Assembly: GCA_001447805.1 (NCBI GenBank)
Contig: CP013099.1
Location: 496,001 to 560,000, forward strand
Direction: 5' to 3'
Length of the DNA: 64,000 nt
Source: Candidatus Tenderia electrophaga
GTDB lineage: Bacteria; Pseudomonadota; Gammaproteobacteria; Tenderiales; Tenderiaceae
The notes under the pieces were generated by a model, which saw only the letters and a list, made by a program, of their open reading frames with translations, was not told where the DNA came from and did no database searches. The position numbers and the translations under genes were made by a program. The number at the start of each line of letters is the position of its first letter. Within the stretch, counting starts at the first letter, position 1. Shown here piece by piece: positions 1-64,000 of the stretch.

Positions 1-1
1 G

Positions 2-175
2 CAGCCGGAGATTCATATCCTGGCGCGGCCGGAAGATACGCGTCATCCCTACCTGTTGTCCATTTATCCGCAGGATCAGCTTACCAAGCGCTATCGCCTG
101 CGTGCCTACCTCTCTTTGGCGGGATTCTTCCTCGCCGGCGCCGCGGCCGCCTGGTTGTTGCAGCAGGGCTTCTAG
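2..175 (+). CDS. C-terminal fragment of a membrane protein
   Basis: The open frame enters from the left edge and stops at TAG 173-175, leaving 57 residues. A polar stretch containing RPEDTRHPYLLS is followed by a basic segment (KRYRLR) and one hydrophobic helix ending WLLQQGF, so the protein ends in a C-terminal membrane anchor. The layout recalls the end of bacterial GIDE-type (E3-ligase-like) membrane proteins, but this is a weak resemblance from memory. Function cannot be assigned from this fragment. Confidence 0.6.
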   Translation, partial: QPEIHILARPEDTRHPYLLSIYPQDQLTKRYRLRAYLSLAGFFLAGAAAAWLLQQGF

Positions 176-236
176 CTGTTATTGACTGGGCTGCCTTGAC
201 GGCGGCCGTTCAGGCGAACCTTGATGATTGTTGCGA

Positions 237-242
237 TATAAT
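237..242 (+). promoter_or_regulatory. Candidate -10 box upstream of the YeeE/YedE pair
   Basis: A perfect TATAAT lies about 100 bases before the GTG start at 346. No good -35 box is found at 16-18 bases, so the promoter may depend on an activator. The leader it would produce contains two short dyads, at about 259-280 and 286-300. Confidence 0.35.
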
Positions 243-345
243 CGCGCTGTTACGGGCCCCGACGGCGCGCAAGACCGCCGTCGCTGTGCGAATGGCGCAC
301 GCCGGGGCGTTGTTTCGAATGAATTGCAGAAAAGTTAAATCGTAA

Positions 346-777
346 GTGGAAAATTTTACTCCCTTCAGCGCCTTGGCCGGTGGTGTGTTGATCGGCCTTA
401 GCGCCACCCTGCTGCTATTGTTTAACGGCCGTATCGCCGGTGTTAGCGGTATCCTCAGCGGCATTTTCGTCCAGCCGCGCGGTGACCGATTGTGGCGCTT
501 GATGTTCGTACTCGGTATGGTCGGCAGCGGCGCCGTTTATCAATGGTTCAGCGACGCAGGGTTTGAAGAATACCGCGCCGTTTCCATGCCGCTGCTGCTC
601 GTCGGCGCCTTCTTTGTTGGTTTTGGTACCCGCATGGGCGGGGGGTGTACCAGCGGTCACGGCGTCTGCGGCATCGGTCGGGTGTCGCCGCGCTCCATCA
701 TCGCAACCTTTGTCTTTATGGGGTTCGGCTTCATCACCGTGTTCGTGTTGCGTCATCTGCTGGGGGTGGGGGTATGA
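346..777 (+). CDS. YeeE/YedE (DUF395) family transporter subunit, N-terminal half
   Basis: This 143-residue integral membrane protein belongs to the YeeE/YedE (PmpA/TsuA-like) family, which moves sulfur compounds such as thiosulfate across the inner membrane. It shows several hydrophobic helices and the family cysteine motif GGGCTSGHGVCG at about residues 102-113. The length matches the half-size form in which the channel is split over two genes. It starts with GTG at 346. Its stop overlaps the start of the second half (ATGA at 774-777), so the two are translationally coupled. The substrate is inferred from family knowledge only. Confidence 0.85.
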   Translation: MENFTPFSALAGGVLIGLSATLLLLFNGRIAGVSGILSGIFVQPRGDRLWRLMFVLGMVGSGAVYQWFSDAGFEEYRAVSMPLLLVGAFFVGFGTRMGGGCTSGHGVCGIGRVSPRSIIATFVFMGFGFITVFVLRHLLGVGV

Positions 778-1193
778 GGCAGAATCTGCTCGCCCTGCTG
801 GCCGGCGCCTTGTTCGGTTTGGGCTTGTGCGTGTCGCACATGGCTGATCCGGCCAAGGTGATTAACTTTCTTGATGTGGCCGGGCATTGGGACCCCAGTT
901 TGATACTGGTAATGGTCGGTGCCTTAGCCGTGACGCTGCTTGCCTTCGCCTGGGTGCTGAAGCGACCGGCGCCGTTGTTTGCCTCTGAATTCAAGGTGCC
1001 GATCGCCGCGCAGGTGGACAGAAAGTTGCTGCTGGGCGCTGCTTTGTTTGGCATTGGTTGGGGCATGATTGGCTATTGCCCCGGCCCCGCCATTACCGCC
1101 CTCGGTTTCGGCCTGAATACCCCCTTAATGGTGGTGTTGGCCATGATTGCCGGTTTCATGGTCCATAAATTCATATTCGAGAAAACACCGTAA
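774..1193 (+). CDS. YeeE/YedE (DUF395) family transporter subunit, C-terminal half
   Basis: A 139-residue membrane protein and partner of the preceding half-transporter. It carries SHMADPAKVINFLD near residue 20 and the second family cysteine motif, GYCPGPA, near residue 100, with helices around both. In full-length YeeE/YedE proteins the two halves form one pore with paired cysteines. Here they are separate polypeptides, with the ATG at 774 overlapping the upstream TGA. A role in thiosulfate or sulfide-derived sulfur uptake is inferred from the family. The gene ends about 100 bases before oligopeptidase A. Confidence 0.85.
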   Translation: MRQNLLALLAGALFGLGLCVSHMADPAKVINFLDVAGHWDPSLILVMVGALAVTLLAFAWVLKRPAPLFASEFKVPIAAQVDRKLLLGAALFGIGWGMIGYCPGPAITALGFGLNTPLMVVLAMIAGFMVHKFIFEKTP

Positions 1194-1301
1194 TACTCCC
1201 TTTTATTAGCGTTGGCCGGCGGACGTGGGGACTAAGGCTGACCGGCGCAGATATGGTAAATTGGGCCGTGTTCCCTTTGGCAGCAAAATAAAGGCGCAAA
1301 T

Positions 1302-3338
1302 ATGACGAATCCCCTGCTCACCATGAATGGCCTGCCGCCGTTCTCCCATATCAAACCCGAACACATCGAGCCCGCCATCGATCAATTACTGGCCGAGAGC
1401 CGCGAGCAGGTGGAGAATCTGCTCACCGCCAGCCAGCGCTACACCTGGGACAACCTGGTGCAGCCGCTGGAAGAGGCGGAAGAGCGCCTCGGGCGTGCCT
1501 GGTCACCGGTGTCGCATATGAATTCGGTGCTCAATTCGGATGCGCTGCGCGCCGCCTACAACGCCTGCCTGCCCAAGCTCAGCGATTACGCCACCGAGAT
1601 GGGCCAGCACGAAGGTCTGTTCCGCGCCTTCAAACAGATCGCCGAGGGGCCGGAATATGCCACGCTCGACACAGCGCAGAGGAAGATCATCGACAACGCC
1701 CTGCGTGATTTCCGCCTGTCCGGTATCGAACTGCCCAAGGACAAGCAGGCGCGCTACAAGGCCATCATGCAGGAACTTGCCGCGCTCAACAGCAGGTTCG
1801 GCGAGAACATCCTCGATGCCACGAATGAGTGGAAGATCCAGATCAGCGACGCATCGCGGCTCAGCGGTCTGCCCGAGTCGGCGCGCGGTATGGCCAAACA
1901 GATCGCCGAGCGCGAGGGCCTGGAAGGCTGGGTCTTCAACCTGGAGTTTCCCTCCTATCTGCCGGTGATGACCTACGCCGATGACCGCGAGTTGCGCCGT
2001 GAGCTGTACAGCGCCTATGTGACGCGCGCCTCCGATGAAGGGCCGCATGACAAAAAATACGATAACACCCCGGTGATGGCGCAAATCCTGGCGCTGCGCC
2101 ACGAGGCCGCCCAGCTGCTCGGCTTTAACAACTATGCCGAGCGCTCCCTGGCCACCAAGATGGCCCAATCCACCGACCAGGTGCTGGCCTTCCTTAACGA
2201 CCTGGCCGCGCGTTCCCTGCCGCTGGCGAAACAGGAGCTGGACGAGGTGCGCGCCTTCGCCAAGGATCAGCATGGCGTGGAGCAGCTCGAGGCCTGGGAC
2301 ATTACCTATTACTCGGAAAAGCTGCAGCAGCACACATACGCCATCAGCCAGGAGGCGTTGAAACCCTACTTCCCCGAAGACAAGGTGCTGAGCGGCATGT
2401 TCGCCGTGGTGGAGCGTTTGTACGGCGTCAAGATCAGCGAACAACAGGGCGTGGACGTATGGCACGAGGATGTGCGCTTTTTCGAGATCTCGGACGCCGA
2501 GGGCGTGCGCGGCCGCTTCTATCTCGATCTCTACGCCCGTCCCAATAAGCGCGGCGGCGCCTGGATGGACGATTGCGTGACGCGCATGAAGACCGCGGAC
2601 GGGGTGCAGGCGCCGGTGGCCTATCTCACCTGTAATTTCTCGCCGCCCATCGGTGACGACCCGGCCTTGTTCACCCACGACGAGGTGCTCACCCTGTTCC
2701 ATGAATTCGGGCATGGTCTGCATCACATGCTCACCCAGGTGGATTATCCTTCGGTGGCCGGCATCGGCGGTGTGCCCTGGGACGCGGTGGAACTGCCCAG
2801 CCAGTTCATGGAGAACTGGTGTTGGCAGAAACAGGCCCTGGACGATATCGCCGGACATTACATCACCGGCGCGCCGTTGCCCGATGAGCTCTATGACAAG
2901 ATGATCGCCGCCAGAAATTTCCAGTCGGCCATGCAGATGGTCAGGCAGCTGGAGTTTTCCATTTTCGATTTCCGCCTGCACCTGGAATACGCGCCGGCCA
3001 AGGGAGCGCGTGTGTATGAGATCCTTGACGAGGTGCGTGAGCAGGTGGCGGTGATGCATCCGCCGTCGTTCAACCGTTTCCCGCATAGCTTTTCCCATAT
3101 CTTCGCCGGCGGTTACGCAGCGGGGTATTACAGCTACAAATGGGCCGAGGTGTTGTCGGCCGACGCCTTTTCCGCCTTCGAGGAGAGCGGTATCTTCGAT
3201 CGCGACACCGGCCTGCGCTTTCTCTCCACCGTGCTGGAACAGGGCGGTTCGCGTGAACCCATGGAGCTGTTCATCGAATTTCGCGGCCGCGAGCCCAGTA
3301 TCGACGCCTTGCTGCGTCACAGCGGGTTGGCGGCGTAA
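1302..3338 (+). CDS. prlC: Oligopeptidase A (M3 family zinc metallopeptidase)
   Basis: A 678-residue cytosolic M3 metallopeptidase that degrades short peptides, including cleaved signal peptides. The zinc motif HEFGH is at residues 467-471, and the third ligand glutamate lies downstream in ELPSQFMENW. The C-terminal FAGGYAAGYYSYKWAEV segment is typical of the M3A subfamily. Length and ends match the E. coli enzyme (680 residues). The ATG at 1302 is preceded by a purine-rich stretch (AAAATAAAGGCG). The SH3-domain gene follows six bases later, so the two are probably co-transcribed. Confidence 0.95.
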   Translation: MTNPLLTMNGLPPFSHIKPEHIEPAIDQLLAESREQVENLLTASQRYTWDNLVQPLEEAEERLGRAWSPVSHMNSVLNSDALRAAYNACLPKLSDYATEMGQHEGLFRAFKQIAEGPEYATLDTAQRKIIDNALRDFRLSGIELPKDKQARYKAIMQELAALNSRFGENILDATNEWKIQISDASRLSGLPESARGMAKQIAEREGLEGWVFNLEFPSYLPVMTYADDRELRRELYSAYVTRASDEGPHDKKYDNTPVMAQILALRHEAAQLLGFNNYAERSLATKMAQSTDQVLAFLNDLAARSLPLAKQELDEVRAFAKDQHGVEQLEAWDITYYSEKLQQHTYAISQEALKPYFPEDKVLSGMFAVVERLYGVKISEQQGVDVWHEDVRFFEISDAEGVRGRFYLDLYARPNKRGGAWMDDCVTRMKTADGVQAPVAYLTCNFSPPIGDDPALFTHDEVLTLFHEFGHGLHHMLTQVDYPSVAGIGGVPWDAVELPSQFMENWCWQKQALDDIAGHYITGAPLPDELYDKMIAARNFQSAMQMVRQLEFSIFDFRLHLEYAPAKGARVYEILDEVREQVAVMHPPSFNRFPHSFSHIFAGGYAAGYYSYKWAEVLSADAFSAFEESGIFDRDTGLRFLSTVLEQGGSREPMELFIEFRGREPSIDALLRHSGLAA

Positions 3339-3344
3339 GCGTAG

Positions 3345-4088
3345 ATGAAAAGACGTGGGCCGGTACTGGCGTCGCTCCTGGTGATGAAGGCTGCATTTGC
3401 CGACAGCGCCTATGTCACCGATCAGGTAAGCATTGCCGTGTTTCCCAAGGCCGATCTAAGCGGCGAGCCGGTGGAACGCCTGTTGAGCGGCACGCCGGTG
3501 GAGGTATTGCAGACCACAGACGGCGTGGCCGAGGTCAAGACCGGTGCCGGCAACAGCGGCTGGATGCGCAGCGATTTTCTCACCAGTGCCCTGCCTGCGG
3601 TGGTCAAGCTGGAGCAGGCCGAAACGGAATTGCGCGAGGCCAACATGATCCTGGACGCCGCCGATGAAAAGATCGCCCGGCTGGAAAAGGAACAGGCGGC
3701 CTTGAAAAAACAGGCCGAGGCGGCCAAGGAGCTGGGCTGGATGCGCGCGGAGCTGAGCAAGGCGCGCGACAAGGCGGCGGCCCTGGAGAAGCAGTTGGCC
3801 TCGCAGCAGGCGGAAACCAGCGAGGTGGACCAACAGGCCGAGACCTTGGAACAACGCATCGCCACGCTTGAAACGGAAAACCAGGATCTGCAAAAGCGCC
3901 TGGGCGCCGTCCTCATGATCAGCGACGACACGCAGCCCGCGACGCGGGAACAGCCCCCTGCCGCCCCGGCCTCGTTTCCCTGGAGTGCCGTCGCCTTGGT
4001 GCTGGGATTGGCGGCGGGTTTCGCCGCCGGCTATTATTGGCTGGAGCGCAGACTGCGTCAGCGTTTTGGCGGGATCAAGGTGTACTGA
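3345..4088 (+). CDS. TIGR04211/YgiM-like SH3 domain and coiled-coil membrane protein
   Basis: A 247-residue envelope protein. It has an N-terminal signal peptide (about residues 1-20), a bacterial SH3 domain (about 25-85; VSIAVFPKADLSGEPVERL and a GWMRSDFL end), and a long coiled coil rich in E, K, A and Q (about 88-190). Near the C-terminus is one transmembrane helix (about 215-235) followed by a basic tail. This architecture matches E. coli YgiM and the TIGR04211 family, whose biochemical role is not settled. Its last 31 bases overlap the end of the convergent minus-strand gene. Confidence 0.85.
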   Translation: MKRRGPVLASLLVMKAAFADSAYVTDQVSIAVFPKADLSGEPVERLLSGTPVEVLQTTDGVAEVKTGAGNSGWMRSDFLTSALPAVVKLEQAETELREANMILDAADEKIARLEKEQAALKKQAEAAKELGWMRAELSKARDKAAALEKQLASQQAETSEVDQQAETLEQRIATLETENQDLQKRLGAVLMISDDTQPATREQPPAAPASFPWSAVALVLGLAAGFAAGYYWLERRLRQRFGGIKVY

Positions 4089-6070
4089 GGTCGACGCAGT
4101 AGCCAATGACCCAGCACTAGTCCCAATACCATGATCCAGTTCAACGCGCCGCCGCCGTCGCCGGTGCCCAGGTTGAGTTTGCCCAGGGTTTCACTGCTGG
4201 TGGAAGTGCTGCCGGTGAAGGTGCCGCTGTCCGCGTCGCTTTGATCCGCCGTGCTGTCGGTGGCGATAAAGATGCCCCCCATGAAATGGATCACGCCGTT
4301 GGCCGCACCGTCGTAGTCGTTGGGGCCGCCGTCTTGAACCCGGATAAGCAGACATTCCTGTCCCTGAACCAATGCGCCTTGGTAGGGATTGGCCGCGTCT
4401 ATATCAGCGAAATCGGGACAATAAAAATCATTCCCCTTAAGATCGGTCGCGATCTGATTGTTCACATCGCTGGAAAAGGCCTCCCAGACACGGTCGCGGC
4501 TGAACACCATAAACCGCAGCGTACCGTCTTGCGAGGGCGGAATCCCGGCCGTCTGGGGAACGATGATATCGGCGCCGGCGCCCGCCTGTTGGAGCCCGGT
4601 GATTTCCAGGTCGAGCACCTGACCATCGCTGCTGGCCAGGCCGTCGGCCACCTCGGCATTACGCAGAGCTTCCGCCTGAGCGGTGCTGAGACGGGCATAG
4701 GCCTTACCGGCGGCGAAGGCGGTGGGGCCGAGATTGAGACTCAGGCCGGGCCGGGTGGCGATCATCAGGGGGTAGACGATCAGGTTGCTGGCCGGGGTGG
4801 CGCCATCGGCGGAGAACTCCCAGGTCAGGGTGATGCTGTCATTGATCAAGGTCTGGCTGCGCCTCACATCGGCATCGAAGACATAGGGCTCGAAGCCCTG
4901 CATCAGGGCCGGGTTGGTATTGGCGTCCAGGTAGTCGGGAATGCCGTCGTTATCACTGTCGACCAGACCCTCGTCGGCATCTTTTGTCCCGTCGTCATCC
5001 AGGTCGGTCGCGCTCGACAGGTTCGGCGTCTGGGCCAGCACAGCGAGCAATAACTCGTAGGCACTGCTGCCGCCGTTGGCGTCACTCACGGTCAGGCGCA
5101 CGGTGTAAAAGCCCGGCGTCAGCCCCTGCGGATCGAACTCGAAACTGCTGCCGGTGGTGCCGGTCAGCGGTGTCAGGGCGTTGTCGCTGGCGCTCCAGTC
5201 ATGGTTGACCCCATCGCCGTTGGCATCGTAGTCCGCCGCGGTGACGGTCACCGGCCCGTCACCGGTGATCACGGCGCGGGTCTGCTTGCCGTTTTGGCTG
5301 GCGGAGAGCTGTGCCAGTGGGGCATGGTTGGATTCGCTGATCAGCACTTCATGGCTGGACGTATGGCCCTGAATCATTTGCGCCGGCCACAGGGGCGCGC
5401 TGTCGTCGATGGTAATGATGACGGTCTCGCCGGCGTCGTTGACCCCATCGGACGTGATGTGGATGTTGATACTGGCGCTTGTTTGAGTGGCGTTAGCGAA
5501 GGTGAAACTGCCATTCACGGCGTCATGGTCGGCACCACTCGCCGTGCCCGACACGGTGTAGGGGACGGTAATGGGGAAATCCCCGGCCGCCGCGGGCAGC
5601 GGGCCGCTGAGGTACGCCGTGACCAGCGCCGTTCCCCCTTCCCCCGCGGTTTGGTTCGGTCCCAGGTTGATGCGGGGCTTCACGTCCAGGGTCTGGCTCG
5701 CCGTGGTTTCATTGAAGCCCAGGTCGGTGGCGCGCCAGTCAAGGATATAGCGCCCCGGCGTCAGCGGGCCGATCTCGGCCTCGGGACTGAAGCTGAAGGT
5801 GGCACTGTTGCCGTCCACCGTGTCGCTCACCTCGATGGGCACGGGGATATTTTCGATGGGTGGCGCGCTGTCCTGGAACTGCGGGATAAGCGCCGGCCGC
5901 CGGGTGTCGTAGCTTAGGGCGGGGAGGGTGGCGGTGTTGATGCTGGGTGCCGTGGTATCGAGCACCGGCGGGTTGTCCAGCGGTGCCGCGCTGATTGTGG
6001 TGCTGGCAGCAAGCAGGCCCACCGCGAGGGTGGCTACATAGGGTCGGCGATATGTGGGGGGATGCTGCAT
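4058..6070 (-). CDS. Exported Calx-beta/TSP3 multidomain protein with choice-of-anchor U-type C-terminus
   Basis: A 670-residue secreted or surface protein. In order it has a signal peptide (about 1-28); an Ig-like segment around IPVPIEVSDTVDG; a Calx-beta-like domain (about 135-245, with TAGEGGTALVTAYL and DAGETVIITIDDS); a PKD-like domain (about 250-345); a thrombospondin type 3 calcium motif (DLDDDGTKDADEG, DSDNDGIPDYLD, about 352-382); a choice-of-anchor U-like domain; and a C-terminal sorting tail. The tail is a glycine run, GDGGGALNWIMVLG, a hydrophobic helix and RR, like GlyGly-CTERM signals cut by rhombosortase. No enzymatic motif is seen. The gene converges on the SH3-domain gene and overlaps it by 31 bases. 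Confidence 0.75.
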   Translation of the reverse strand: MQHPPTYRRPYVATLAVGLLAASTTISAAPLDNPPVLDTTAPSINTATLPALSYDTRRPALIPQFQDSAPPIENIPVPIEVSDTVDGNSATFSFSPEAEIGPLTPGRYILDWRATDLGFNETTASQTLDVKPRINLGPNQTAGEGGTALVTAYLSGPLPAAAGDFPITVPYTVSGTASGADHDAVNGSFTFANATQTSASINIHITSDGVNDAGETVIITIDDSAPLWPAQMIQGHTSSHEVLISESNHAPLAQLSASQNGKQTRAVITGDGPVTVTAADYDANGDGVNHDWSASDNALTPLTGTTGSSFEFDPQGLTPGFYTVRLTVSDANGGSSAYELLLAVLAQTPNLSSATDLDDDGTKDADEGLVDSDNDGIPDYLDANTNPALMQGFEPYVFDADVRRSQTLINDSITLTWEFSADGATPASNLIVYPLMIATRPGLSLNLGPTAFAAGKAYARLSTAQAEALRNAEVADGLASSDGQVLDLEITGLQQAGAGADIIVPQTAGIPPSQDGTLRFMVFSRDRVWEAFSSDVNNQIATDLKGNDFYCPDFADIDAANPYQGALVQGQECLLIRVQDGGPNDYDGAANGVIHFMGGIFIATDSTADQSDADSGTFTGSTSTSSETLGKLNLGTGDGGGALNWIMVLGLVLGHWLLRRPQYTLIPPKR

Positions 6071-6390
6071 CTGCCAAATAACTCTGTCATCGATTGCGCG
6101 GCCACGCCGGCGCCTGCCGGGGTGCGAAACCCATTATGCCCGAGACGGCAAAGCGGCGCAGCTTAAGCCCTTAGACAGATAACGGCTGCGCTGGGTTCCT
6201 CGCCACTGTCGCGCCGACAGACGAGATAGTTCATTGTATTGTTTAGTAGTTTTGCCGCCCAACCGGCTGCCGCCGCGTCGTCATCGTGTTCTGGCGCGAT
6301 ACGTCGCAGCGCCAAAGTCAGCCGGCGAAAGGGACACCCTTTAGCGATGTTTGCTATGCTGCGGTGCTTACCTTCAGGTCAATCCTACAG
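6071..6390. other. Intergenic region between divergent genes
   Basis: These 320 bases separate the minus-strand exported protein from ubiD. I see no plausible small gene or RNA. A candidate ubiD promoter lies at the right end. The middle (about 6225-6250) is more AT-rich and could hold the promoter of the minus-strand gene, but no convincing -35/-10 pair was found there. Confidence 0.4.
6331..6360 (+). promoter_or_regulatory. Candidate extended -10 promoter of ubiD
   Basis: GGGACA at 6331-6336, 18 bases, then TATGCT at 6355-6360 preceded by TGC, forming an extended -10. The start codon at 6391 lies about 25 bases beyond the expected transcription start. Confidence 0.4.
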
Positions 6391-7860
6391 ATGAAATACA
6401 AAGACTTACGCGACTTTATCGGCCAACTGGAACGACGCGGCGAGCTCAAGCGCATCGCCCGGCCCGTCAGTCCCAAGCTGGAGATGACCGAAATCTGCGA
6501 CCGCACCCTGCGGCGCGAGGGGCCGGCGCTGTTGTTCGAGCACGCGGCCGGCTATGACATTCCCGTGCTGGGCAACCTGTTCGGCACGCCCGGGCGCGTG
6601 GCGCTGGGCATGGGGGCGGAGTCGGTGACGGCGCTGCGTGAGATCGGCACGCTGCTGGCGGCGCTGAAGGAGCCGGAGCCGCCCAAGGGGTTCAAGGATG
6701 CCCTGGACAAGCTGCCCCTGTACCGGCAGGTGCTCAATATGGCTCCCAAGGTGGTGAAGAGCGCGCCCTGCCAGGCCCATGTGATCGAAGGCGATGACGT
6801 CGACCTTTCCAAGCTGCCCATCCAGACCTGCTGGCCGGGGGACGCCGGGCCGCTGATCACCTGGGCGCTGGTGGTCACCAAAGGTCCGTTCAAAGAGCGC
6901 CAGAATATGGGTATCTACCGCCAGCAGGTGATCGGCCGCAACAAGGTCATCATGCGCTGGTTGGCCCATCGCGGTGGGGCGCTGGATTTTCGCGACTGGC
7001 AGCAGGCCCGGCCTGGCGAGAAATTCCCGGTCGCCGTGGCCCTGGGCGCCGATCCGGCCACCATCCTCGGCGCGGTGACGCCGGTGCCCGACGCCTTGTC
7101 CGAATATGCCTTCGCCGGCCTGTTGCGCGGCAGCAAGACCGAACTAGTGAAATGCATGGGGAATGATCTGCAGGTGCCGGCCTCGGCCGAGTTCGTGCTG
7201 GAGGGATATCTGGCGCCGGGCGAGATGGCCGACGAGGGGCCCTTCGGCGACCATACCGGCTATTACAACGAGGTGGATCGTTTCCCGGTCTTCACCATCG
7301 AGCGCATCACCCATCGCGATAATCCCATTTATCACAGCACCTACACCGGCCGGCCGCCGGACGAGCCGGCCGTGCTGGGGGTGGCGTTGAACGAGGTATT
7401 CGTGCCCCTGCTGCAAAAGCAATTTCCCGAGATCGTCGATTTCTATCTGCCGCCCGAGGGCTGCTCCTACCGCATGGCCTGCGTCAGCATGAAAAAGCAC
7501 TATGCCGGTCATGCCAAACGGGTGATGCTGGGGGTGTGGTCCTTCCTGCGCCAGTTCATGTACACCAAGTTCGTCATCGTAGTGGATGAGGATATCAACG
7601 TGCGCGACTGGAAGGACGTGATCTGGGCCATGACCACGCGCATGGACCCGGCGCGCGACACGGTGATGATCGAGAACACGCCGATTGATTATCTGGACTT
7701 TGCCTCGCCGGTGTCGGGCTTGGGTTCCAAGGTCGGCTTCGACGCCACCAACAAGTGGCCGGGCGAGACCACGCGCGAATGGGGCGTGCCCATCGTCATG
7801 GACGAGGCGGTGAAAAAACGCATGGACGAATTGTGGAGTGAGTTGGAAATCTTCGATTAG
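6391..7860 (+). CDS. ubiD: 4-hydroxy-3-polyprenylbenzoate decarboxylase UbiD
   Basis: A 489-residue prenylated-FMN-dependent decarboxylase that removes the carboxyl group of 4-hydroxy-3-polyprenylbenzoate in ubiquinone synthesis. The protein begins [20 protein letters not shown], exactly where E. coli UbiD (497 residues) begins. The frame is open up to 6286, but the extra 35 residues are unlike the family, so ATG 6391 is chosen. Family segments include [12 protein letters not shown] near the middle and [15 protein letters not shown] near the C-terminus. The flavin prenyltransferase UbiX that makes its cofactor is not in the window. Confidence 0.95.
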
Positions 7861-7927
7861 TTGGATTTTTAACGGCCCTAAGGTACCCTGCCACATTGTC
7901 AATTTCCGGGGGAAGAGAGAGTAGATC

Positions 7928-8824
7928 ATGGACTCAAAAAAAGGCGCTTTATATACAATTCTGATTCTGGGCGGTATTGGCGTGCTAGCCGTGTCCTGTT
8001 CGGATTCCGATGAGGTTGATGAACATGGGGGCATGGAACAGCACAGTCCCGTAGGCGAACGCCATGACATGGACGAGCGCGACCACGAGACAGAAGCGCG
8101 CGCCGACGCCGAAGCGGTCCATGACGGTGACGGTCAGGGGCGGGCGGTGCACTGGGGCTATGAAGGCGCAGGTGCACCTTATCTATGGGCCGGCCTGAAG
8201 GACGAGTACGCCGTTTGCGCCACGGGCAAGCAGCAGTCGCCCATCGACATCACCGCCGTCACCGTTACCCAGCTGCCGGATATTGAATTCAATTATCAAG
8301 CCTCGCCGTTGGCCATCAGTAACAACGGCCACACCATCAAGGTGAGCTATGCGCCGGGGAGTTACATCACCGTGGACGGCAAGCGCTATGACCTGCTGCA
8401 GTTCCATTTTCATTCACCCTCCGAGCACACCATTGGCGGCAAGGCCTATGACATGGTGGCCCATCTGGTGCATCAGGCGGCCGACGGCCGGTTGGGTGTC
8501 ATCGGCGTCATGTTCAAGGCGGGCACCATCGGCAATGACAGGATCGCCCAGTTGTGGCAGCACATGCCGGTGGAAACCGGGGTGACCAACAGCGTGCCCG
8601 AGGTGATGATCAATGCCGCCGACCTGTTTCCGCTGGACGACACCTATTTCAATTATTCCGGCTCGTTGACCACGCCGCCGTGCTCCGAAGGTGTCAACTG
8701 GATGGTGCTGGCCGCACCCAGCGCCATCTCCGAGGCGCAGCTGCAGCAGTTTACCGATCTCTTCCCGCTGAGTACGCGACCGGTGCAACCGCTCAACGGC
8801 CGGGTGGTGAACGTCAGCAATTAA
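7928..8824 (+). CDS. Alpha-class carbonic anhydrase, probable lipoprotein
   Basis: A 298-residue exported carbonic anhydrase that interconverts CO2 and bicarbonate outside the cytoplasm. The N-terminal hydrophobic segment ends LAVSC, a non-canonical lipobox, so lipid anchoring is likely but not certain. An acidic, histidine-containing linker (about residues 25-72) precedes the catalytic domain. The zinc ligands are H160 and H162 in QFHFHSPSEH and H179 in AHLVHQ. KQQSPIDI and SGSLTTPPCSEGVNW are further family hallmarks. GGGGGAAGAGAGAG lies just before the ATG. A terminator-like hairpin follows. A second, unrelated carbonic anhydrase lies two genes downstream. Confidence 0.93.
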   Translation: MDSKKGALYTILILGGIGVLAVSCSDSDEVDEHGGMEQHSPVGERHDMDERDHETEARADAEAVHDGDGQGRAVHWGYEGAGAPYLWAGLKDEYAVCATGKQQSPIDITAVTVTQLPDIEFNYQASPLAISNNGHTIKVSYAPGSYITVDGKRYDLLQFHFHSPSEHTIGGKAYDMVAHLVHQAADGRLGVIGVMFKAGTIGNDRIAQLWQHMPVETGVTNSVPEVMINAADLFPLDDTYFNYSGSLTTPPCSEGVNWMVLAAPSAISEAQLQQFTDLFPLSTRPVQPLNGRVVNVSN

Positions 8825-8852
8825 TTGAACCGACAATTTGGTCAAATCAGAG

Positions 8853-8877
8853 CGCGGACATCGGTCCGCGTTCTTGT
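8853..8877 (+). terminator. Probable terminator after the alpha carbonic anhydrase gene
   Basis: CGCGGAC at 8853-8859 pairs perfectly with GTCCGCG at 8864-8870 over a four-base loop. It is followed by the short T-rich stretch TTCTTGT. The gene ends at 8824 and the next starts at 8902. Confidence 0.5.
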
Positions 8878-8901
8878 CTGTGATGAATAAGGAGATGCAA
8901 C

Positions 8902-9669
8902 ATGTTTGAGTGGATCTACGAACCCCAGGCCTGGGTGGCGCTATTGACCCTGACCCTGCTGGAGATCGTGCTCGGCATCGACAATATCATCTTCATTTCC
9001 ATCCTGGTTAGCCGCCTGCCGGAAAAAGTGCGGCAGAAGGCGCGCACGATCGGCCTGTTCCTGGCCATGTTCACCCGCATCCTGCTGCTGTTGATGCTGG
9101 CCTGGATCATGCGCCTTACCGAACCCCTGTTCAGCATGTTTGACCACGAGATCTCCGGCCGCGATCTGATCCTGATCGGCGGCGGCCTGTTCCTGCTGGC
9201 CAAGAGCACCCTGGAGATCCACAGTTCCTTGGAGGGCGCGGAACAGGAGCACGCCGGCGCCAAGGCCGCGGCGGCCGGTTTCATCAGCGTGGTGATCCAG
9301 ATCGCCATTCTCGACATCGTCTTCTCGTTGGACTCGGTGATCACCGCCGTGGGCATGGCCGACCATGTGCCGGTGATGGTGCTGGCCATCGTCATCGCCA
9401 TTGTCGTGATGATGCTGGCGGCCAAGGCTATCGGCGAGTTTGTCGACCGCCATCCCACCATCAAAATGCTGGCGCTGAGCTTTCTGGTGTTGATCGGCGT
9501 AGCCTTGATCGGCGAGGGTTTGCAGATGCATATTCCCAAAGGCTATATCTATTTCGCCATGGCCTTTTCGCTGTCGGTGGAGATGCTCAACATGCGCCTG
9601 CGCGCCAAGCGGCGTGAAGCCGAACCGGTGGAGTTGCATAAGCGCTATCGTGCCGACGGTTCCGACTAA
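8902..9669 (+). CDS. TerC family integral membrane protein
   Basis: A 255-residue inner-membrane protein of the TerC/YgdQ family. It has about seven hydrophobic helices and the two conserved acidic helix motifs, LEIVLGIDNIIFI (about residues 20-33) and DIVFSLDSVITAVGMA (about 138-153). TerC relatives are linked to metal-ion (often manganese) export or to metalation of exported enzymes, but the role of this subfamily is not established. Start ATG 8902 has AAGGAG about seven bases upstream. It sits between two carbonic anhydrase genes, which makes a role in metal supply to exported metalloenzymes an attractive but untested idea. Confidence 0.88.
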   Translation: MFEWIYEPQAWVALLTLTLLEIVLGIDNIIFISILVSRLPEKVRQKARTIGLFLAMFTRILLLLMLAWIMRLTEPLFSMFDHEISGRDLILIGGGLFLLAKSTLEIHSSLEGAEQEHAGAKAAAAGFISVVIQIAILDIVFSLDSVITAVGMADHVPVMVLAIVIAIVVMMLAAKAIGEFVDRHPTIKMLALSFLVLIGVALIGEGLQMHIPKGYIYFAMAFSLSVEMLNMRLRAKRREAEPVELHKRYRADGSD

Positions 9670-9893
9670 CCGCATCGTGCTTCGCGCGCAGCCGTGGCTA
9701 TCCATGAACTGCGAACCGCCGAGCCGCCGTCGACGGGCCGGCGCAAGCGCGGGCGTGCATTATGAATGAAAGAAAAAAGACTAGGCCACGACGACTTTGT
9801 CATATTAAGATAGGTGCGCTTTTTGTATTGGGGTTTTCTGATAAGAGCAATTTATAAATCAATTCTTTAGCAGAAAAAGGGAGTAGGAAAAAA

Positions 9894-10742
9894 ATGAAAT
9901 TAGGGATTTATAGTCAATGTTTAGCCGCTCTGGCATTGGGGATCGTATCTGCAATCGCAGTCGCCAGCGATAACGGCCATGGTAAAGGGCATGACGAGTC
10001 GGGCGCGGCCTGTAGCGGATTCGGTCCACAGACACCGCGTGATATCGACAGCGCCGCCGGTGAAAACAAGCGCGTTTTTGGCATGGCGCCGCCTTCATCT
10101 CAGATGAACCTGTGCAACATCCACTTTCACAAGAACGCCGAGCATAAAGCCAACGCGTTCAACATCTATGCCGGTGAGGGTGACGGTCATGGCTATAACA
10201 GTGGTTATCAGTGTCGTATCAGCAAGACGCTGAGCAAGGCCGAGCTGGCGCCCACCCAGGAAAAGATCTGCGACAGTGAGCACGGCGATCTGAAGCCGGG
10301 CGATACCATCGAGGTGCACTGGGTGCACACCTCGGCCGATGTGAAACCCGGCGCGACTCTGGGCTCATGTCTGCACGAGGCCACCGGTAATCCGGCGCTG
10401 CGCGTCGAGACGCAGGTCTTTACCTTGGTCAATGACCCGAACGCGCTGAACTTCAACGACCTGGATTACGATGGCGACGTGGTCAACGGTTACCACCAGG
10501 CCAAGGCGCTGCCGACGGGTAGCGGCACACCGGTTGAATTCCTGGGGTCGACTACCGGTCCCAAATATTCCGGCCAGAAATGTTCACCGTTTCAAGTGAC
10601 CTGGAGCGTTCGTCCGCAGTGTGCCAAGGTCGATATCAACTCGGTCGGTGAATGGTGCAAGGGCAACGCCTTTGATGAAGACCATGCCCATGGCGTACGC
10701 AAACTGGTGGTCAATCCGAAGTTATTGTCGACCATCGAGTAA
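9894..10742 (+). CDS. Delta-class carbonic anhydrase, exported
   Basis: A 282-residue protein with a signal peptide (about 1-24). It carries the zinc-site motif CNIHFHKNAEH, with H77, H79 and H84, and further cysteines suited to disulfide bonds (GYQC, GSCLHEATG, KCSPF, PQC, EWC). The histidine motif and layout match proteins annotated as delta-class carbonic anhydrase, first known from marine diatoms and found in some bacteria. The predicted activity is CO2 hydration in the periplasm. TAGGA lies five bases before the ATG. Upstream, TTGGGG (9828-9833) and TTTATA (9851-9856), 17 bases apart, form a possible promoter. A strong terminator follows. Confidence 0.75.
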   Translation: MKLGIYSQCLAALALGIVSAIAVASDNGHGKGHDESGAACSGFGPQTPRDIDSAAGENKRVFGMAPPSSQMNLCNIHFHKNAEHKANAFNIYAGEGDGHGYNSGYQCRISKTLSKAELAPTQEKICDSEHGDLKPGDTIEVHWVHTSADVKPGATLGSCLHEATGNPALRVETQVFTLVNDPNALNFNDLDYDGDVVNGYHQAKALPTGSGTPVEFLGSTTGPKYSGQKCSPFQVTWSVRPQCAKVDINSVGEWCKGNAFDEDHAHGVRKLVVNPKLLSTIE

Positions 10743-10769
10743 GCGACACAGATAAGCCCTGGTTTGATC

Positions 10770-10813
10770 AAAACAGCCGTCCCGGTGGTGCCGGGGCGGC
10801 CGTTTTGTTTTTG
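10770..10813. terminator. Bidirectional terminator between the delta carbonic anhydrase gene and hslO
   Basis: A 16-base left arm (10770-10785) pairs with 10791-10806 with two mismatches over a five-base loop. An A-run lies on the left and a T-run on the right, so it can serve both convergent genes. Confidence 0.8.
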
Positions 10814-10821
10814 ATGGGAGG

Positions 10822-11691
10822 TTAATGCGAGCGACGGCTCCCCGGCGTCGGCGTCCCGCCGGCGAACAACTCCTCGGCGTCGATGGCGTCGAACAGATAG
10901 TGCTGATTACAAAATTCGCAGCCGACTGAGACCTTACCCTCTTCCTTGAGAATATCGCGCACTTCATCCGCCCCCAGGGCGCGCAGCATGTCGGCCACCT
11001 TGTCGCGCGAACAACTGCAGCGGAAGCTGACCGGCTCCGCTTCGAACAGGCGTACCTGCTCTTCGTGAAACAGGCGATACAGTACCTCGGCGGTGGACAG
11101 GCTGAGCATCTCCTGACTGGTCAGGGTGGCGCCCAGGGTCTCGATGCGATTCCAGGTGTCGGCATCGGGTTCGCGCCCCGGCAGGTGTTGCAGCAGCATG
11201 CCGACGGCCTGTTGCGGGTCGGCCGCCAGCCAGAGATGGGTCTGGAGCTGCTCCGATTGTTTGAAATAGTGTTCCAGGGTGCGCGCCAGCGAGCCGCCGC
11301 TGAGACTGACGATCCCTTGGTAGCGCGCGTCGTTGCGGTTGTCGATGGTGATGGTCATACGCCCGGCGCCGTACAGATCGCCCGGCACCGCCGCCAGTTC
11401 CGCGCCCCGCCAGCGCGCCAGGCCACGGAGGTGGCGCGCGTGGTTGCATTGCGCCACCAGCATCTGGATCGCCCCTTGGGACTGGGTCTGCATGATCAGC
11501 GCGCCGTCGAATTTGATGCTGGCGCTGAGCAGGGCGCTGGCGGCCAGGGCCTGGCCCAGTTCCTGGCCCACTGCGTCGGGGTAGTCATAGCGTTCCAGGG
11601 CGGTCTGGTAGCTGTTGCCGAGATGGACGAAGATGCCGCGCACGTTGCTGTTGTCGAATACAAAGCGCTGCAGGGTATCTTTGTTACGCAT
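10822..11691 (-). CDS. hslO: Hsp33 redox-activated chaperonin
   Basis: A 289-residue cytosolic holdase chaperone switched on by oxidation. The C-terminal zinc centre is intact: CSC near residue 225 and CEFC near residue 258, the CXC...CXXC pattern whose disulfide formation activates Hsp33. The N-terminal part (LQRFVFDNSNVRGIFV) is the usual Hsp33 start. Length matches the family (about 290). A two-gene SDR-Rieske operon lies upstream on the same strand with about 50 bases between. Confidence 0.95.
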   Translation of the reverse strand: MRNKDTLQRFVFDNSNVRGIFVHLGNSYQTALERYDYPDAVGQELGQALAASALLSASIKFDGALIMQTQSQGAIQMLVAQCNHARHLRGLARWRGAELAAVPGDLYGAGRMTITIDNRNDARYQGIVSLSGGSLARTLEHYFKQSEQLQTHLWLAADPQQAVGMLLQHLPGREPDADTWNRIETLGATLTSQEMLSLSTAEVLYRLFHEEQVRLFEAEPVSFRCSCSRDKVADMLRALGADEVRDILKEEGKVSVGCEFCNQHYLFDAIDAEELFAGGTPTPGSRRSH

Positions 11692-11743
11692 GAGAGATTA
11701 CCGGGCTGTTGATCGGGGGGCGCAAGTATACAACAGGGCCGGC

Positions 11744-12073
11744 TCAGGGGTCGTAATCCACCAGGATGCGGTCCTTGGTGATTTTGACGGGCAGGGCGCT
11801 GAGGGCGTCGCCCTGGCAGGGGCCGGCCACACAATAGCCGTCATCCAGACGGAACAGGGCGCCGTGCAGGCTGCAGAGAATGTGTTGCCGCTGCGGGTCG
11901 AGGAATTGGTCCGGCTGCCAGTTGAGCGGTGCGCCGGTATGGGGGCAGCGGTTGAGATAGGCGCTGACGCCCTGTGCATGGCGCACCACGAAGGCGCCGG
12001 GGAGGGCCGGATCACGGCTCTCGATCTCCAGGCTGGCGGGGCAGGCGAATTGTTCCAGGCGCAGGCGGATCAT
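11744..12073 (-). CDS. Rieske [2Fe-2S] family small protein
   Basis: A 109-residue soluble Rieske-type protein. The two cluster motifs are CPHTG (about residues 42-46) and CSLHG (about 64-68), giving two cysteine and two histidine ligands. It resembles NirD-like stand-alone Rieske ferredoxins, which pass electrons to oxygenases or reductases. The ATG at 12073 overlaps the stop of the upstream SDR gene (ATGA), so the pair is translationally coupled. Its redox partner is unknown. The flavin ferredoxin reductase at 13018 is close but divergently transcribed. Confidence 0.88.
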   Translation of the reverse strand: MIRLRLEQFACPASLEIESRDPALPGAFVVRHAQGVSAYLNRCPHTGAPLNWQPDQFLDPQRQHILCSLHGALFRLDDGYCVAGPCQGDALSALPVKITKDRILVDYDP

Positions 12074-12933
12074 GACTCCGCCAAACAGGCGGCCAGGCCT
12101 TGCTCCAGCCGGGGGTAGCGCAGCTCCACATCCAGCTCGCGGTGCAGCTTGCTGGTGTCCATGCGTCTTGATTCGCGCAGATACGACAGCATGGTTGGCG
12201 AGAATTCGGCCTCAGCCTGTTGCCAGTCGATCTCCCGCGGCCGCGGGAGGCCGGCATGCTCGGCCACGGCGATGAAGTAGTCGGACATGGTGCTGGCCTG
12301 GTCGTCGCAGACGTTGTAGATAGGGCGCATCCCCGGCGCCGCCGCGGCTGCCTGGCAGATATGCGCCAGATCGTCGGCGTGGATGCGGTTGGTGGGCGGT
12401 GCCAGGTCGCGGCGCAGCACCGGCAGGCCCTGGCGCAGGCGTTCCAGCGGCAGGCGGCCGGGGCCGTAGATGCCGCCCACGCGCAGGATGACGCAGGGGA
12501 CGTCATATCGCTTTGCCCAGGTCTGCAGGGCCAGTTCCGCCGCCAGGCGCCGTTGGGCGCGGGGCGTGTCCGGTTGCGGCGCTGTCGCCTCCGTCACCCA
12601 GGCGCCCCGGCGATCCCCGTAAACGCCGCTGGTGCTGATGTAGATGATACGCCGGGGCAGCGCCGCGCCGGAGACGGCGCCGAGAAAATTCTCCAGGCGT
12701 GTGTCCCGCTCACCCTCGGCCGGCGGCGGGGCGAAGTAATAGATCACGGCCGCTTGAGTGGGCAGATCGGCCAGCGTCTGCGGGCGATCGAGATCGGCCC
12801 TGAGCGGTGTGATTGCGCTGTCCGCGACATCCACATTGCGCCCCAGGGCAAACACCTCGGCATCTGTCTGAAGCCAGCGCTGCGCCACGCGTTGGCCGAT
12901 ATCGCCGTAACCGACAATAAATACTCTATTCAG
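12070..12933 (-). CDS. NAD-binding SDR/epimerase family protein, YeeZ-like, apparent CTG start
   Basis: A 287-residue atypical SDR like E. coli YeeZ. If translation began at the first standard start codon (GTG 12888), the protein would lack its NAD-binding loop. Fifteen codons upstream, CTG at 12933-12931 opens the same frame and adds LNRVFIVGYGDIGQR with the glycine motif GYGDIG. GGGAG sits seven bases before this CTG, and an in-frame TGA lies four codons before it, so CTG is the best start. Further family motifs are YISTSGVYG and VILRVGGIYGPGR. The substrate is unknown. It overlaps the downstream Rieske gene by four bases. Confidence 0.8.
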   Translation of the reverse strand: MNRVFIVGYGDIGQRVAQRWLQTDAEVFALGRNVDVADSAITPLRADLDRPQTLADLPTQAAVIYYFAPPPAEGERDTRLENFLGAVSGAALPRRIIYISTSGVYGDRRGAWVTEATAPQPDTPRAQRRLAAELALQTWAKRYDVPCVILRVGGIYGPGRLPLERLRQGLPVLRRDLAPPTNRIHADDLAHICQAAAAAPGMRPIYNVCDDQASTMSDYFIAVAEHAGLPRPREIDWQQAEAEFSPTMLSYLRESRRMDTSKLHRELDVELRYPRLEQGLAACLAES

Positions 12934-13017
12934 GGTTTTGCTCCCGCTTCAAATATTGGAGAATCTACACTCTTGGCACGATTGAGATGTTGAGTGACAG
13001 CTTACTAGGAATTACCC

Positions 13018-14028
13018 ATGAGTTTCAAAGTCAGACTAGAGCCGAGCGGTAACGCGTTCACCGTGGCACAGAACGAAGTGATATTGGATGCCGCCATCCG
13101 TCACGGACTGTCGTTGCAGTACGGTTGCCGCAACGGTGTCTGCGGTGCCTGCAAGGCCAAAGTCGTGGAGGGCGAGATCCGTTATGATAACGGCCTGCCC
13201 GCCGCCCTTAACGAGGCCGAGGACGCCGTGGGTCAGGTGTTGTTGTGTTCGGCCAAGGCCGTCACCGATCTGGTGATTGAGGCCCATGAGATCGGCAGCG
13301 GCAGCGAGGTGCCGGTACGCAAGATGCCGGCGCGGGTGGTAAAACTGGAGCGCCTGGCCACCGACGTGATGCGTCTGTATCTCAAGCTGCCGGATAGCGA
13401 GCGGCTCCAATTTTTGGCCGGGCAGTATCTCGACATCCTGTTGCCGGACGGTCGGCGGCGCAGTTTTTCCATGGCCAATCCGCCCCATGACGACGCCCTG
13501 ATCGAACTCCACGTGCGGCTGATCGAAGGTGGCGAGTTCACCGCGCATGTCTTCAATCGCATGCAGGAGAAGGACATCCTGCGCATCGAGGGACCCTACG
13601 GCAGCTTCACCCTGCAGGAGGACTCGCAGCGCCCCATGATCTTTATCGCCGGCGGCACCGGTCTGGCGCCCATCAAGGCCATCATCGAGCACGCCTTGCA
13701 GGAGGGCGTGACGCGCCCCATGCACATTTACTGGGGCGTGCGCGCCCCGGCCGATTTGTATCTCGCCGATCTGCCCCGGGCCTGGGCGCAACACGCCAAT
13801 ATCCGCTATACGCCGGTGTTATCCGAGCCCCGGCCGGAAGATAACTGGCCGGGCCGCCGCGGGCTGGTGCACGATGCGGTATTGCAGGATTTCGACGATC
13901 TGTTCAACTACGACGTCTACGCCAGCGGTCCGCCGGCCATGGTGGAGGCGGTGCGCCAGGGCGTCATTCTCAAGGGGCTGGCTTCACAGCACTTCTTTTT
14001 CGACAGTTTTGATTTTGCCGAGGTGTAG
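13018..14028 (+). CDS. Ferredoxin-type FAD/NAD(P)H oxidoreductase (CDP-6-deoxyglucoseen reductase-like)
   Basis: A 336-residue electron-transfer protein with an N-terminal plant-type [2Fe-2S] ferredoxin domain (about 1-90) carrying CRNGVCGAC and a fourth cysteine in LLCSAK. A flavin domain follows (about 100-200; RSFSMAN), then an NAD(P)H domain with GGTGLAPIKAI and a CG-type end (ASGPPAMVEAV). This layout matches AscD/Fre-like reductases; a similar gene lies near ubiD and rho in Pseudomonas. Electron acceptor unknown. The start ATG follows AGGAATTACCC. A GC-rich hairpin with a T-run begins at the stop codon. Confidence 0.88.
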   Translation: MSFKVRLEPSGNAFTVAQNEVILDAAIRHGLSLQYGCRNGVCGACKAKVVEGEIRYDNGLPAALNEAEDAVGQVLLCSAKAVTDLVIEAHEIGSGSEVPVRKMPARVVKLERLATDVMRLYLKLPDSERLQFLAGQYLDILLPDGRRRSFSMANPPHDDALIELHVRLIEGGEFTAHVFNRMQEKDILRIEGPYGSFTLQEDSQRPMIFIAGGTGLAPIKAIIEHALQEGVTRPMHIYWGVRAPADLYLADLPRAWAQHANIRYTPVLSEPRPEDNWPGRRGLVHDAVLQDFDDLFNYDVYASGPPAMVEAVRQGVILKGLASQHFFFDSFDFAEV

Positions 14029-14056
14029 GGCGCGCATCGCGCGCCCTGACTTTTTC
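14028..14056 (+). terminator. Terminator after the ferredoxin reductase gene
   Basis: GGGCGCGC (14028-14035) pairs perfectly with GCGCGCCC (14039-14046) over a three-base loop, and TTTTT follows at 14051-14055. The hairpin starts within the stop codon. Confidence 0.6.
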
Positions 14057-14072
14057 GGGCACATAAACGGAC

Positions 14073-15347
14073 TCAGGCCGGATGGGTCGCCGAGGTCAGG
14101 CGCGGCGATCCGGGTTCCGCTGGCCGTGCCAGTTGCACCAGGCCGGTCTTCAGCTCCGGCTGTATAAAACTGTCCGAACTGAGCGCCAGGCCGCGGCGAT
14201 AGCATTCCAGGGCCTGAGGCTGTTCGTCGAGGAAGGCCAGCAGGTTGCCCAGTTCCTGATAGGTCTCGGCATTGGGGGTGATCCTGAGGCTGGTCTCCAG
14301 GTATTCGCGCGCCGTTTCCCATTGATGTGAACGCAGAGCCAGGCGCCCCAGGCTCAGCAGCAGGACGGGGTTTTCCGGGTGTTTCTTGAGCCAGTTGCGG
14401 CCGCGCGCCAGGTGGATTTCGGCATCACCGCCCAGCAGGCCGTAGATATAGACCAGGGCGTCGCTCCACTGCTTATTGAGCCGGCGATAGAGGACTTCCT
14501 CTGCCGCATCACCCTGACCGAAATTGATCATGCCGATGCTGAAGTCGGCGATGATGTCTTCCTTATTACGCAGATCCTTGGGCATTTTGCGCCACAGCGC
14601 CCGCAAGGCCTCGGCGTCCTTGTGCCGGGCGGTGTGTTTGATCAGGCCCGCATAGGCGAGGTGCTCGAGCTTGTAATAATCATACTGGGGCAGTACGTTT
14701 TGGTGCTTGAGCTCGGGCAACAGCTGCGTCAGCCGGGGCCAATCACAGGCGTCGGTGTAGAGTCGCGCCAGCAACTTGAGCACGGCCGGGTCTTTATGCT
14801 GACTGTTGGGCAGGCGATTCAGGGTGCCAATGGCCTGGTCGGCGTGGCCGAAGTCGGCCTGGATCTGGGCCTGGGCCACGCTCAGGGCCAGGGCCTCTTT
14901 GGGCGTGCTCTGCTGCGCCCGCCGGATGTAGCCGTCGCGACGTGATTCCACCCCCTGCCCCTGGGCGGCGCGGGCCGCGGCCATATAGGCCAGTGGTGCC
15001 AGCTCCTGGTGCCGGGCGCTCTTGAGCAGCAGCTTCTCGGCCTCTTGCCAGCGTCCCAGATTGAGCTTCATCATGCCCTTTTGCAACTGCCTGCGGCCGA
15101 CTTGCGCGCCGTGCATGCGGCGCCAACGGCGCAGCCGCTTGGGCAGCAGACCGGTGGCGATGAGCAGGCGGAACAGAGCGTAGAGGGCGATGAAGCCAAG
15201 CACGAGGACGACGGCGAACAGGGTGAAACTGGTCTCCACGGTCCAGTCGCGAAACGAGATCATGATGTAACCCGGGTCCTGCATGGCGAACACCGCCACG
15301 ACGGCGGCGGCGATCAAGACGATAATGGTGGCGATGACGAGTTTCAT
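14073..15347 (-). CDS. hemY: HemY-like TPR membrane protein
   Basis: A 424-residue inner-membrane protein with two N-terminal helices (about 1-20 and 40-62) and a long tetratricopeptide-type helical domain (about 85-410). This is the HemY_N/TPR family encoded downstream of hemX in many gammaproteobacteria. It is linked to heme synthesis by gene order, but its molecular role is unclear. It is distinct from the Bacillus protoporphyrinogen oxidase that is also called HemY. The ATG overlaps the hemX stop (ATGA at 15344-15347). It is last in the hemC-hemD-hemX-hemY run. Confidence 0.9.
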   Translation of the reverse strand: MKLVIATIIVLIAAAVVAVFAMQDPGYIMISFRDWTVETSFTLFAVVLVLGFIALYALFRLLIATGLLPKRLRRWRRMHGAQVGRRQLQKGMMKLNLGRWQEAEKLLLKSARHQELAPLAYMAAARAAQGQGVESRRDGYIRRAQQSTPKEALALSVAQAQIQADFGHADQAIGTLNRLPNSQHKDPAVLKLLARLYTDACDWPRLTQLLPELKHQNVLPQYDYYKLEHLAYAGLIKHTARHKDAEALRALWRKMPKDLRNKEDIIADFSIGMINFGQGDAAEEVLYRRLNKQWSDALVYIYGLLGGDAEIHLARGRNWLKKHPENPVLLLSLGRLALRSHQWETAREYLETSLRITPNAETYQELGNLLAFLDEQPQALECYRRGLALSSDSFIQPELKTGLVQLARPAEPGSPRLTSATHPA

Positions 15348-16567
15348 GATTCGCTCACCTCCTCGCCGGCGGCGCTTTGTCCTTGTTCACGCCAGTCTTT
15401 CAAGGCGCGCAAGGCCGCCGAGACGTCGGGCAGCTCGGGCTGCAGTTCCAGCGCCTCATAGGACGACAATGTGGTGATCATGTTGCCGGTGCTCGGGGCG
15501 GCGCTGTTGAAATAGCGCTGCAGCCACTGCCTGGCCGTCTCCAGGCTGGTGCGGAAGCTCTGAGTATCGCGCTGCATGAGCGCCAGGCGCGCCGCCTCCA
15601 ATTTCAGACGCAGATTCTGTTGCAGAAAGAAGCGTTGGCCCGGCGGCAGCAGGGCGGTGTCGGCGGCGCTGTTGCGGCGCACGCTGACCAGTCCCTTGAG
15701 GTCGCTCCAGATCTTGCTGAAGAAGCCGCCGACGCCGCTCACTTGCGCCTGCTCGGTCTGCGCGGCCGAGCTTGGCGCGTCGTCTGCCTCTTCATGGCGC
15801 AGCGGCAGCCCGTCGACCTCGTCTTCCAGCTCGGCCAAGGTCAAGGCGATGGCGCTGATATCGGGCGCGGCGACATTGCGCAGGGCGATGATGTCGTCAG
15901 TGATGGTCTTGCGTACCTTCAGCAGGGCCGGGTCGTCCGCGTCGCTGAGGCGTTGATTGGCGGCCTCCAAGGCCGCCGCCGCGGCCGCCGCGTTATGGTT
16001 CAGCTGTGCCTGATGATGGGCGATGTTGATCAGGTGGCGGGCCTCGGCCACCAGCAGGTCGTCGTTGTTACCGCTCTTGAGGGCCTGCCGGAGCGTGTCC
16101 AGCGACTGCTGCAGGGCGCTGTCGTTTTCGCGCAGCTCGTCCAGACTGCGGTTGAGTTTGCCCTCCAGGCCGCCGAGCTTGTCGGCCAGGCTGTCGAGAC
16201 GGCCCTGTGTGGATTGGCTGGTCTCGCGCACCTGCTTCGCCAGGGTGCGGATGGATTCGGTCCCGGATTCGAGTTCGCCGATGCGTGTCTGGCTGGTGTC
16301 GATACGCTGTCCCAGCGCGGCCTGTTGGGCGCCGATCTCCTGCAGGCTGATATAGCCGGCGACGAAGGCGCCGATCGCGACGATCAGGGCGACGAAGGCG
16401 ATGAAGCCGATAAAGCCTCTACCCGTGCCTTGGTCGTCCTGCTCTGTCGCGCCTTGAGTCTCGGCGTCCGCCGGCGTTGTGCTATGCGTTGCCTCGTCGC
16501 CGCGGGTGTTTGCGTCCTGGTCCGTGTCCTTGGTGTCGGTGTCGTTGTTTTTCTGTGCTTCAGGCAT
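15344..16567 (-). CDS. hemX: HemX family protein
   Basis: A 407-residue membrane-anchored protein with an acidic, T/D/N-rich cytoplasmic N-terminus (about 1-45), one transmembrane helix (about 50-72), a coiled coil (about 80-165) and a helical C-terminal domain. It is often annotated as a uroporphyrinogen-III C-methyltransferase, but no SAM-binding motif is seen, in keeping with other HemX proteins. ATG 16567 is preferred over the adjacent GTG 16570 because AGGA lies seven bases before it. It probably acts with HemY near the tetrapyrrole pathway; mechanism unknown. Confidence 0.88.
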   Translation of the reverse strand: MPEAQKNNDTDTKDTDQDANTRGDEATHSTTPADAETQGATEQDDQGTGRGFIGFIAFVALIVAIGAFVAGYISLQEIGAQQAALGQRIDTSQTRIGELESGTESIRTLAKQVRETSQSTQGRLDSLADKLGGLEGKLNRSLDELRENDSALQQSLDTLRQALKSGNNDDLLVAEARHLINIAHHQAQLNHNAAAAAAALEAANQRLSDADDPALLKVRKTITDDIIALRNVAAPDISAIALTLAELEDEVDGLPLRHEEADDAPSSAAQTEQAQVSGVGGFFSKIWSDLKGLVSVRRNSAADTALLPPGQRFFLQQNLRLKLEAARLALMQRDTQSFRTSLETARQWLQRYFNSAAPSTGNMITTLSSYEALELQPELPDVSAALRALKDWREQGQSAAGEEVSES

Positions 16568-16586
16568 CACGCTGTCCTCAAAGTCA

Positions 16587-17375
16587 TCAGTGGTTGTTGT
16601 CTCTGCGCCAGGCCGTCATGGCCTCGACCAATCCTTGTTCATTGCCGTGCGCCGCGACGATGGCCGGATGTTGGAATCCCAGGCGCACGGCCAGGTCCGC
16701 GGCGCGCTCACCAATGACCACCAGCTGTCGCTGTAGCAGCCACTCACGCTGTGAGCGCGCGGCCATGTCGTAAAGATTTTGCAGGGTCTCGTTGCTGGTG
16801 GCGGTGATCACATCGGGCGGCGGATCGTGGGCCATCAAGCGGCGCAGGTCGCCGCCGGGGCGGACGCGCCGATAGACCTCGGCATATTCAACCGCGGCGC
16901 CCCGTTGGCTTAATGTCTGTGCCAGCAATTCCCGTCCCCCCTGGCCGCGAAAGATGATAATACGGCGGCCGTTGAGTTGTTGTAATTTTCCTGTTGCCAG
17001 CAGCGCCTCGCTGTTCCAACCCTGTGCCGGGCTGATCACGGGGCGCCGCCAGTGTCGTTCGACGGCGCGGCGGGTGCTGTCGCCGACCGCGGCCAATTGC
17101 AGCGCGGCGGGCAGCGTATCACCGATCAGTCGCGCGGCCCCCTCGACCGCATTGGCGCTGATAAAGATCGCCATGTCAAACTGATTGAGCCGGCTCGGCA
17201 GCGTGGCCAATTGTTGTTGTGATTCCGGTGCGCGGATCTCAATGGCAGGAAAGGCGATGCTCGTCCCGCCATGGGCCTCAATCAGGCGGCAGAGTGAAAC
17301 TGCCTGCGCCGCCGGCCGCGTCACCGCCACTGTAATGCCGGCTAGGGCCTGCGAATCAGTCATGCCCGAAGTCAT
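16587..17375 (-). CDS. hemD: Uroporphyrinogen-III synthase
   Basis: A 262-residue enzyme that cyclises hydroxymethylbilane to uroporphyrinogen III, inverting ring D. It begins with the usual TVAVTRPAAQA strand and has the two-domain pattern with FISANAVEGAARL in the first half and DVITATSNETLQNLYDM in the second. ATG 17375 gives the longest form; an ATG four codons later (17363) is equally possible. It lies between hemC (87 bases upstream) and hemX (about 20 bases downstream). Confidence 0.92.
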   Translation of the reverse strand: MTSGMTDSQALAGITVAVTRPAAQAVSLCRLIEAHGGTSIAFPAIEIRAPESQQQLATLPSRLNQFDMAIFISANAVEGAARLIGDTLPAALQLAAVGDSTRRAVERHWRRPVISPAQGWNSEALLATGKLQQLNGRRIIIFRGQGGRELLAQTLSQRGAAVEYAEVYRRVRPGGDLRRLMAHDPPPDVITATSNETLQNLYDMAARSQREWLLQRQLVVIGERAADLAVRLGFQHPAIVAAHGNEQGLVEAMTAWRRDNNH

Positions 17376-17462
17376 GCCCAGAGGCCGCCTTGCCGGACCG
17401 GCGCGGCTGCTGTCGATACCGAGGCTTTGATCCTAGCATCATTTTCCACCGCCATGCCACGG

Positions 17463-18395
17463 CTAGCCGTGCTGATATAGAGCGGCCAGTATTTCGCGCG
17501 CGCCGCGGGCGAGCAGGTCGTCGGCCAGTTCGGTGCCGAGCCGCCGGGCCTCGGCGCTGGGCCCGCTGATCTCGCCGCGCAGCATCTCGCTGGCATCGGG
17601 CTGACCCACCAGGCCACGCAGTCGCAAGGTGTCGCCGTCGAGCACGGCGTGGCCGGCGATGGGCACCTGGCAGCCGCCTTCGAGACGGTTGTTCATGGCC
17701 CGTTCGGCGCTGACACGGATGTAGGTATCCGGGTCGTTGAGCGGTGTCAGCAGGGCGTTGACGCGCGTGTCGTCGCTGCGGCATTCGATGCCGACGGCGC
17801 CCTGGCCGATGGCCGGCAGGCTGATCTCGGTCTCCAGGACCTGGGTGATGCGCGCCTCGAAACCGAGCCGGATCAGGCCGGCGGCGGCCAGGATGATGGC
17901 GTCGTACTCGCCCTCGTCGAGCTTGCGCAGGCGGGTGTTGACGTTGCCGCGCAGGTCAATGATGCGCAGGTCGGGGCGGCGCTCGCGCAGCTGGCATTGA
18001 CGCCGCAGGCTGGAGGTGCCGACCCGGGCGCCCTGGGGCAGGGCGTCCAAGCTTGGGTAATTATTAGAGACGAAGGCATCGCGCGGGTCTTCGCGAGCGC
18101 AGATCACCGCCAGGTGCAGGCCCGCGGGGAATTCCACCGGCACGTCCTTCATGGAATGCACCGCGATATCGGTCGCGCCGTCGAGCATGCTGACTTCCAA
18201 TTCCTTGACGAACAGGCCCTTGCCGCCGATCTTGGCCAGCGGGCTGTTGAGGATCTGATCGCCCTGGGTGGTCATGCCGACCAGTTCCACCGCCAGGCCG
18301 GGGTGGGCCTGGATGAGGCGGTCGCGGACGAATTCCGCCTGCCACATGGCCAGCGGGCTTTTACGGGTTGCGATACGGATACGTTGCTTCGACAT
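17463..18395 (-). CDS. hemC: Porphobilinogen deaminase (hydroxymethylbilane synthase)
   Basis: A 310-residue enzyme that joins four porphobilinogens into hydroxymethylbilane. The dipyrromethane cofactor attaches to C242 in [11 protein letters not shown], the same number as in E. coli. Catalytic-site segments HSMKDVP and GTSSLRRQ are intact. It is first of the hemCDXY run and follows algR on the same strand with 57 bases between, as in Pseudomonas. Confidence 0.96.
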
Positions 18396-18452
18396 ACTCA
18401 GGTTCCTTTCGGCAGACCGCTTATGCTACGGTTTGGCGCCCTTCGAAGCAAC

Positions 18453-19196
18453 TTATGAACGCTTTGAATCAGCCAATTCCGCGATGCGCTGGCGCACCAC
18501 CGGCAGCTGGCGCCGACTCACCTCAAGTGTGCTATCGCACCCCCGCAGGCGCAGCTGGTACTGGTGATTGCCCAGTCTTTCCAAGGCTTCGATGCGGTCG
18601 CTGGCCACCAGGCAGTTGCGATGGATGCGGGTGAAGCGATCGGCGAATTCCTGTTCCAGATCCTTGAGCGGTTCGTCGATCAATAACTCGCCGCCTTGAT
18701 GATGCACCGCCACATATTTGTTGTCCGATTGGAAGTACAGAATCGCTTCGATGGGCACCAGCTTGATACCGCCACGATGATGGGCGCTGATGTGGCGGCG
18801 CCGGGGGTTGTCGCCGGTGACGGCCGCCAAGCGCGCCCGCTGCAGGGGGCGGGCCTTGGCCAGGGCCTGCGCCAGGCGGGCGCGGCGGATGGGTTTGAGC
18901 AGGTAATCGATGGCGTTGGCGTCGAAGGCTTCCAGGGCGTGTTCGCTGTAGGCCGTGGTGAAGATGATGGCCGGCGCTGGATTCAGATTACTCAGATGAC
19001 GGGCGGCTTCCAGGCCGTCCATCTCCGGCATGTGGATGTCCAGCAGCAACACGTCGGGCTGTAGTTGCTGCGCCTGCACCACGGCTTGGCGGCCGTCGCC
19101 GACCTCGCCCACCACGCGGTGGTCGCCCAGGTCCTCGATCAGATCCCGCAGGCGGCTGCGGGCCAGGGGTTCGTCGTCAACAATGAGTATGTTCAT
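18453..19196 (-). CDS. algR: LytTR-type response regulator AlgR
   Basis: A 247-residue regulator with a receiver domain (about 1-118) and a LytTR DNA-binding domain (about 140-240). The acidic pocket is D7/D8, the phospho-acceptor is D53 in LLLDIHMPEMDG, and the conserved lysine is in LLKPI. The LytTR domain shows the typical IHRNCLV segment. In Pseudomonas AlgR controls alginate, type IV pili and virulence; targets here are unknown. Its start overlaps the end of algZ by four bases (ATGA). Confidence 0.92.
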   Translation of the reverse strand: MNILIVDDEPLARSRLRDLIEDLGDHRVVGEVGDGRQAVVQAQQLQPDVLLLDIHMPEMDGLEAARHLSNLNPAPAIIFTTAYSEHALEAFDANAIDYLLKPIRRARLAQALAKARPLQRARLAAVTGDNPRRRHISAHHRGGIKLVPIEAILYFQSDNKYVAVHHQGGELLIDEPLKDLEQEFADRFTRIHRNCLVASDRIEALERLGNHQYQLRLRGCDSTLEVSRRQLPVVRQRIAELADSKRS

Positions 19197-20266
19197 GCGG
19201 GTTCACAGGGCTGGTAGGGGAAGCGCAGTTTGACTTCGTACTGTTGGTCGTGTTGCGCGCTGCTGAGTTTGCCGTCTTCGGCGAAATGGGCCAACAGACG
19301 CTGCCGGGTGTTATCCAGGGCGATGTGCAGTCCCTGGCGGCGGCGCTGAACCTCTTGGCCGGGGGCGGGCAGCGGGTTGGTGATGCTCAGCTCCAGCCGG
19401 CCGCCGTGGCGCATGCCGCGGACGCGGATCTCGCCGCCGCGACCGATGGATTCGATGCCGTGGCAGACGGCGTTCTCCAATAGCGGTTGCAGGGTCAGGG
19501 CGGGCAGGGCGGCGTCGCCGGGAATCGCCTCAATGTCCCAATCGACCTGGAGTCGTTCCCCCAGGCGCAGTTGTTCCATGTCCAGATAGCGCCGCGCGAT
19601 CTCGACCTCGGTGCTGAAGGGCAGGCGGGCCTCGGCGCTGTTGAGGGTGTGACGGAACAGGTCGGCCAGGTCCTCCACCGCCTCCTCGGCGCGCTGCGGC
19701 TGGCGCCGGATCAAGCTGGCGATGGTATTCAGGGCGTTGAACAGAAAATGGGGACGAATGCGCGCCTGCAGGGCCTGCAGGCGGTATTGGTTCTCGGCCT
19801 CGATGTTGAGCTTGAGCTGGTGCTGCAAATAGAAATAGCGCAGCGTCAGCAGGCTGGCGATGGCACAAATGGCGAAGTTGCGGCTGAAAAATTCGAGGTG
19901 GCTCATATTGATCGAAAGCGCGCCGTGGCCGAAGCGCTGACTGACTTGGTAGGCCAGTTCACTGAACAGCGCGGTGATGGCCAGCAGCAGGGCGAAGGCG
20001 GCCAGGGCGGCGCCGTTGTTGCCCAGCCGGTTCAGGCGTGCGCGCAGCCAGCACAGCGTGGCGGTGGAGCTGAGCGCGATCCACTGGATATAAATAGAGA
20101 CCAGACTGAGATAGCCCCAGTCACCGCCGCGCGCGCTGGGCGTGGCCAGGGTGAGGACGAAGGCCAGCAGTTCGGCGATGATGACCACCGCGAAGACGAT
20201 GCGGATGTGACAAAAATCGGGCAGAAAGGTCTCGATTTTGGCGTCGCTTTTGTCGAGCTGGGGCAT
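19193..20266 (-). CDS. algZ: Sensor histidine kinase AlgZ/FimS
   Basis: A 357-residue LytS-type kinase with four hydrophobic segments in the first 145 residues, a linker, then the His_kinase motif [10 protein letters not shown] with H173 as likely phospho-acceptor. The HATPase segment contains LQPLLENAV and a glycine-poor ATP lid. It lies immediately upstream of algR with a translational-coupling overlap. The gene is divergent from argH, with 98 bases between the two starts. Confidence 0.92.
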
Positions 20267-20364
20267 ACGCTGTATCCCTGGAAAACCTATTTATGGTATC
20301 GGATGGCCGCGCCTTTTGCCTTATTGATATACTTCGCCTTTTGCCATCGAGCCAAGGAATCATC

Positions 20365-21750
20365 GTGACCGAGCATACCAGCAAGCCCTGGGCGGGGCGT
20401 TTTACCGAGCCCACCGATGCCTTCGTCGAGGCCTTTACCGCCTCGGTGGGCTTTGATCAACGCCTGTATCGTCATGACATCGCCGGTTCCCGCGCCCATG
20501 CCCGCATGCTGACCCACGTCGGTGTGCTGACCCAAGGCGAGTGTGACACGATCCTGCAGGGCCTGGATCGGGTGGAGCAGGAGATCGAGACCGGCCAATT
20601 CCAATGGTCGGTGTCGTTGGAAGACGTGCACATGAATGTGGAGGCGCGCCTCACCGCCCTCATCGGTGAGGCCGGCAAGAAGCTGCACACCGGCCGTTCG
20701 CGCAACGATCAGGTAGCCACCGACATCCGCCTTTATCTGCGCGACGAGATCGACGCGATTCAAGCCGAACTGAAGCGCCTGCAAACCGCCCTCATCGACC
20801 TGGCCGAGCGCGAGCACGACGCCATCATGCCCGGTTTTACCCATCTGCAGGTGGCCCAGCCGGTCACCTTCGGCCATCACATGCTGGCCTGGTTCGAGAT
20901 GCTGCTGCGTGACGCCCAGCGCCTGGCCGACTGCCGCAAGCGCGTCAATGTCATGCCGCTGGGCGCCGCCGCCCTGGCCGGCACCAGCTATCCCATCGAT
21001 CGGGAATACAGCGCTCAGCTGCTGGGGTTTGAGCGGGTCACCGAGAATTCCCTGGACGCCGTCAGTGATCGCGATTTCGCCATCGAATTCTGCGCCGCCG
21101 CCGCACTGTTGATGACCCACTTGTCACGCTTTTCTGAAGAATTGATCCTGTGGGCCTCGGCCCAGTTCGACTTTGTCGACATCCCGGACAGTTTCTGCAC
21201 CGGATCAAGCATCATGCCGCAGAAAAAGAACCCCGACGTGCCCGAGCTGGTGCGCGGCAAGGTGGGCCGGGTCAACGGTCATCTGATCTCCCTGCTGACC
21301 CTGATGAAGGGCCAGCCCTTGGCCTATAACAAGGACAATCAGGAAGATAAAGAACCGCTGTTCGACGTGGTGGACACCCTGCGTGGCTCGCTCAAGGTCT
21401 ATGCGGACATGATGGCCGCGCTGACGATCAAGCGCGACAACATGGAGCGCGCCGCGCTGCAGGGCTTTTCCACCGCCACCGACCTGGCCGATTACCTGGT
21501 GCGCCAGGGTGTGCCGTTTCGCGACGCCCACGAGGTGGTGGGCAAGGCGGTGCGCCTGGGCGTGGACACGGGGCGTGATCTGGCCGAGATGGCCTTAAGT
21601 GAACTGCAACAGTTCTCCGACGCCATCAGCGCAGATGTGTTCGAGGTGCTCACTCTGCAGGGCTCGGTGGCGGCGCGTGATCACATCGGCGGCACGGCCC
21701 CGGCCCAGGTCAAGGCCGCGGCGGCGCGGGCGCGTCGACGCGTCCTTTAA
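20365..21750 (+). CDS. argH: Argininosuccinate lyase
   Basis: A 461-residue enzyme of the fumarase/aspartase superfamily that splits argininosuccinate into arginine and fumarate. The signature [15 protein letters not shown] is at about residues 280-294, and the N-terminal [14 protein letters not shown] matches the family. The frame is open from 20293, but GTG 20365 is chosen because AAGGA lies six bases upstream and the product then starts where other ArgH proteins start. Its last four bases overlap the end of the convergent GGDEF gene. Confidence 0.95.
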
Positions 21751-22592
21751 CCTGCCGCCGCGATCGATGTTCCCGCCGCCCTGGCGGCGGCGACACCGTC
21801 GCTGAGGCGCTGCAGCATCAGGTTGGCATCATCCCCTTTGTGCCAGGCGGTCAGGCTGCAGTAAGGCGTGACCTTGAGGCTTTCGCCGGCGTCGCCGGGC
21901 AGTTCCAGCGCCTTGATCAGATCGCAGATCTTGGCCGCCAGGGTCTCGGTGGCCTCGGCCGGGGTCTCGGGCAGAATGAGCAGAAATTCCGGCCCGTCGA
22001 AACGGCCGATGATGTCGGCCCAGCGCATCTGTTCCTTGAGCAGTTGACCCACCCTGAGCCAGGCCTCTTCCTCGTAGCGCTGCAACTGGTCCGGGGCCAG
22101 GTCGTTCAGTTCGGCGCGCAGCTTGATCAATGACAAGGGGTTGCCGTAACGGCGGCTGCGCGAGATCAGCGGCTCCAGGCCCTGCAACAGGGCGCGGCGA
22201 TTGGGCAGGCCGGTGACGGGGTCGCGGGTGGTGAGTTGTTTCAGGTCGTCTTCCAGGCGGTCGCGCTCCAGGCGCAGGCGCTGTTCGGTGGTGATGTCTA
22301 GATAGAACTGCACGCGCTTGCCGTCGTCGGTGGTCTGGCTGTGGCAATGCAGCCAGCGTTGGCTGTCGTTGCGTTGCAGCAGGATGGTCTCGGGCGGGGA
22401 GGCCAGTACGCTGGCCATCTCCTTGGGAAGTTCGGCGATGGATTTGCCTTTGAGCTGCTCCGCCGAGATATCCAGCATGCGTTCCAGGGTTTGGTTATGC
22501 CACTGGATGTTGCCCTGCGCATCCATCAGGATGATGCCGACCGGCGCCGGGTGCAGAGCGTTTTGTAGGTCAGCGAGGCTGGTTTGTTCCAT
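21747..22592 (-). CDS. PAS-GGDEF domain protein with degenerate signature
   Basis: A 281-residue soluble protein with an N-terminal PAS domain (about 8-120; [18 protein letters not shown]) and a GGDEF-type domain (about 125-280; [15 protein letters not shown]). The signature loop at residues 197-203 reads RFDGPEF instead of R(Y/F)GGDEF. The glycine and aspartate needed for GTP and metal binding are replaced, so diguanylate cyclase activity is doubtful. It may be a sensor or scaffold. Divergent from cyaA, and tail-to-tail with argH. Confidence 0.85.
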
Positions 22593-22837
22593 AATTTATG
22601 CGACTCCCCTGTGCGTTGATTCGGTGCGTAAAGGTCTAGATATACCCCATATCGCCGCGGCCTGCCAAGGGATGCTCGGCAAGGAAACGGGCCTAACGCA
22701 TAGCATATTGAAATCCGGGATGTTTTTAGTAAATTTTTGAATCTGTATGGATATCTCGGGCCGTGCCGGCGCCCTTGGCGCCGGCTTTTAAGTTCTGCGC
22801 CCCGCCGGCCGATACAGGCTTGTGTGCGGGGGAGACA

Positions 22838-25717
22838 ATGTTCAAGTCCAAAACTAAAAACAAGCTCACATTTTCTGACGTCGACGCGGTCAGAAAGCGC
22901 TTTATAACGCTCAATCGGCAGCGCCTGCAGCGCGGCGAGGAGTGCATGCGCAGCAACCAGCGTGATTTTCTCGACTTTTTGCCGCTGCTGTTTCACATCA
23001 ATCATCCCAGCCTGCCGGGCTATGTCTCCAAGCTGACGCCCTCGGGCATTTGCGACTATACGCCGACGCAGCGCGCGCTGGATGCGGCGAAAAAATACAT
23101 CCATCGCTTCGATTACCGCAATCGAGCCCTACCGCGCTACGACATACTGTCCATGTTCCTGATGGGCAGCAGTGGCACCATCGCCTATTCCCGCAAGAGC
23201 GATTTTGATATCTGGCTGTGTCACCAGCACGATATCCCCGCCGACCGTCTGGCCGAGCTGCAGCAGAAGGCCAGCCTCATCGAACAGTGGGCCGATGAGC
23301 AGGGCCTGGAAGTGCATTTCTTTTTGATGGATGCAGAGGATTTTCGTCAGGGCAAGATCGTTGATCTTTCCTCCGAGAGCAGTGGCACGGCGCAGTATTA
23401 CTTATTGCTGGAAGAATTCTACCGCACCAGTCTGTTGCTGGCCGGCCGCTTCCCGGTGTGGTGGCTGGTGCCGGTGGAAGAGGAAGAGAATTACGCGGCC
23501 TATGTCGACAATCTTTATCAAAGCCGGTTGGTCAACGAATCGGAGGTGATCGACTTCGGCGGCATCCCCACCCTGCCGGCAGAGGAATTCTTCGGCGCCG
23601 CCGTGTGGCAACTCTTCAAGGGCATCGACTCGCCGCACAAGTCCTTGCTCAAGTTGTTGTTGATGGAGGTCTACGCCGCCGAATATCCGCAGATCGATTT
23701 GCTTTGTCTGCGCTTTAAAAAATCCATTTTCGACGGCGAGAATGATCTGGACAAGCTCGACCCGTACCTGATGCTCTATAAGAAACTGGAGGAATACCTG
23801 CTCAGCCGCGACGAGGAGGACCGCCTGGAATTGGTGCGGCGCTGTTTTTACTTCAAGGTGAATCAGAAATTGAGCCGTAAGGACAACGTGCCCTACGATT
23901 GGCGCCGCGACCTGCTGCGTTCCATGACCAATGCCTGGGGCTGGGAGGACGAGTATCTGGCGGTGATGGATCGGCGCCAGAACTGGAAGATCAAACAGGT
24001 GCTCAGCGAACGCGCCGTGTTGGTCAAGGAGTTGACCTACACTTACCAGTTTTTGTCTTCCTTCGCGCGCCAACACGCCCAACTGGCGGCCATTAATCAA
24101 CATGATCTGAACGCCCTGGGGCGTAAGCTGTATGCCGCCTTCGAACGCAAGACGGGCAAGGTGGAGATCGTCAATCGGGGCATCTCGCAAGACGTCTTCG
24201 AACCCCTGCTGACGCTCTACCAAATTCGCCAGCGTGGCCGGGAAGGCGGCTGGGCGCTGTTGAGTTCGGGAGGCGACAGCGACAGCCGTGATCCGTCCTC
24301 CATGGTGGCGCTGAAGCGCAGTCGCCACGTCATCGAGGCGCTGGCCTGGGGCTATTTCAACGGTCTGATCAAGGGTTCCAGCGTGGTGAAGGTGATCAAA
24401 CATGCCAGCGATCTGGAAACGCGCCAATTGGAAGAGTGTGTACGCAGCCTGGAAAAGGCGCTGCCCGCCAGTAAGATACTGGAGACCGATATCGAAGAAC
24501 TGGGCCGGGCGGTGAAGGTGCTGGAGTCGGTGCTGGTGGTCAACTTAGGGCACGATCCCATGGTTGAACTGCGCCGCAGCGGCGCCCATCTGGCCAGCAA
24601 CCGCACCGACGCCTTCAGTTACGGCGGCATGTACGGCAGCCTGATCGGCAGCGTCGACCAGATTATTCTGACCAGTTGGAAAGAGGTGATCACGTCGCAC
24701 TTCGAGGCCGCCGCGGGCATGCTCGACTGCCTGAGCAATTATTTTCGTATGATGCCGCCGTCGAAGGGCGCGGCGCCGCCCACGCCGACCGTGCTCTGCT
24801 ATACCCAGAATCACGCCATTACCATCCGGCAGCGCGTCGAACGCCTGTTCGACGACCTGGTGGAATGTTTTTACGGTGCGCGCGAGAAGCAGAACAACCG
24901 CTTCATCTTTTGCGTCCAGCGAGATTACTACGTGCTGTATTTCGAAGATGATGTCATGCGCTACCAACGCATCAGCGACTACGGCGAGCTGCTGCGCTAT
25001 CTGAGCAAGGGGCGGCAGAGTTTCGGTCAGGTGACCATGGATCCGAATGTGATTTCGGATAAGCTCCTGGCGTTGGTATTCAAGTTCAATAAGCCCGGCA
25101 TGGTGCAATTTTTTTACAAACGGGAGAGTGGCGGCAATGCCGAGGTCTACGTGGTCGATGAGAACGGCTCTTTATTCTGTCAAAAGCATGAGGCCGCCGA
25201 CGAAGCATGCCTGCTAGGTCATTACAGCCGCTTCTTCGATACCGTATTGCAGCGTCAATTGTTTCAGATCATCGGTCAGGGAGAGGAAGGTAAGGAAGCC
25301 ATCGAAGTGGAATACTACAGCGTCGGGCGCGACCGCCAGGGACAGTATCAAGTCAGTCGCCGCGCCCCGCATGACAGCGGCAAGCGCGGTTATACCAGCA
25401 TTCAGGTGATTGCCTCGCGCGAGGACGCCAGCGGTTCCGCCTTTACCATCTATTGCGACGAAAAGGAGTTCTCATCGCTCGAATACGGCAGTAACCTGTT
25501 CACCGAGATCGCCGTCAATATTCTCGCCAAGCGCAAAAGCCGGCGCACCTATCCCGTCTACATCACTGATATCGATCTGACGCCCGATATGTTCGCCGAC
25601 TATCCGGCCGGCCATGTGCCGGTGGTCGAGTTTCTCAACTACAAGAAAAACATCGAGGCCAAGTTGAATCAGGCCTTGGAGCAGGTCAAGCAAATCCGGC
25701 CCTTGCGGCCCCAATAA
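22838..25717 (+). CDS. cyaA: Class I adenylate cyclase
   Basis: A 959-residue enterobacterial-type adenylate cyclase making cAMP. The nucleotidyltransferase motif GSSGTIAYSRKSDFDIWLC (about residues 109-127) holds the catalytic serine and two aspartates. A long regulatory C-terminal half follows, as in other class I enzymes. The frame is open from 22763, but ATG 22838 preceded by GGGGGAG gives the usual start. lptM and lysA follow, an order seen in Pseudomonas. It implies a CRP-type regulator elsewhere in the genome. Confidence 0.94.
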   Translation: MFKSKTKNKLTFSDVDAVRKRFITLNRQRLQRGEECMRSNQRDFLDFLPLLFHINHPSLPGYVSKLTPSGICDYTPTQRALDAAKKYIHRFDYRNRALPRYDILSMFLMGSSGTIAYSRKSDFDIWLCHQHDIPADRLAELQQKASLIEQWADEQGLEVHFFLMDAEDFRQGKIVDLSSESSGTAQYYLLLEEFYRTSLLLAGRFPVWWLVPVEEEENYAAYVDNLYQSRLVNESEVIDFGGIPTLPAEEFFGAAVWQLFKGIDSPHKSLLKLLLMEVYAAEYPQIDLLCLRFKKSIFDGENDLDKLDPYLMLYKKLEEYLLSRDEEDRLELVRRCFYFKVNQKLSRKDNVPYDWRRDLLRSMTNAWGWEDEYLAVMDRRQNWKIKQVLSERAVLVKELTYTYQFLSSFARQHAQLAAINQHDLNALGRKLYAAFERKTGKVEIVNRGISQDVFEPLLTLYQIRQRGREGGWALLSSGGDSDSRDPSSMVALKRSRHVIEALAWGYFNGLIKGSSVVKVIKHASDLETRQLEECVRSLEKALPASKILETDIEELGRAVKVLESVLVVNLGHDPMVELRRSGAHLASNRTDAFSYGGMYGSLIGSVDQIILTSWKEVITSHFEAAAGMLDCLSNYFRMMPPSKGAAPPTPTVLCYTQNHAITIRQRVERLFDDLVECFYGAREKQNNRFIFCVQRDYYVLYFEDDVMRYQRISDYGELLRYLSKGRQSFGQVTMDPNVISDKLLALVFKFNKPGMVQFFYKRESGGNAEVYVVDENGSLFCQKHEAADEACLLGHYSRFFDTVLQRQLFQIIGQGEEGKEAIEVEYYSVGRDRQGQYQVSRRAPHDSGKRGYTSIQVIASREDASGSAFTIYCDEKEFSSLEYGSNLFTEIAVNILAKRKSRRTYPVYITDIDLTPDMFADYPAGHVPVVEFLNYKKNIEAKLNQALEQVKQIRPLRPQ

Positions 25718-25753
25718 GTCCGTCCCGCACGTGTAGAGCGGCGTTCCCATTTC

Positions 25754-25762
25754 TGGGATAAT
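25754..25762 (+). promoter_or_regulatory. Candidate extended -10 promoter for lptM-lysA
   Basis: TGGGATAAT forms an extended -10 element 36 bases before the lptM start. No clear -35 box is seen, as is common for extended -10 promoters. Confidence 0.35.
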
Positions 25763-25797
25763 GGCTTCCCACGTTTGAATTGTCCGGGAGCCGAGTG

Positions 25798-25938
25798 GTG
25801 AAATCATTGCGTTATCTGTTGCTGCTGAGCTGTTTGGCCATGGTCACGGCCTGCGGTCAGAAGGGGGATTTGTATTTCCCCGAATCGACGCACGCCGCGT
25901 CCGTCCCGGTCGCATTGGAGAAGTATGGATTATTTTGA
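25798..25938 (+). CDS. lptM: LPS translocon maturation chaperone LptM (YifL-type lipoprotein)
   Basis: A 46-residue lipoprotein. The signal peptide ends in a lipobox (VTAC, cysteine at residue 19) followed by GQKGDLYFP, the hallmark of YifL/LptM, which helps LptD adopt its native disulfides. GTG 25798 is chosen over the adjacent GTG 25795 because GGGAG sits seven bases before it. The 3' end overlaps lysA by 14 bases. Its target LptD is also encoded in this window (54904-57144). Confidence 0.88.
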   Translation: MKSLRYLLLLSCLAMVTACGQKGDLYFPESTHAASVPVALEKYGLF

Positions 25939-27178
25939 ATATCGCGATGCGGGTCTGTGCGCCGAAGCGCTGCCACTGACGGCCCTGGCCGAGCGTTTCG
26001 GTACGCCTTGCTACGTCTATTCCCGCGCCACCATCGAGCGCCATTGGCGCGCCTTCGACGACGCCCTGGCGGGACAGCGTCATCTGGTCTGCTATGCCGT
26101 CAAGGCCAACTCCAACCTGGCCGTGCTCGATCTCATGGCCCGGTTGGGCAGCGGCTTCGATATCGTCTCGGTGGGCGAGTTGGAGCGCGTGCTCAAGGCC
26201 GGCGGCGACCCGGCCAAGGTGGTGTTTTCCGGTGTCGCCAAGCGCGCCGACGAAATGCGTCGCGCCCTGGAGGTGGGCATTAAGTGTTTTAACGTGGAGT
26301 CGGTGGCGGAACTCGAACGGCTCAACCGGGTGGCCGGCGAGATGCAGTGTCAGGCGCCGGTGTCCATCCGCGTCAACCCGGACGTCGATGCCAAGACCCA
26401 CCCCTATATTTCCACCGGCCTGAAGGAGAATAAATTCGGCATCGACATTGAGCAGGCCCCGGCGGTGTATCGCCAGGCCGCCGCCCTGCCCCATCTGAAC
26501 GTGGTGGGGGTGGATTGCCATATCGGTTCCCAGCTCACCGGGGTGACGCCCTTTGTCGATGCCCTGGAGCGGGTGCTGCTGTTGATCGGCCAGTTGCGCG
26601 ACGCCGGCATTGAGATCGAACACCTGGACGTGGGCGGCGGCCTGGGAATTCGCTACCACGACGAAACGCCGCCGGCGCCGGCCGAGTATGCCGAAGCCAT
26701 TAAACAGCGCCTCGACAATACCGAGCTGGAACTGCTCATTGAGCCGGGCCGGGCGATCGTCGGCAATGCCGGCGTGCTGCTCACCCGCATCGAATTTTTG
26801 AAACAGACCGGCGACAAGCACTTCGCCATTGTCGACGCCGGCATGAACGATCTGCTGCGTCCGGCGCTGTATTCCGCCTGGCAGGCCATCGTGCCGGTAG
26901 TGCCGCGCGCCGATGTGGAGCGCCGCCGTTACGACATCGTCGGTCCGGTATGCGAGACCGGCGACTTCCTGGGCAAGGAGCGCGAGTTGGCCGTCAGTGC
27001 CGGCGACCTGCTGGCGGTGCGCAGCGCCGGGGCCTACGGCTTCAGCATGAGTTCCAACTACAATTCGCGCGTGCGGCCAGCGGAGGTGATGGTGGACGGC
27101 AAGCAGGCCCACTTGATTCGCCGCCGCGAGACCCTCGACGAGCTGTATCAAGCGGAATCCCTGCTCCCCGAAGCGTGA
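25925..27178 (+). CDS. lysA: Diaminopimelate decarboxylase
   Basis: A 417-residue PLP enzyme that makes lysine from meso-diaminopimelate. The PLP lysine is in YAVKANSN (about residue 60). The glycine-rich phosphate site is around DVGGGLGIRY, and the active-site cysteine is in GPVCETGDFL. Start ATG 25925 has GGAG three to six bases upstream, within the end of lptM. The usual next gene, dapF, is absent; a methyltransferase follows instead. Confidence 0.95.
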   Translation: MDYFEYRDAGLCAEALPLTALAERFGTPCYVYSRATIERHWRAFDDALAGQRHLVCYAVKANSNLAVLDLMARLGSGFDIVSVGELERVLKAGGDPAKVVFSGVAKRADEMRRALEVGIKCFNVESVAELERLNRVAGEMQCQAPVSIRVNPDVDAKTHPYISTGLKENKFGIDIEQAPAVYRQAAALPHLNVVGVDCHIGSQLTGVTPFVDALERVLLLIGQLRDAGIEIEHLDVGGGLGIRYHDETPPAPAEYAEAIKQRLDNTELELLIEPGRAIVGNAGVLLTRIEFLKQTGDKHFAIVDAGMNDLLRPALYSAWQAIVPVVPRADVERRRYDIVGPVCETGDFLGKERELAVSAGDLLAVRSAGAYGFSMSSNYNSRVRPAEVMVDGKQAHLIRRRETLDELYQAESLLPEA

Positions 27179-27190
27179 TCCACTCAGTTG

Positions 27191-27853
27191 ATGCAGCGCA
27201 TCCCCGAGCCTGAATTGATGGACGAGGCCGAGCAGGCTCAGGCCTATGCCGAGGCCGATTTCGACGCGGCCAACCGTTTGTTTGTCGACAGATTCCGCGC
27301 GGCTTTCGGTGACGGGCTCAAGGGGCGGGCGCTGGATCTGGGCTGCGGCCCCGCCGACATCGTCGGCCGCCTGGCCCGGCATTATCCCGCGCTGCACTTC
27401 GACGCCGTGGACGGCGCCGCCGCCATGCTGGCCTGGGCTGAGCGCAGCTTGGCCCATGACGGCGTGGCGGAGCGCGTGACGCTGTTACGGCGTCATTTGC
27501 CCTGTGATGACCTGCCCGTCGCCAGTTATCAGGTGATCACCAGCAACAGCCTGCTGCATCATATGCGCGATGCGCATGGGTTCTGGACCATGCTGGCGGC
27601 CTATGCCGAGCCGGGTACCCGGGTGATGGTGATGGACTTGCTGCGCCCGGCGAGCCTGACCGCGGCGAATGACTTGGTGGCCCAATACGCCGCTGACGCG
27701 CCGCAGGTCCTGCGGCAGGACTTTTATCGCTCACTGCTGGCGGCCTATCGCCCCCAGGAAATCGTGCTGCAACTGAGTCGCGCCGGGCTGGCGCCGCTTG
27801 ACGTGCAGGTGGTCTCCGACCGTCACTGGCTGGTCAGTGGCCGGCTGGACTGA
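27191..27853 (+). CDS. Class I SAM-dependent methyltransferase
   Basis: A 220-residue protein with the SAM-binding motif LDLGCGPADIVGRLA (about residues 48-62), an acidic motif II (DAVDGAAAMLAWA) and the post-motif segment SNSLLHHM. It is a small-molecule type methyltransferase; the substrate cannot be told from sequence. ATG 27191 is used; TTG 27188 would add one residue. It starts 12 bases after lysA and is likely co-transcribed. It converges on the RCC1 gene with only three bases between the ends. Confidence 0.82.
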   Translation: MQRIPEPELMDEAEQAQAYAEADFDAANRLFVDRFRAAFGDGLKGRALDLGCGPADIVGRLARHYPALHFDAVDGAAAMLAWAERSLAHDGVAERVTLLRRHLPCDDLPVASYQVITSNSLLHHMRDAHGFWTMLAAYAEPGTRVMVMDLLRPASLTAANDLVAQYAADAPQVLRQDFYRSLLAAYRPQEIVLQLSRAGLAPLDVQVVSDRHWLVSGRLD

Positions 27854-27856
27854 GTT

Positions 27857-30448
27857 TTATTCCAATGACAGTCGTTGCGGCGTAGTCTTCCAGGCGTTGC
27901 CGTCGCCGAATTGATACTCGGCCCCGTCGCCCCAGCAATACACGCTGCGGTTGCCCACGGCATCTTCGCGAATGCCGCAGCCGTGGGTCTTGGCCGCGGT
28001 GGCGTTGGTCCAGTCGTTGTTGAATCCAATAGTCTGGGGAGTGGAAAAGGCGCCCTGATCGGACGCCGCATTGATCTGCCCCTCGCCGTTGTCGCCCCAG
28101 CATCTGGGGATGCCCGCCGTGGTGACGCCGCAGCTAAATTGTTGACCCAAACCGATATCTTGCCAGGTATTGGCCGGGTCCACGAGGGTGGGCAGGTTTC
28201 GCGTGGCGTCCCCTTCCGTGCCCACACCGAGCTGGCCGACACTGTGGTCACCCCAGCAATAAAGCACGCGCTCGTCTGGTACTGCCTCGTTGATGGCACA
28301 GCTGTAACTGTTGCCAGCCTCGATGCGGACCCAGCTAGTGTTGAAATTGGGGGCGAGCACGGTGGTGCCGGGATCGACGGCGGTGATTTGTTGTGGTGTG
28401 TGATATTCGCTGGTGTCGCTGGTGCCCAGCTGGCCGAGATCGTTCTTGCCCCAGCACCACAGGCTGCCCTGGGTATCGCTCGGGTTGGCCAGCTGGATGG
28501 CGCAGCTGTGACCGCCGGCCGAGGTGTCGGCATCTGAGTAAACGCCGCCGACCGCCATGTCCAGCCAGGAACCGGCGATCTGGACCGGGCTGCTGCTGAG
28601 AGTCGTCGTGCCGTTGCCCAATTGGCCGTTGCTGTTGTCGCCCCAGCAGTACAGGTCACGGTTGACGCCTTTGATGGCGCAGCTGTGGCCGGCCCCGGCG
28701 GCGATTGCGTCCCAATCGTCGGCCCCCTGAGACACCTGTGTCTGCAGTGACCAGTTGCCGGCGATATTGTCGCTGGTATGACCGCGTCCCAGCTGGCCGT
28801 GCTTGTTTTTGCCCCAGCAGTAGAGTGTGCCGCCGGCGGTAATTGCGCAGGCGTAGTGGTGACCGGTGGCGACGGCCTGCCAGTCGTCCAATGTGCCTGC
28901 CGGCCCTCTGATGCGCACCGGGGCCGCCTGGTTGGCGCGGGAGCCGATGCCGAGCTGGCCGAAGTTGTTGCCGCCGCCACACCACAGGGCGTTCAAGGTC
29001 GGCGAGTCGGGATCGGTCTTCAGGCCGCAGCTGTGATCGGTACCGCTGTCGATGGCCGCCCAAGCGTCGGAGTCATCGAACAGGCGCGGCGCGTCGGTGC
29101 CCAGTTGAATGCCGTTGCCCAGTTGGCCGGAGGTGTTGAGACCCCAGCAATAACCGATATAGTCGCTGTCGATGGCGCAGCTGTAGTCGTCGCCGGCGCT
29201 GAGCGTGAGCCAGGCTTCACCGCTGCCCACTTGGGTGGGGGTGGCCAGGGCGATGGTGGTGCCGACGCCCAGCTGGCCGGCGACATTGTTGCCCCAGCAA
29301 TACAGCGGGTAGGTGTAGGTCTGCGGTGAGGAACCTGCCACTGGTTTCTTTTCGATGGCGCAGCTGTGGCCCTTGCCCACCGCCACGGCGCGCCACTCTG
29401 TGCTGGCCCGGACCGCCAAGGGAGTGGGTGAGGGGGCGGAGAGGGTGCCCTGTCCCAGTTGGCCGAAACTGTTGTCGCCCCAGCACCAGAGGCTGGCGTC
29501 GTCGTCCCGGATGGCGCAGCTGTGGCCAGCAGCGGCGGCTATGCGACTCCATGTCATGCCCGGCTGCACGACGCTGGGCTTGGCCCTGTCCGTGGTGTCG
29601 CCCAGGCCCAACTGGCCCGTTGCATTGTCGCCCCAGCAATAGAGCGGATAGGTATAGGCGACGGGATCGGAATCGGGCACGGGGATCTTTTTGAGCGCGC
29701 AACTGTACTGATCGCCCAGACTGAGGCTGTCCCAGTCGTTGTCGTTGCCGACGCGCAGCGGCGTTATGCTCATGTTGCTGGGATTGCCGTCACTGTCGGT
29801 GCTTGTTTCGCCCAATTGGGATTGGCTGTTGTCGCCCCAGCAATAGAGCGGATAGGTATAGGCGACGGGATCGGAATCGGGCACGGGGATCTTTTTGATT
29901 GCGCAGCTGTGGTCGCTGCCCACGGCGACGCGGTGCCAGTCTTCATCGCTGCCGACTTGGACCGGTTGGTCGGCGGCGACGGTGCCGCCGCTCAACTGTC
30001 CCGCTTCATTGGCGCCCCAGCACCACAGCGTCTTGTCCTCCAGGATGCCGCAACTGTGGCGCTCTCCGGCGGCGACCTGGGTCCAGGCCTCGCTGCCGAT
30101 GCGGATAAAGCTGCTGGCGTCGAAGCGGGCGCCGTTGCCGAGCTGGCCGGCGTCGTTCTCGCCCCAGCACCACAGGCTGTTGTCGCCGTTGCGAATGGTG
30201 CAGTTGTGGGCGGCGCCGCTGGCGATGAGTTTCAGGCCCGAGGTGGGGCCGCTGGGCGGGGGCGGCGTGGCCGGAGGATTGGTGACGCCGCCATCCTGGC
30301 CGGCATCGCTGTCGGGGGTGGGGTCGCTAACGGGCGGATTGGTGGTGCTGTCATTAATACAGCCGCTCAGCCCGGCGCCGAGGCAGAGCAGCAGCGCGAT
30401 CAGCGCCACCAGGCGCAGGGGACGGGCTAGGGGGGAAGAGGCTGGCAT
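27857..30448 (-). CDS. RCC1-repeat lipoprotein with 14 repeats
   Basis: An 863-residue exported protein. The lipoprotein signal ends LSGC (cysteine about residue 30), a P/T/D-rich spacer follows (about 31-70), and then 14 RCC1-type repeats of about 50-68 residues. Each repeat pairs an HSCAI-like strand with LYCWGDNxxGQLG, so nearly every repeat has two cysteines. Fourteen repeats would suit two seven-bladed propellers. Repeats 3, 4 and 6 carry a longer loop ending TYPLYCWG. No catalytic motif is seen; a binding or surface role is likely. It follows trmL by 18 bases. Confidence 0.85.
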   Translation of the reverse strand: MPASSPLARPLRLVALIALLLCLGAGLSGCINDSTTNPPVSDPTPDSDAGQDGGVTNPPATPPPPSGPTSGLKLIASGAAHNCTIRNGDNSLWCWGENDAGQLGNGARFDASSFIRIGSEAWTQVAAGERHSCGILEDKTLWCWGANEAGQLSGGTVAADQPVQVGSDEDWHRVAVGSDHSCAIKKIPVPDSDPVAYTYPLYCWGDNSQSQLGETSTDSDGNPSNMSITPLRVGNDNDWDSLSLGDQYSCALKKIPVPDSDPVAYTYPLYCWGDNATGQLGLGDTTDRAKPSVVQPGMTWSRIAAAAGHSCAIRDDDASLWCWGDNSFGQLGQGTLSAPSPTPLAVRASTEWRAVAVGKGHSCAIEKKPVAGSSPQTYTYPLYCWGNNVAGQLGVGTTIALATPTQVGSGEAWLTLSAGDDYSCAIDSDYIGYCWGLNTSGQLGNGIQLGTDAPRLFDDSDAWAAIDSGTDHSCGLKTDPDSPTLNALWCGGGNNFGQLGIGSRANQAAPVRIRGPAGTLDDWQAVATGHHYACAITAGGTLYCWGKNKHGQLGRGHTSDNIAGNWSLQTQVSQGADDWDAIAAGAGHSCAIKGVNRDLYCWGDNSNGQLGNGTTTLSSSPVQIAGSWLDMAVGGVYSDADTSAGGHSCAIQLANPSDTQGSLWCWGKNDLGQLGTSDTSEYHTPQQITAVDPGTTVLAPNFNTSWVRIEAGNSYSCAINEAVPDERVLYCWGDHSVGQLGVGTEGDATRNLPTLVDPANTWQDIGLGQQFSCGVTTAGIPRCWGDNGEGQINAASDQGAFSTPQTIGFNNDWTNATAAKTHGCGIREDAVGNRSVYCWGDGAEYQFGDGNAWKTTPQRLSLE
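29625..29694. repeat. 70-base exact direct repeat, copy 1 (in RCC1 gene)
   Basis: Identical over 70 bases to 29829-29898, 204 bases (68 codons) apart. It encodes the IPVPDSDPVAYTYP loop and the LYCWGDN strand of one RCC1 repeat. Confidence 0.9.
29829..29898. repeat. 70-base exact direct repeat, copy 2 (in RCC1 gene)
   Basis: Second copy of the repeat at 29625-29694. The spacing is a whole number of codons, so unequal crossing-over would add or remove one complete propeller blade. Confidence 0.9.
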
Positions 30449-30466
30449 GCTCGGCTGACTACTCGC

Positions 30467-30940
30467 TCATTCGCTATCTTTGGACAAGGCAAAGCCGTTT
30501 TGTCGCCATGCCTCATATAACACTATCGACACGGTGTTGGACAAATTCAGGCTGCGACTGTTCGGTTTCATGGGCAGGCGCAATACCTGCTCCGGCGCCA
30601 GTTGTCGGCGCAGCTCGGGCGGCAGGCCGCGGGTCTCGGGGCCGAACAGCAACAGGTCGCCGGGGCGGTACGCCGGGTCAGAGTAGCAGCGCCGGCCGTG
30701 GGTGGAAAAGGCGAAGACGCGCGCGGGTCGCAGCCTGTGCAGCAGGGCATCCAGGTCGGGGTAGGTATGCACGCTGGCGAATTCGTGATAATCCAGGCCG
30801 GCACGGCGCAGTTTACGGTCGTTGAGTTCGAAGCCGAGCGGATGGATCAGATGCAGCTGCGAACCGGTGTTGGCACACAGGCGGATGACGTTGCCGGTGT
30901 TGGGCGGGATTTCCGGCTGGAATAGGGCGATGTGGAACAT
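30467..30940 (-). CDS. trmL: tRNA (cytidine/uridine-34-2'-O)-methyltransferase TrmL
   Basis: A 157-residue SPOUT methyltransferase that 2'-O-methylates the wobble base of tRNA-Leu. Motifs: PEIPPNTGNVIRLC at the N-terminus, LLFGPETRGLP in the knot, and LRLPMKPNSRSLNLSNTV at the C-terminal SAM-binding loop. Length matches E. coli TrmL (157). It sits downstream of ntrC with about 85 bases between. Confidence 0.95.
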   Translation of the reverse strand: MFHIALFQPEIPPNTGNVIRLCANTGSQLHLIHPLGFELNDRKLRRAGLDYHEFASVHTYPDLDALLHRLRPARVFAFSTHGRRCYSDPAYRPGDLLLFGPETRGLPPELRRQLAPEQVLRLPMKPNSRSLNLSNTVSIVLYEAWRQNGFALSKDSE

Positions 30941-31024
30941 GGGCTGGAAGCATACACAGCGCCACCGCGCTTTCCAACCGAATCCTCACCGCCGGCTTGT
31001 TGTATTCGCCAGGGGCTGGGGCGC

Positions 31025-32437
31025 TCAGACCTCCCCGTCCATATTCAGCTCTTTAATCTTGCGCGTCAGGGTGTTGCGGCCCCATCCCAGCAGCTTGGCG
31101 GCATCCTGGCGCCGGCCGCCGGAATGCATCAGGGCGCATTTGATGACGATGCGTTCGAAGGCGGGCATGGCGGTGTCGAGCAGGTCGGTGGCGCCGCCGA
31201 CGAGGAATTGCTCGCTCCAGCGTTTCAGCGCCGATTCCCAATCGTTGGTGTTGGATTCCACGCCCTGGGGCGTTTTCAGCTCCGGCGGCAGGTCGTCCAT
31301 GTGCACTTCGCGTCCCGAGGCCATTACCGTCAGCCAGCGGCAGATATTCTCCAGCTGACGCACATTGCCGGGCCATTCCAGACGGCTCATGTATTCCGCC
31401 ACCTCGGGGCGCAGGGTCTTGGGTTCGACGTCGAGCTCCTCGGCGGCGGCGGCGAGGAAGTACTTGAGCAGCAGCGGGATGTCCTCGCGCCGCTCGCGCA
31501 GGGCCGGGATGTGGATGCGGATGACATTGAGACGATGGAACAGGTCTTCGCGGAACAGCCCCTTTTCCACCCGGGTCTCCAGGTTCTGATGGGTGGCGGC
31601 GATGATGCGCACGTCCACCTTGATGGGGGTGTGGCCGCCGACACGGTAGAACTCGCCGTCGGCCAGCACGCGCAGCAGGCGGGTCTGCAGTTCGGCCGGC
31701 ATGTCGCCGATCTCGTCCAGGAACAGGGTGCCGCCGTCGGCCTGTTCAAAGCGTCCGCGACGGCTGCTCTGGGCGCCGGTGAAGGCGCCGCGCTCGTGGC
31801 CGAACAGCTCGGACTCCAGCAGGTCGCGCGGGATGGCGGCGGTATTCAGGGCGATGAAGGGCTTCTCGGCGCGCGGACTGTGACGGTGCAGGGCCTGGGC
31901 CACCAGCTCCTTGCCGGTGCCCGATTCGCCATTGATGAGCACGGTGATGTTGGAGCGCGACAGCCGGCCGATGGCGCGAAATACCTCCTGCATGGCCGGC
32001 GCTTCGCCGATGATCTCGGGCATTTCCTCTGTCTGGGCCGCCGTTCGGGCCTCCTTGGCCTGGCGCCGGTGGTCGATGGCGCGCCGCACCAGGTCCACCG
32101 CCTCGTCCGTGTCGAAGGGCTTGGGCATGTATTCGAAAGCGCCGCCCTGATAGGCCGAGACGGCGCTGTCCAGGTCGGAGTGGGCCGTCATGATGATCAC
32201 CGGCAGCTCGGGCTGCTCGCTGTGGATGCGGTCCAGCAGGGTGAGGCCGTCGGTGCCCGGCATGCGGATGTCGGAGATGATGACGTCGGGCGCTTGCTTG
32301 GCCAGCTGCTCGATGACATTCAGGCCGTTCTCAAAAGCGGTGACGTCCATGTCCGCCTTCTCCAGGGCCTTCTCCAGCACCCAGCGGATGGAACGGTCGT
32401 CATCGATGACCCAGACGCGGGTCCTGCTTTCCTTCAT
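31025..32437 (-). CDS. ntrC: Nitrogen regulation response regulator NtrC
   Basis: A 470-residue sigma-54 activator. It has a receiver domain with phospho-acceptor D56 ([12 protein letters not shown]), an AAA+ domain with Walker A GESGTGKE and the sigma-54 loop GAFTGA, and a C-terminal Fis-type helix-turn-helix ([15 protein letters not shown]). The frame is open to 32494, but ATG 32437, with GGAGAAGG just upstream, gives the family length (E. coli 469) and overlaps the ntrB stop (ATGA). Predicted targets visible here are the NtrC sites before glnA and ntrB. Confidence 0.95.
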
Positions 32438-33507
32438 GCCTTCTCCAGCGGAAGTAAAATCGTGAAAATCGTTTCGCCTGGTCGACTGCTGCATTCGATC
32501 AGTCCTCCGTGTTGATTGATAAGTGCCTGGGCGATGGGGAGTCCCAGGCCTGTCCCGTCGGCCCGTCCTGTGACCATGGGGTAAAACATCCTGTCCAGCA
32601 TGTCTGCCTCGATGCCCGGGCCGTCGTCGATTACCTCGATGCAGGCGGCCAGCTTATGACGCTTCTGCCCCAGAGTGATCTGGCGTTGGATGCGTGAGCG
32701 CAACACGATCGTGCCTTGGTCCTTGAGCGCCTGCACGGCGTTGCGGGTCAGATTCAGTACCGCCTGGATGAGCTGGTCCGGATCGGCGTAGACGTTGGGC
32801 ACGCTGGGGTCGTAATCGCGCTGAATCTCGATGCCGGCCGGCAATTCGGTCTTCACCAGTTGCCGCACCCGTTCCAGCAGCTCATGAATGTTGGTGCTTT
32901 GCTTGTGCGGCAGGGTGTTGGGGCCGAGCATGCGGTTCATCAGGTTCTGCAGCCGGTCGGCCTCCTGGATGATGATGGCGGTATATTCCTTAAGCTGGTC
33001 ATCATCGAGTTCGGCCTGCAGCAGTTGGGCGGCGCCGCGCAGACCGCCCAAGGGGTTTTTGATCTCATGGGCCAGGCCGCGGATGACGTCGCGGGTGGCG
33101 TTGTGCTGAGCCAGTAGGTGCTCCTCGCGGGCGATGCGCAGCTGGCGGTCGACCTGGGCCAGTTCCACCAGCAGCTTGGCATCGGCGCTGTCTTCGGCGA
33201 GTGGGGTGACGGTGCAGTCGGCGGTGATATGGCGATTATTGGGCAGGGAGAACGCCAGTTCGCGCTCGGTGAAGGGGTGATTGCTGTGCAGTGCCTGCTC
33301 CACGTTGCTGATGAATTTGCAGGAGTCGGCGAACAATGCGGCGAGGCCGATGCCTTCGGCCCGGTGCAGGCTGAGGGCGAACAGCATCTCACCGGCCGGG
33401 TTCAGGTAATTCAGCCGCAGCTGCCGATCAAACACCAGGAGGGCGGTATTGGCGTTGTCCAATATGCGCTTAAACAGGGCGTTCTGTTGAATCAAGTCTT
33501 GGGTCAT
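32434..33507 (-). CDS. ntrB: Nitrogen regulation sensor kinase NtrB
   Basis: A 357-residue cytosolic kinase/phosphatase for NtrC, normally governed by PII. An N-terminal PAS domain (about 10-120; ANTALLVFDRQLRLNYLN) is followed by the phospho-acceptor motif LAHEIKNPLGGLRGAA, then N and G boxes (NAVQALKDQG, DDGPGIEADML, GTGLGLPIA). Its stop overlaps the ntrC start. A candidate promoter with an overlapping NtrC site lies about 150-180 bases upstream. Confidence 0.94.
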   Translation of the reverse strand: MTQDLIQQNALFKRILDNANTALLVFDRQLRLNYLNPAGEMLFALSLHRAEGIGLAALFADSCKFISNVEQALHSNHPFTERELAFSLPNNRHITADCTVTPLAEDSADAKLLVELAQVDRQLRIAREEHLLAQHNATRDVIRGLAHEIKNPLGGLRGAAQLLQAELDDDQLKEYTAIIIQEADRLQNLMNRMLGPNTLPHKQSTNIHELLERVRQLVKTELPAGIEIQRDYDPSVPNVYADPDQLIQAVLNLTRNAVQALKDQGTIVLRSRIQRQITLGQKRHKLAACIEVIDDGPGIEADMLDRMFYPMVTGRADGTGLGLPIAQALINQHGGLIECSSRPGETIFTILLPLEKA

Positions 33508-33659
33508 ATAGCTGCTTTAGCAATCTCCGAGCCAAGTTGCACTGTTTTTGGGAGTTGATATTAAAAACAAACAATAACAACTGCTTGTCAAATACCCTGT
33601 GATGCGGAGCGGCGATTTGAGCCCCTTTGCGGAGACACAAAGTCCGCTTGCGTGCACTG

Positions 33660-33665
33660 AGTATA
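33660..33665 (-). promoter_or_regulatory. Candidate -10 box of ntrBC
   Basis: Read on the minus strand, TATACT at 33665-33660. The -35 position (about 33683-33688) is poor and lies inside the NtrC site, which would allow NtrC to repress its own operon, as at E. coli glnLp. Confidence 0.45.
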
Positions 33666-33672
33666 GACTGTT

Positions 33673-33689
33673 TGCACCAAAATAGTGCG
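33673..33689. promoter_or_regulatory. NtrC-binding site upstream of ntrBC
   Basis: TGCACCAAAATAGTGCG matches the dyad consensus TGCACC-N5-GGTGCA at ten of twelve positions. It lies between the glnA terminator and the ntrB start. Confidence 0.75.
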
Positions 33690-33702
33690 GGTCGTCGTAC
33701 AG

Positions 33703-33730
33703 CAAAAAAAACCCCCGCTGTGGCGGGGGC
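33703..33730 (-). terminator. Rho-independent terminator of glnA
   Basis: On the minus strand, CCCCCGC pairs with GCGGGGG over a four-base loop, followed by a run of eight T. It starts about 25 bases after the glnA stop and separates glnA from ntrBC. Confidence 0.9.
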
Positions 33731-33753
33731 TGGCGTTGCATTGACTGCCCTAT

Positions 33754-35160
33754 TTATAGGCTGTAGTACATGTCGAACTCAACCGGGTGCGTGGTCATAC
33801 GCAGACGGGTGACCTCATCCATCTTCAGGGCGATGTAACCATCCAGCATATCGTCGGTGAAGACGCCGCCGGCGGTCAGGAAACCGCGATCCGCGTCCAG
33901 AGCCTCCAGGGCCTGATCCAGGGAGGAGCATACCGTGGGGATGTCCTTCAGTTCTTCCGGGGGCAGGTCGTAGAGGTTCTTGTCCATGGCGTCGCCCGGG
34001 TGCACCTTGTTCTGGATGCCGTCCAGACCGGCCAACATCATGGCCGAGAAGGCCAGATAGGGGTTGGCGGTCGGGTCGGGGAAGCGCACCTCGATGCGAC
34101 GGCCTTTTGGATTGGCGACGAAGGGAATGCGAATCGATGCTGAGCGGTTGCGGGCCGAGTAGGCCAGCAGCACCGGGGCTTCGAAGCCGGGTACCAAACG
34201 CTTGTACGAGTTGGTCGAGGCGTTGGTCAGGGCGTTCAGGGCGCGGGCGTGCTTGATGATGCCGCCGATGTAGTAGAGCGCGGTTTCGGACAGGCCGCCG
34301 TATTGGTTGCCGTTGAACAGGTTCTCGCCGTCTTTGGCCAGGGACTGATGCACATGCATACCGGAGCCGTTGTCGCCGACCAGGGGCTTGGGCATGAAGG
34401 TGGCCGTCTTGCCGTAGGCGTGGGCGACATTCTGGATGACATATTTCATGATCTGGTTTTGGTCGGCACGCTTGACCAGGGTGTTGAACTTGGTGCCGAT
34501 TTCACACTGACCGGCGGTGGCCACCTCGTGGTGGTGAACCTCGACCTCAACGCCCATTTCCTCCAGGGCCAGGCACATGGCGGAGCGCATGTCGTGCAGG
34601 CTGTCCACCGGCGGCACCGGGAAGTAACCGCCTTTGAGCGTGGGGCGGTGGCCCATGTTGCCGCCTTCGTAGACGCGCTCGGAGTTCCATTCCGCCTCTT
34701 CGGAGTCGATCTTGACGAAGGAGCCGCTGATGTCGGCGCCCCAGCGGACGTCGTCGAGGACGAAAAACTCAGGTTCCGGGCCGAAGAAGGCGGTATCGGC
34801 GATGCCGGTGGACTTTAAATAGGCCTCGGCGCGCTTGGCGACGGAGCGGGGGTCGCGCTCGTAGCCCTGCATGGTGTTGGGCTCGAGGATGTCACAGCGC
34901 AGGATCAGGGTGCTTTCGTCGGAGAAGGGGTCAAGCACGGCGGTGTCGGGATCGGGCATCAGCACCATGTCGGAGGCTTCGATACCTTTCCAGCCGGCAA
35001 TGGACGAGCCGTCGAACATTTTGCCGTCTTTGAAATCATCTTCGCTGATGACCTTGGCGGGGACGGAAACATGCTGTTCCTTGCCGCGGGTGTCGGTAAA
35101 ACGGAAGTCAACGAATTTAACGTCGTTTTCTTTGATAGTATTAAGCACTTCGGCTGACAT
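33754..35160 (-). CDS. glnA: Glutamine synthetase type I
   Basis: A 468-residue GSI-beta enzyme that makes glutamine from glutamate and ammonia. The adenylylation tyrosine is Y397 in [10 protein letters not shown], so GlnE-type control is expected. Metal/ATP and substrate segments [21 protein letters not shown] and RRIEVRFPD are intact. GGAGGGAG lies before the ATG. Upstream are a sigma-54 promoter and two NtrC sites; downstream is a strong terminator and then ntrBC. Confidence 0.97.
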
Positions 35161-35263
35161 TGCTTTCTTCTCCCTCCGGAAATATTCCGTAGTTGCAAGT
35201 TAAAAGGTTGGTCGCCCGGTCGTTACGGGTCGCCCCTGAATTTTCTTCAGTCCGGGTGCATTC

Positions 35264-35279
35264 TGCACGAAACATGCCA
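35264..35279 (-). promoter_or_regulatory. Sigma-54 promoter of glnA
   Basis: On the minus strand, TGGCATG-N4-GTGCA, two mismatches from TGGCACG-N4-TTGCA, with the invariant GG and GC correctly spaced. Predicted transcription start is near 35253, about 93 bases before the glnA ATG. Confidence 0.75.
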
Positions 35280-35342
35280 CCTGACTGCCCCAAAAAAATC
35301 CAAACACTGACAAGGAATTAGTTGTAACTGATGGATAGTGGT

Positions 35343-35359
35343 TGCCCCAAAACAGTGCG
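35343..35359. promoter_or_regulatory. NtrC site 1 (proximal glnA enhancer)
   Basis: TGCCCCAAAACAGTGCG is a TGCACC-N5-GGTGCA-type dyad centred about 98 bases upstream of the predicted glnA start. Confidence 0.7.
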
Positions 35360-35373
35360 CCCAAGCAATGGGG

Positions 35374-35390
35374 TGCACTGTTTTGGCGCG
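35374..35390. promoter_or_regulatory. NtrC site 2 (distal glnA enhancer)
   Basis: TGCACTGTTTTGGCGCG is centred 31 bases (about three helical turns) from site 1, on the same face of the helix. This matches the tandem -108/-140 enhancer of E. coli glnA. Confidence 0.7.
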
Positions 35391-35399
35391 ATAGTCGGG

Positions 35400-35633
35400 T
35401 CACGCGCCGATTTCCAGGGTGATAACAATGAGTTTGCCGTCTTCTCTGGTTTTATTACTGAGCACGGTATGCCCGTTTATGCGGCACCAGGCGGGAATAT
35501 CATGCATCGCCCCAGGGTCCGTGCACAGTACCTCCAACACATCGCCGGGTGCAAGTTTTTTCGCCTGGTTCTGGGTGCGGATGACGGGGATGGGGCAGAG
35601 CTGGCCCTTGACGTCCAGTGTGTGGGCGCTCAT
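35400..35633 (-). CDS. TusA-like sulfur carrier protein
   Basis: A 77-residue TusA/SirA-family protein. The persulfide-carrying cysteine is in LCPIPVIRTQ (about residue 13), the CPxP motif of the family. ATG 35633 is preferred to TTG 35642 because AAGGA lies nine bases before it and the ATG overlaps the stop of the upstream PP-loop gene (ATGA). It probably delivers sulfur to that enzyme; a role in general sulfur relay is also possible. It ends ten bases from the glnA enhancers. Confidence 0.9.
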   Translation of the reverse strand: MSAHTLDVKGQLCPIPVIRTQNQAKKLAPGDVLEVLCTDPGAMHDIPAWCRINGHTVLSNKTREDGKLIVITLEIGA

Positions 35634-36673
35634 ATGTACCAATCCTTGGGAAATTCGGTCTCACTTAAGGGGGCGACGGCATAGGGTTGCTCGCGGCCGT
35701 CGGGGGTGACGTAGTGCACCACCACTTCGGGCGCGTGCTTGCCCTGGCCGAAGCGGGCGGTGATGCGGCCGGCCAGTTCGATATCGTCTTGGTTGAGTTC
35801 GCCGTCGGCCAGCACCAGGGGGCCGGGATGGCTTTTGCAGTAGAAGTAGGGGAAGCGCTTTTTATAGCCTTCCATGAAGCGATTTTCCCCCTCCTCGCGG
35901 CCGACGATCAGCTTGAAGTGGGGGCGCGGGCGGATGTGGCGTCCGACCTTGAGCAGCATGACATCGTCGAATTCATACTCTTTGCTGCCGCGTACCTGCC
36001 ACAGGTCCACCAGCTTTTTGGAATAGCTTTCATCGGTGAGAAAACAGCACCCGCCGGCGGGTTGGGCGTAGTCGTCGAAGCCGAACTGCTGGGCCAGGGC
36101 CATTTGCGGTTTGCGGCTGCGGCCGCTGAAGCCGTGGAGCCGTTCGCGGTCGATCCAACCCTTTTGCTCGGGGATGGTGGCGGGCAGATTTTGGGCGCTC
36201 AAGGGGCGCACCAGCAGGCCGCCGGCGCCGGAGTCGCGCGCCACCACCGGCATGGTGTCCTTGCGCTGCGACATGGGGCGCTGGCCCACCACCTCGCCGG
36301 TGATGATGAAGTCGAAATTGTTCTCCTCGATCCATTGCAGCGCCTTGCGCACCATGAAGGTCTTGCAGTCCAGACAGGGATTGAGGTTGGCGCCATAACC
36401 GTGCTTGGGATTGATCAGCACGTCTTTGTATTCCTCGATGACGTCAATGATATGTAGCTTGACGCCCAACTGCTCCGCCACCCACAGGGCGTTGTTGCGC
36501 TTCTGTTTCTTCTGGTCCTGTTTGCGGATCGCGTGGGTATGACCCTCGACGCAAAAGCCGGTGAAGAAGTTGATGCCCTCCACATGGACGCCCTGTTCCT
36601 GCATGACGCGTACCGCCAGCATGGAATCCAGACCGCCGGAGATGAGGGCCGCCGCTTTGACTTGTTTAGACAT
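35630..36673 (-). CDS. MnmA-like PP-loop tRNA thiolation protein with NFACT-R (DUF814) C-terminus
   Basis: A 347-residue PP-loop ATPase. SGGLDSML (about residues 12-19) is the ATP-binding loop. Cysteines in NPCLDCK (about 98-104) and GGCCFLTDES (about 209-218) could hold a metal cluster or form catalytic persulfides. The last third resembles the NFACT-R/DUF814 RNA-binding domain (YFYCKSHPGPLVL). Such proteins are often called tRNA-2-thiouridylase-like, but this is not standard MnmA. Coupling to a TusA-like gene supports an RNA or small-molecule thiolation role. The target is unknown. Confidence 0.8.
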   Translation of the reverse strand: MSKQVKAAALISGGLDSMLAVRVMQEQGVHVEGINFFTGFCVEGHTHAIRKQDQKKQKRNNALWVAEQLGVKLHIIDVIEEYKDVLINPKHGYGANLNPCLDCKTFMVRKALQWIEENNFDFIITGEVVGQRPMSQRKDTMPVVARDSGAGGLLVRPLSAQNLPATIPEQKGWIDRERLHGFSGRSRKPQMALAQQFGFDDYAQPAGGCCFLTDESYSKKLVDLWQVRGSKEYEFDDVMLLKVGRHIRPRPHFKLIVGREEGENRFMEGYKKRFPYFYCKSHPGPLVLADGELNQDDIELAGRITARFGQGKHAPEVVVHYVTPDGREQPYAVAPLSETEFPKDWYI

Positions 36674-36696
36674 GAGGATTGAAAACGACCGAGCTG

Positions 36697-36731
36697 AAAA
36701 AGGCCGCCAAATATACCAAATTTGGCGGCCT
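36697..36731 (-). terminator. Strong rho-independent terminator
   Basis: Perfect 12-base arms at 36701-36712 and 36720-36731 with a seven-base loop, followed on the minus strand by a T-run (36701-36697). It ends transcription of the unknown gene at 36755 before the PP-loop gene. Confidence 0.9.
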
Positions 36732-36754
36732 AATTTAAGTCAGGGTTGGCAGGG

Positions 36755-37330
36755 TTAGTGGCTGGTGTCGGCGCCGTCGATCCAGTCGCGCTTAATCATG
36801 TGGCCGCCCGAACTGCCGTCCTTGACGCGTTCTAAGGCATGCTGGCTGCCGGTTTCTTCCCACAATTCGAAGGCATCGAGCAGGTCGATGTGCTGCGATT
36901 GATCGTTTAATTCGCGCATGGCGTGCAGTACATCCATCATGGGGATGAAGTCCGCCGCCAGCTGACCGTAGAAACCGTGAATCTTATCATGTAATTGCTG
37001 GTAGGCACTGCGGCCCATGTTAACGAAATAGCCGATGCTGACCAGGCGTCGCTTGGCATTTTGCGGAAATAGCCCCGACACCAGCAGACATTTATCGCCC
37101 ACGTCACGCAACTGCGCGTGTTGCTGTTGGCCGGCTTTCTGAGCGCTGTCGAGAAACTCCAAGGCCATGACGCTGCTGACCAATTCCGGTCGCTGGGTAA
37201 AGCGCATCAGGGTCAGCACCAGGTAGCTTTCCAGGGTTTCGTCGAGTTGGCGGTTGGCCGCCGCTTCGGCGTCGCTGACCAAGGCCTGCCACAGTGCCGT
37301 GCTGGTGGGTTCCAATACCAAGCTTGTCAT
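36755..37330 (-). CDS. Conserved-looking hypothetical protein
   Basis: I do not recognise this 191-residue protein. It is soluble and mostly helical by composition, without signal peptide or membrane segments. Visible features are MALEFLDSAQKAGQQQHAQLRDVGDKCLLVSGLFP (described here only by its key C and P) near the middle and GYFVNMGRSAYQQL further on. The pattern of aromatic and polar residues may form a helical bundle that could bind a ligand, but this is speculation. It is a single-gene unit with its own strong terminator, divergent from the barrel gene at 37487. Confidence 0.75.
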   Translation of the reverse strand: MTSLVLEPTSTALWQALVSDAEAAANRQLDETLESYLVLTLMRFTQRPELVSSVMALEFLDSAQKAGQQQHAQLRDVGDKCLLVSGLFPQNAKRRLVSIGYFVNMGRSAYQQLHDKIHGFYGQLAADFIPMMDVLHAMRELNDQSQHIDLLDAFELWEETGSQHALERVKDGSSGGHMIKRDWIDGADTSH

Positions 37331-37486
37331 AGGCTATCCCTCATTCCGCAAACACAGTTCCATACTATGGATATCGGTGCTTGGCGACAAGCGCTTGAGT
37401 GTGAGAGTTTGATATGCCGGCTGCGGCTTAAGGATGGCGGGCGGCTGCCGTCAAGATGAAAGGGTTGCTTAATTGACTATGGACGC

Positions 37487-38548
37487 ATGTGTATGGGGAC
37501 TGGATTTGCCGGATGTTGTGACATAAATCGCCATGCCCGGGCCGCGAGCGTCGCGCCCGTGCGCGCGGGTCTGGCGGCATTGCTGCTCTTGTGTGCGGCT
37601 CCCGCCGTCGCCGAGACGGCGCTTGCCGTCGCCCTCGAGGGTGGTTACCGTTTCGATGCGCTGGACTGGAATATCGCCGGCTGGAATACCGACTCGGGGA
37701 ATCCCGATCAGCAGCGCTCTGGCGAGTACGTCAATGTGTTATCGGAGCTGAGCTGGAGTGATGTGCAGATCGCCCAGGTCGGTCTGTCCTTCGAGGCCCG
37801 CGATGGGCGCCTGTACCTGCGTGGGCAGGCCTTTTACGGCGAGGTGCTGGACGGTGACAACCGCGATTCCGATTACGATTACGACAATCGTCAGGGTGAG
37901 TTCTCGCGCTCCGATAACGGCGTGTTCGGTGATACCTTGGACGCCGGTATCAGTCTCGGTTATCGCTACGATGTCGCCTGGGGCGACGCCTCTCCCATCC
38001 ACATCATGCCAGTGGTGGGTGCCGCCATTCATCAACAGAATTTCGGCATGAACGACGGTTACCAAACGCTTTATGTGCCCTATGCCGAGCGGCTCGGTCA
38101 TCCTCAGGCCGGGGTACCCGACACCAGCGTCGTGGGACCGGACCTGCTGGCCGGCCTGAACAGCAGCTACGATACTGAATGGACCACCGGCTGGGTGGGT
38201 CTGGATATCTGGCGGACGCTGACGCCCCGGCTGAGTCTGCGGCTGAATGCGCAATTCCACACCGGTGACTACGCCGCCGTGGCCAATTGGAATCTGCGCC
38301 AGGACTTGGCGCATCCGGTCAGTTTCGCCCATTGGGCCGATGGTCAGGGTCTGGTGCTCGGCGTGGGGGGGGAATACGCATTGAGTCCGGCGCTGCTGCT
38401 CAAGTTCGGCGTCAATTACGGCAAATGGGACACCGACCCCGGCATCGACCGGGTGTATTTCAGTGACGGCAGTCGCGTGGAGACCCCCTTGAACCAGGTC
38501 AACTGGGAATCGCTGGCCTTTAACCTGGGGCTGGCGCTGCGGCTCTAG
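37487..38548 (+). CDS. Outer-membrane beta-barrel protein, omptin-fold-like
   Basis: A 353-residue exported protein. A polar start is followed by a signal peptide (hydrophobic core about 27-40, cleavage near AVAETA). Alternating amphipathic strands and acidic loops follow, ending in NLGLALRL as expected for a barrel. Segments such as LSELSW and [17 protein letters not shown] recall the omptin superfamily, but the catalytic Asp-His dyad of omptins is not evident. A non-proteolytic porin-like or structural role is equally possible. The start is uncertain: ATG 37487 or 37493, both with weak ribosome sites. Confidence 0.65.
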
Positions 38549-38616
38549 CCGCCCTTACATTCTTAACTCGGCAACCGGTATACTTCCCGTTTTTCTCGCG
38601 GGAACAACAGGCAGTT

Positions 38617-39567
38617 ATGTTGAATCAGGAACCCCGGCCGGCCGGCGCCGATTACGATCTCTCCACCTTTCAGGGCATGATCCTCGCCCTGCAAAGCTAT
38701 TGGGCCGAACACGGCTGCATCGTGCTGCAACCCTACGACATGGAAGTGGGTGCCGGTACCTTTCACACCGCCACCTTCCTGCGCGCCATCGGCCCCGAGC
38801 CGTGGCGCGCCGCCTACGTGCAGCCCTCGCGCCGCCCCACCGACGGCCGCTACGGCGAGAACCCCAACCGCCTGCAGCACTACTATCAGTTTCAGGTGGT
38901 GCTCAAACCCTCACCGTTGGCGATTCAGGAGCTTTATCTCGGCTCGCTCGAGCTGCTCGGTTTCGATCCGCTGGTGCACGACATCCGCTTCGTCGAGGAT
39001 AACTGGGAGTCGCCCACCCTGGGCGCCTGGGGCCTGGGCTGGGAGGTGTGGCTCAATGGCATGGAGGTGACCCAGTTCACCTACTTTCAGCAGGTCGGCG
39101 GGCTGGACTGCAAACCGGTCACCGGCGAGATCACCTACGGCCTGGAACGCCTGGCCATGTACATGCAGGGGGTGGACAGCGTCTACGACCTGGTCTGGAC
39201 CCGCGGCCCGGATGGTGATGTGAGTTACGGCGACGTGTTTCACCAGAACGAGGTGGAGCAGTCGGCCTACAATTTCGAACACGCCGAAGTGGCGCCCCTG
39301 TTCGACTGGTTCGACAACTGCGAACGCGAAAGCAACAAACTCATCGCGCTGGGTCTGCCCCTGCCCGCCTATGAACAGATGCTCAAGGCCTCCCATACCT
39401 TCAATCTGCTCGACGCCCGCCACGCCATCTCCGTGACTGAGCGGGCCCGCTTCATCGGCCGGGTGCGCGCCCTGTCGCGTGCCGTGGCCGAGGCCTACTA
39501 CCACAAACGCGAAGAGTTGGGCTTTCCTATGTTGAGGCAGGGGCTGAAACAGGGAGGGCAGGGCTGA
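38617..39567 (+). CDS. glyQ: Glycyl-tRNA synthetase alpha subunit
   Basis: A 316-residue catalytic subunit of the bacterial alpha2beta2 glycyl-tRNA synthetase. Class II motifs are present: [13 protein letters not shown] at the N-terminus, [20 protein letters not shown]-type motif 2 ([10 protein letters not shown]), and [13 protein letters not shown] motif 3. It overlaps glyS (TGATG), so the subunits are translationally coupled. Confidence 0.97.
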
Positions 39568-41654
39568 TGGAACGCAAGGATTTTCTGGTCGAACTGGGTA
39601 CCGAAGAGCTGCCGCCCAAGGCACTCAAAAAACTCGCCGACGCCTTCACTGCCGGCATTGTCGAAGGCTTGCAGAATGAACACCTGAGCCACTCCGCCGT
39701 GCACAGCTACGCCGCGCCACGGCGTCTTGCGGTATGGGTCGAGGCCCTGCAAACCGCCCAGCCCGACAAACAGCTTGAACGGCGCGGTCCTGCCGTGCAG
39801 GCCGCCTTCGACGACAACGGCCTGCCCACCAAGGCGGCCCAAGGTTTCGCCCGTTCCTGCGGCGTGCAAGTGGAAGAGTTGGAAACCCTGGAGACCGACA
39901 AGGGCAGCTGGCTGGTGCATCGCGGTTTCGAACAGGGCAAGGGCGCCCGGGAGTTGTTGCCCGCCATCGTGCAGCACGCGCTGGATAAACTGCCCATCCC
40001 CAAACGCATGCGTTGGGGCGATCTCAGCGCCGAGTTCGTGCGCCCGGTGCACTGGCTGGTGCTGTTGTTGGGTGAAGAGGTGATCGACACCGAGATCCTG
40101 GCGGTTGAATCGGGCCGTGAGACCCGCGGCCACCGTTTTCATCACCCGCATGCCATCAGCATTAACCAGCCCTCCGAATACGCCCCGTTGCTGGAGACCG
40201 AAGGGCGCGTCGTCGCCGATTTCGAGCAACGCCGCGAGGCGATCCGCGGCCAGGTGCAGGAGGCGGCCGTGCGCTTGGGCGGCAAGGCGGTGATCGACGC
40301 CTCATTGCTGGATGAAGTGACTGGCATGGTGGAGTGGCCCGTGGCCGTGGCCGGTTCATTCGACCGGCGTTTTCTCGATGTCCCCGCCGAGGCCTTGATC
40401 TCGGCCATGAAGGGCCACCAGAAGTATTTCCACGTGGTCGACGCCGATGACACACTGATGCCCAATTTCATCACCGTCAGCAACATCGACAGCAAGGACA
40501 TCAGCGCCGTGCGCGACGGCAACGAGCGCGTCATCCGGCCGCGCCTGGCCGACGCCGAATTCTTCTGGCATCAGGATCGCAAGCAGTCACTGGCCGGGTA
40601 TCGTGATGCGCTGAAGCACGTGGTGTTCCAGAAACAGCTCGGCACCCTGTTCCACAAATCGGAACGCATCGCCGGACTGGCCGGTGCTATTGCCGAACAG
40701 TTGGGCGCCCAACGCAGTGAGGCGGAACGCGCCGGGCAGTTGGCCAAGTGCGATCTCATGTCCGAGATGGTGGGTGAATTCCCCGAACTGCAGGGCACCA
40801 TGGGGCGTTACTACGCCGCCCATGACGGCGAGCCTGCCGAGGTGGTCGCCGCCATGGACGAGCAATACATGCCGCGCTTCGCCGGCGACCGATTACCCGC
40901 CAATCCGGTCGGTCAGGCGGTCGCCATCGCCGATAAGCTCGATACCCTGGTGGGCATCTTCGGCATCGGTCAGCCGCCCACCGGTTCGAAAGACCCCTTC
41001 GCCCTGCGCCGTGCCGCTCTGGGGGTGTTGCGTACCCTCATCGAACAGAGGTTGGAGCTGGATCTGACCAACCTCATCGACGAGAGCATCGCCCACTATA
41101 AAACCGGCGGTAATGCGTTCGACGCCAAGCTCGACGGCCAGGTGTTCGACTTCATGATGGAGCGCCTGCGCGTCTACTACAGCGACATCGGTATTTCAGT
41201 GGATGTGTTCGAAGCGGTGCTGGCGGTACGGCCCACGCGGCCCTATGATTTCGATCAGCGCGTGCGCGCGGTCAACGCCTTTCGTGAACTGGCCGAGGCC
41301 GAGTCGCTGGCGGCGGCCAACAAGCGTGCCTCCAACATCCTGCGTCAGGCCCGGGAGAAGGGTGAGACGTTCAGCGATCAGGTCGATAGCACCCTGCTGC
41401 AAGAGCAAGAGGAGCAAGTGCTGGCCGAGCGTATCGTCAAGGTCGGCGCGGCGGTGAAACCGGAGCTGGAAAAGTTCGACTACAGCACCGCCCTGCAGCA
41501 GATGGCCGAGCTGCGCCAACCGGTGGACGCCTTCTTCGATGAGGTGATGGTGATGGCCGAAGACGAGGGTGTGCGTCGCAATCGCCTGGCGCTGCTCAAC
41601 AGTCTGCGCGAGTTGTTTTTGCGGGTCGCCGACGTGTCTCAGTTACAAGGATAA
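39567..41654 (+). CDS. glyS: Glycyl-tRNA synthetase beta subunit
   Basis: A 695-residue tRNA-recognition subunit. It opens DFLVELGTEELPPKAL, the family hallmark, and has HD-like and anticodon-binding regions in the C-terminal half (GIFGIGQPPTGSKDPFALRR; RRNRLALLNSLRELF at the end). Length matches E. coli GlyS (689). gmhB starts three bases after its stop. Confidence 0.97.
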   Translation: MERKDFLVELGTEELPPKALKKLADAFTAGIVEGLQNEHLSHSAVHSYAAPRRLAVWVEALQTAQPDKQLERRGPAVQAAFDDNGLPTKAAQGFARSCGVQVEELETLETDKGSWLVHRGFEQGKGARELLPAIVQHALDKLPIPKRMRWGDLSAEFVRPVHWLVLLLGEEVIDTEILAVESGRETRGHRFHHPHAISINQPSEYAPLLETEGRVVADFEQRREAIRGQVQEAAVRLGGKAVIDASLLDEVTGMVEWPVAVAGSFDRRFLDVPAEALISAMKGHQKYFHVVDADDTLMPNFITVSNIDSKDISAVRDGNERVIRPRLADAEFFWHQDRKQSLAGYRDALKHVVFQKQLGTLFHKSERIAGLAGAIAEQLGAQRSEAERAGQLAKCDLMSEMVGEFPELQGTMGRYYAAHDGEPAEVVAAMDEQYMPRFAGDRLPANPVGQAVAIADKLDTLVGIFGIGQPPTGSKDPFALRRAALGVLRTLIEQRLELDLTNLIDESIAHYKTGGNAFDAKLDGQVFDFMMERLRVYYSDIGISVDVFEAVLAVRPTRPYDFDQRVRAVNAFRELAEAESLAAANKRASNILRQAREKGETFSDQVDSTLLQEQEEQVLAERIVKVGAAVKPELEKFDYSTALQQMAELRQPVDAFFDEVMVMAEDEGVRRNRLALLNSLRELFLRVADVSQLQG

Positions 41655-41657
41655 ATA

Positions 41658-42200
41658 ATGAAACTCATCATCCTCGACCGCGACGGCGTCATCAACGAAG
41701 ACTCGGACGACTACATCAAATCGGTCGATGAGTGGCGGCCCATCCCCGGCAGCATCGAGGCCATCGCCAAACTCTCCATGAACGACTACCGCGTGCTGGT
41801 GGCCACCAATCAGTCCGGCATTGCGCGCGGCCTGTTCGATCTCGATACCCTGGCGCAAATGCACGACAAAATGCATCAACTGGTCGGCGCCGCGGGCGGC
41901 AGCGTCGAAGCGGTGTTTTTCTGTCCCCACGGCCCGGACGACGGTTGCGACTGCCGCAAACCCAAGCCCGGCATGTTGCGCGACATCGGCGATCGCTTGC
42001 GCGTCGAACTCAACGGTGTGGCTGCGGTGGGGGATTCGCTGCGCGATTTGCAGGCTGCCGAGGCCGTCGGCGCGCGACCCGTGCTGGTGCGCACCGGTAA
42101 GGGTCAGCGCACCCTGGATAAGTTGGGGGGTAAGCTGGACTGCGAGGTCTACGCCGACCTGGCCACATTTGTGGACGTGTTGTTGGTGGAAGAGGACTGA
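41658..42200 (+). CDS. gmhB: D-glycero-D-manno-heptose 1,7-bisphosphate 7-phosphatase
   Basis: A 180-residue HAD phosphatase of LPS inner-core heptose synthesis. The nucleophile motif is LDRDGVINED (D8/D10), then TNQSGIARG, and the zinc-binding insert CPHGPDDGCDCRKPKPGM shows the C-H-C-C ligand set. It lies between glyS and plsC, as in Pseudomonas. Confidence 0.95.
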   Translation: MKLIILDRDGVINEDSDDYIKSVDEWRPIPGSIEAIAKLSMNDYRVLVATNQSGIARGLFDLDTLAQMHDKMHQLVGAAGGSVEAVFFCPHGPDDGCDCRKPKPGMLRDIGDRLRVELNGVAAVGDSLRDLQAAEAVGARPVLVRTGKGQRTLDKLGGKLDCEVYADLATFVDVLLVEED

Positions 42201-42210
42201 CCGCGCCATC

Positions 42211-42945
42211 ATGCAGCTGCTACGTTCGACGATCTTTTTTATCACCATGGTGGTATCGGCGATTGTGTTCGCCATACCCGCCGTGCTGCTGTACCCCCTT
42301 TCCTTCAGGACCCGTTATCGCTTTATTTCTCAATGGGCGCGCTTCAACATCTGGTGGCTGAAGGTCACCTGCAGACTGACTTACCGTGTCGAGGGCTTGG
42401 AGCATCTGCCGCGCGAAGCGGCCATTGTCTACTGCAAGCACGCCTCGACCTGGGAGACCCTGGCCTTGCAGGGTATCCTGCCGCCGCAGACCTGGGTGCT
42501 CAAGCGCGAACTGCTGCGGGTACCGTTTTTCGGCTGGGGGCTGGCCATGTTGAAACCGGTGGCCATCGACCGCGCCTCCGGGCGCAAGGCGTTAAAACAG
42601 CTGGTGGAGCGGGGTAAGCGCTGTCTCGCCGAAGGGCGTTGGCTGATCGTGTTTCCCGAGGGCACGCGCATGGCGCCGGGCAAGATGCGTCGTTTCGGTC
42701 TGGGCGGCGCCATGCTGGCGGAGAAGAGCGGCCATCCGGTGGTGCCCATCGCCCATAATGCCGGCCATTACTGGCCGCGTCACCGTTTCCTCAAAACGCC
42801 CGGTGTGATTACCCTCAGGATCGGCCCGGTCATCGACAGTCGAGTGCACAACGCCGCCGAAATCAACGCGCGCGCCGAGCAATGGATGATCGAGGCGATG
42901 ACCGACATCACCGGCCAGCCGGAAGAGATCGTTGAACGCAAGTAA
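42211..42945 (+). CDS. plsC: 1-acyl-sn-glycerol-3-phosphate acyltransferase family protein
   Basis: A 244-residue membrane acyltransferase that makes phosphatidic acid or a related lipid. An N-terminal helix (about 5-30) precedes the catalytic HASTWE motif, a Glu variant of HX4D seen in a subgroup of PlsC proteins, and the acceptor-binding FPEGTRMAPG. ATG 42211 is used although the frame is open further upstream inside gmhB. It follows gmhB by ten bases. Confidence 0.9.
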   Translation: MQLLRSTIFFITMVVSAIVFAIPAVLLYPLSFRTRYRFISQWARFNIWWLKVTCRLTYRVEGLEHLPREAAIVYCKHASTWETLALQGILPPQTWVLKRELLRVPFFGWGLAMLKPVAIDRASGRKALKQLVERGKRCLAEGRWLIVFPEGTRMAPGKMRRFGLGGAMLAEKSGHPVVPIAHNAGHYWPRHRFLKTPGVITLRIGPVIDSRVHNAAEINARAEQWMIEAMTDITGQPEEIVERK

Positions 42946-43068
42946 CAACCACTCTTAGCAAAAGGTTGTTAACACTGTTTAACCTTTCGCGGGTTCCATC
43001 TGTGTGAACTTGTGAACTATGTTGTTAAGCTGTTGCCCTATTGGGAACGATTTCAAAGAAAGGCCGGC

Positions 43069-43890
43069 ATGGACCAGCTGTTCAACGACCCCCTGTTTCA
43101 ATCCGCATTCCTGCCCTTTGTCGTGAGTCTGATTGTGGCGCTGATCCTGCGACCCCACGGTTGGGTCTGGGCCGGCCTGTCGGCCGTGGCCGGTTTCGCC
43201 GCCACCGCCTATGTGCTCACCGGCTTTGAACTGTTTCCATTACGCAGCGATCGCAAGATCCTGCTGCTGGGCGGCATCGCCGTGGGGCTCGGATTGTTGC
43301 TGGACTTATTGCCGTGGCGGCGCGCGGCGCCGGGGTTGCTGTTTGTCGCCGCCGTGGCCGCCGCCTTGTGGCTGGTCTGGCCCCGTTTCCGCTTCATGGA
43401 CGGCTGGCAGCTCTGGGCCCTGGCCATCGCCGGGCCGGCCTATGTGGCCTGGCTGGTGGTGAGTTGTGAGGCCTTGCGTGACAAGGCCTTGCAGGCCGAC
43501 AGCGTGGTCTTCGCCCTGTCGTTAGGTACCGGGCTGTCGGCCTTGCTCGGTGCCACCGCTTTGTACGGCCAGCTGGCCTCGGCGATTGCCGCGGCGGTGG
43601 GCGCGCGCCTGCTTTTGCAATTCTTGAACAAACCCGTGGCGGCCGGTTCCGTCATGCTGGTGCCCTTGGTGGCGGTGAACGCCTTGCTGGGTCTGGGGGC
43701 GGTGGTGTATGCCAAACTGCCCTGGTACAGCCTGTTGCTGTTGGCCTTGATACCGCTGCTGATGCGTGTACCGCTGAGCGCGGCTATGCCGCGCTGGCTG
43801 CTGACCATGGTGACTGTATTGATTGCCTGCGTGCCCGCGGCGCTGGCAATATTCCTGACGTGGCGGGAGGCGGGTGCACCGCCGATCTAA
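43069..43890 (+). CDS. Polytopic membrane protein of unknown function
   Basis: A 273-residue protein with about eight or nine hydrophobic helices and short loops, alanine and leucine rich. No transporter signature or catalytic motif is recognised. ATG 43069 is chosen because GAAAGG lies five bases before it; GTG 43012 would add 19 residues without a visible ribosome site. It precedes the YceI gene by 43 bases on the same strand. Confidence 0.7.
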   Translation: MDQLFNDPLFQSAFLPFVVSLIVALILRPHGWVWAGLSAVAGFAATAYVLTGFELFPLRSDRKILLLGGIAVGLGLLLDLLPWRRAAPGLLFVAAVAAALWLVWPRFRFMDGWQLWALAIAGPAYVAWLVVSCEALRDKALQADSVVFALSLGTGLSALLGATALYGQLASAIAAAVGARLLLQFLNKPVAAGSVMLVPLVAVNALLGLGAVVYAKLPWYSLLLLALIPLLMRVPLSAAMPRWLLTMVTVLIACVPAALAIFLTWREAGAPPI

Positions 43891-43933
43891 ATTTTTGTAG
43901 GAACTTCAACTCGACAATGAAAGGGGAGTAGCA

Positions 43934-44497
43934 ATGCGTAACGTTTGTTTGGCCGTCGCCATGACGGTGTCCGTGTCAGCCTATGCGGCGGAGGAATACA
44001 CCATCGATCCGTTTCACACATATCCTAATTTCGAGATCAATCATCTCGGCTTTTCCACCATGCATGGTCGTTTTGGTAAGACTGAAGGTGAATTGATCAT
44101 CGATTGGGAAAACAATACCGGTGAGGTCGATATCGTGATCGACGCTGCATCCGTGGACACCGGTATGAAGAAGCGTGACGATCATTTGCGATCGCCTGAT
44201 TTTCTCAATGCCGCGGAATTTCCCGAGATCACTTATGAGTCCACCAATGTCGTTATCAATGACGACAAGACCGCCAAGGTGGAAGGCGAGCTCACCATTA
44301 TGGGCGTCAGCAAGCCCGTGACCCTGGATGTGAAGAGCATCAATTGCGGCGAGCATCCGATGCAGAAGGGCACCTTTGTCTGCGGCTTCGATGCGGAAGG
44401 CAAGATCAAGCGTTCGGATTTCGGTGTCACCTACGCTTTACCGGCGGTGGGCGATGAGATGAAGCTGCATTTCCAGGTCGAGGCCAAGCGCAATTAA
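43934..44497 (+). CDS. YceI family periplasmic protein
   Basis: A 187-residue lipocalin-like protein. A signal peptide ends at AYA (about residue 18). The mature part shows the YceI pattern: YTIDPFHTYPNFEINHLGFS, KRDDHLRSPDFLNA and FGVTYALPAVGDEM. Family members bind isoprenoids such as polyprenyl lipids in the periplasm. GGGGAG lies before the ATG. A strong terminator follows. Confidence 0.93.
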   Translation: MRNVCLAVAMTVSVSAYAAEEYTIDPFHTYPNFEINHLGFSTMHGRFGKTEGELIIDWENNTGEVDIVIDAASVDTGMKKRDDHLRSPDFLNAAEFPEITYESTNVVINDDKTAKVEGELTIMGVSKPVTLDVKSINCGEHPMQKGTFVCGFDAEGKIKRSDFGVTYALPAVGDEMKLHFQVEAKRN

Positions 44498-44570
44498 GCC
44501 GCATTTCTCACCGGGACCGCGGCAGCAGCTGCGGGAACATTCATTGTAAGGCCCCATTTTTGAGGGGGCA

Positions 44571-44600
44571 AAAAAACGGCGCTGACAGCGCCGTTTTTTT
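44571..44600. terminator. Bidirectional terminator between the yceI-like gene and the PmbA-family gene
   Basis: AAAAAACGGCGCT (44571-44583) pairs perfectly with AGCGCCGTTTTTT over a three-base loop, with A and T runs on both sides. A second small GC hairpin lies at about 44551-44570. Confidence 0.9.
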
Positions 44601-44612
44601 ATGGGCGCGCCG

Positions 44613-45929
44613 CTACAGCGTGAAGCTGAAATCGTCCACCAGCACGCCGGGCAGCTTGGCGCTGCTTTCCGAGCGTCTTTCATAGGTGCCGGTATCGAAA
44701 ATCTGTTCGCGCTCCCGGGTCAGATCCACCAGTTTTTCTCCAAGGATGCTGAGGACGCTTTCATCGAAACGCATGACGTTCAGCGGTGCCACCGGCACAC
44801 CGTTTTCTACCCACAGGCAGGCGAAGCGGGTCATGCCGGTGATGCGGCAGTGATTGCGGTCGGAATAATTGCAGTACCACAGGTTGCTGATGTAGACGCC
44901 GGTGTCCAGTGCCTTCAGTACTTCGTCTTGAGGTAATTCGCCGCTGTCCATTTCCAGGGTCTGTGGATGTTCTATGCTGCAATTGACGGCGCTGCCGTAT
45001 TCCTTGGCGCTGCGTGGGTAGGCCAGACATTGAGCGTATTCACCGTTGACGATCAGCGGCACGGTATCGGGCTTGATGAAACCGCTGCGGGTAAAGCGCG
45101 GTGTAATGCCGCCGGCATGGTTTTCGGTGAGCGTGACGCGGGCGTCCAGTTTCACGCCTTCGCGCACCATCTTGATCAGCGGCGTGGTGGCGGTGCGGTG
45201 GCTCTTGAGCCCGAAGCCGCCCCAGTTGAGCAGGGTCATCAATTCATACAGGGCCTGGGGGGCGAGGAAGACGCGATAGCGTCCGGGTTTGATGGTGATC
45301 GGGGGCTTGTCCAGCAGTCCGAGAGTATCACGCGCGAATTCCACCTTGTGCTTCAGGTGGGCCGGGCTCCAGTCGACGCCGGCGTAATTTTGTTTCACCG
45401 CCTTGTCGTCCTGCAGGTAGACGCTCCAATCGAAATTGAAATTGAAATTGCTGTGCCAGTTGAATTGGCCCAGGGCGTTGGCGAAGCCGTGGGTGATCTC
45501 ACCGCCGGCCCACAGGCCCACCAGGTCGAGGTCTGCGGCGCAATCGATGATTTGGTCGATCACCTCATGCGTCGGCGGCAGGCAGTCCCTGCCCGGCTGG
45601 TAGGTGTCGTGCCATTCACTGGAATAGTTTAGATAGGGATCCTGCGGCAGTAGCGGCAAACGCCGGCGCAGCGCCTGTAGCGCGCGCTCGGCCTGGTAGA
45701 CATCACTGCGTAGATCACCGTTGATCTGTATCACGGCACTGGCCTCGCGTTGCGAGTGGATCAAATCCAATTGCAGACTCTGTTGCCGCACATGGCCGGC
45801 CTGGCGGATGCGGTTACGGTTGAAACGCACGAAGTCCGATTGCTCGCCGTCGTAGTTGAGCAGCAGCACTTCGCCATCTTTCAGGCTGTTGCATAACTGT
45901 TCGCTGAGCTGGCGGAAATGGATTTCCAT
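44613..45929 (-). CDS. TldE/PmbA family protein (non-catalytic partner type)
   Basis: A 438-residue protein of the TldD/PmbA family lacking an HExxxH motif, hence like the TldE/PmbA partner subunit. In characterised systems TldD and TldE form a heterodimer in which only TldD holds the zinc. Family segments include GLWAGGEITHGFANALGQ, PGRYRVFLAPQALYEL and LDTGVYISNLWYCNYSDRN. It starts at ATG 45929, one base after the stop of the upstream TldD-like gene, so the two are coupled. It is not the standard pmbA, which normally stands alone. Confidence 0.82.
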   Translation of the reverse strand: MEIHFRQLSEQLCNSLKDGEVLLLNYDGEQSDFVRFNRNRIRQAGHVRQQSLQLDLIHSQREASAVIQINGDLRSDVYQAERALQALRRRLPLLPQDPYLNYSSEWHDTYQPGRDCLPPTHEVIDQIIDCAADLDLVGLWAGGEITHGFANALGQFNWHSNFNFNFDWSVYLQDDKAVKQNYAGVDWSPAHLKHKVEFARDTLGLLDKPPITIKPGRYRVFLAPQALYELMTLLNWGGFGLKSHRTATTPLIKMVREGVKLDARVTLTENHAGGITPRFTRSGFIKPDTVPLIVNGEYAQCLAYPRSAKEYGSAVNCSIEHPQTLEMDSGELPQDEVLKALDTGVYISNLWYCNYSDRNHCRITGMTRFACLWVENGVPVAPLNVMRFDESVLSILGEKLVDLTREREQIFDTGTYERRSESSAKLPGVLVDDFSFTL

Positions 45930-45930
45930 G

Positions 45931-47367
45931 TCATGCGCCGCCGAAGATTTCGATATCGTGAAAGACGCAGGCCGGGGAGGCATGTCCCACCTGGATGGCC
46001 TGGTTGGGTTCCCCTTTGCCGCAATAGGGCGTGCCCCAGATTTCGAAACTGGCGCCGTTGCCGACAGCGGCCAGGCTGCGCCAGAAGGTGGCGGAAATGC
46101 CGCGATAATTGGGGTTGCGCACAATGTCTTTGATTTCGCCGTCCTCAATGAGGCGGCCGAGTTCGCAGCCGAATTGGAACTTGTTGCGGCTGTCGTCGAT
46201 GGACCAGGACTTGTTGGTCTCCATCAAAACGCCGCGCTCGACGGACGCCACCAGTTTATCAAAACTGTCCTTGCCCGGCTCCAGGTTGAGATTGGCCATG
46301 CGGTCGATGGCGGGACGGTTCCAATCACAGGCGCGGGCGTTGGCCACACCGGCCATGCCGCTGCGCGCCTGCGACACGGCGCTGCCCAGGGGGCGTTCCA
46401 GGATGCCGTTGCGAATGACATAGCTGCATTCGGCCGGCGTGCCCTCTGCGTCGAAGGCATAACTGCCCACTTCACGCGCCAGGCCCGGGTCGAAGGTGAC
46501 ATTGAGCAGATCGGAGCCGTATTGATAGGTGCCGAACATCTCCGGCGTGACGAAGCTGGTGCCGGCGTAGTTGCGTTCGTCGCCGAGGATGCGGTCCAGC
46601 TCCAAGGGATGGCCGATGCTCTCGTGGATCTGCAGCATCATCTGGCTCGGCATCAGCAACAGCGATTGAATGCCTGTCGGGCATTCGGGTGCCTCCACCA
46701 GGGCGATGGCCTCTTCCGCGACTTGCCGCGCGGCATCGGGAAAGCCGTAATCGGCCAGCAGTTCCAGCCCGCCCTGAAACGCAGCCCCCCAGCCGCCGCC
46801 ACTGCGGCTCTGGGTTTGGGCGCCGCGGTTGGCGACGGCGGCGAAGCCGGGGATCAGAAACTCAAATTGTTGTTCGATCTCGATGCCGTCGCTGGTCAGC
46901 AGTAGGATGTCACTGTTACGCCGGGTTAAGTGGGCCTGCCAGTCGACGATGCGGTCATCGATCTTGAGGGCGCGATTGATGCTCATCAGGGCAGCCAGTT
47001 TGTCATCCAGACCGGTACTGTCCCACGACTGGTTGACCTGCGAGCGATACACGCCGGAGCGCTGCGGTCGCGGAATATCGGCGGCGCTGAACAAGGCGTG
47101 ACGGGCGTTGGTCTCGGCCCAGTGCAGGGCCTGGTCGATGCTGTGGCGCAACCCGGCCTCGGTGAGCTGGCTGGTGGCGGCATAACCCACGCCGCCGCCA
47201 TTGACCACGGTGAGATGAATGCCGCGGCTGCGGCTCAGACGCGGTGGCTGGACGATGTTCTCGCGTACATTGAGGCTTTCGCGATCGTCGCTGACCAGGC
47301 GCAGGGACCAGAAGTCCACGGCCGGCATGATCTCTTTGAAGAGCTTGATGGCATGTTCGAAATCCAT
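45931..47367 (-). CDS. TldD-like zinc metallopeptidase
   Basis: A 478-residue TldD-family protein. The metal-binding motif HESIGH is at residues 248-253, with the following PLELDRILGDERNYAG as in active TldD. The C-terminal CGKGEPNQAIQVGHASPAC supplies further conserved cysteines. The narrow TldD active site suits unfolded peptides or small amides. It lies seven bases after the ATP-grasp ligase gene and is coupled to the TldE-like gene. The substrate may be the product of the neighbouring ligase; this is inference. Confidence 0.85.
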   Translation of the reverse strand: MDFEHAIKLFKEIMPAVDFWSLRLVSDDRESLNVRENIVQPPRLSRSRGIHLTVVNGGGVGYAATSQLTEAGLRHSIDQALHWAETNARHALFSAADIPRPQRSGVYRSQVNQSWDSTGLDDKLAALMSINRALKIDDRIVDWQAHLTRRNSDILLLTSDGIEIEQQFEFLIPGFAAVANRGAQTQSRSGGGWGAAFQGGLELLADYGFPDAARQVAEEAIALVEAPECPTGIQSLLLMPSQMMLQIHESIGHPLELDRILGDERNYAGTSFVTPEMFGTYQYGSDLLNVTFDPGLAREVGSYAFDAEGTPAECSYVIRNGILERPLGSAVSQARSGMAGVANARACDWNRPAIDRMANLNLEPGKDSFDKLVASVERGVLMETNKSWSIDDSRNKFQFGCELGRLIEDGEIKDIVRNPNYRGISATFWRSLAAVGNGASFEIWGTPYCGKGEPNQAIQVGHASPACVFHDIEIFGGA

Positions 47368-47373
47368 AGGTGA

Positions 47374-48360
47374 TCAGTCCTGGCGCTGCGCGGTTTCCGG
47401 AAATAACAGATCGAGATAGCGCTCGGCGGTGGGTTGGGGTTCGTGATTGGCCAGACCGGGACGCTCGTTGGCTTCGATGATGACATACGCCTCGCCTTCC
47501 AGTGTCGGCATCAGAAAGTCCAGGCCTACCACCGGGATGTCGATGGCCCGTGCCGCCGCCAGCGCGGCCGCGCGGATGGCCGGGTGGATACGCGCAGTGA
47601 CGTCGTGGATGGTGGCGCCGGTATGTAGATTATCGGAACGGTGCACCACCAGGGTCTCGCCCTCCGGCAGGACACTATCCATGGCATAACCCGCCTCACT
47701 GACGCAGCGGTGCGTCTCGCCGTCCATGGGGATGTGGCTCTCGCCGCCGGTTTCCTGTTCACGGCGATGGCTTTGTGCGTGGATCAATTGCTCGATGCTG
47801 TCGCGGCCGTTGCCCGTGACCTGGGGCGGGCGGCGTACCGCGGCGGCCACCACCGCGTTGTTGATGACCACCACGCGCAGGTCATCGCCGGCGACGAATT
47901 GTTCCAGCAATACGCGGTCGGCCGTCTGGTGGGCGATATCGATGGCCTCGTCCATGTCCGCTTCGGTACGGATATCCACGCTCACCCCGGCACCCTGTTC
48001 ACCTCGGATGGGTTTCACCACGATGTGTCGGTGGCGCTCGAGGAAGGCGCGGTTGTCCTCAGCAGCGCCGGCCAGCTGTTGGGCCGGCACCTGCAGTCCC
48101 GCCTGCGCCAATAGGCGGCGGGTGACACCCTTGTCATCGCAACGGCTCATGGCGATGGCCGTGGTCAGTTCGCTGAGCGACTCGCGGCACACAATGCGCC
48201 GACCGCCGTAACTCAGTTCAACAAAGCTTGCCTGTCGGTCCAGCAACTCTACGTGTATGCCGCGGCGCCGGGCTTCATCGACGATGATTTTGGCGTATGG
48301 GTTGAGTGCTTCGAGCGCCCGCTCCGGGGCGGTCGATTCTGGTGCCTGCACATCGTTCAT
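47374..48360 (-). CDS. ATP-grasp amide ligase, cyanophycin synthetase/NAGGN synthetase-like
   Basis: A 328-residue ATP-grasp enzyme. Residues about 75-320 resemble the ligase domain of cyanophycin synthetase, GshAB and N-acetylglutaminylglutamine synthetase: VVKPIRGEQGAGVSV, LLEQFVAGDDLRVVVIN, PPQVTGNGRDSIEQLI, TGATIHDVT and VIIEANERPG. It lacks the GNAT domain of NAGGN synthetase and the Mur-ligase domain of CphA, so it is a stand-alone form. It should join an amine to an activated carboxylate, such as an amino acid or short peptide. It is first in a tight operon with TldD- and TldE-like genes. Confidence 0.85.
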   Translation of the reverse strand: MNDVQAPESTAPERALEALNPYAKIIVDEARRRGIHVELLDRQASFVELSYGGRRIVCRESLSELTTAIAMSRCDDKGVTRRLLAQAGLQVPAQQLAGAAEDNRAFLERHRHIVVKPIRGEQGAGVSVDIRTEADMDEAIDIAHQTADRVLLEQFVAGDDLRVVVINNAVVAAAVRRPPQVTGNGRDSIEQLIHAQSHRREQETGGESHIPMDGETHRCVSEAGYAMDSVLPEGETLVVHRSDNLHTGATIHDVTARIHPAIRAAALAAARAIDIPVVGLDFLMPTLEGEAYVIIEANERPGLANHEPQPTAERYLDLLFPETAQRQD

Positions 48361-48487
48361 CTATCCACCCTAATGAGTCGTCTGTATCAATCATCTTAGG
48401 GCCTGTCGACGCGAATTTCAAAACGGCGGCGATCCACGAGCTGACTGCTGAAGCGGGAATAATGAGTATTCAGTATTCAAAGGCCCT

Positions 48488-49057
48488 TTAGTGATCGTTG
48501 TCGAAACCGAAACGCCCCAGACAGGCGTCGCACATGGTGTGCGTTATGCGCGGCAGGCTTTCCGTGTCGAACAGGTGTAGGTGGGCGATGGCGTTTTCGG
48601 TCTCCATCCAGCCCGTGCCACCGGTGTCGATGTTTTTACACCAACTGCACATGCGCAGCATCGCGCCGTGCTCATTGTGAGACGCCGCTGGATCGAGCAG
48701 CCTCAGCGGTTCCCGTTGTTCGGTGCGCAGCGTCCGACAGCAGTACTCAATAGCGTCGTTATCCAAGGGCGCGATAATCATTTCCATATACCTGCGCAGC
48801 GCCGGGGCATCGCATCTGAAGGGCAGGGTAAGCGTGTGTCCGCTTTGCCGTACCCGTTGCAGCAGGGTTTGATGCAGGTGGCGCGTTTCGGAATCGCGGA
48901 TAAAGTGCCACAGCACCTGGTTGGTGATGTGGTCTTGCATCAGGTCGCGGGCGTCGTTTTCAATGGCAAAGCGATTCCATTGGCTGTTGAATACCACGAG
49001 ACGATCGTCGGCATCGATTTGATACACGGTTTCTTTGTGATGTTGATTCATGGGCAT
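48488..49057 (-). CDS. PAS-like sensory protein with C-terminal CxxC zinc motif
   Basis: A 189-residue soluble protein. Residues about 10-115 look like a PAS fold (YQIDADDRLVVFNSQW). The C-terminal part has MCSWCKNI (about 136-143) and TMCDACLGRFG (about 173-183), two CxxC pairs likely to bind zinc. This combination occurs in small uncharacterised signalling proteins of proteobacteria. There is no output domain, so it may act by protein interaction. It stands alone, downstream of the flavodoxin-like gene on the same strand. Confidence 0.72.
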   Translation of the reverse strand: MPMNQHHKETVYQIDADDRLVVFNSQWNRFAIENDARDLMQDHITNQVLWHFIRDSETRHLHQTLLQRVRQSGHTLTLPFRCDAPALRRYMEMIIAPLDNDAIEYCCRTLRTEQREPLRLLDPAASHNEHGAMLRMCSWCKNIDTGGTGWMETENAIAHLHLFDTESLPRITHTMCDACLGRFGFDNDH

Positions 49058-49177
49058 GGGCGCATGTGCTTCATGTCAATAGCCCCCGTTTCTCACCATT
49101 GTTCGTAGCGAGACGGTTCAGGCAGGATGCTCGCCTCGGTTTGGCATGCGAACCGAACCGGCCCCCGTCCGTTTTCG

Positions 49178-49876
49178 TCAATCGCGCTGATTGCCCTGTG
49201 CCGGAATGCCGCCAGCATGCCTGATCATACCCGCCAGGTGCATCAGATTCCAGCTCATAATCTGGGTGTTGCGCTGCGTAAATGCATTCTCAGGCCCGCC
49301 CGAATCCGGATCGCGGTAGGACGGCCCCGGCCCGGCTTCGCCGACCCAGTAGGCATCTGCCTGGGGCGGAATGACAAAACCCAAATGTTGGAGCGAATAC
49401 AGAATGTTCATGGCGCTGTGCTTGGCGCCGTCCTCATTGCCGGTGATCAGGCAGCCGCCGACGCGGCCGTAATACACCGATTGTCCGGTGTCGTTGGTGT
49501 CGGCCGAATTGGCGTAGAGGCGTTCGATGAGCTGGGTGCAGACCGATGATTTTTCCCCAAGCCAGATAGGCGTGGTGAGCACCAGAATATCCACTGCTTT
49601 GACCTTTTGGTACAGCTCGGGCCAGGCGTCCTGATCCCAGCCGTGGTTACGCATATCCGGGTAAATGCCGGTGGCGATGGCGTAATCCACCGGGCGCAAT
49701 ATTTCCACCGTGACGCCCTGCTGCGCCATGATGCTGCGTGACAGTTCAACCAGGCCGTCAGTGTGGGACAGTTCGGGCGACCGTTTAAGCGTGCAGTTGA
49801 GGAATAAGGCCTTAAGGCCTGAAAATTCAGCAGTACCTGTTGAATCCCGTTGAGATTGGTGGCGTCCATCGCCCAT
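49178..49876 (-). CDS. Flavodoxin family protein/NAD(P)H-dependent oxidoreductase
   Basis: A 232-residue flavoprotein of the NADPH-dependent FMN reductase group. It has KALFLNCTLKRSPELSHT as the phosphate-binding loop (about residues 22-40), LVLTTPIWLGEKSS around the flavin ring site, and GGCLITGNEDGAKH. It probably reduces FMN, quinones or nitro compounds; the physiological substrate is unknown. ATG 49876 is preceded by GGGGAAAG. Confidence 0.85.
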   Translation of the reverse strand: MGDGRHQSQRDSTGTAEFSGLKALFLNCTLKRSPELSHTDGLVELSRSIMAQQGVTVEILRPVDYAIATGIYPDMRNHGWDQDAWPELYQKVKAVDILVLTTPIWLGEKSSVCTQLIERLYANSADTNDTGQSVYYGRVGGCLITGNEDGAKHSAMNILYSLQHLGFVIPPQADAYWVGEAGPGPSYRDPDSGGPENAFTQRNTQIMSWNLMHLAGMIRHAGGIPAQGNQRD

Positions 49877-50093
49877 GGCCGTCTTTCCCCGGTTGTGTGT
49901 GAAAACGGTATAGTAATTCCCACAGGCGGTCGCAACTCAAGAATGCTCGCCATACATGGCCTTGCTGAGCCCATCCTTATTGAGAAATCTCAATGCAATT
50001 TGCGAGGTAAGCGTTAATCATAGCCTAAGTGCCAGCCCAACGGCGCTTGCTTCGTGAGACGATTATTTCATCATTGAAGAGGTCCATTGCATC

Positions 50094-51206
50094 ATGACAA
50101 ATGATACCCCAATGCCTGCGCGCGCGATTCCACGCATCGGCAGCGTCGCAGTGTTAATGAGTGCCATGATCAGCGCGCATGCCCATGCCGACATCCAATT
50201 CCAGTTGTCACCGCGCGCTGTGGGGGGTGGCCATAGCGAGGGGGTGGCCCTGGCCGATCTGAATGGGGATGGCTATATCGACGCCTTTATCGCCCAAGCC
50301 AACGCCCCAAATGAGGTCTGGTTCGGTAGCGGAAACGGGCACTTCGATAATTCCAACCAGGCTTTGGGCAACGCCTATAGTCGTGGCGTGGCATTGGCGG
50401 ACTTTGACGGCGATTCTGACATCGATGCCTTTGTCGCCAACTACGGTTCGCACAGCACGGTTTGGCTCAATGACGGACGCGGAAAATTCAGCAATAGTGG
50501 TTTGGAATTGGGTGTGGGCGTCATCAGTTGGGATGTCGACGTCGGTGATGTGGATGGCGACGGCGATGTCGACGCCGTGGTGGCCAATCATGCCGGGAGC
50601 AACGACGTTTGGCTGAATGACGGCGCCGGCGGGTTCCAACGCGCCGCGGCTGGCGTGGGTGACAGCGATAGCTGGGATGTCGTCTTGGCCGATCTGGACG
50701 GCGACGGCGATCTGGATATTTACGAAGGCAACCATGGCCAGCCCAATTATGTTTGGCGCAATGACGGCAAAGGTGAATTCACTGATACCGGTCTTAGGCT
50801 GGGTGAATATTACACCTGGGGGGTAGTGATCGCCGACTTCAATGGCGATGGCTATCCCGACGCCTTCGATGCCAACTGGTCGAATGGTCCCAACCAAGTT
50901 TGGTTCAACGACGGCAAGGGCGGGTTTCGCGATAGCACGCTGAAACTCGGCCGTGCCGACAGTGAGGCGGGCGCTGCGGCGGATTTCGATGCTGACGGCG
51001 ACGTGGACGTATTTGTCGCCAATTCCGCCGCAGACGGGAATCGCCTTTGGTTGAACGATGGTCGCGGACATTTTAGTGACGGCGCCTTGCCGTTGGGGAA
51101 GGCCGACAGCAAAGACATCGTCGCCCATGATTTCGATGCTGACGGCGATGCCGATGTGTTGGTGGTCAACGACGGGGAGAATCAGATCTGGCTCAACACT
51201 CGCTGA
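50094..51206 (+). CDS. Exported VCBS/FG-GAP repeat protein, seven calcium-binding repeats
   Basis: A 370-residue secreted protein. A signal peptide (about 1-33) is followed by seven repeats of about 47 residues, each with a calcium loop such as DLNGDGYID or DFDADGDVD and a VWLNDGxGxF strand. Seven repeats predict a single seven-bladed, integrin-like propeller that fills the mature protein. No catalytic or anchoring domain is seen, so it is probably released or bound to another surface protein. It is a single gene divergent from the flavodoxin-like gene. Confidence 0.87.
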   Translation: MTNDTPMPARAIPRIGSVAVLMSAMISAHAHADIQFQLSPRAVGGGHSEGVALADLNGDGYIDAFIAQANAPNEVWFGSGNGHFDNSNQALGNAYSRGVALADFDGDSDIDAFVANYGSHSTVWLNDGRGKFSNSGLELGVGVISWDVDVGDVDGDGDVDAVVANHAGSNDVWLNDGAGGFQRAAAGVGDSDSWDVVLADLDGDGDLDIYEGNHGQPNYVWRNDGKGEFTDTGLRLGEYYTWGVVIADFNGDGYPDAFDANWSNGPNQVWFNDGKGGFRDSTLKLGRADSEAGAAADFDADGDVDVFVANSAADGNRLWLNDGRGHFSDGALPLGKADSKDIVAHDFDADGDADVLVVNDGENQIWLNTR

Positions 51207-51329
51207 GCGCAGCCCCCCCCTTACAGGGGATGCCCGCGGCCGCCGTGCGGCCTAGTCACGCCCGCAGTGCCTTGTGTTAGGCAAGCGGGCCGGGTCCGGT
51301 TCAGCGGGCCCCGGCCCACCTCCCGTCCT

Positions 51330-51548
51330 TTATTTGTTGATCATCTTGCGCGCCAGTCTGACGCCCAGCAGTGTGAGGGGCAGGCCGTGTAACAGGAGGT
51401 CGAAGATGTCCAGGGGCTTGGTCAGTTGCCCCGCGCTCAGCAGCTTCAATTTTTCCCATAGATGCGGCTCGGGGCTGAAGGGTGCCAATGCCAGCAATAT
51501 GGCCGCCACGGCGAAGGGAAGCAGGGGGATTCCATCCAGCCACTTCAA
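51330..51548 (-). CDS. Small membrane protein, rsmA-linked
   Basis: A 72-residue protein with two hydrophobic helices (about 8-25 and 47-62) separated by a polar segment (SPEPHLWEKLKLLSAGQL). Similar small proteins occur in other proteobacteria, sometimes mislabelled RND transporter; function is unknown. GGAG and AAGGG lie just before the ATG and the gene begins five bases after the rsmA stop, which supports it being real. Confidence 0.7.
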   Translation of the reverse strand: MKWLDGIPLLPFAVAAILLALAPFSPEPHLWEKLKLLSAGQLTKPLDIFDLLLHGLPLTLLGVRLARKMINK

Positions 51549-51553
51549 TGCCC

Positions 51554-52351
51554 TTACTCCGTCTCTGTCACGACGCTGTCGCTGAGCCTGGCGAAGTCAT
51601 CGAGGCTGAGGGTTTCGGGTCGGGCGCCGGGATCGACGCCGACGCGTGCAATCTGCTCGGCGCTGAGAACGGATTTCAGGCTGTTGCGCAGGGTCTTGCG
51701 ACGTTGACTGAAGGCTTGGGTGACAAGTTGGGCGAACAGCTTTTTATCACCCACCTGCACCGGGGATTGGGCATGAGGGGTGAGGCGCAGGATGGCGGAA
51801 TCCACCTTGGGCGCCGGCTGGAAGGCGCTGGCGGCGACGTCGAACAGGTGTTGCGTTTCGCAGTGGTACTGGATCATGACACTGAGGCGGCCGTAATTGT
51901 TGTCGCCGGGGCCGGCACAGATACGGTCGACCACCTCTTTTTGCAGCATGCAGTGAATATCCCGGATGCTGTCGATCTGATCTATCAGGTGAAATAACAG
52001 CGGTGTGGAGATGTTATAAGGCAGATTGCCGACCACGCGCAGCCTGTGGGCGTCGCCCAGGGTGCGGAAATCGAAGCTCAAGGCATCGGCGCTGTGGATG
52101 CAGATGTTCGGTTCAGCGGCGTAGCGTTGTTGCAGACGCGCCACCAGGTCGCGGTCCAATTCCACTACGTGCAAGCGTCCCGCGGCGGCCAATAATTGCT
52201 CGGTAAGGGCGCCCAGACCGGGGCCGATCTCGACCAGGGTGTCGTCGGGCTTGGGATTGACCGCGTCGATGATGCGTTGGATGACGCCCGGGTCATGGAG
52301 AAAGTTCTGGCCGAAGCGTTTGCGTGCGCGGTGGCCTTGGTGGGCGTTCAT
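51554..52351 (-). CDS. rsmA: 16S rRNA dimethyladenosine transferase RsmA (KsgA)
   Basis: A 265-residue methyltransferase that dimethylates the two adjacent adenosines near the 3' end of 16S rRNA. Motifs: [12 protein letters not shown] at the start, [14 protein letters not shown] (SAM motif I), [12 protein letters not shown] (NLPY catalytic motif IV). ATG 52351 overlaps the pdxA stop (ATGA); GTG 52366 would add five residues and is less likely. Order surA-pdxA-rsmA is the classical one. Confidence 0.96.
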
Positions 52352-53340
52352 GGGCGTGTTTTCCACTGCTTGCTCATCTCGATGGCACTGTTAATGGCGG
52401 CGTTAAGACTGCCGTTGTCGGCCTGGCCCGTGCCGGCCAGGTCGAGGGCGGTGCCGTGGTCCACCGAGGTACGGATGATGGGTAGACCCAGGGTGATATT
52501 GACGGCGGTGCCGAAGCCTTTGTGTTTCAACACCGGCAGACCTTGATCGTGATACATGGCCAGTACGGCATCGGCGTGATCGAGATATTTGGGTATGAAT
52601 AGGGTGTCGGCGGGCAGCGGCCCGACGAGGTCCAGACCCTCGTTTCTGAGTCGGTGTAGGGTTGGTTTGACGATCTCCTCGTCTTCGCTGCCGAGATGGC
52701 CATCTTCCCCGGCGTGGGGATTAAGGCCGCAGACGTAGATGCGCGGCGCCGTGATGCCGAGTTTATCGCGTAGATCGCGGTGCAGGATGTGAATCACGTC
52801 TTCGAGCAGGGCTTGGGTGATGGCATCGCAGACCTGGCGCAGAGGCAAATGGGTGGTGGCCAGGGCCACGCGCAGGCCGGGGGTGGCCAGCATCATCACC
52901 ACCTGATCGGTGTGAGTCTGCTCGGCGAGAAATTCGGTATGACCGCTGAATTTGATGCCCGCCTCGTTGATAACGCCTTTGTGCAGCGGTGCGGTGACCA
53001 GGGCGTGAAAGGTGCCGTCCAGGCAGCCGCGGGTAGCTTGGGTGAGGGTGTCGAGCACGTACGGGGCGTTGGCCGGGTTGAGTTGGCCGCATTGGACCGG
53101 TTGCGCCAGTTCAACGGGCAGCACTTTGAGTATGCCGGGTTGCTGCGCTCGGGCCGGTTGGCGGGCGTCGAAGGTTTCGATTTGCAATGGCAGGTTGAGC
53201 AGCCGGGCGCGTTCGCTGAGGAGTTCGGGGTCGGCCACGGCGACCAACTCGGCGGCGTGGGGGTGCTGGGCCAGTTGCACGACCAGGTCGGGGCCGATGC
53301 CGGCCGGTTCGCCGGGGGTGATGGCTAGGCGGTGAGGCAT
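52348..53340 (-). CDS. pdxA: 4-hydroxythreonine-4-phosphate dehydrogenase
   Basis: A 330-residue enzyme of pyridoxal phosphate synthesis. [13 protein letters not shown] opens the protein. Metal and substrate segments [24 protein letters not shown] and [16 protein letters not shown] are intact. It ends in a four-base overlap with rsmA. About 260 bases separate it from surA, and they contain an inverted-repeat element. Confidence 0.96.
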
Positions 53341-53368
53341 GTGGGGCGGTATGTGATTTGCGGGTTAG

Positions 53369-53471
53369 AAATCCCCCCTAACCCCCCTTTTACAAAGGGG
53401 GGGACGGCATGTGCCACACCCTGCCTACAGAGTGCTTCCCCCCTTTGCAAAAGGGGGGAGAGGGGGGATTT
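53369..53471. repeat. MITE-like palindromic element with 36-base inverted arms
   Basis: The left arm (53369-53404) and right arm (53436-53471) are inverted copies that differ at only about five positions. Each starts AAATCCCCCCT and contains its own C-run/G-run dyad around TTTTnCAAA. The 31 bases between are unrelated. A partial third copy (CCCTTTTTCAAAGGGGG) is at about 53556-53572. No coding capacity. The element lies between surA and pdxA in an otherwise tight operon. Confidence 0.85.
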
Positions 53472-53604
53472 ACCGTCGTTGTCTTGAGTGTGCGTAGCCG
53501 GCTGTGGGAATAGCCTATTTAACATCCCCCACAGTCCTGTATGCCCGTATGGGTGCCCTTTTTCAAAGGGGGAGGCTGTGCATGTCGGATCAGGCCTCTG
53601 CATG

Positions 53605-54888
53605 TTACAACCGAATCTCGATATACGCCTCGTCGCGCAGGCGCCGCAGCCACAGCTCTTCCTCTTCCGCCGCCTTGCGTTGGAACAACTGTTGGCGCGC
53701 CTGATTGCGATAAAAGGTGTCGGTGTCGTCATGCTGGCGCCGCTCCAACACCTGGACAATATGCCAGCCGAACTGGGTCTGGAAGGGCTCGCTCATCTGG
53801 CCCGGTTCCAGTTCGCCCATGGTGGCCTCGAAGGCCGGGACCATTTGGCCGGGACTGCTCCAGCCTAGGTCGCCGCCCTTGGCGGCCGAGGCCTTGTCGT
53901 CGGAGTGGGCGCGCGCCAGCATGGCGAAGTCCTCGCCGTTTTGCAGCCGCTTTCTCAATTCGAGCAGGCGATTGCGGGCGCTGGCGTCGTCGACCAGCTC
54001 ATTTGTCTTGATGAGAATGTGGCGGGCATGGGTTTGGGACACTACGTGGCGTTCGCCGCCACGCTTGTCCATGAGCCGCAGGATGTGGAAACCGCTCGGG
54101 CTGCGGATCAGGTCGCTGGTATCGCCGCGCTCCATGTCTGCCACGTTATTGGCGAACAGGGCCGGCAGCTCGCCCAGCTTGCGCCAGCCCAGGTCGCCGC
54201 CGGACAAGGCCAGCTGGCCGTCGGAGTGGCGCATGGCCAGCTGCTCGAAGTCCTCGCCTTGCGCCAGCGATTGCAGCACCTCGGCGCCGCGTTGGCGGGC
54301 GGCCTCGATATCCTCGGCCGAGGGCGCCTCGGGCAGGTCGATGAGGATATGGCCGAGGCGGTATTCGTCCTCGCTGTTGCCCTGCACCTTTTGTTGCGTC
54401 AGAAACTGATCGACTTCCGTGTCGGTGATGTTGATGCGGTTGTTGACATAACGCTGACGCAGCCGCTGTTGCAGGATCTCGTGACGGATCCCTTCGCGGT
54501 AGGCGTTAAAGTCGATGCCGTCACCTTCGAGGATGGTGCGCAGCCGTTCCAGGGACAGATTATTCTGCTCGGCGATGCTGTTGAGGGCGCGATTGAGGGT
54601 TTCGTCGTCGACGATGATGTTGTTGCTGGTGGCCAGCTGACGCTGCAGGTGTTTCATGATCAGGCGGTCCAGCACCTGTTCGCGCAACACGTCGCCGGGG
54701 GGCAACTGGCTGGGGTCCATTTGCAGTTTGATGGTCTTGACGGCGTTTTCCAGCTCGGTCTCGCTGATGGCCTGGTCATTGACGACGGCGACGATGCGGT
54801 CCAATTCCAGCGGTTCGGCCTGAACCGCGACGCTGCCGCCGAGCAGCAGCAGGGCGAGCAGACAGTGGCTGGCAATAGCTTTGATCAT
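53605..54888 (-). CDS. surA: Periplasmic chaperone and peptidyl-prolyl isomerase SurA
   Basis: A 427-residue periplasmic protein that escorts outer-membrane proteins such as LptD. It has a signal peptide (about 1-24, cleavage near VQA), an N-terminal SurA domain (about 30-150), and two parvulin domains (about 170-275 and 285-385), each with GGDLGW. A C-terminal helix follows. Length matches E. coli SurA (428). It follows lptD by 15 bases. Confidence 0.96.
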   Translation of the reverse strand: MIKAIASHCLLALLLLGGSVAVQAEPLELDRIVAVVNDQAISETELENAVKTIKLQMDPSQLPPGDVLREQVLDRLIMKHLQRQLATSNNIIVDDETLNRALNSIAEQNNLSLERLRTILEGDGIDFNAYREGIRHEILQQRLRQRYVNNRINITDTEVDQFLTQQKVQGNSEDEYRLGHILIDLPEAPSAEDIEAARQRGAEVLQSLAQGEDFEQLAMRHSDGQLALSGGDLGWRKLGELPALFANNVADMERGDTSDLIRSPSGFHILRLMDKRGGERHVVSQTHARHILIKTNELVDDASARNRLLELRKRLQNGEDFAMLARAHSDDKASAAKGGDLGWSSPGQMVPAFEATMGELEPGQMSEPFQTQFGWHIVQVLERRQHDDTDTFYRNQARQQLFQRKAAEEEELWLRRLRDEAYIEIRL

Positions 54889-54903
54889 AATGTGGTTCTC
54901 TAT

Positions 54904-57144
54904 TTACTGCGGTGTGTAGCCCAGGATCTGGTCTTGCATGAATTCGTCGATGCGCTTGCCCACGCTGGTCAGCCCCTTGAGCTCCAGTTGCACCAGCCAG
55001 CTGTAGCGCAGGCTGCCGAAGGGCGGGGCAATGGCGGAGGCATCGTTGACGAAGATTGCGCGGCGAATGAAGCGAAAGGCCCAGCAGCAGCTGCTGTATT
55101 CCAGCCCGGCCATCTTCTCTAGGGTGCGGTCATCTTCCAGCGAGTGATAGCGCCGCGCCATCATACTCCAGCGCGTGCCTAGAGGCCAGAGCACCGAGGT
55201 GTCGAGCTCGCGGCTCAGGCCGGCGGGATTGCTGCGCCGGTTGCCGCGGTCGCGGTAGCGCACATTGAAAATATGAAAGTTGTCAGTGCTGTATTGCAGG
55301 CGCACGTCGCGTTCGATGATAACGTCGTCGTCCGTGTCCCAGAGCAGGTCCAGCGTCAGGCGCAGATCGTCATTGGGGGTGAATTGGATTTCGCCGATGA
55401 TGTCCGACTGATGGCCGGCGTCCAGGATATTGCCGTTTAAACCGACGCGCCGGTCGTCCAGATAGACGATCTTGCCGAGACTGCCGGAGAGCTTTTCTGC
55501 GCCGCTATCGGCGCTCAGCAGACGCGAGGTCAGCGACACGGTAACCTGGTTGGTGTCGCCGATGCGGTCCAGGCCGGTAAAGCGGCGTTCGCTGAACAGC
55601 TGTGACTGACTGAAGGCCAATCGCGATGTGTCGAACAGGGGAAACTGCGACTGGTCGCGGTAGGGCGCATAGACATAGAACAGGCGCGGCTCCAAAGTAT
55701 GAATATAGTCCTCGCCACCGAGGGCGGTCTCGCGTTCCAGATAAATGCCGGTATCGAGACTGCTGATGGGCACGGTACGCTGCAGTTCCTCGTCGGCAAG
55801 CGTGTTATTGGGGTCTTCCAGCTGATAGCGGGTGTGATACACGCTCAGCTTGGGCGTGACATAACCCGCCATGCGTTCAAAGGGCAGGCTGAGCGTGGGG
55901 GTGAGGTTGGCCCGCTGGCCGGTAATGCTGTCCTGTCGTTGAAAATGCACCAGTTCACTCTCGAGTTGCAATCTCATTGGACCCACCATGGGCGGGCTGA
56001 GTTCATAGGTGATTTGGGGCAGGCGGCGATACGGCTGGCTGCCGACTGGAAGGTCCGGATTGATAATCTGAAAATCCTGGGCCTGGATCATAAAGTGCTG
56101 CAGACGGTCGTTGTATTGCAGCTTGGCGTAGCGCTCCAAGTAGGCGGTGCTGCTGGTGCTGAGTGAGTCGCCGAAGTCGTTGAAGTATTCCGCGTCCGAG
56201 ACGCGGTTGAACAGGAGCTGGTTGCTCCAGCCGGTACCCAACCTGCCCGTATGTTCATAGTGATAGAGGCTGCGATCCTGGCCGAAGAGCTCGTCGTCGA
56301 TGTTTTCAGTATTGATCATACCCGCGCCGTAGCGGCTCAAATAGCGCAGCTCGTTTTGCCACATCAGGCCGCGCTCGGTGTAGTTGTGCGGGGTAATGGT
56401 GAGATCCAGCTGCGGATGCAGATTGAGATAAAGGGGCTGGGCGAATTCGTTGCCGCCGTTGTCGCTGCTGCCCCAGGTGGGCGGCAACAGGCCGGTCATG
56501 CGTGCCTCGGTGATGGGGAAACGGATATAGGGGATGTAGAAAATCGGCACACCCTGGAAATGCAGCCGGGCGTTGTAGGCGTTCCCCATGCCCTCGGCAT
56601 GGTCCAGTTCTACCGTGCTGGCGCGCAGGGCCCAGTCTTCATCGTTCTTGTCGCAGGTGGTGTAACTGCTCTGTTTCAGCACAGTGAGATCGTCCCCCCG
56701 CAGCAGAATCTTGGTGCTGCTGCCGCGCGCATGACGTTCGTAGATAAAGAACTCGGCGTTGCTGAATTCACCCTCATCCGTATCCGCCACGATCTGGGCG
56801 CGGTCGCTGAAGGCGCTGAATTCCGGCGTCTCGTAGCGCACATTGCCGACCGCGTCCAGGGTGCTGGTGCTGCGGTAATAGGTCGCCTCGTCGGCCAGGA
56901 GTTGCTCGTCGGGACGCTGCACCAGCACCTGGCCGAAGAGTTTGACCACCTCGTTGTTCAAACCTTCCGAGGAGTCGGCACTCAGATATATCGGCGCGTC
57001 TGCGCCGCGCTGTGCGCCGGGATAGTCCAGGATCGGCGCCGGCCAGGCCTGGCACAGCGCCCACGGCGCGTCTTGCGCCGCCAGGGGCGCGCTGGCGCCC
57101 AGCAGGAGCAGGCAGAGGACCGTGTTGGCGCGCCGTTTAATCAT
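54904..57144 (-). CDS. lptD: LPS-assembly protein LptD
   Basis: A 746-residue outer-membrane protein that inserts LPS into the outer leaflet. It has a signal peptide (about 1-23), a periplasmic OstA/LptA-like jellyroll (about 50-190; DEATYYRSTSTLDAVGNVRY), and a beta-barrel with the family segment FYIPYIRFPI. Cysteines at about 31, 169 and two near residue 690 (SSCCWAFRF) can form the known disulfides. It is first gene of lptD-surA-pdxA-rsmA and is divergent from the RND adaptor gene. Confidence 0.96.
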   Translation of the reverse strand: MIKRRANTVLCLLLLGASAPLAAQDAPWALCQAWPAPILDYPGAQRGADAPIYLSADSSEGLNNEVVKLFGQVLVQRPDEQLLADEATYYRSTSTLDAVGNVRYETPEFSAFSDRAQIVADTDEGEFSNAEFFIYERHARGSSTKILLRGDDLTVLKQSSYTTCDKNDEDWALRASTVELDHAEGMGNAYNARLHFQGVPIFYIPYIRFPITEARMTGLLPPTWGSSDNGGNEFAQPLYLNLHPQLDLTITPHNYTERGLMWQNELRYLSRYGAGMINTENIDDELFGQDRSLYHYEHTGRLGTGWSNQLLFNRVSDAEYFNDFGDSLSTSSTAYLERYAKLQYNDRLQHFMIQAQDFQIINPDLPVGSQPYRRLPQITYELSPPMVGPMRLQLESELVHFQRQDSITGQRANLTPTLSLPFERMAGYVTPKLSVYHTRYQLEDPNNTLADEELQRTVPISSLDTGIYLERETALGGEDYIHTLEPRLFYVYAPYRDQSQFPLFDTSRLAFSQSQLFSERRFTGLDRIGDTNQVTVSLTSRLLSADSGAEKLSGSLGKIVYLDDRRVGLNGNILDAGHQSDIIGEIQFTPNDDLRLTLDLLWDTDDDVIIERDVRLQYSTDNFHIFNVRYRDRGNRRSNPAGLSRELDTSVLWPLGTRWSMMARRYHSLEDDRTLEKMAGLEYSSCCWAFRFIRRAIFVNDASAIAPPFGSLRYSWLVQLELKGLTSVGKRIDEFMQDQILGYTPQ

Positions 57145-57290
57145 GGGGCGGGAGCTTAGCAGCCCGACCGCGGCGTTGAAAAACAGGTCTTGAGGCGGGG
57201 GCGACAGACGCAGGAAACAATGGTAGAGCGTGTGATTTTGTCGTAACGTAGCGAGACAGACATGAATGCAGTCAACTATTTGGTTTTAAA

Positions 57291-58451
57291 GTGCAAAAAA
57301 AGCCCCTGGCGCATAAGTATACCTTGTTCCTGACGGTCGGTATGGTGCTCATCCTGGCACTGATCGTCATCACCCGACCCGAACCGCAAGCCCAGCGGAG
57401 CGAGCTGCCGCCGGTGCAGGTGCAGGTGGCGCCGGTGCAACTCGGCGATCTGCAGCCCAGCGTGCGGGTGGGGGGCTATCTGCAACCGGTGCAGCAGGCG
57501 CGCTTGCAGTTTCAGGTGGGAGGACGGTTGCAGCAGCGCCTGGTCGAGCCGGGTACGCCCGTGGCCCAGGGCGAGGCCCTGCTGCGCCTGGAGCCGGCGG
57601 ATTACCAGGACCTGCTGACCGAGGCCCGGGCGCAACTGGACATGGAGCGGGCCGCCGTGGCGCGGGATCGTCAGTTGTTGCAGCTGGCCGAGCGTAATCG
57701 TGAACTGCAGCAGGCCGAAGTGGCGCGGCAGCAGCGTTTGGGCACGGAGTCCTTGTCGTCCAAGGCGGCCTTGGATGCGGCCCGGCAGCGTTTGTTGCAG
57801 CTGCAAGCAGAGGAGGCGCAACTGCGTTACAACGTGGATAGCGCCACGGCGCGTCTTGACCGACTCGAAGCCGCCGCGCGCCGCGCCAAACGCAATCTGG
57901 AGCGTACCACCCTGCGCGCGCCCTTCGCCGGCACGGTGAATCAGGTGCTGGTGCAGGTGGGCGACGAGGTGGCGGCCAACGAGGTGGTGCTGGAACTGCT
58001 CGATGCGAACCGGCTGGAGTTCTATGCCGAGATCGAGCGCGCGCTCGTCACCGAACTTGAGCGCGGCCAGCGCATCGAGGTGTTGTTGGACGGCCAGACC
58101 TACGCGGCGCAGATCGTCGCCCTGCAACAGCACCCCGATCCCGATACCTATACCTATGCCCTGCGGGCGCGTTTCGACAATCCCGGCCTGGTGTCGGGCG
58201 CCGCGGCCGAGGCGCGTCTGCTATTGCCCGAACTTAAACAAGTGACGTTGGTGCCGGTCTCGGCCCTGGTGCACGACGACGGACAGGTCTACGTATTCGT
58301 GGTCAAGGACGGCGTGCTGCAGCGGCGTCCGGTCAAACTCGGTGCGCGTCAGGGGGAACGGCAGGTGATCGTCGCGGGCGTGGCGGCCGGGGAGCGGGTG
58401 GTCAGCCGCGGCGGGGGCAGCCTGAGCGACGGACTCAAGGTGCAGTTCTGA
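57291..58451 (+). CDS. RND efflux periplasmic adaptor (HlyD/MFP family)
   Basis: A 386-residue membrane-fusion protein. An N-terminal hydrophobic segment (about 12-28) anchors it or exports it. Then come a barrel-sandwich half with VRVGGYLQPVQQARLQFQVGG (key G and Q), an alpha-helical hairpin (about 100-200), the second lipoyl half (TTLRAPFAGTVNQVLV) and a beta-barrel. It should link the inner-membrane pump to an outer-membrane channel that is not encoded here. GTG 57291 has no clear ribosome site, so the start is uncertain. The pump gene follows eight bases later. Confidence 0.9.
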   Translation: MQKKPLAHKYTLFLTVGMVLILALIVITRPEPQAQRSELPPVQVQVAPVQLGDLQPSVRVGGYLQPVQQARLQFQVGGRLQQRLVEPGTPVAQGEALLRLEPADYQDLLTEARAQLDMERAAVARDRQLLQLAERNRELQQAEVARQQRLGTESLSSKAALDAARQRLLQLQAEEAQLRYNVDSATARLDRLEAAARRAKRNLERTTLRAPFAGTVNQVLVQVGDEVAANEVVLELLDANRLEFYAEIERALVTELERGQRIEVLLDGQTYAAQIVALQQHPDPDTYTYALRARFDNPGLVSGAAAEARLLLPELKQVTLVPVSALVHDDGQVYVFVVKDGVLQRRPVKLGARQGERQVIVAGVAAGERVVSRGGGSLSDGLKVQF

Positions 58452-58459
58452 GCTGACCC

Positions 58460-61400
58460 ATGCCCCTGATCCGCTTCTCCATCGACAATCCCCTGATCAC
58501 CAACCTGATGCTGTTGTTGGTGTTCATCGCCGGGGTGCTCTCCTGGCAGGCCATGCCGCAGGAAATGTTTCCCCTCGTCGAGCTGGACCGCATCACCATC
58601 ACCACCGAGTTCAAGGGCGCCGCCCCGGCCGAGGTGGAGCGTCAGGTCACCCTGCCCATCGAAGAGGAATTCGACGGCGAGGCGGACATCGATACCCTCA
58701 TGTCCACCAGCAGCGAAGGGCTCTCATCCATCATCATCGAGTTGAAGCAGGGCAGCGACGTGGATGCCTTTCTGGATGAGGCGCGCAGCATCGTCGACCG
58801 GGTCACCGACCTGCCGGAGGAGGCCGAGGAACCCGAGGTGAGGCGCCTGGAGACCCGCTTTCCGGTGATCAGCATGGCGGTCTACGGCGACGTGGCCGCC
58901 GCCACGCTGTACGATACGGCGGAAGAGATCAAGCGCCGCCTGCTGGAAATCCCGGGGGTGGCCAGCGCCCAGCCGGCCGGCATCCGCGAGTGGGAGCTGT
59001 GGGTGGCGGTGGATCCGCACCGGCTGGCGGCGCGCCGGGTGACGCTGGAGGAGATCGCCCAGGCGCTGCGTCAGAATCTGGCCGAGCTGCCCGGCGGCTC
59101 GCTGGAATCCGAGCAGGGCGATATCCTGCTGCGCGGCATCGGCGTGGCGCCCGAGCCGCGCTTGGTGGAACAGGTCCCGGTGCGCAGCAATGCCCGGGGC
59201 GGGGTGTTGCGCCTGGGGCAGGTGGCCGAGGTGGACCTGCGCTTCGAGGAGGCCCGTACCCTGGCACGCTACAATGGTCAGCCCTCGGTCAACATCACCG
59301 TCACCAAGACTGCCGAGGCCTCCACCATCGAGGTCTCGGAGCAGGTGCGCCTGCTCTCCGAACAGCTGCGCCAGGAGTTGCCGGCCACGCTCCAGACCGG
59401 CGTCTTCAGCGATCTGTCCCTGTATGTCAAAAACCGCCTCAACACGGTCAAGTCCTCGGGCGTGGTGGGTTTGGTGTTGGTACTGCTGTCCTTGTATCTG
59501 TTCCTCAATTTTCGTGTCGCCCTGATCACCGCCATGGGGATTCCGGTCTCCTTTTTGGTTGCCATCATCGGGATGAACCTGTTCGGCCACACCATCAACA
59601 TGGTGTCCCTGTTCGCCTTTCTGATCGCCTTGGGGATGATCGTCGACGATGCCATCATCGTCACCGAGAATATCTACCGTCATCTGGAAATGGGCAAAAC
59701 GCCGCGCGCGGCCGCACAGATCGGCACGCGCGAGGTGATGGCTCCGGTGATTGCTTCCACCGCCACCACGGTCGCCGCCTTCCTGCCGGTATTCGCCATC
59801 GGCGGCACCATGGGGGCCTTCGTTGCCGTGATCCCGGTGGTGGTGAGCTGCGCCCTGCTGGGCTCGCTATGGGAGGCCTTTGCCGTGCTGCCCTCCCATG
59901 CCAATGAGTTTCTGCGCCTGCAGCCGCGCCGGCAACAGACGGGCAGCGGCCGCTGGCGCAAGGTGGTGCAGCGTTATAGCGACGTGTTGAGCTGGGCGGT
60001 GGTGAATCGTTACCTGGTGGCCGTGGCCACCGTGGGCGTGCTGGCTATCGTCATCGCCATCGCCATGACCCGGGTGCCGTTTCAGCTCTTCGGCAGCGTC
60101 GAGACCGGGCAATTCTTCGTCAACATCGAAACCCCCAACACCTACAGCCTGGAGGACAGCGCCGCCACCGCCAAGCGCCTGGAGCAGGTGTTCAACCAGG
60201 TCATCGAGGACGACGAACTGCACAGTCTGCTCACCAATGTCGGCGTCACCTTCATCGATTTCAACACGATTCGTTTTGGCAGCAAATACATCCAGTTCAT
60301 CGTCGATCTGGAAAAGCGCGAGCCGCAGGGTTTTATCGAGACCTGGATCAGCCCGGTGGTGAGCCTGGAGTTTTCCTGGGAGGGGGCGCGTGAGCGCGCT
60401 ACCGAGACCATTATCAACCAGCTACGCCAGCGCCTGTTGACCGAGCCGGGCATCGAGAAGCTGTCCATCCTGCGTCCCCAGGGCGGGCCTACCGGGGCCG
60501 ACATTGAGGTGGGGGTGCACGGCAAGAACATCCAGGGTTTGATGACGCACGGTGACGCCATCGCCGCCTTTCTCAAACAGACGCCCGGCGTCTATGACGT
60601 ACGCACCGACATGGAGGCGGGCAAACTCGAATACCGCTACCAGCTCAACGAGCGCGGACGCCAGCTGGGGCTGACCCAAATGCAGCTGGCCGACGCGGTG
60701 CGGCGCGGCTATCAGGGCGAAGAGGTGGTGTATGTCACGCGCGCTGACGAGCGCATCCCGGTGCGCCTGATTTTCACAGACGCGGTGCGCGATCAACTCG
60801 AGACCCTGCAACGCCTGCCCATCGTTGTGCCCGGCGGTGGCGTGGTGATCCTGTCGGACGTGGCCGATATCGACATGGGGCGGGGTATCGAGAGCATCAA
60901 GCACCGCGATCTGCGCCGCCTGGTGACGGTGACGGCGGAGGTGGATGACGACATCACCACGCCGCTGGCGGTGACCGACCTGATCCGCCAGGAGTTCGAA
61001 TCCATTCAAGCGCAGCGCGATTACGGCCTGGTGTTTTTGGGTGAAAAGAAAGAGGCGGCCGAGTCGGTGCAGGATATGTTGCGCGCCCTGGTGATCGCCT
61101 TGACGGTGATCTTTTTCATCCTGGCGGTGCTGTTCCGCTCGCTGTTCGATCCCTTCGTGGTGATGTTCGCCATTCCCTTCGGCCTGATCGGGGTGGTGGC
61201 GGGTCACATCATCATGGGGGAGCATCTGCAGTTTCTCTCCCTGCTCGGCTTTCTCGCCCTGACCGGTATCGTGGTCAACGATTCGCTGATCCTGATCGAG
61301 TTCGTCAAGCGCATGCGCGGCGAGGGCTATGACCGGCTGGAGGCGGTGGTGGAGGCGGGCCGGGTGCGCATGCGGCCGATCATTCTCACCAGTGTGACCA

Positions 61401-61615
61401 CCTTTTTGGGCGTGTCGCCGCTGATCTTTTTCGCCACCGGTCAGGCCGCCTTTCTGGCGCCCATGGCCATCAGCCTGGGATTCGGCCTGCTGTTCGCCAC
61501 GCTGTTGATCCTGGTGGTGTTGCCCTGTTTTTATCTCATCGGCGATGATTTGCATGGGGCGAGTTGTCGGCGCTGGCGCCAATGGTTCGGCGCGTCGGAA
61601 CAGGAACGGGTTTGA
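58460..61615 (+). CDS. RND efflux pump inner-membrane transporter
   Basis: A 1051-residue proton-driven pump of the AcrB/MexB superfamily. It has twelve predicted helices in two halves, with large periplasmic loops (about 40-330 and 570-870). The proton-relay pair is in LGMIVDDAIIVTENI (about residues 392-406), and the matching helix in the second half reads LTGIVVNDSLILIEF. The sequence is closer to uncharacterised pumps than to AcrB, so the substrate is unknown. It lies eight bases after the adaptor and one base before amgK. Confidence 0.92.
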   Translation: MPLIRFSIDNPLITNLMLLLVFIAGVLSWQAMPQEMFPLVELDRITITTEFKGAAPAEVERQVTLPIEEEFDGEADIDTLMSTSSEGLSSIIIELKQGSDVDAFLDEARSIVDRVTDLPEEAEEPEVRRLETRFPVISMAVYGDVAAATLYDTAEEIKRRLLEIPGVASAQPAGIREWELWVAVDPHRLAARRVTLEEIAQALRQNLAELPGGSLESEQGDILLRGIGVAPEPRLVEQVPVRSNARGGVLRLGQVAEVDLRFEEARTLARYNGQPSVNITVTKTAEASTIEVSEQVRLLSEQLRQELPATLQTGVFSDLSLYVKNRLNTVKSSGVVGLVLVLLSLYLFLNFRVALITAMGIPVSFLVAIIGMNLFGHTINMVSLFAFLIALGMIVDDAIIVTENIYRHLEMGKTPRAAAQIGTREVMAPVIASTATTVAAFLPVFAIGGTMGAFVAVIPVVVSCALLGSLWEAFAVLPSHANEFLRLQPRRQQTGSGRWRKVVQRYSDVLSWAVVNRYLVAVATVGVLAIVIAIAMTRVPFQLFGSVETGQFFVNIETPNTYSLEDSAATAKRLEQVFNQVIEDDELHSLLTNVGVTFIDFNTIRFGSKYIQFIVDLEKREPQGFIETWISPVVSLEFSWEGARERATETIINQLRQRLLTEPGIEKLSILRPQGGPTGADIEVGVHGKNIQGLMTHGDAIAAFLKQTPGVYDVRTDMEAGKLEYRYQLNERGRQLGLTQMQLADAVRRGYQGEEVVYVTRADERIPVRLIFTDAVRDQLETLQRLPIVVPGGGVVILSDVADIDMGRGIESIKHRDLRRLVTVTAEVDDDITTPLAVTDLIRQEFESIQAQRDYGLVFLGEKKEAAESVQDMLRALVIALTVIFFILAVLFRSLFDPFVVMFAIPFGLIGVVAGHIIMGEHLQFLSLLGFLALTGIVVNDSLILIEFVKRMRGEGYDRLEAVVEAGRVRMRPIILTSVTTFLGVSPLIFFATGQAAFLAPMAISLGFGLLFATLLILVVLPCFYLIGDDLHGASCRRWRQWFGASEQERV

Positions 61616-61616
61616 G

Positions 61617-62621
61617 ATGGATGACAGACTGAAACAGTTAACGGCCTGGGTTGAGAAGACGCTGGGCATCGCTGTGGCGGATATCAGTCCGGCCTCCAGC
61701 GATGCCAGCTTTCGGCGCTATTTTCGCGTGCGCCAGGGGGGTGACAGCTATGTAGTCATGGACGCACCGCCCGCAAAGGAGGACTGCGGTCCGTTTATCA
61801 AGGTCTCGGCGGCCATGGCCACCTTTGGGCTGCACGTGCCGGTGGTGTTGCAGCGCGACCTTGCCCAGGGCTTTCTGCTGCTGACCGATCTGGGCGAGCG
61901 CCAATACCTACAGGTGCTCAACGCAGACAATGCCGGCGCCTTGTATGGCGATGCCATGGCGGCATTGGTGAAGTTGCAGGCCGGCGGTGCGCACAGCCGC
62001 GTCGCCTTGCCGCCTTATGGGCGTAAGCTGCTGATGTTCGAGATGGGCCTGTTTAAGGATTGGTTGCTCGATAAGCAGCTGGGGCTGCGCTTGAGCCCGG
62101 GGGTGTGCCAGGAACTGGAGGGAATCTTTATCTATCTGGCGGATCAGGCGCTGGCCCAACCCCGCGTGTGGGTGCACCGCGATTATCATTCACGCAACCT
62201 GATGGTCACCGACGTGAATAACCCCGGCGTGCTCGATTTCCAGGACGCGGTGTCGGGACCGCTCAGCTATGATCTGGTGTCGCTGCTCAAGGACTGTTAC
62301 ATCCGCTGGCCGCGTGCGCGGGTCGAAGCCTGGGTGAATGAATATTTTGCGCGCTTGGCCGAGGCCGGGCTGGCCGGCACGCTGAGCGCCGAACAGTTGC
62401 TGCACTGGGTCGATTTGATGGGGACGCAGCGCCACCTGAAGGCGGCGGGCATTTTCGCCCGCTTAAATAAGCGCGACGCCAAACCGGGCTATTTGCAGGA
62501 TATTCCCAGGACGTTGGGGTATGTCTGTGAAGCGGCGCAGTGGCAGCCGCGGTTGCGGCCCTTGGCTGATTTGCTTCAGGAGCGGGTACTGCCCGCGCTG
62601 GATGCGTCTTCGCGGTCGTAG
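61617..62621 (+). CDS. amgK: N-acetylmuramate/N-acetylglucosamine kinase AmgK
   Basis: A 334-residue aminoglycoside-phosphotransferase-fold sugar kinase for peptidoglycan recycling. It phosphorylates the anomeric position of MurNAc or GlcNAc. The kinase motif is HRDYHSRNLMV (about residues 187-197) and the metal aspartate is in VLDFQDAVSGP. ATG 61617 follows the pump gene stop by one base. In Pseudomonas amgK is followed by murU; here no murU follows. The last 46 bases overlap the convergent pentapeptide gene. Confidence 0.9.
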   Translation: MDDRLKQLTAWVEKTLGIAVADISPASSDASFRRYFRVRQGGDSYVVMDAPPAKEDCGPFIKVSAAMATFGLHVPVVLQRDLAQGFLLLTDLGERQYLQVLNADNAGALYGDAMAALVKLQAGGAHSRVALPPYGRKLLMFEMGLFKDWLLDKQLGLRLSPGVCQELEGIFIYLADQALAQPRVWVHRDYHSRNLMVTDVNNPGVLDFQDAVSGPLSYDLVSLLKDCYIRWPRARVEAWVNEYFARLAEAGLAGTLSAEQLLHWVDLMGTQRHLKAAGIFARLNKRDAKPGYLQDIPRTLGYVCEAAQWQPRLRPLADLLQERVLPALDASSRS

Positions 62622-62947
62622 CGCATGCGGGTGCCGTGCAGCAGGGACAGTTCGAGTTCGCCGGCCGAAACCTCTTTGGGAAACAGGGCGCCGGAGATTT
62701 TGGCGCCGTTGATGCTGGCGCCGCGCAGATTGGCCTCGCTGAAGTCCACCCCCCGCAGGTCGGCCTGGCGGAAATAACAGCCGCTGAAATCGACGCCGGC
62801 GGCGTCTACTCCCTTCAAGTCGACGGTGCGAAAATCGCAGTTGGTGAGGTCGAATTTGGCGCCATTGCGCTTCTGGTCGTTGAATTCCTCGATATTGCCG
62901 TCACGCAGCAGCCGGTACATCGGGTCATCGGTCTTGATTAAAGGCAT
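62576..62947 (-). CDS. Pentapeptide-repeat protein
   Basis: A 123-residue protein with about eight tandem pentapeptides (core about 34-78: CDFRTVDLKGVDAAGVDF, then ADLRGVDFSEANLRG), which fold as a right-handed beta-helix. It is too short for a Qnr-type gyrase protector. Function unknown. It lies just downstream of the PilZ-like gene on the same strand. Its end overlaps amgK by 46 bases on the opposite strand. Confidence 0.8.
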   Translation of the reverse strand: MPLIKTDDPMYRLLRDGNIEEFNDQKRNGAKFDLTNCDFRTVDLKGVDAAGVDFSGCYFRQADLRGVDFSEANLRGASINGAKISGALFPKEVSAGELELSLLHGTRMRYDREDASSAGSTRS

Positions 62948-62970
62948 GGTGATTTCTTACCTCGTGCGAT

Positions 62971-64000
62971 TTACTTGAACAGCCGGGACGACTTGCGTTC
63001 TTCCTGGTTGAGGGATGTGGTCTTGAGTTTCTCGGGCGGCTCGACCAGTTCATATTGATATTGGGAAAACGACGTGGTCGACTCCAGCTGGCGTGTCAGT
63101 CGGGCATAGAGAATACGATTGCCCAGGTTGAGCATGATCACTGAGCCGATGTCATATACCGCCGCCGGTGTGACCAAGGTGGTGGGAAACTTTTCCGGGT
63201 CCAGGTCGGGCGCAATCAGGGCGCGGAAGTATTCGCCGCCGGTGCCGACGCCGGCCACCGCCTTGGCGGCCGTGGCACGGGCGTCCTCGGCGATGGTGCG
63301 CACCCCTATGTTGATGTCCTCGTCGACCACTTTCATCCAGCGGATGACGCCGATGGTCCAGCCTTCATCATAGGCGCCGCTGCGCGCCGCCAGCAGTTCG
63401 CCGGTGCGCGCCGGAGGGTTGGTGCGGGTCGGGCAGCTGAGGCCGTAGCCACCCTGATTGGTATTGATGACCTGACAATCGTAGACCTGGTATTCCACCT
63501 TCTCGTTATCGGTGAATTCTTCGATGGTCTGGGCCGAGGTGGCGAAGACCTTAATCCAGATATCCTTCTGGCTTTCCCCCTCGCTGCCTTCGAATATGGA
63601 ACGCCGCGGGTTGTCCAGGTCGCCGCGCAGGTGGTAATCACTGGCCTCGTGTTTCCAAGGCGTGTGCTCCTCCGGGATCAGGGACAGGGAGTCGCTGGTC
63701 AAGTGGGCACTGTCGTGGTCCTGGATCTCCAACTCTTTTTCTTCCGGGGAGAAGGCGCTTTCACCGCTGATGAAGTGATGCGCCAGGGTCAGGCTGCACA
63801 CCACTTGGGTGGGCGTCTGGGTCGGGGTACGGTGGCTCATGCGTTCGCGGCGGATGCCCCAGCTTGTCGACCAGCGGAAATACATGTCGCGCTCCATGCG
63901 CTTGGCGAGGTTGCTGTGCACGGCATTCTTGGTCTGGGTCGCCAGCACCCGGATCTCCTCATTGAGCGTGTTGAGGATGGCCTTGATTTCGAACAGCCGG
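62971..64000 (-). CDS. PilZ-like regulatory protein, N-terminus outside the window
   Basis: An open frame from the right edge (in frame to 63999) to the stop at 62971, at least 343 residues. GTG 63948 is a possible but unlikely internal start because the frame continues upstream with RLFEIKAILNTLNEEIRVLA. The segment YDCQVINTNQGGYGLSC to WTIGVIRWMK resembles a PilZ domain (about 160-210 of the visible part), but the c-di-GMP binding RxxxR is not seen. The rest is helical and acidic with a basic C-terminus. Exact function unknown. Confidence 0.6.
   Translation of the reverse strand, partial: RLFEIKAILNTLNEEIRVLATQTKNAVHSNLAKRMERDMYFRWSTSWGIRRERMSHRTPTQTPTQVVCSLTLAHHFISGESAFSPEEKELEIQDHDSAHLTSDSLSLIPEEHTPWKHEASDYHLRGDLDNPRRSIFEGSEGESQKDIWIKVFATSAQTIEEFTDNEKVEYQVYDCQVINTNQGGYGLSCPTRTNPPARTGELLAARSGAYDEGWTIGVIRWMKVVDEDINIGVRTIAEDARATAAKAVAGVGTGGEYFRALIAPDLDPEKFPTTLVTPAAVYDIGSVIMLNLGNRILYARLTRQLESTTSFSQYQYELVEPPEKLKTTSLNQEERKSSRLFK

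Follow-up and report, generated by a model that had tools for sequence, protein, structure and literature searches.

A stand-alone ATP-grasp ligase of the Ngg family next to a TldD/TldE-type gene pair in Candidatus Tenderia electrophaga

The proteins considered here have their closest described relatives in two separate systems. Ngg, the N-acetylglutaminylglutamine (NAGGN) synthetase (TIGR03103; S. meliloti Ngg, P. aeruginosa PA3460), acetylates a glutamine and couples a second one to it, and AsnO then amidates the product (PMC8070244). The ATP-grasp half of Ngg is approximately 50–67% identical to the ligase described below and has all its domain landmarks in common with it. A homologous ATP-grasp domain, with approximately 30–36% identity to the ligase, is also found in cyanophycin synthetase CphA1 (PDB 7lg5, 7wac and others). 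The second system is the E. coli TldD/TldE (PmbA) peptidase (PDB 5nj5), in which the HExxxH motif and a C-terminal cysteine are the zinc ligands of TldD (PMC5810440). Its two-subunit layout, with the zinc-site residues in TldD only, is also that of the pair described here.

The window analysed is a stretch of 64,000 nucleotides of the Candidatus Tenderia electrophaga genome (GCA_001447805.1, contig CP013099.1, positions 496,001–560,000). Within it, a gene for an ATP-grasp ligase is followed by a TldD-like and a TldE-like gene (Table 1). The ligase lacks the GNAT half of Ngg, and the genome has neither of the partner enzymes of the NAGGN pathway, AsnO amidotransferase and M42 peptidase; unlike CphA1, the ligase has no Mur-ligase-like domain, and its clade is separate from that of CphA with full support. 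Both NAGGN synthetase, of which the ligase is a detached half, and this kind of TldD/TldE peptidase are known.

Locus layout and transcription signals

Table 1 Features of the locus and of its borders (coordinates of the window)
Feature	Position	Strand	Description
Ligase gene	48360-47374	minus	328 aa; stand-alone ATP-grasp, homologous to the C-terminal half of NAGGN synthetase (Ngg)
TldD-like gene	47367-45931	minus	478 aa; TldD-type metallopeptidase subunit
TldE-like gene	45929-44613	minus	438 aa; TldE/PmbA-like partner without HExxxH
Promoter-like site TTGAAA-17-TAAGAT	48421-48393	minus	consensus scan; 32 bases upstream of the ligase start
Hairpin terminator with T tail	44555-44605		between tldE and yceI; strong, -19.8 kcal/mol, z -6.56; probably bidirectional
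yceI	43934-44497	plus	left border of the variable site; adjoins rsmA in relatives G004 and G008
rsmA	51554-52366	minus	right border of the variable site

The three open reading frames of the original prediction were confirmed, and so was the single base between tldD and tldE; the gap between the ligase gene and tldD comprises six bases, not seven. The ligase frame has a clean start preceded by a purine-rich stretch resembling a ribosome-binding site, covers the full-length domain and contains neither stops nor frameshifts. Judged from this layout, the trio may be transcribed as a single unit, and co-transcription of the ligase gene with the pair is plausible. The consensus scan found two promoter-like sites in the region against 1.3 expected by chance. 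The gene order and the homologies of the trio are far beyond chance. The gene immediately upstream of the ligase gene (48488-49057, minus strand) encodes a 189-aa protein that looks PAS-like by eye and contains CxxC motifs; it had no Pfam or NCBIfam match at default limits.

The ligase and the Ngg family

Pfam assigned the ligase to the RimK/ATP-grasp proteins. The best family was TIGR03103, matched with 486.8 bits over model positions 232–545 of 547, which is below the cut-off of 569 bits set for full-length proteins; according to this profile, the N-terminal GNAT acetyltransferase half is absent from the frame. Cyanophycin synthetase scored 221 bits (cut-off 850) over model positions 155–476 of 862 only, GshAB 141 bits, and the ATP-grasp peptide maturases of TIGR04187 only 28 bits. 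The original prediction had proposed a tree including CphA and NAGGN synthetases. Such a tree, for which 41 Ngg-type and 15 CphA-type ATP-grasp domains were taken together with that of the window, placed the ligase inside the Ngg clade, which was separated from CphA with 100/100 support. The sister of the ligase was the full-length Ngg of one genome (G205) with weak support (81/92), and its end branch was not an outlier. The profile, the tree and the genome search thus identify the ligase as an Ngg reduced to its ATP-grasp half, without the N-terminal acetyltransferase, and the originally noted resemblance to the amide-forming domains of cyanophycin and NAGGN synthetases, with the partner domains missing, proved correct.

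The catalytic-type residues K77, K116, E153, R176, D281, E296 and N298 are present. Of the 70 columns that are invariant in the other Ngg sequences, the ligase deviates at four, which is the highest number among the 42 sequences; three of these deviations lie within residues 240–249. One of them, G249A, affects a position which is near-invariant in CphA as well; all the other positions conserved in Ngg and CphA are present. As a reading of the residues, these departures would fit either an altered specificity or early decay.

A second stand-alone Ngg ligase was not found in two partly overlapping genome draws (369 Gammaproteobacteria and 398 Proteobacteria), in which all other Ngg-type matches had frames of at least 579 aa, contig-end fragments excepted. 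The GNAT half was present in 41 of 42 NAGGN-type ligase loci, the exception being a contig-edge fragment. The 1.5-kb flanks of the 42 loci contained an AsnO gene in 40 cases and an M42 peptidase gene in 36. TldD/TldE occurred in none of these flanks. Homologues of the ligase thus nearly always occur apart from the pair, which is one of the outcomes that the original prediction had named as refuting it. Relatives of Ngg are also present in the plasmid collection, where most rows among the matches listed are labelled ngg. The present case shows that the ATP-grasp half of Ngg can occur as a gene of its own, which offers a simple test of the role of that half alone.

In the whole genome to which the window belongs, no NAGGN amidotransferase exceeded the cut-off of TIGR03104, the NAGGN M42 peptidase (TIGR03106) had no match, and the search for a second Ngg or a GNAT half elsewhere gave no strong match (best 29 bits). 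Since the genome lacks all three components, namely acetyltransferase half, amidotransferase and M42 peptidase, NAGGN is unlikely to be the product of the ligase, which weakens the earlier suggestion of an osmolyte. On gene content, the organism should not make NAGGN by the established Ngg/AsnO route.

The TldD/TldE-type pair

The window TldD carries all three PmbA_TldD domains (Pfam PF01523, PF19290 and PF19289) and matched E. coli TldD (5nj5_A) with 5.9e-109 in hmmsearch, whereas only the third domain (PF19289, 1.2e-12) was detected in the TldE-like protein, which gave a weak profile match to the PmbA structures 1vl4 and 5nj5_B. In the family alignment, the HESIGH motif of TldD is intact at residues 248–253, as had been predicted, and Cys449 is kept; the partner has no HExxxH motif there. 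A housekeeping TldD/PmbA pair lies at approximately 3.55 Mb of the same genome, 3 Mb from the window pair. The two TldD proteins are 25–27% identical, and the window TldD scored 92.3 bits with the housekeeping TldD model NF008006, below its cut-off of 513. The window pair is of the TldD/TldE type and distinct from ordinary TldD/PmbA, in line with the original prediction. It is a paralogue of the housekeeping pair belonging to a separate, widespread and uncharacterised two-gene family.

A TldE-like gene was found in 29 of 369 gammaproteobacterial genomes (E 1e-8). In the genome collection, at least 578 stretches carry one; they derive from Gammaproteobacteria, Betaproteobacteria, Alphaproteobacteria, Deltaproteobacteria, Planctomycetota, Eisenbacteria and others. 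Among the best 80 of these at least 578 loci, which come from many phyla, TldD adjoins TldE in 78, and in none of the 80 does the stretch covered contain an Ngg, AsnO or ATP-grasp match (E 1e-3) beside the pair. A conserved three-gene system, as originally envisaged, is not borne out by these loci. Beyond close relatives, codon-scored gene calls showed no other recurrent neighbour family; no recurrent RiPP precursor or modifying enzyme was found beside the pair in a scan which would miss very small ORFs. The pair is a self-contained two-gene unit, fixed in many phyla and apparently unconnected to the housekeeping TldD/PmbA. It is also present in two very small genomes (G151 and G263, loci L083 and L086; approximately 1.0–1.1 Mb, 96–99% complete); its retention there suggests that it is of use without any ligase.

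History of the site and the relation of ligase and pair

The region between yceI and rsmA (window positions 44498-51553) is a variable site, which holds, in addition to the trio, genes for an FG-GAP repeat protein, an FMN-reductase-like protein and a short protein without assignment. Apart from the two relatives in which rsmA directly adjoins yceI (Table 1), another one (G006) has different genes at this place, encoding a truncated-globin-like protein and another short protein. In the congener G003, rsmA is followed by approximately 0.2 kb and tldD, and tldE and yceI are located on a second contig. Beside tldD, 37 bases of the 0.2-kb segment match the extreme 3' end of the ligase gene with a score of 37, against at most 30 in 500 shuffles. 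The segment also matches the region downstream of the window rsmA, again better than 500 shuffles. This ligase stub of approximately 40 bases beside tldD indicates that the trio is older than the split of the window species and G003. If the draft assembly is right, approximately 3.9 kb was later deleted in G003; the assembly is 88% complete with 6% contamination, and the deletion could be an assembly error. An RRRGIHV-like reading in the same intergenic region was discarded as a chance occurrence, its neighbouring bases aligning downstream of the window rsmA.

The ligase is dispensable, since G003 has the pair without it. The dN/dS values of the pair between the window and G003 (0.085–0.165), compared with 0.167 for rsmA and 0.147 for glyS, indicate purifying selection, and the pair therefore seems not to need the ligase. 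A plsC value was left out of this comparison, as it was derived from incorrect frame coordinates. In the G003 tldD sequence (L245, contig 114, approximately 3475), a TAG replaces the Glu codon of the HExxxH motif approximately 30 bases from the contig end; either the gene carries a genuine nonsense change or the assembly is wrong here.

We consider it likely that the ATP-grasp half of an Ngg and the widespread TldD/TldE pair have separate histories and were combined into an operon specific to this lineage. Most likely, the ligase would use ATP to turn a carboxylate into an acyl phosphate and join this to an amine, as Ngg joins N-acetylglutamine and glutamine; the likeliest product would be a dipeptide containing glutamine, with the carboxylate supplied from elsewhere. 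TldD and TldE would form a heterodimeric chambered metallopeptidase acting on unfolded or small peptides, which in other organisms presumably works without any ligase. The two parts would have been brought together between rsmA and yceI in the ancestor of the window species and G003, and G003 would then have dropped the ligase and kept the pair. The trio is a local arrangement in one lineage and not a conserved new system, and functional coupling of its two parts is unproven.

An Ngg-type gene near the pair was found at one further locus only, that of G147 (contig 17, L068 1026-10510), where a complete NAGGN operon encoding AsnO, a full-length Ngg and two M42 peptidases lies approximately 0.9 kb from the pair in divergent orientation and a small predicted membrane protein is encoded upstream of tldD. 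The pairs of G147 and of the window fall into the same clade of five (96/97) and their common origin was not rejected, whereas a common origin of the two ligases was marginally rejected (common clade p-AU 0.036). The window ligase is GNAT-less and not sister to the G147 Ngg. By a rough, post hoc estimate, approximately 0.01 such second cases of an Ngg gene neighbouring the pair would be expected by chance among approximately 107 loci, with Ngg present in approximately 4% of the gammaproteobacterial genomes drawn. The arrangement in G147 thus hints, if weakly, that NAGGN-type peptides and the pair are functionally linked. At the genome level, co-occurrence of Ngg and the pair was not enriched (two genomes besides that of the window, Fisher p 0.24), and no paper linking TldD/PmbA with NAGGN was found in a limited literature search.

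The trio might be a functional module in which TldD/TldE takes the place of the NAGGN M42 peptidase and degrades or trims a small glutamine-type peptide produced by the ligase. The compact, co-directional arrangement, its age relative to the split from G003 and the operon beside the pair in G147 speak for this, and the NAGGN cassette likewise has a synthetase and a peptidase side by side (G147; PA3459-PA3461, PMC8070244). We nevertheless regard a module as unlikely in view of the 80 other pair loci devoid of a ligase, the selection on the ligase-free pair of G003 and the absence of genome-level co-occurrence. Its extended form, in which the detached ligase makes a new small peptide with the TldD/TldE family as its dedicated peptidase, and the pair serves NAGGN-type non-ribosomal peptides generally with G147 as a second instance, appears quite improbable.

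Alternatively, the ligase could be a former NAGGN synthetase which is being lost and has no present function. The loss of the GNAT half and of both partner genes, the changed invariant columns including G249A and the deletion in G003 point in this direction, but the intact reading frame with its start signals, the preservation of all other Ngg/CphA-conserved positions and the ordinary end branch make decay a rather doubtful explanation. TldD/TldE matures microcin B17 (PMC5810440) and occurs in other RiPP pathways, so that a RiPP locus could also be imagined, with the peptidase removing a leader peptide and the ATP-grasp enzyme forming a macrolactam or adding an amino acid. As the ligase belongs to the Ngg family and not to the ATP-grasp peptide maturases, and a scan that could miss very small ORFs showed no recurrent precursor-like or modifying gene at the pair, this is very improbable. 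The two-part operon described above is the reading we prefer.

Several apparent co-occurrences of NAGGN genes with the pair, which were based on amidotransferases over the TIGR03104 cut-off (in G062, G309 and G242, and a second one in G024), were discarded, since their neighbourhoods showed stand-alone genes and no ngg. Stand-alone amidotransferases over this cut-off and without ngg are those at L100 8658-10433, L101 9012-10790, L102 4898-6667 and L103 8719-10545, some of them beside a glutaredoxin-like or argF-like gene. TIGR03104 therefore appears to over-call the NAGGN amidotransferase.
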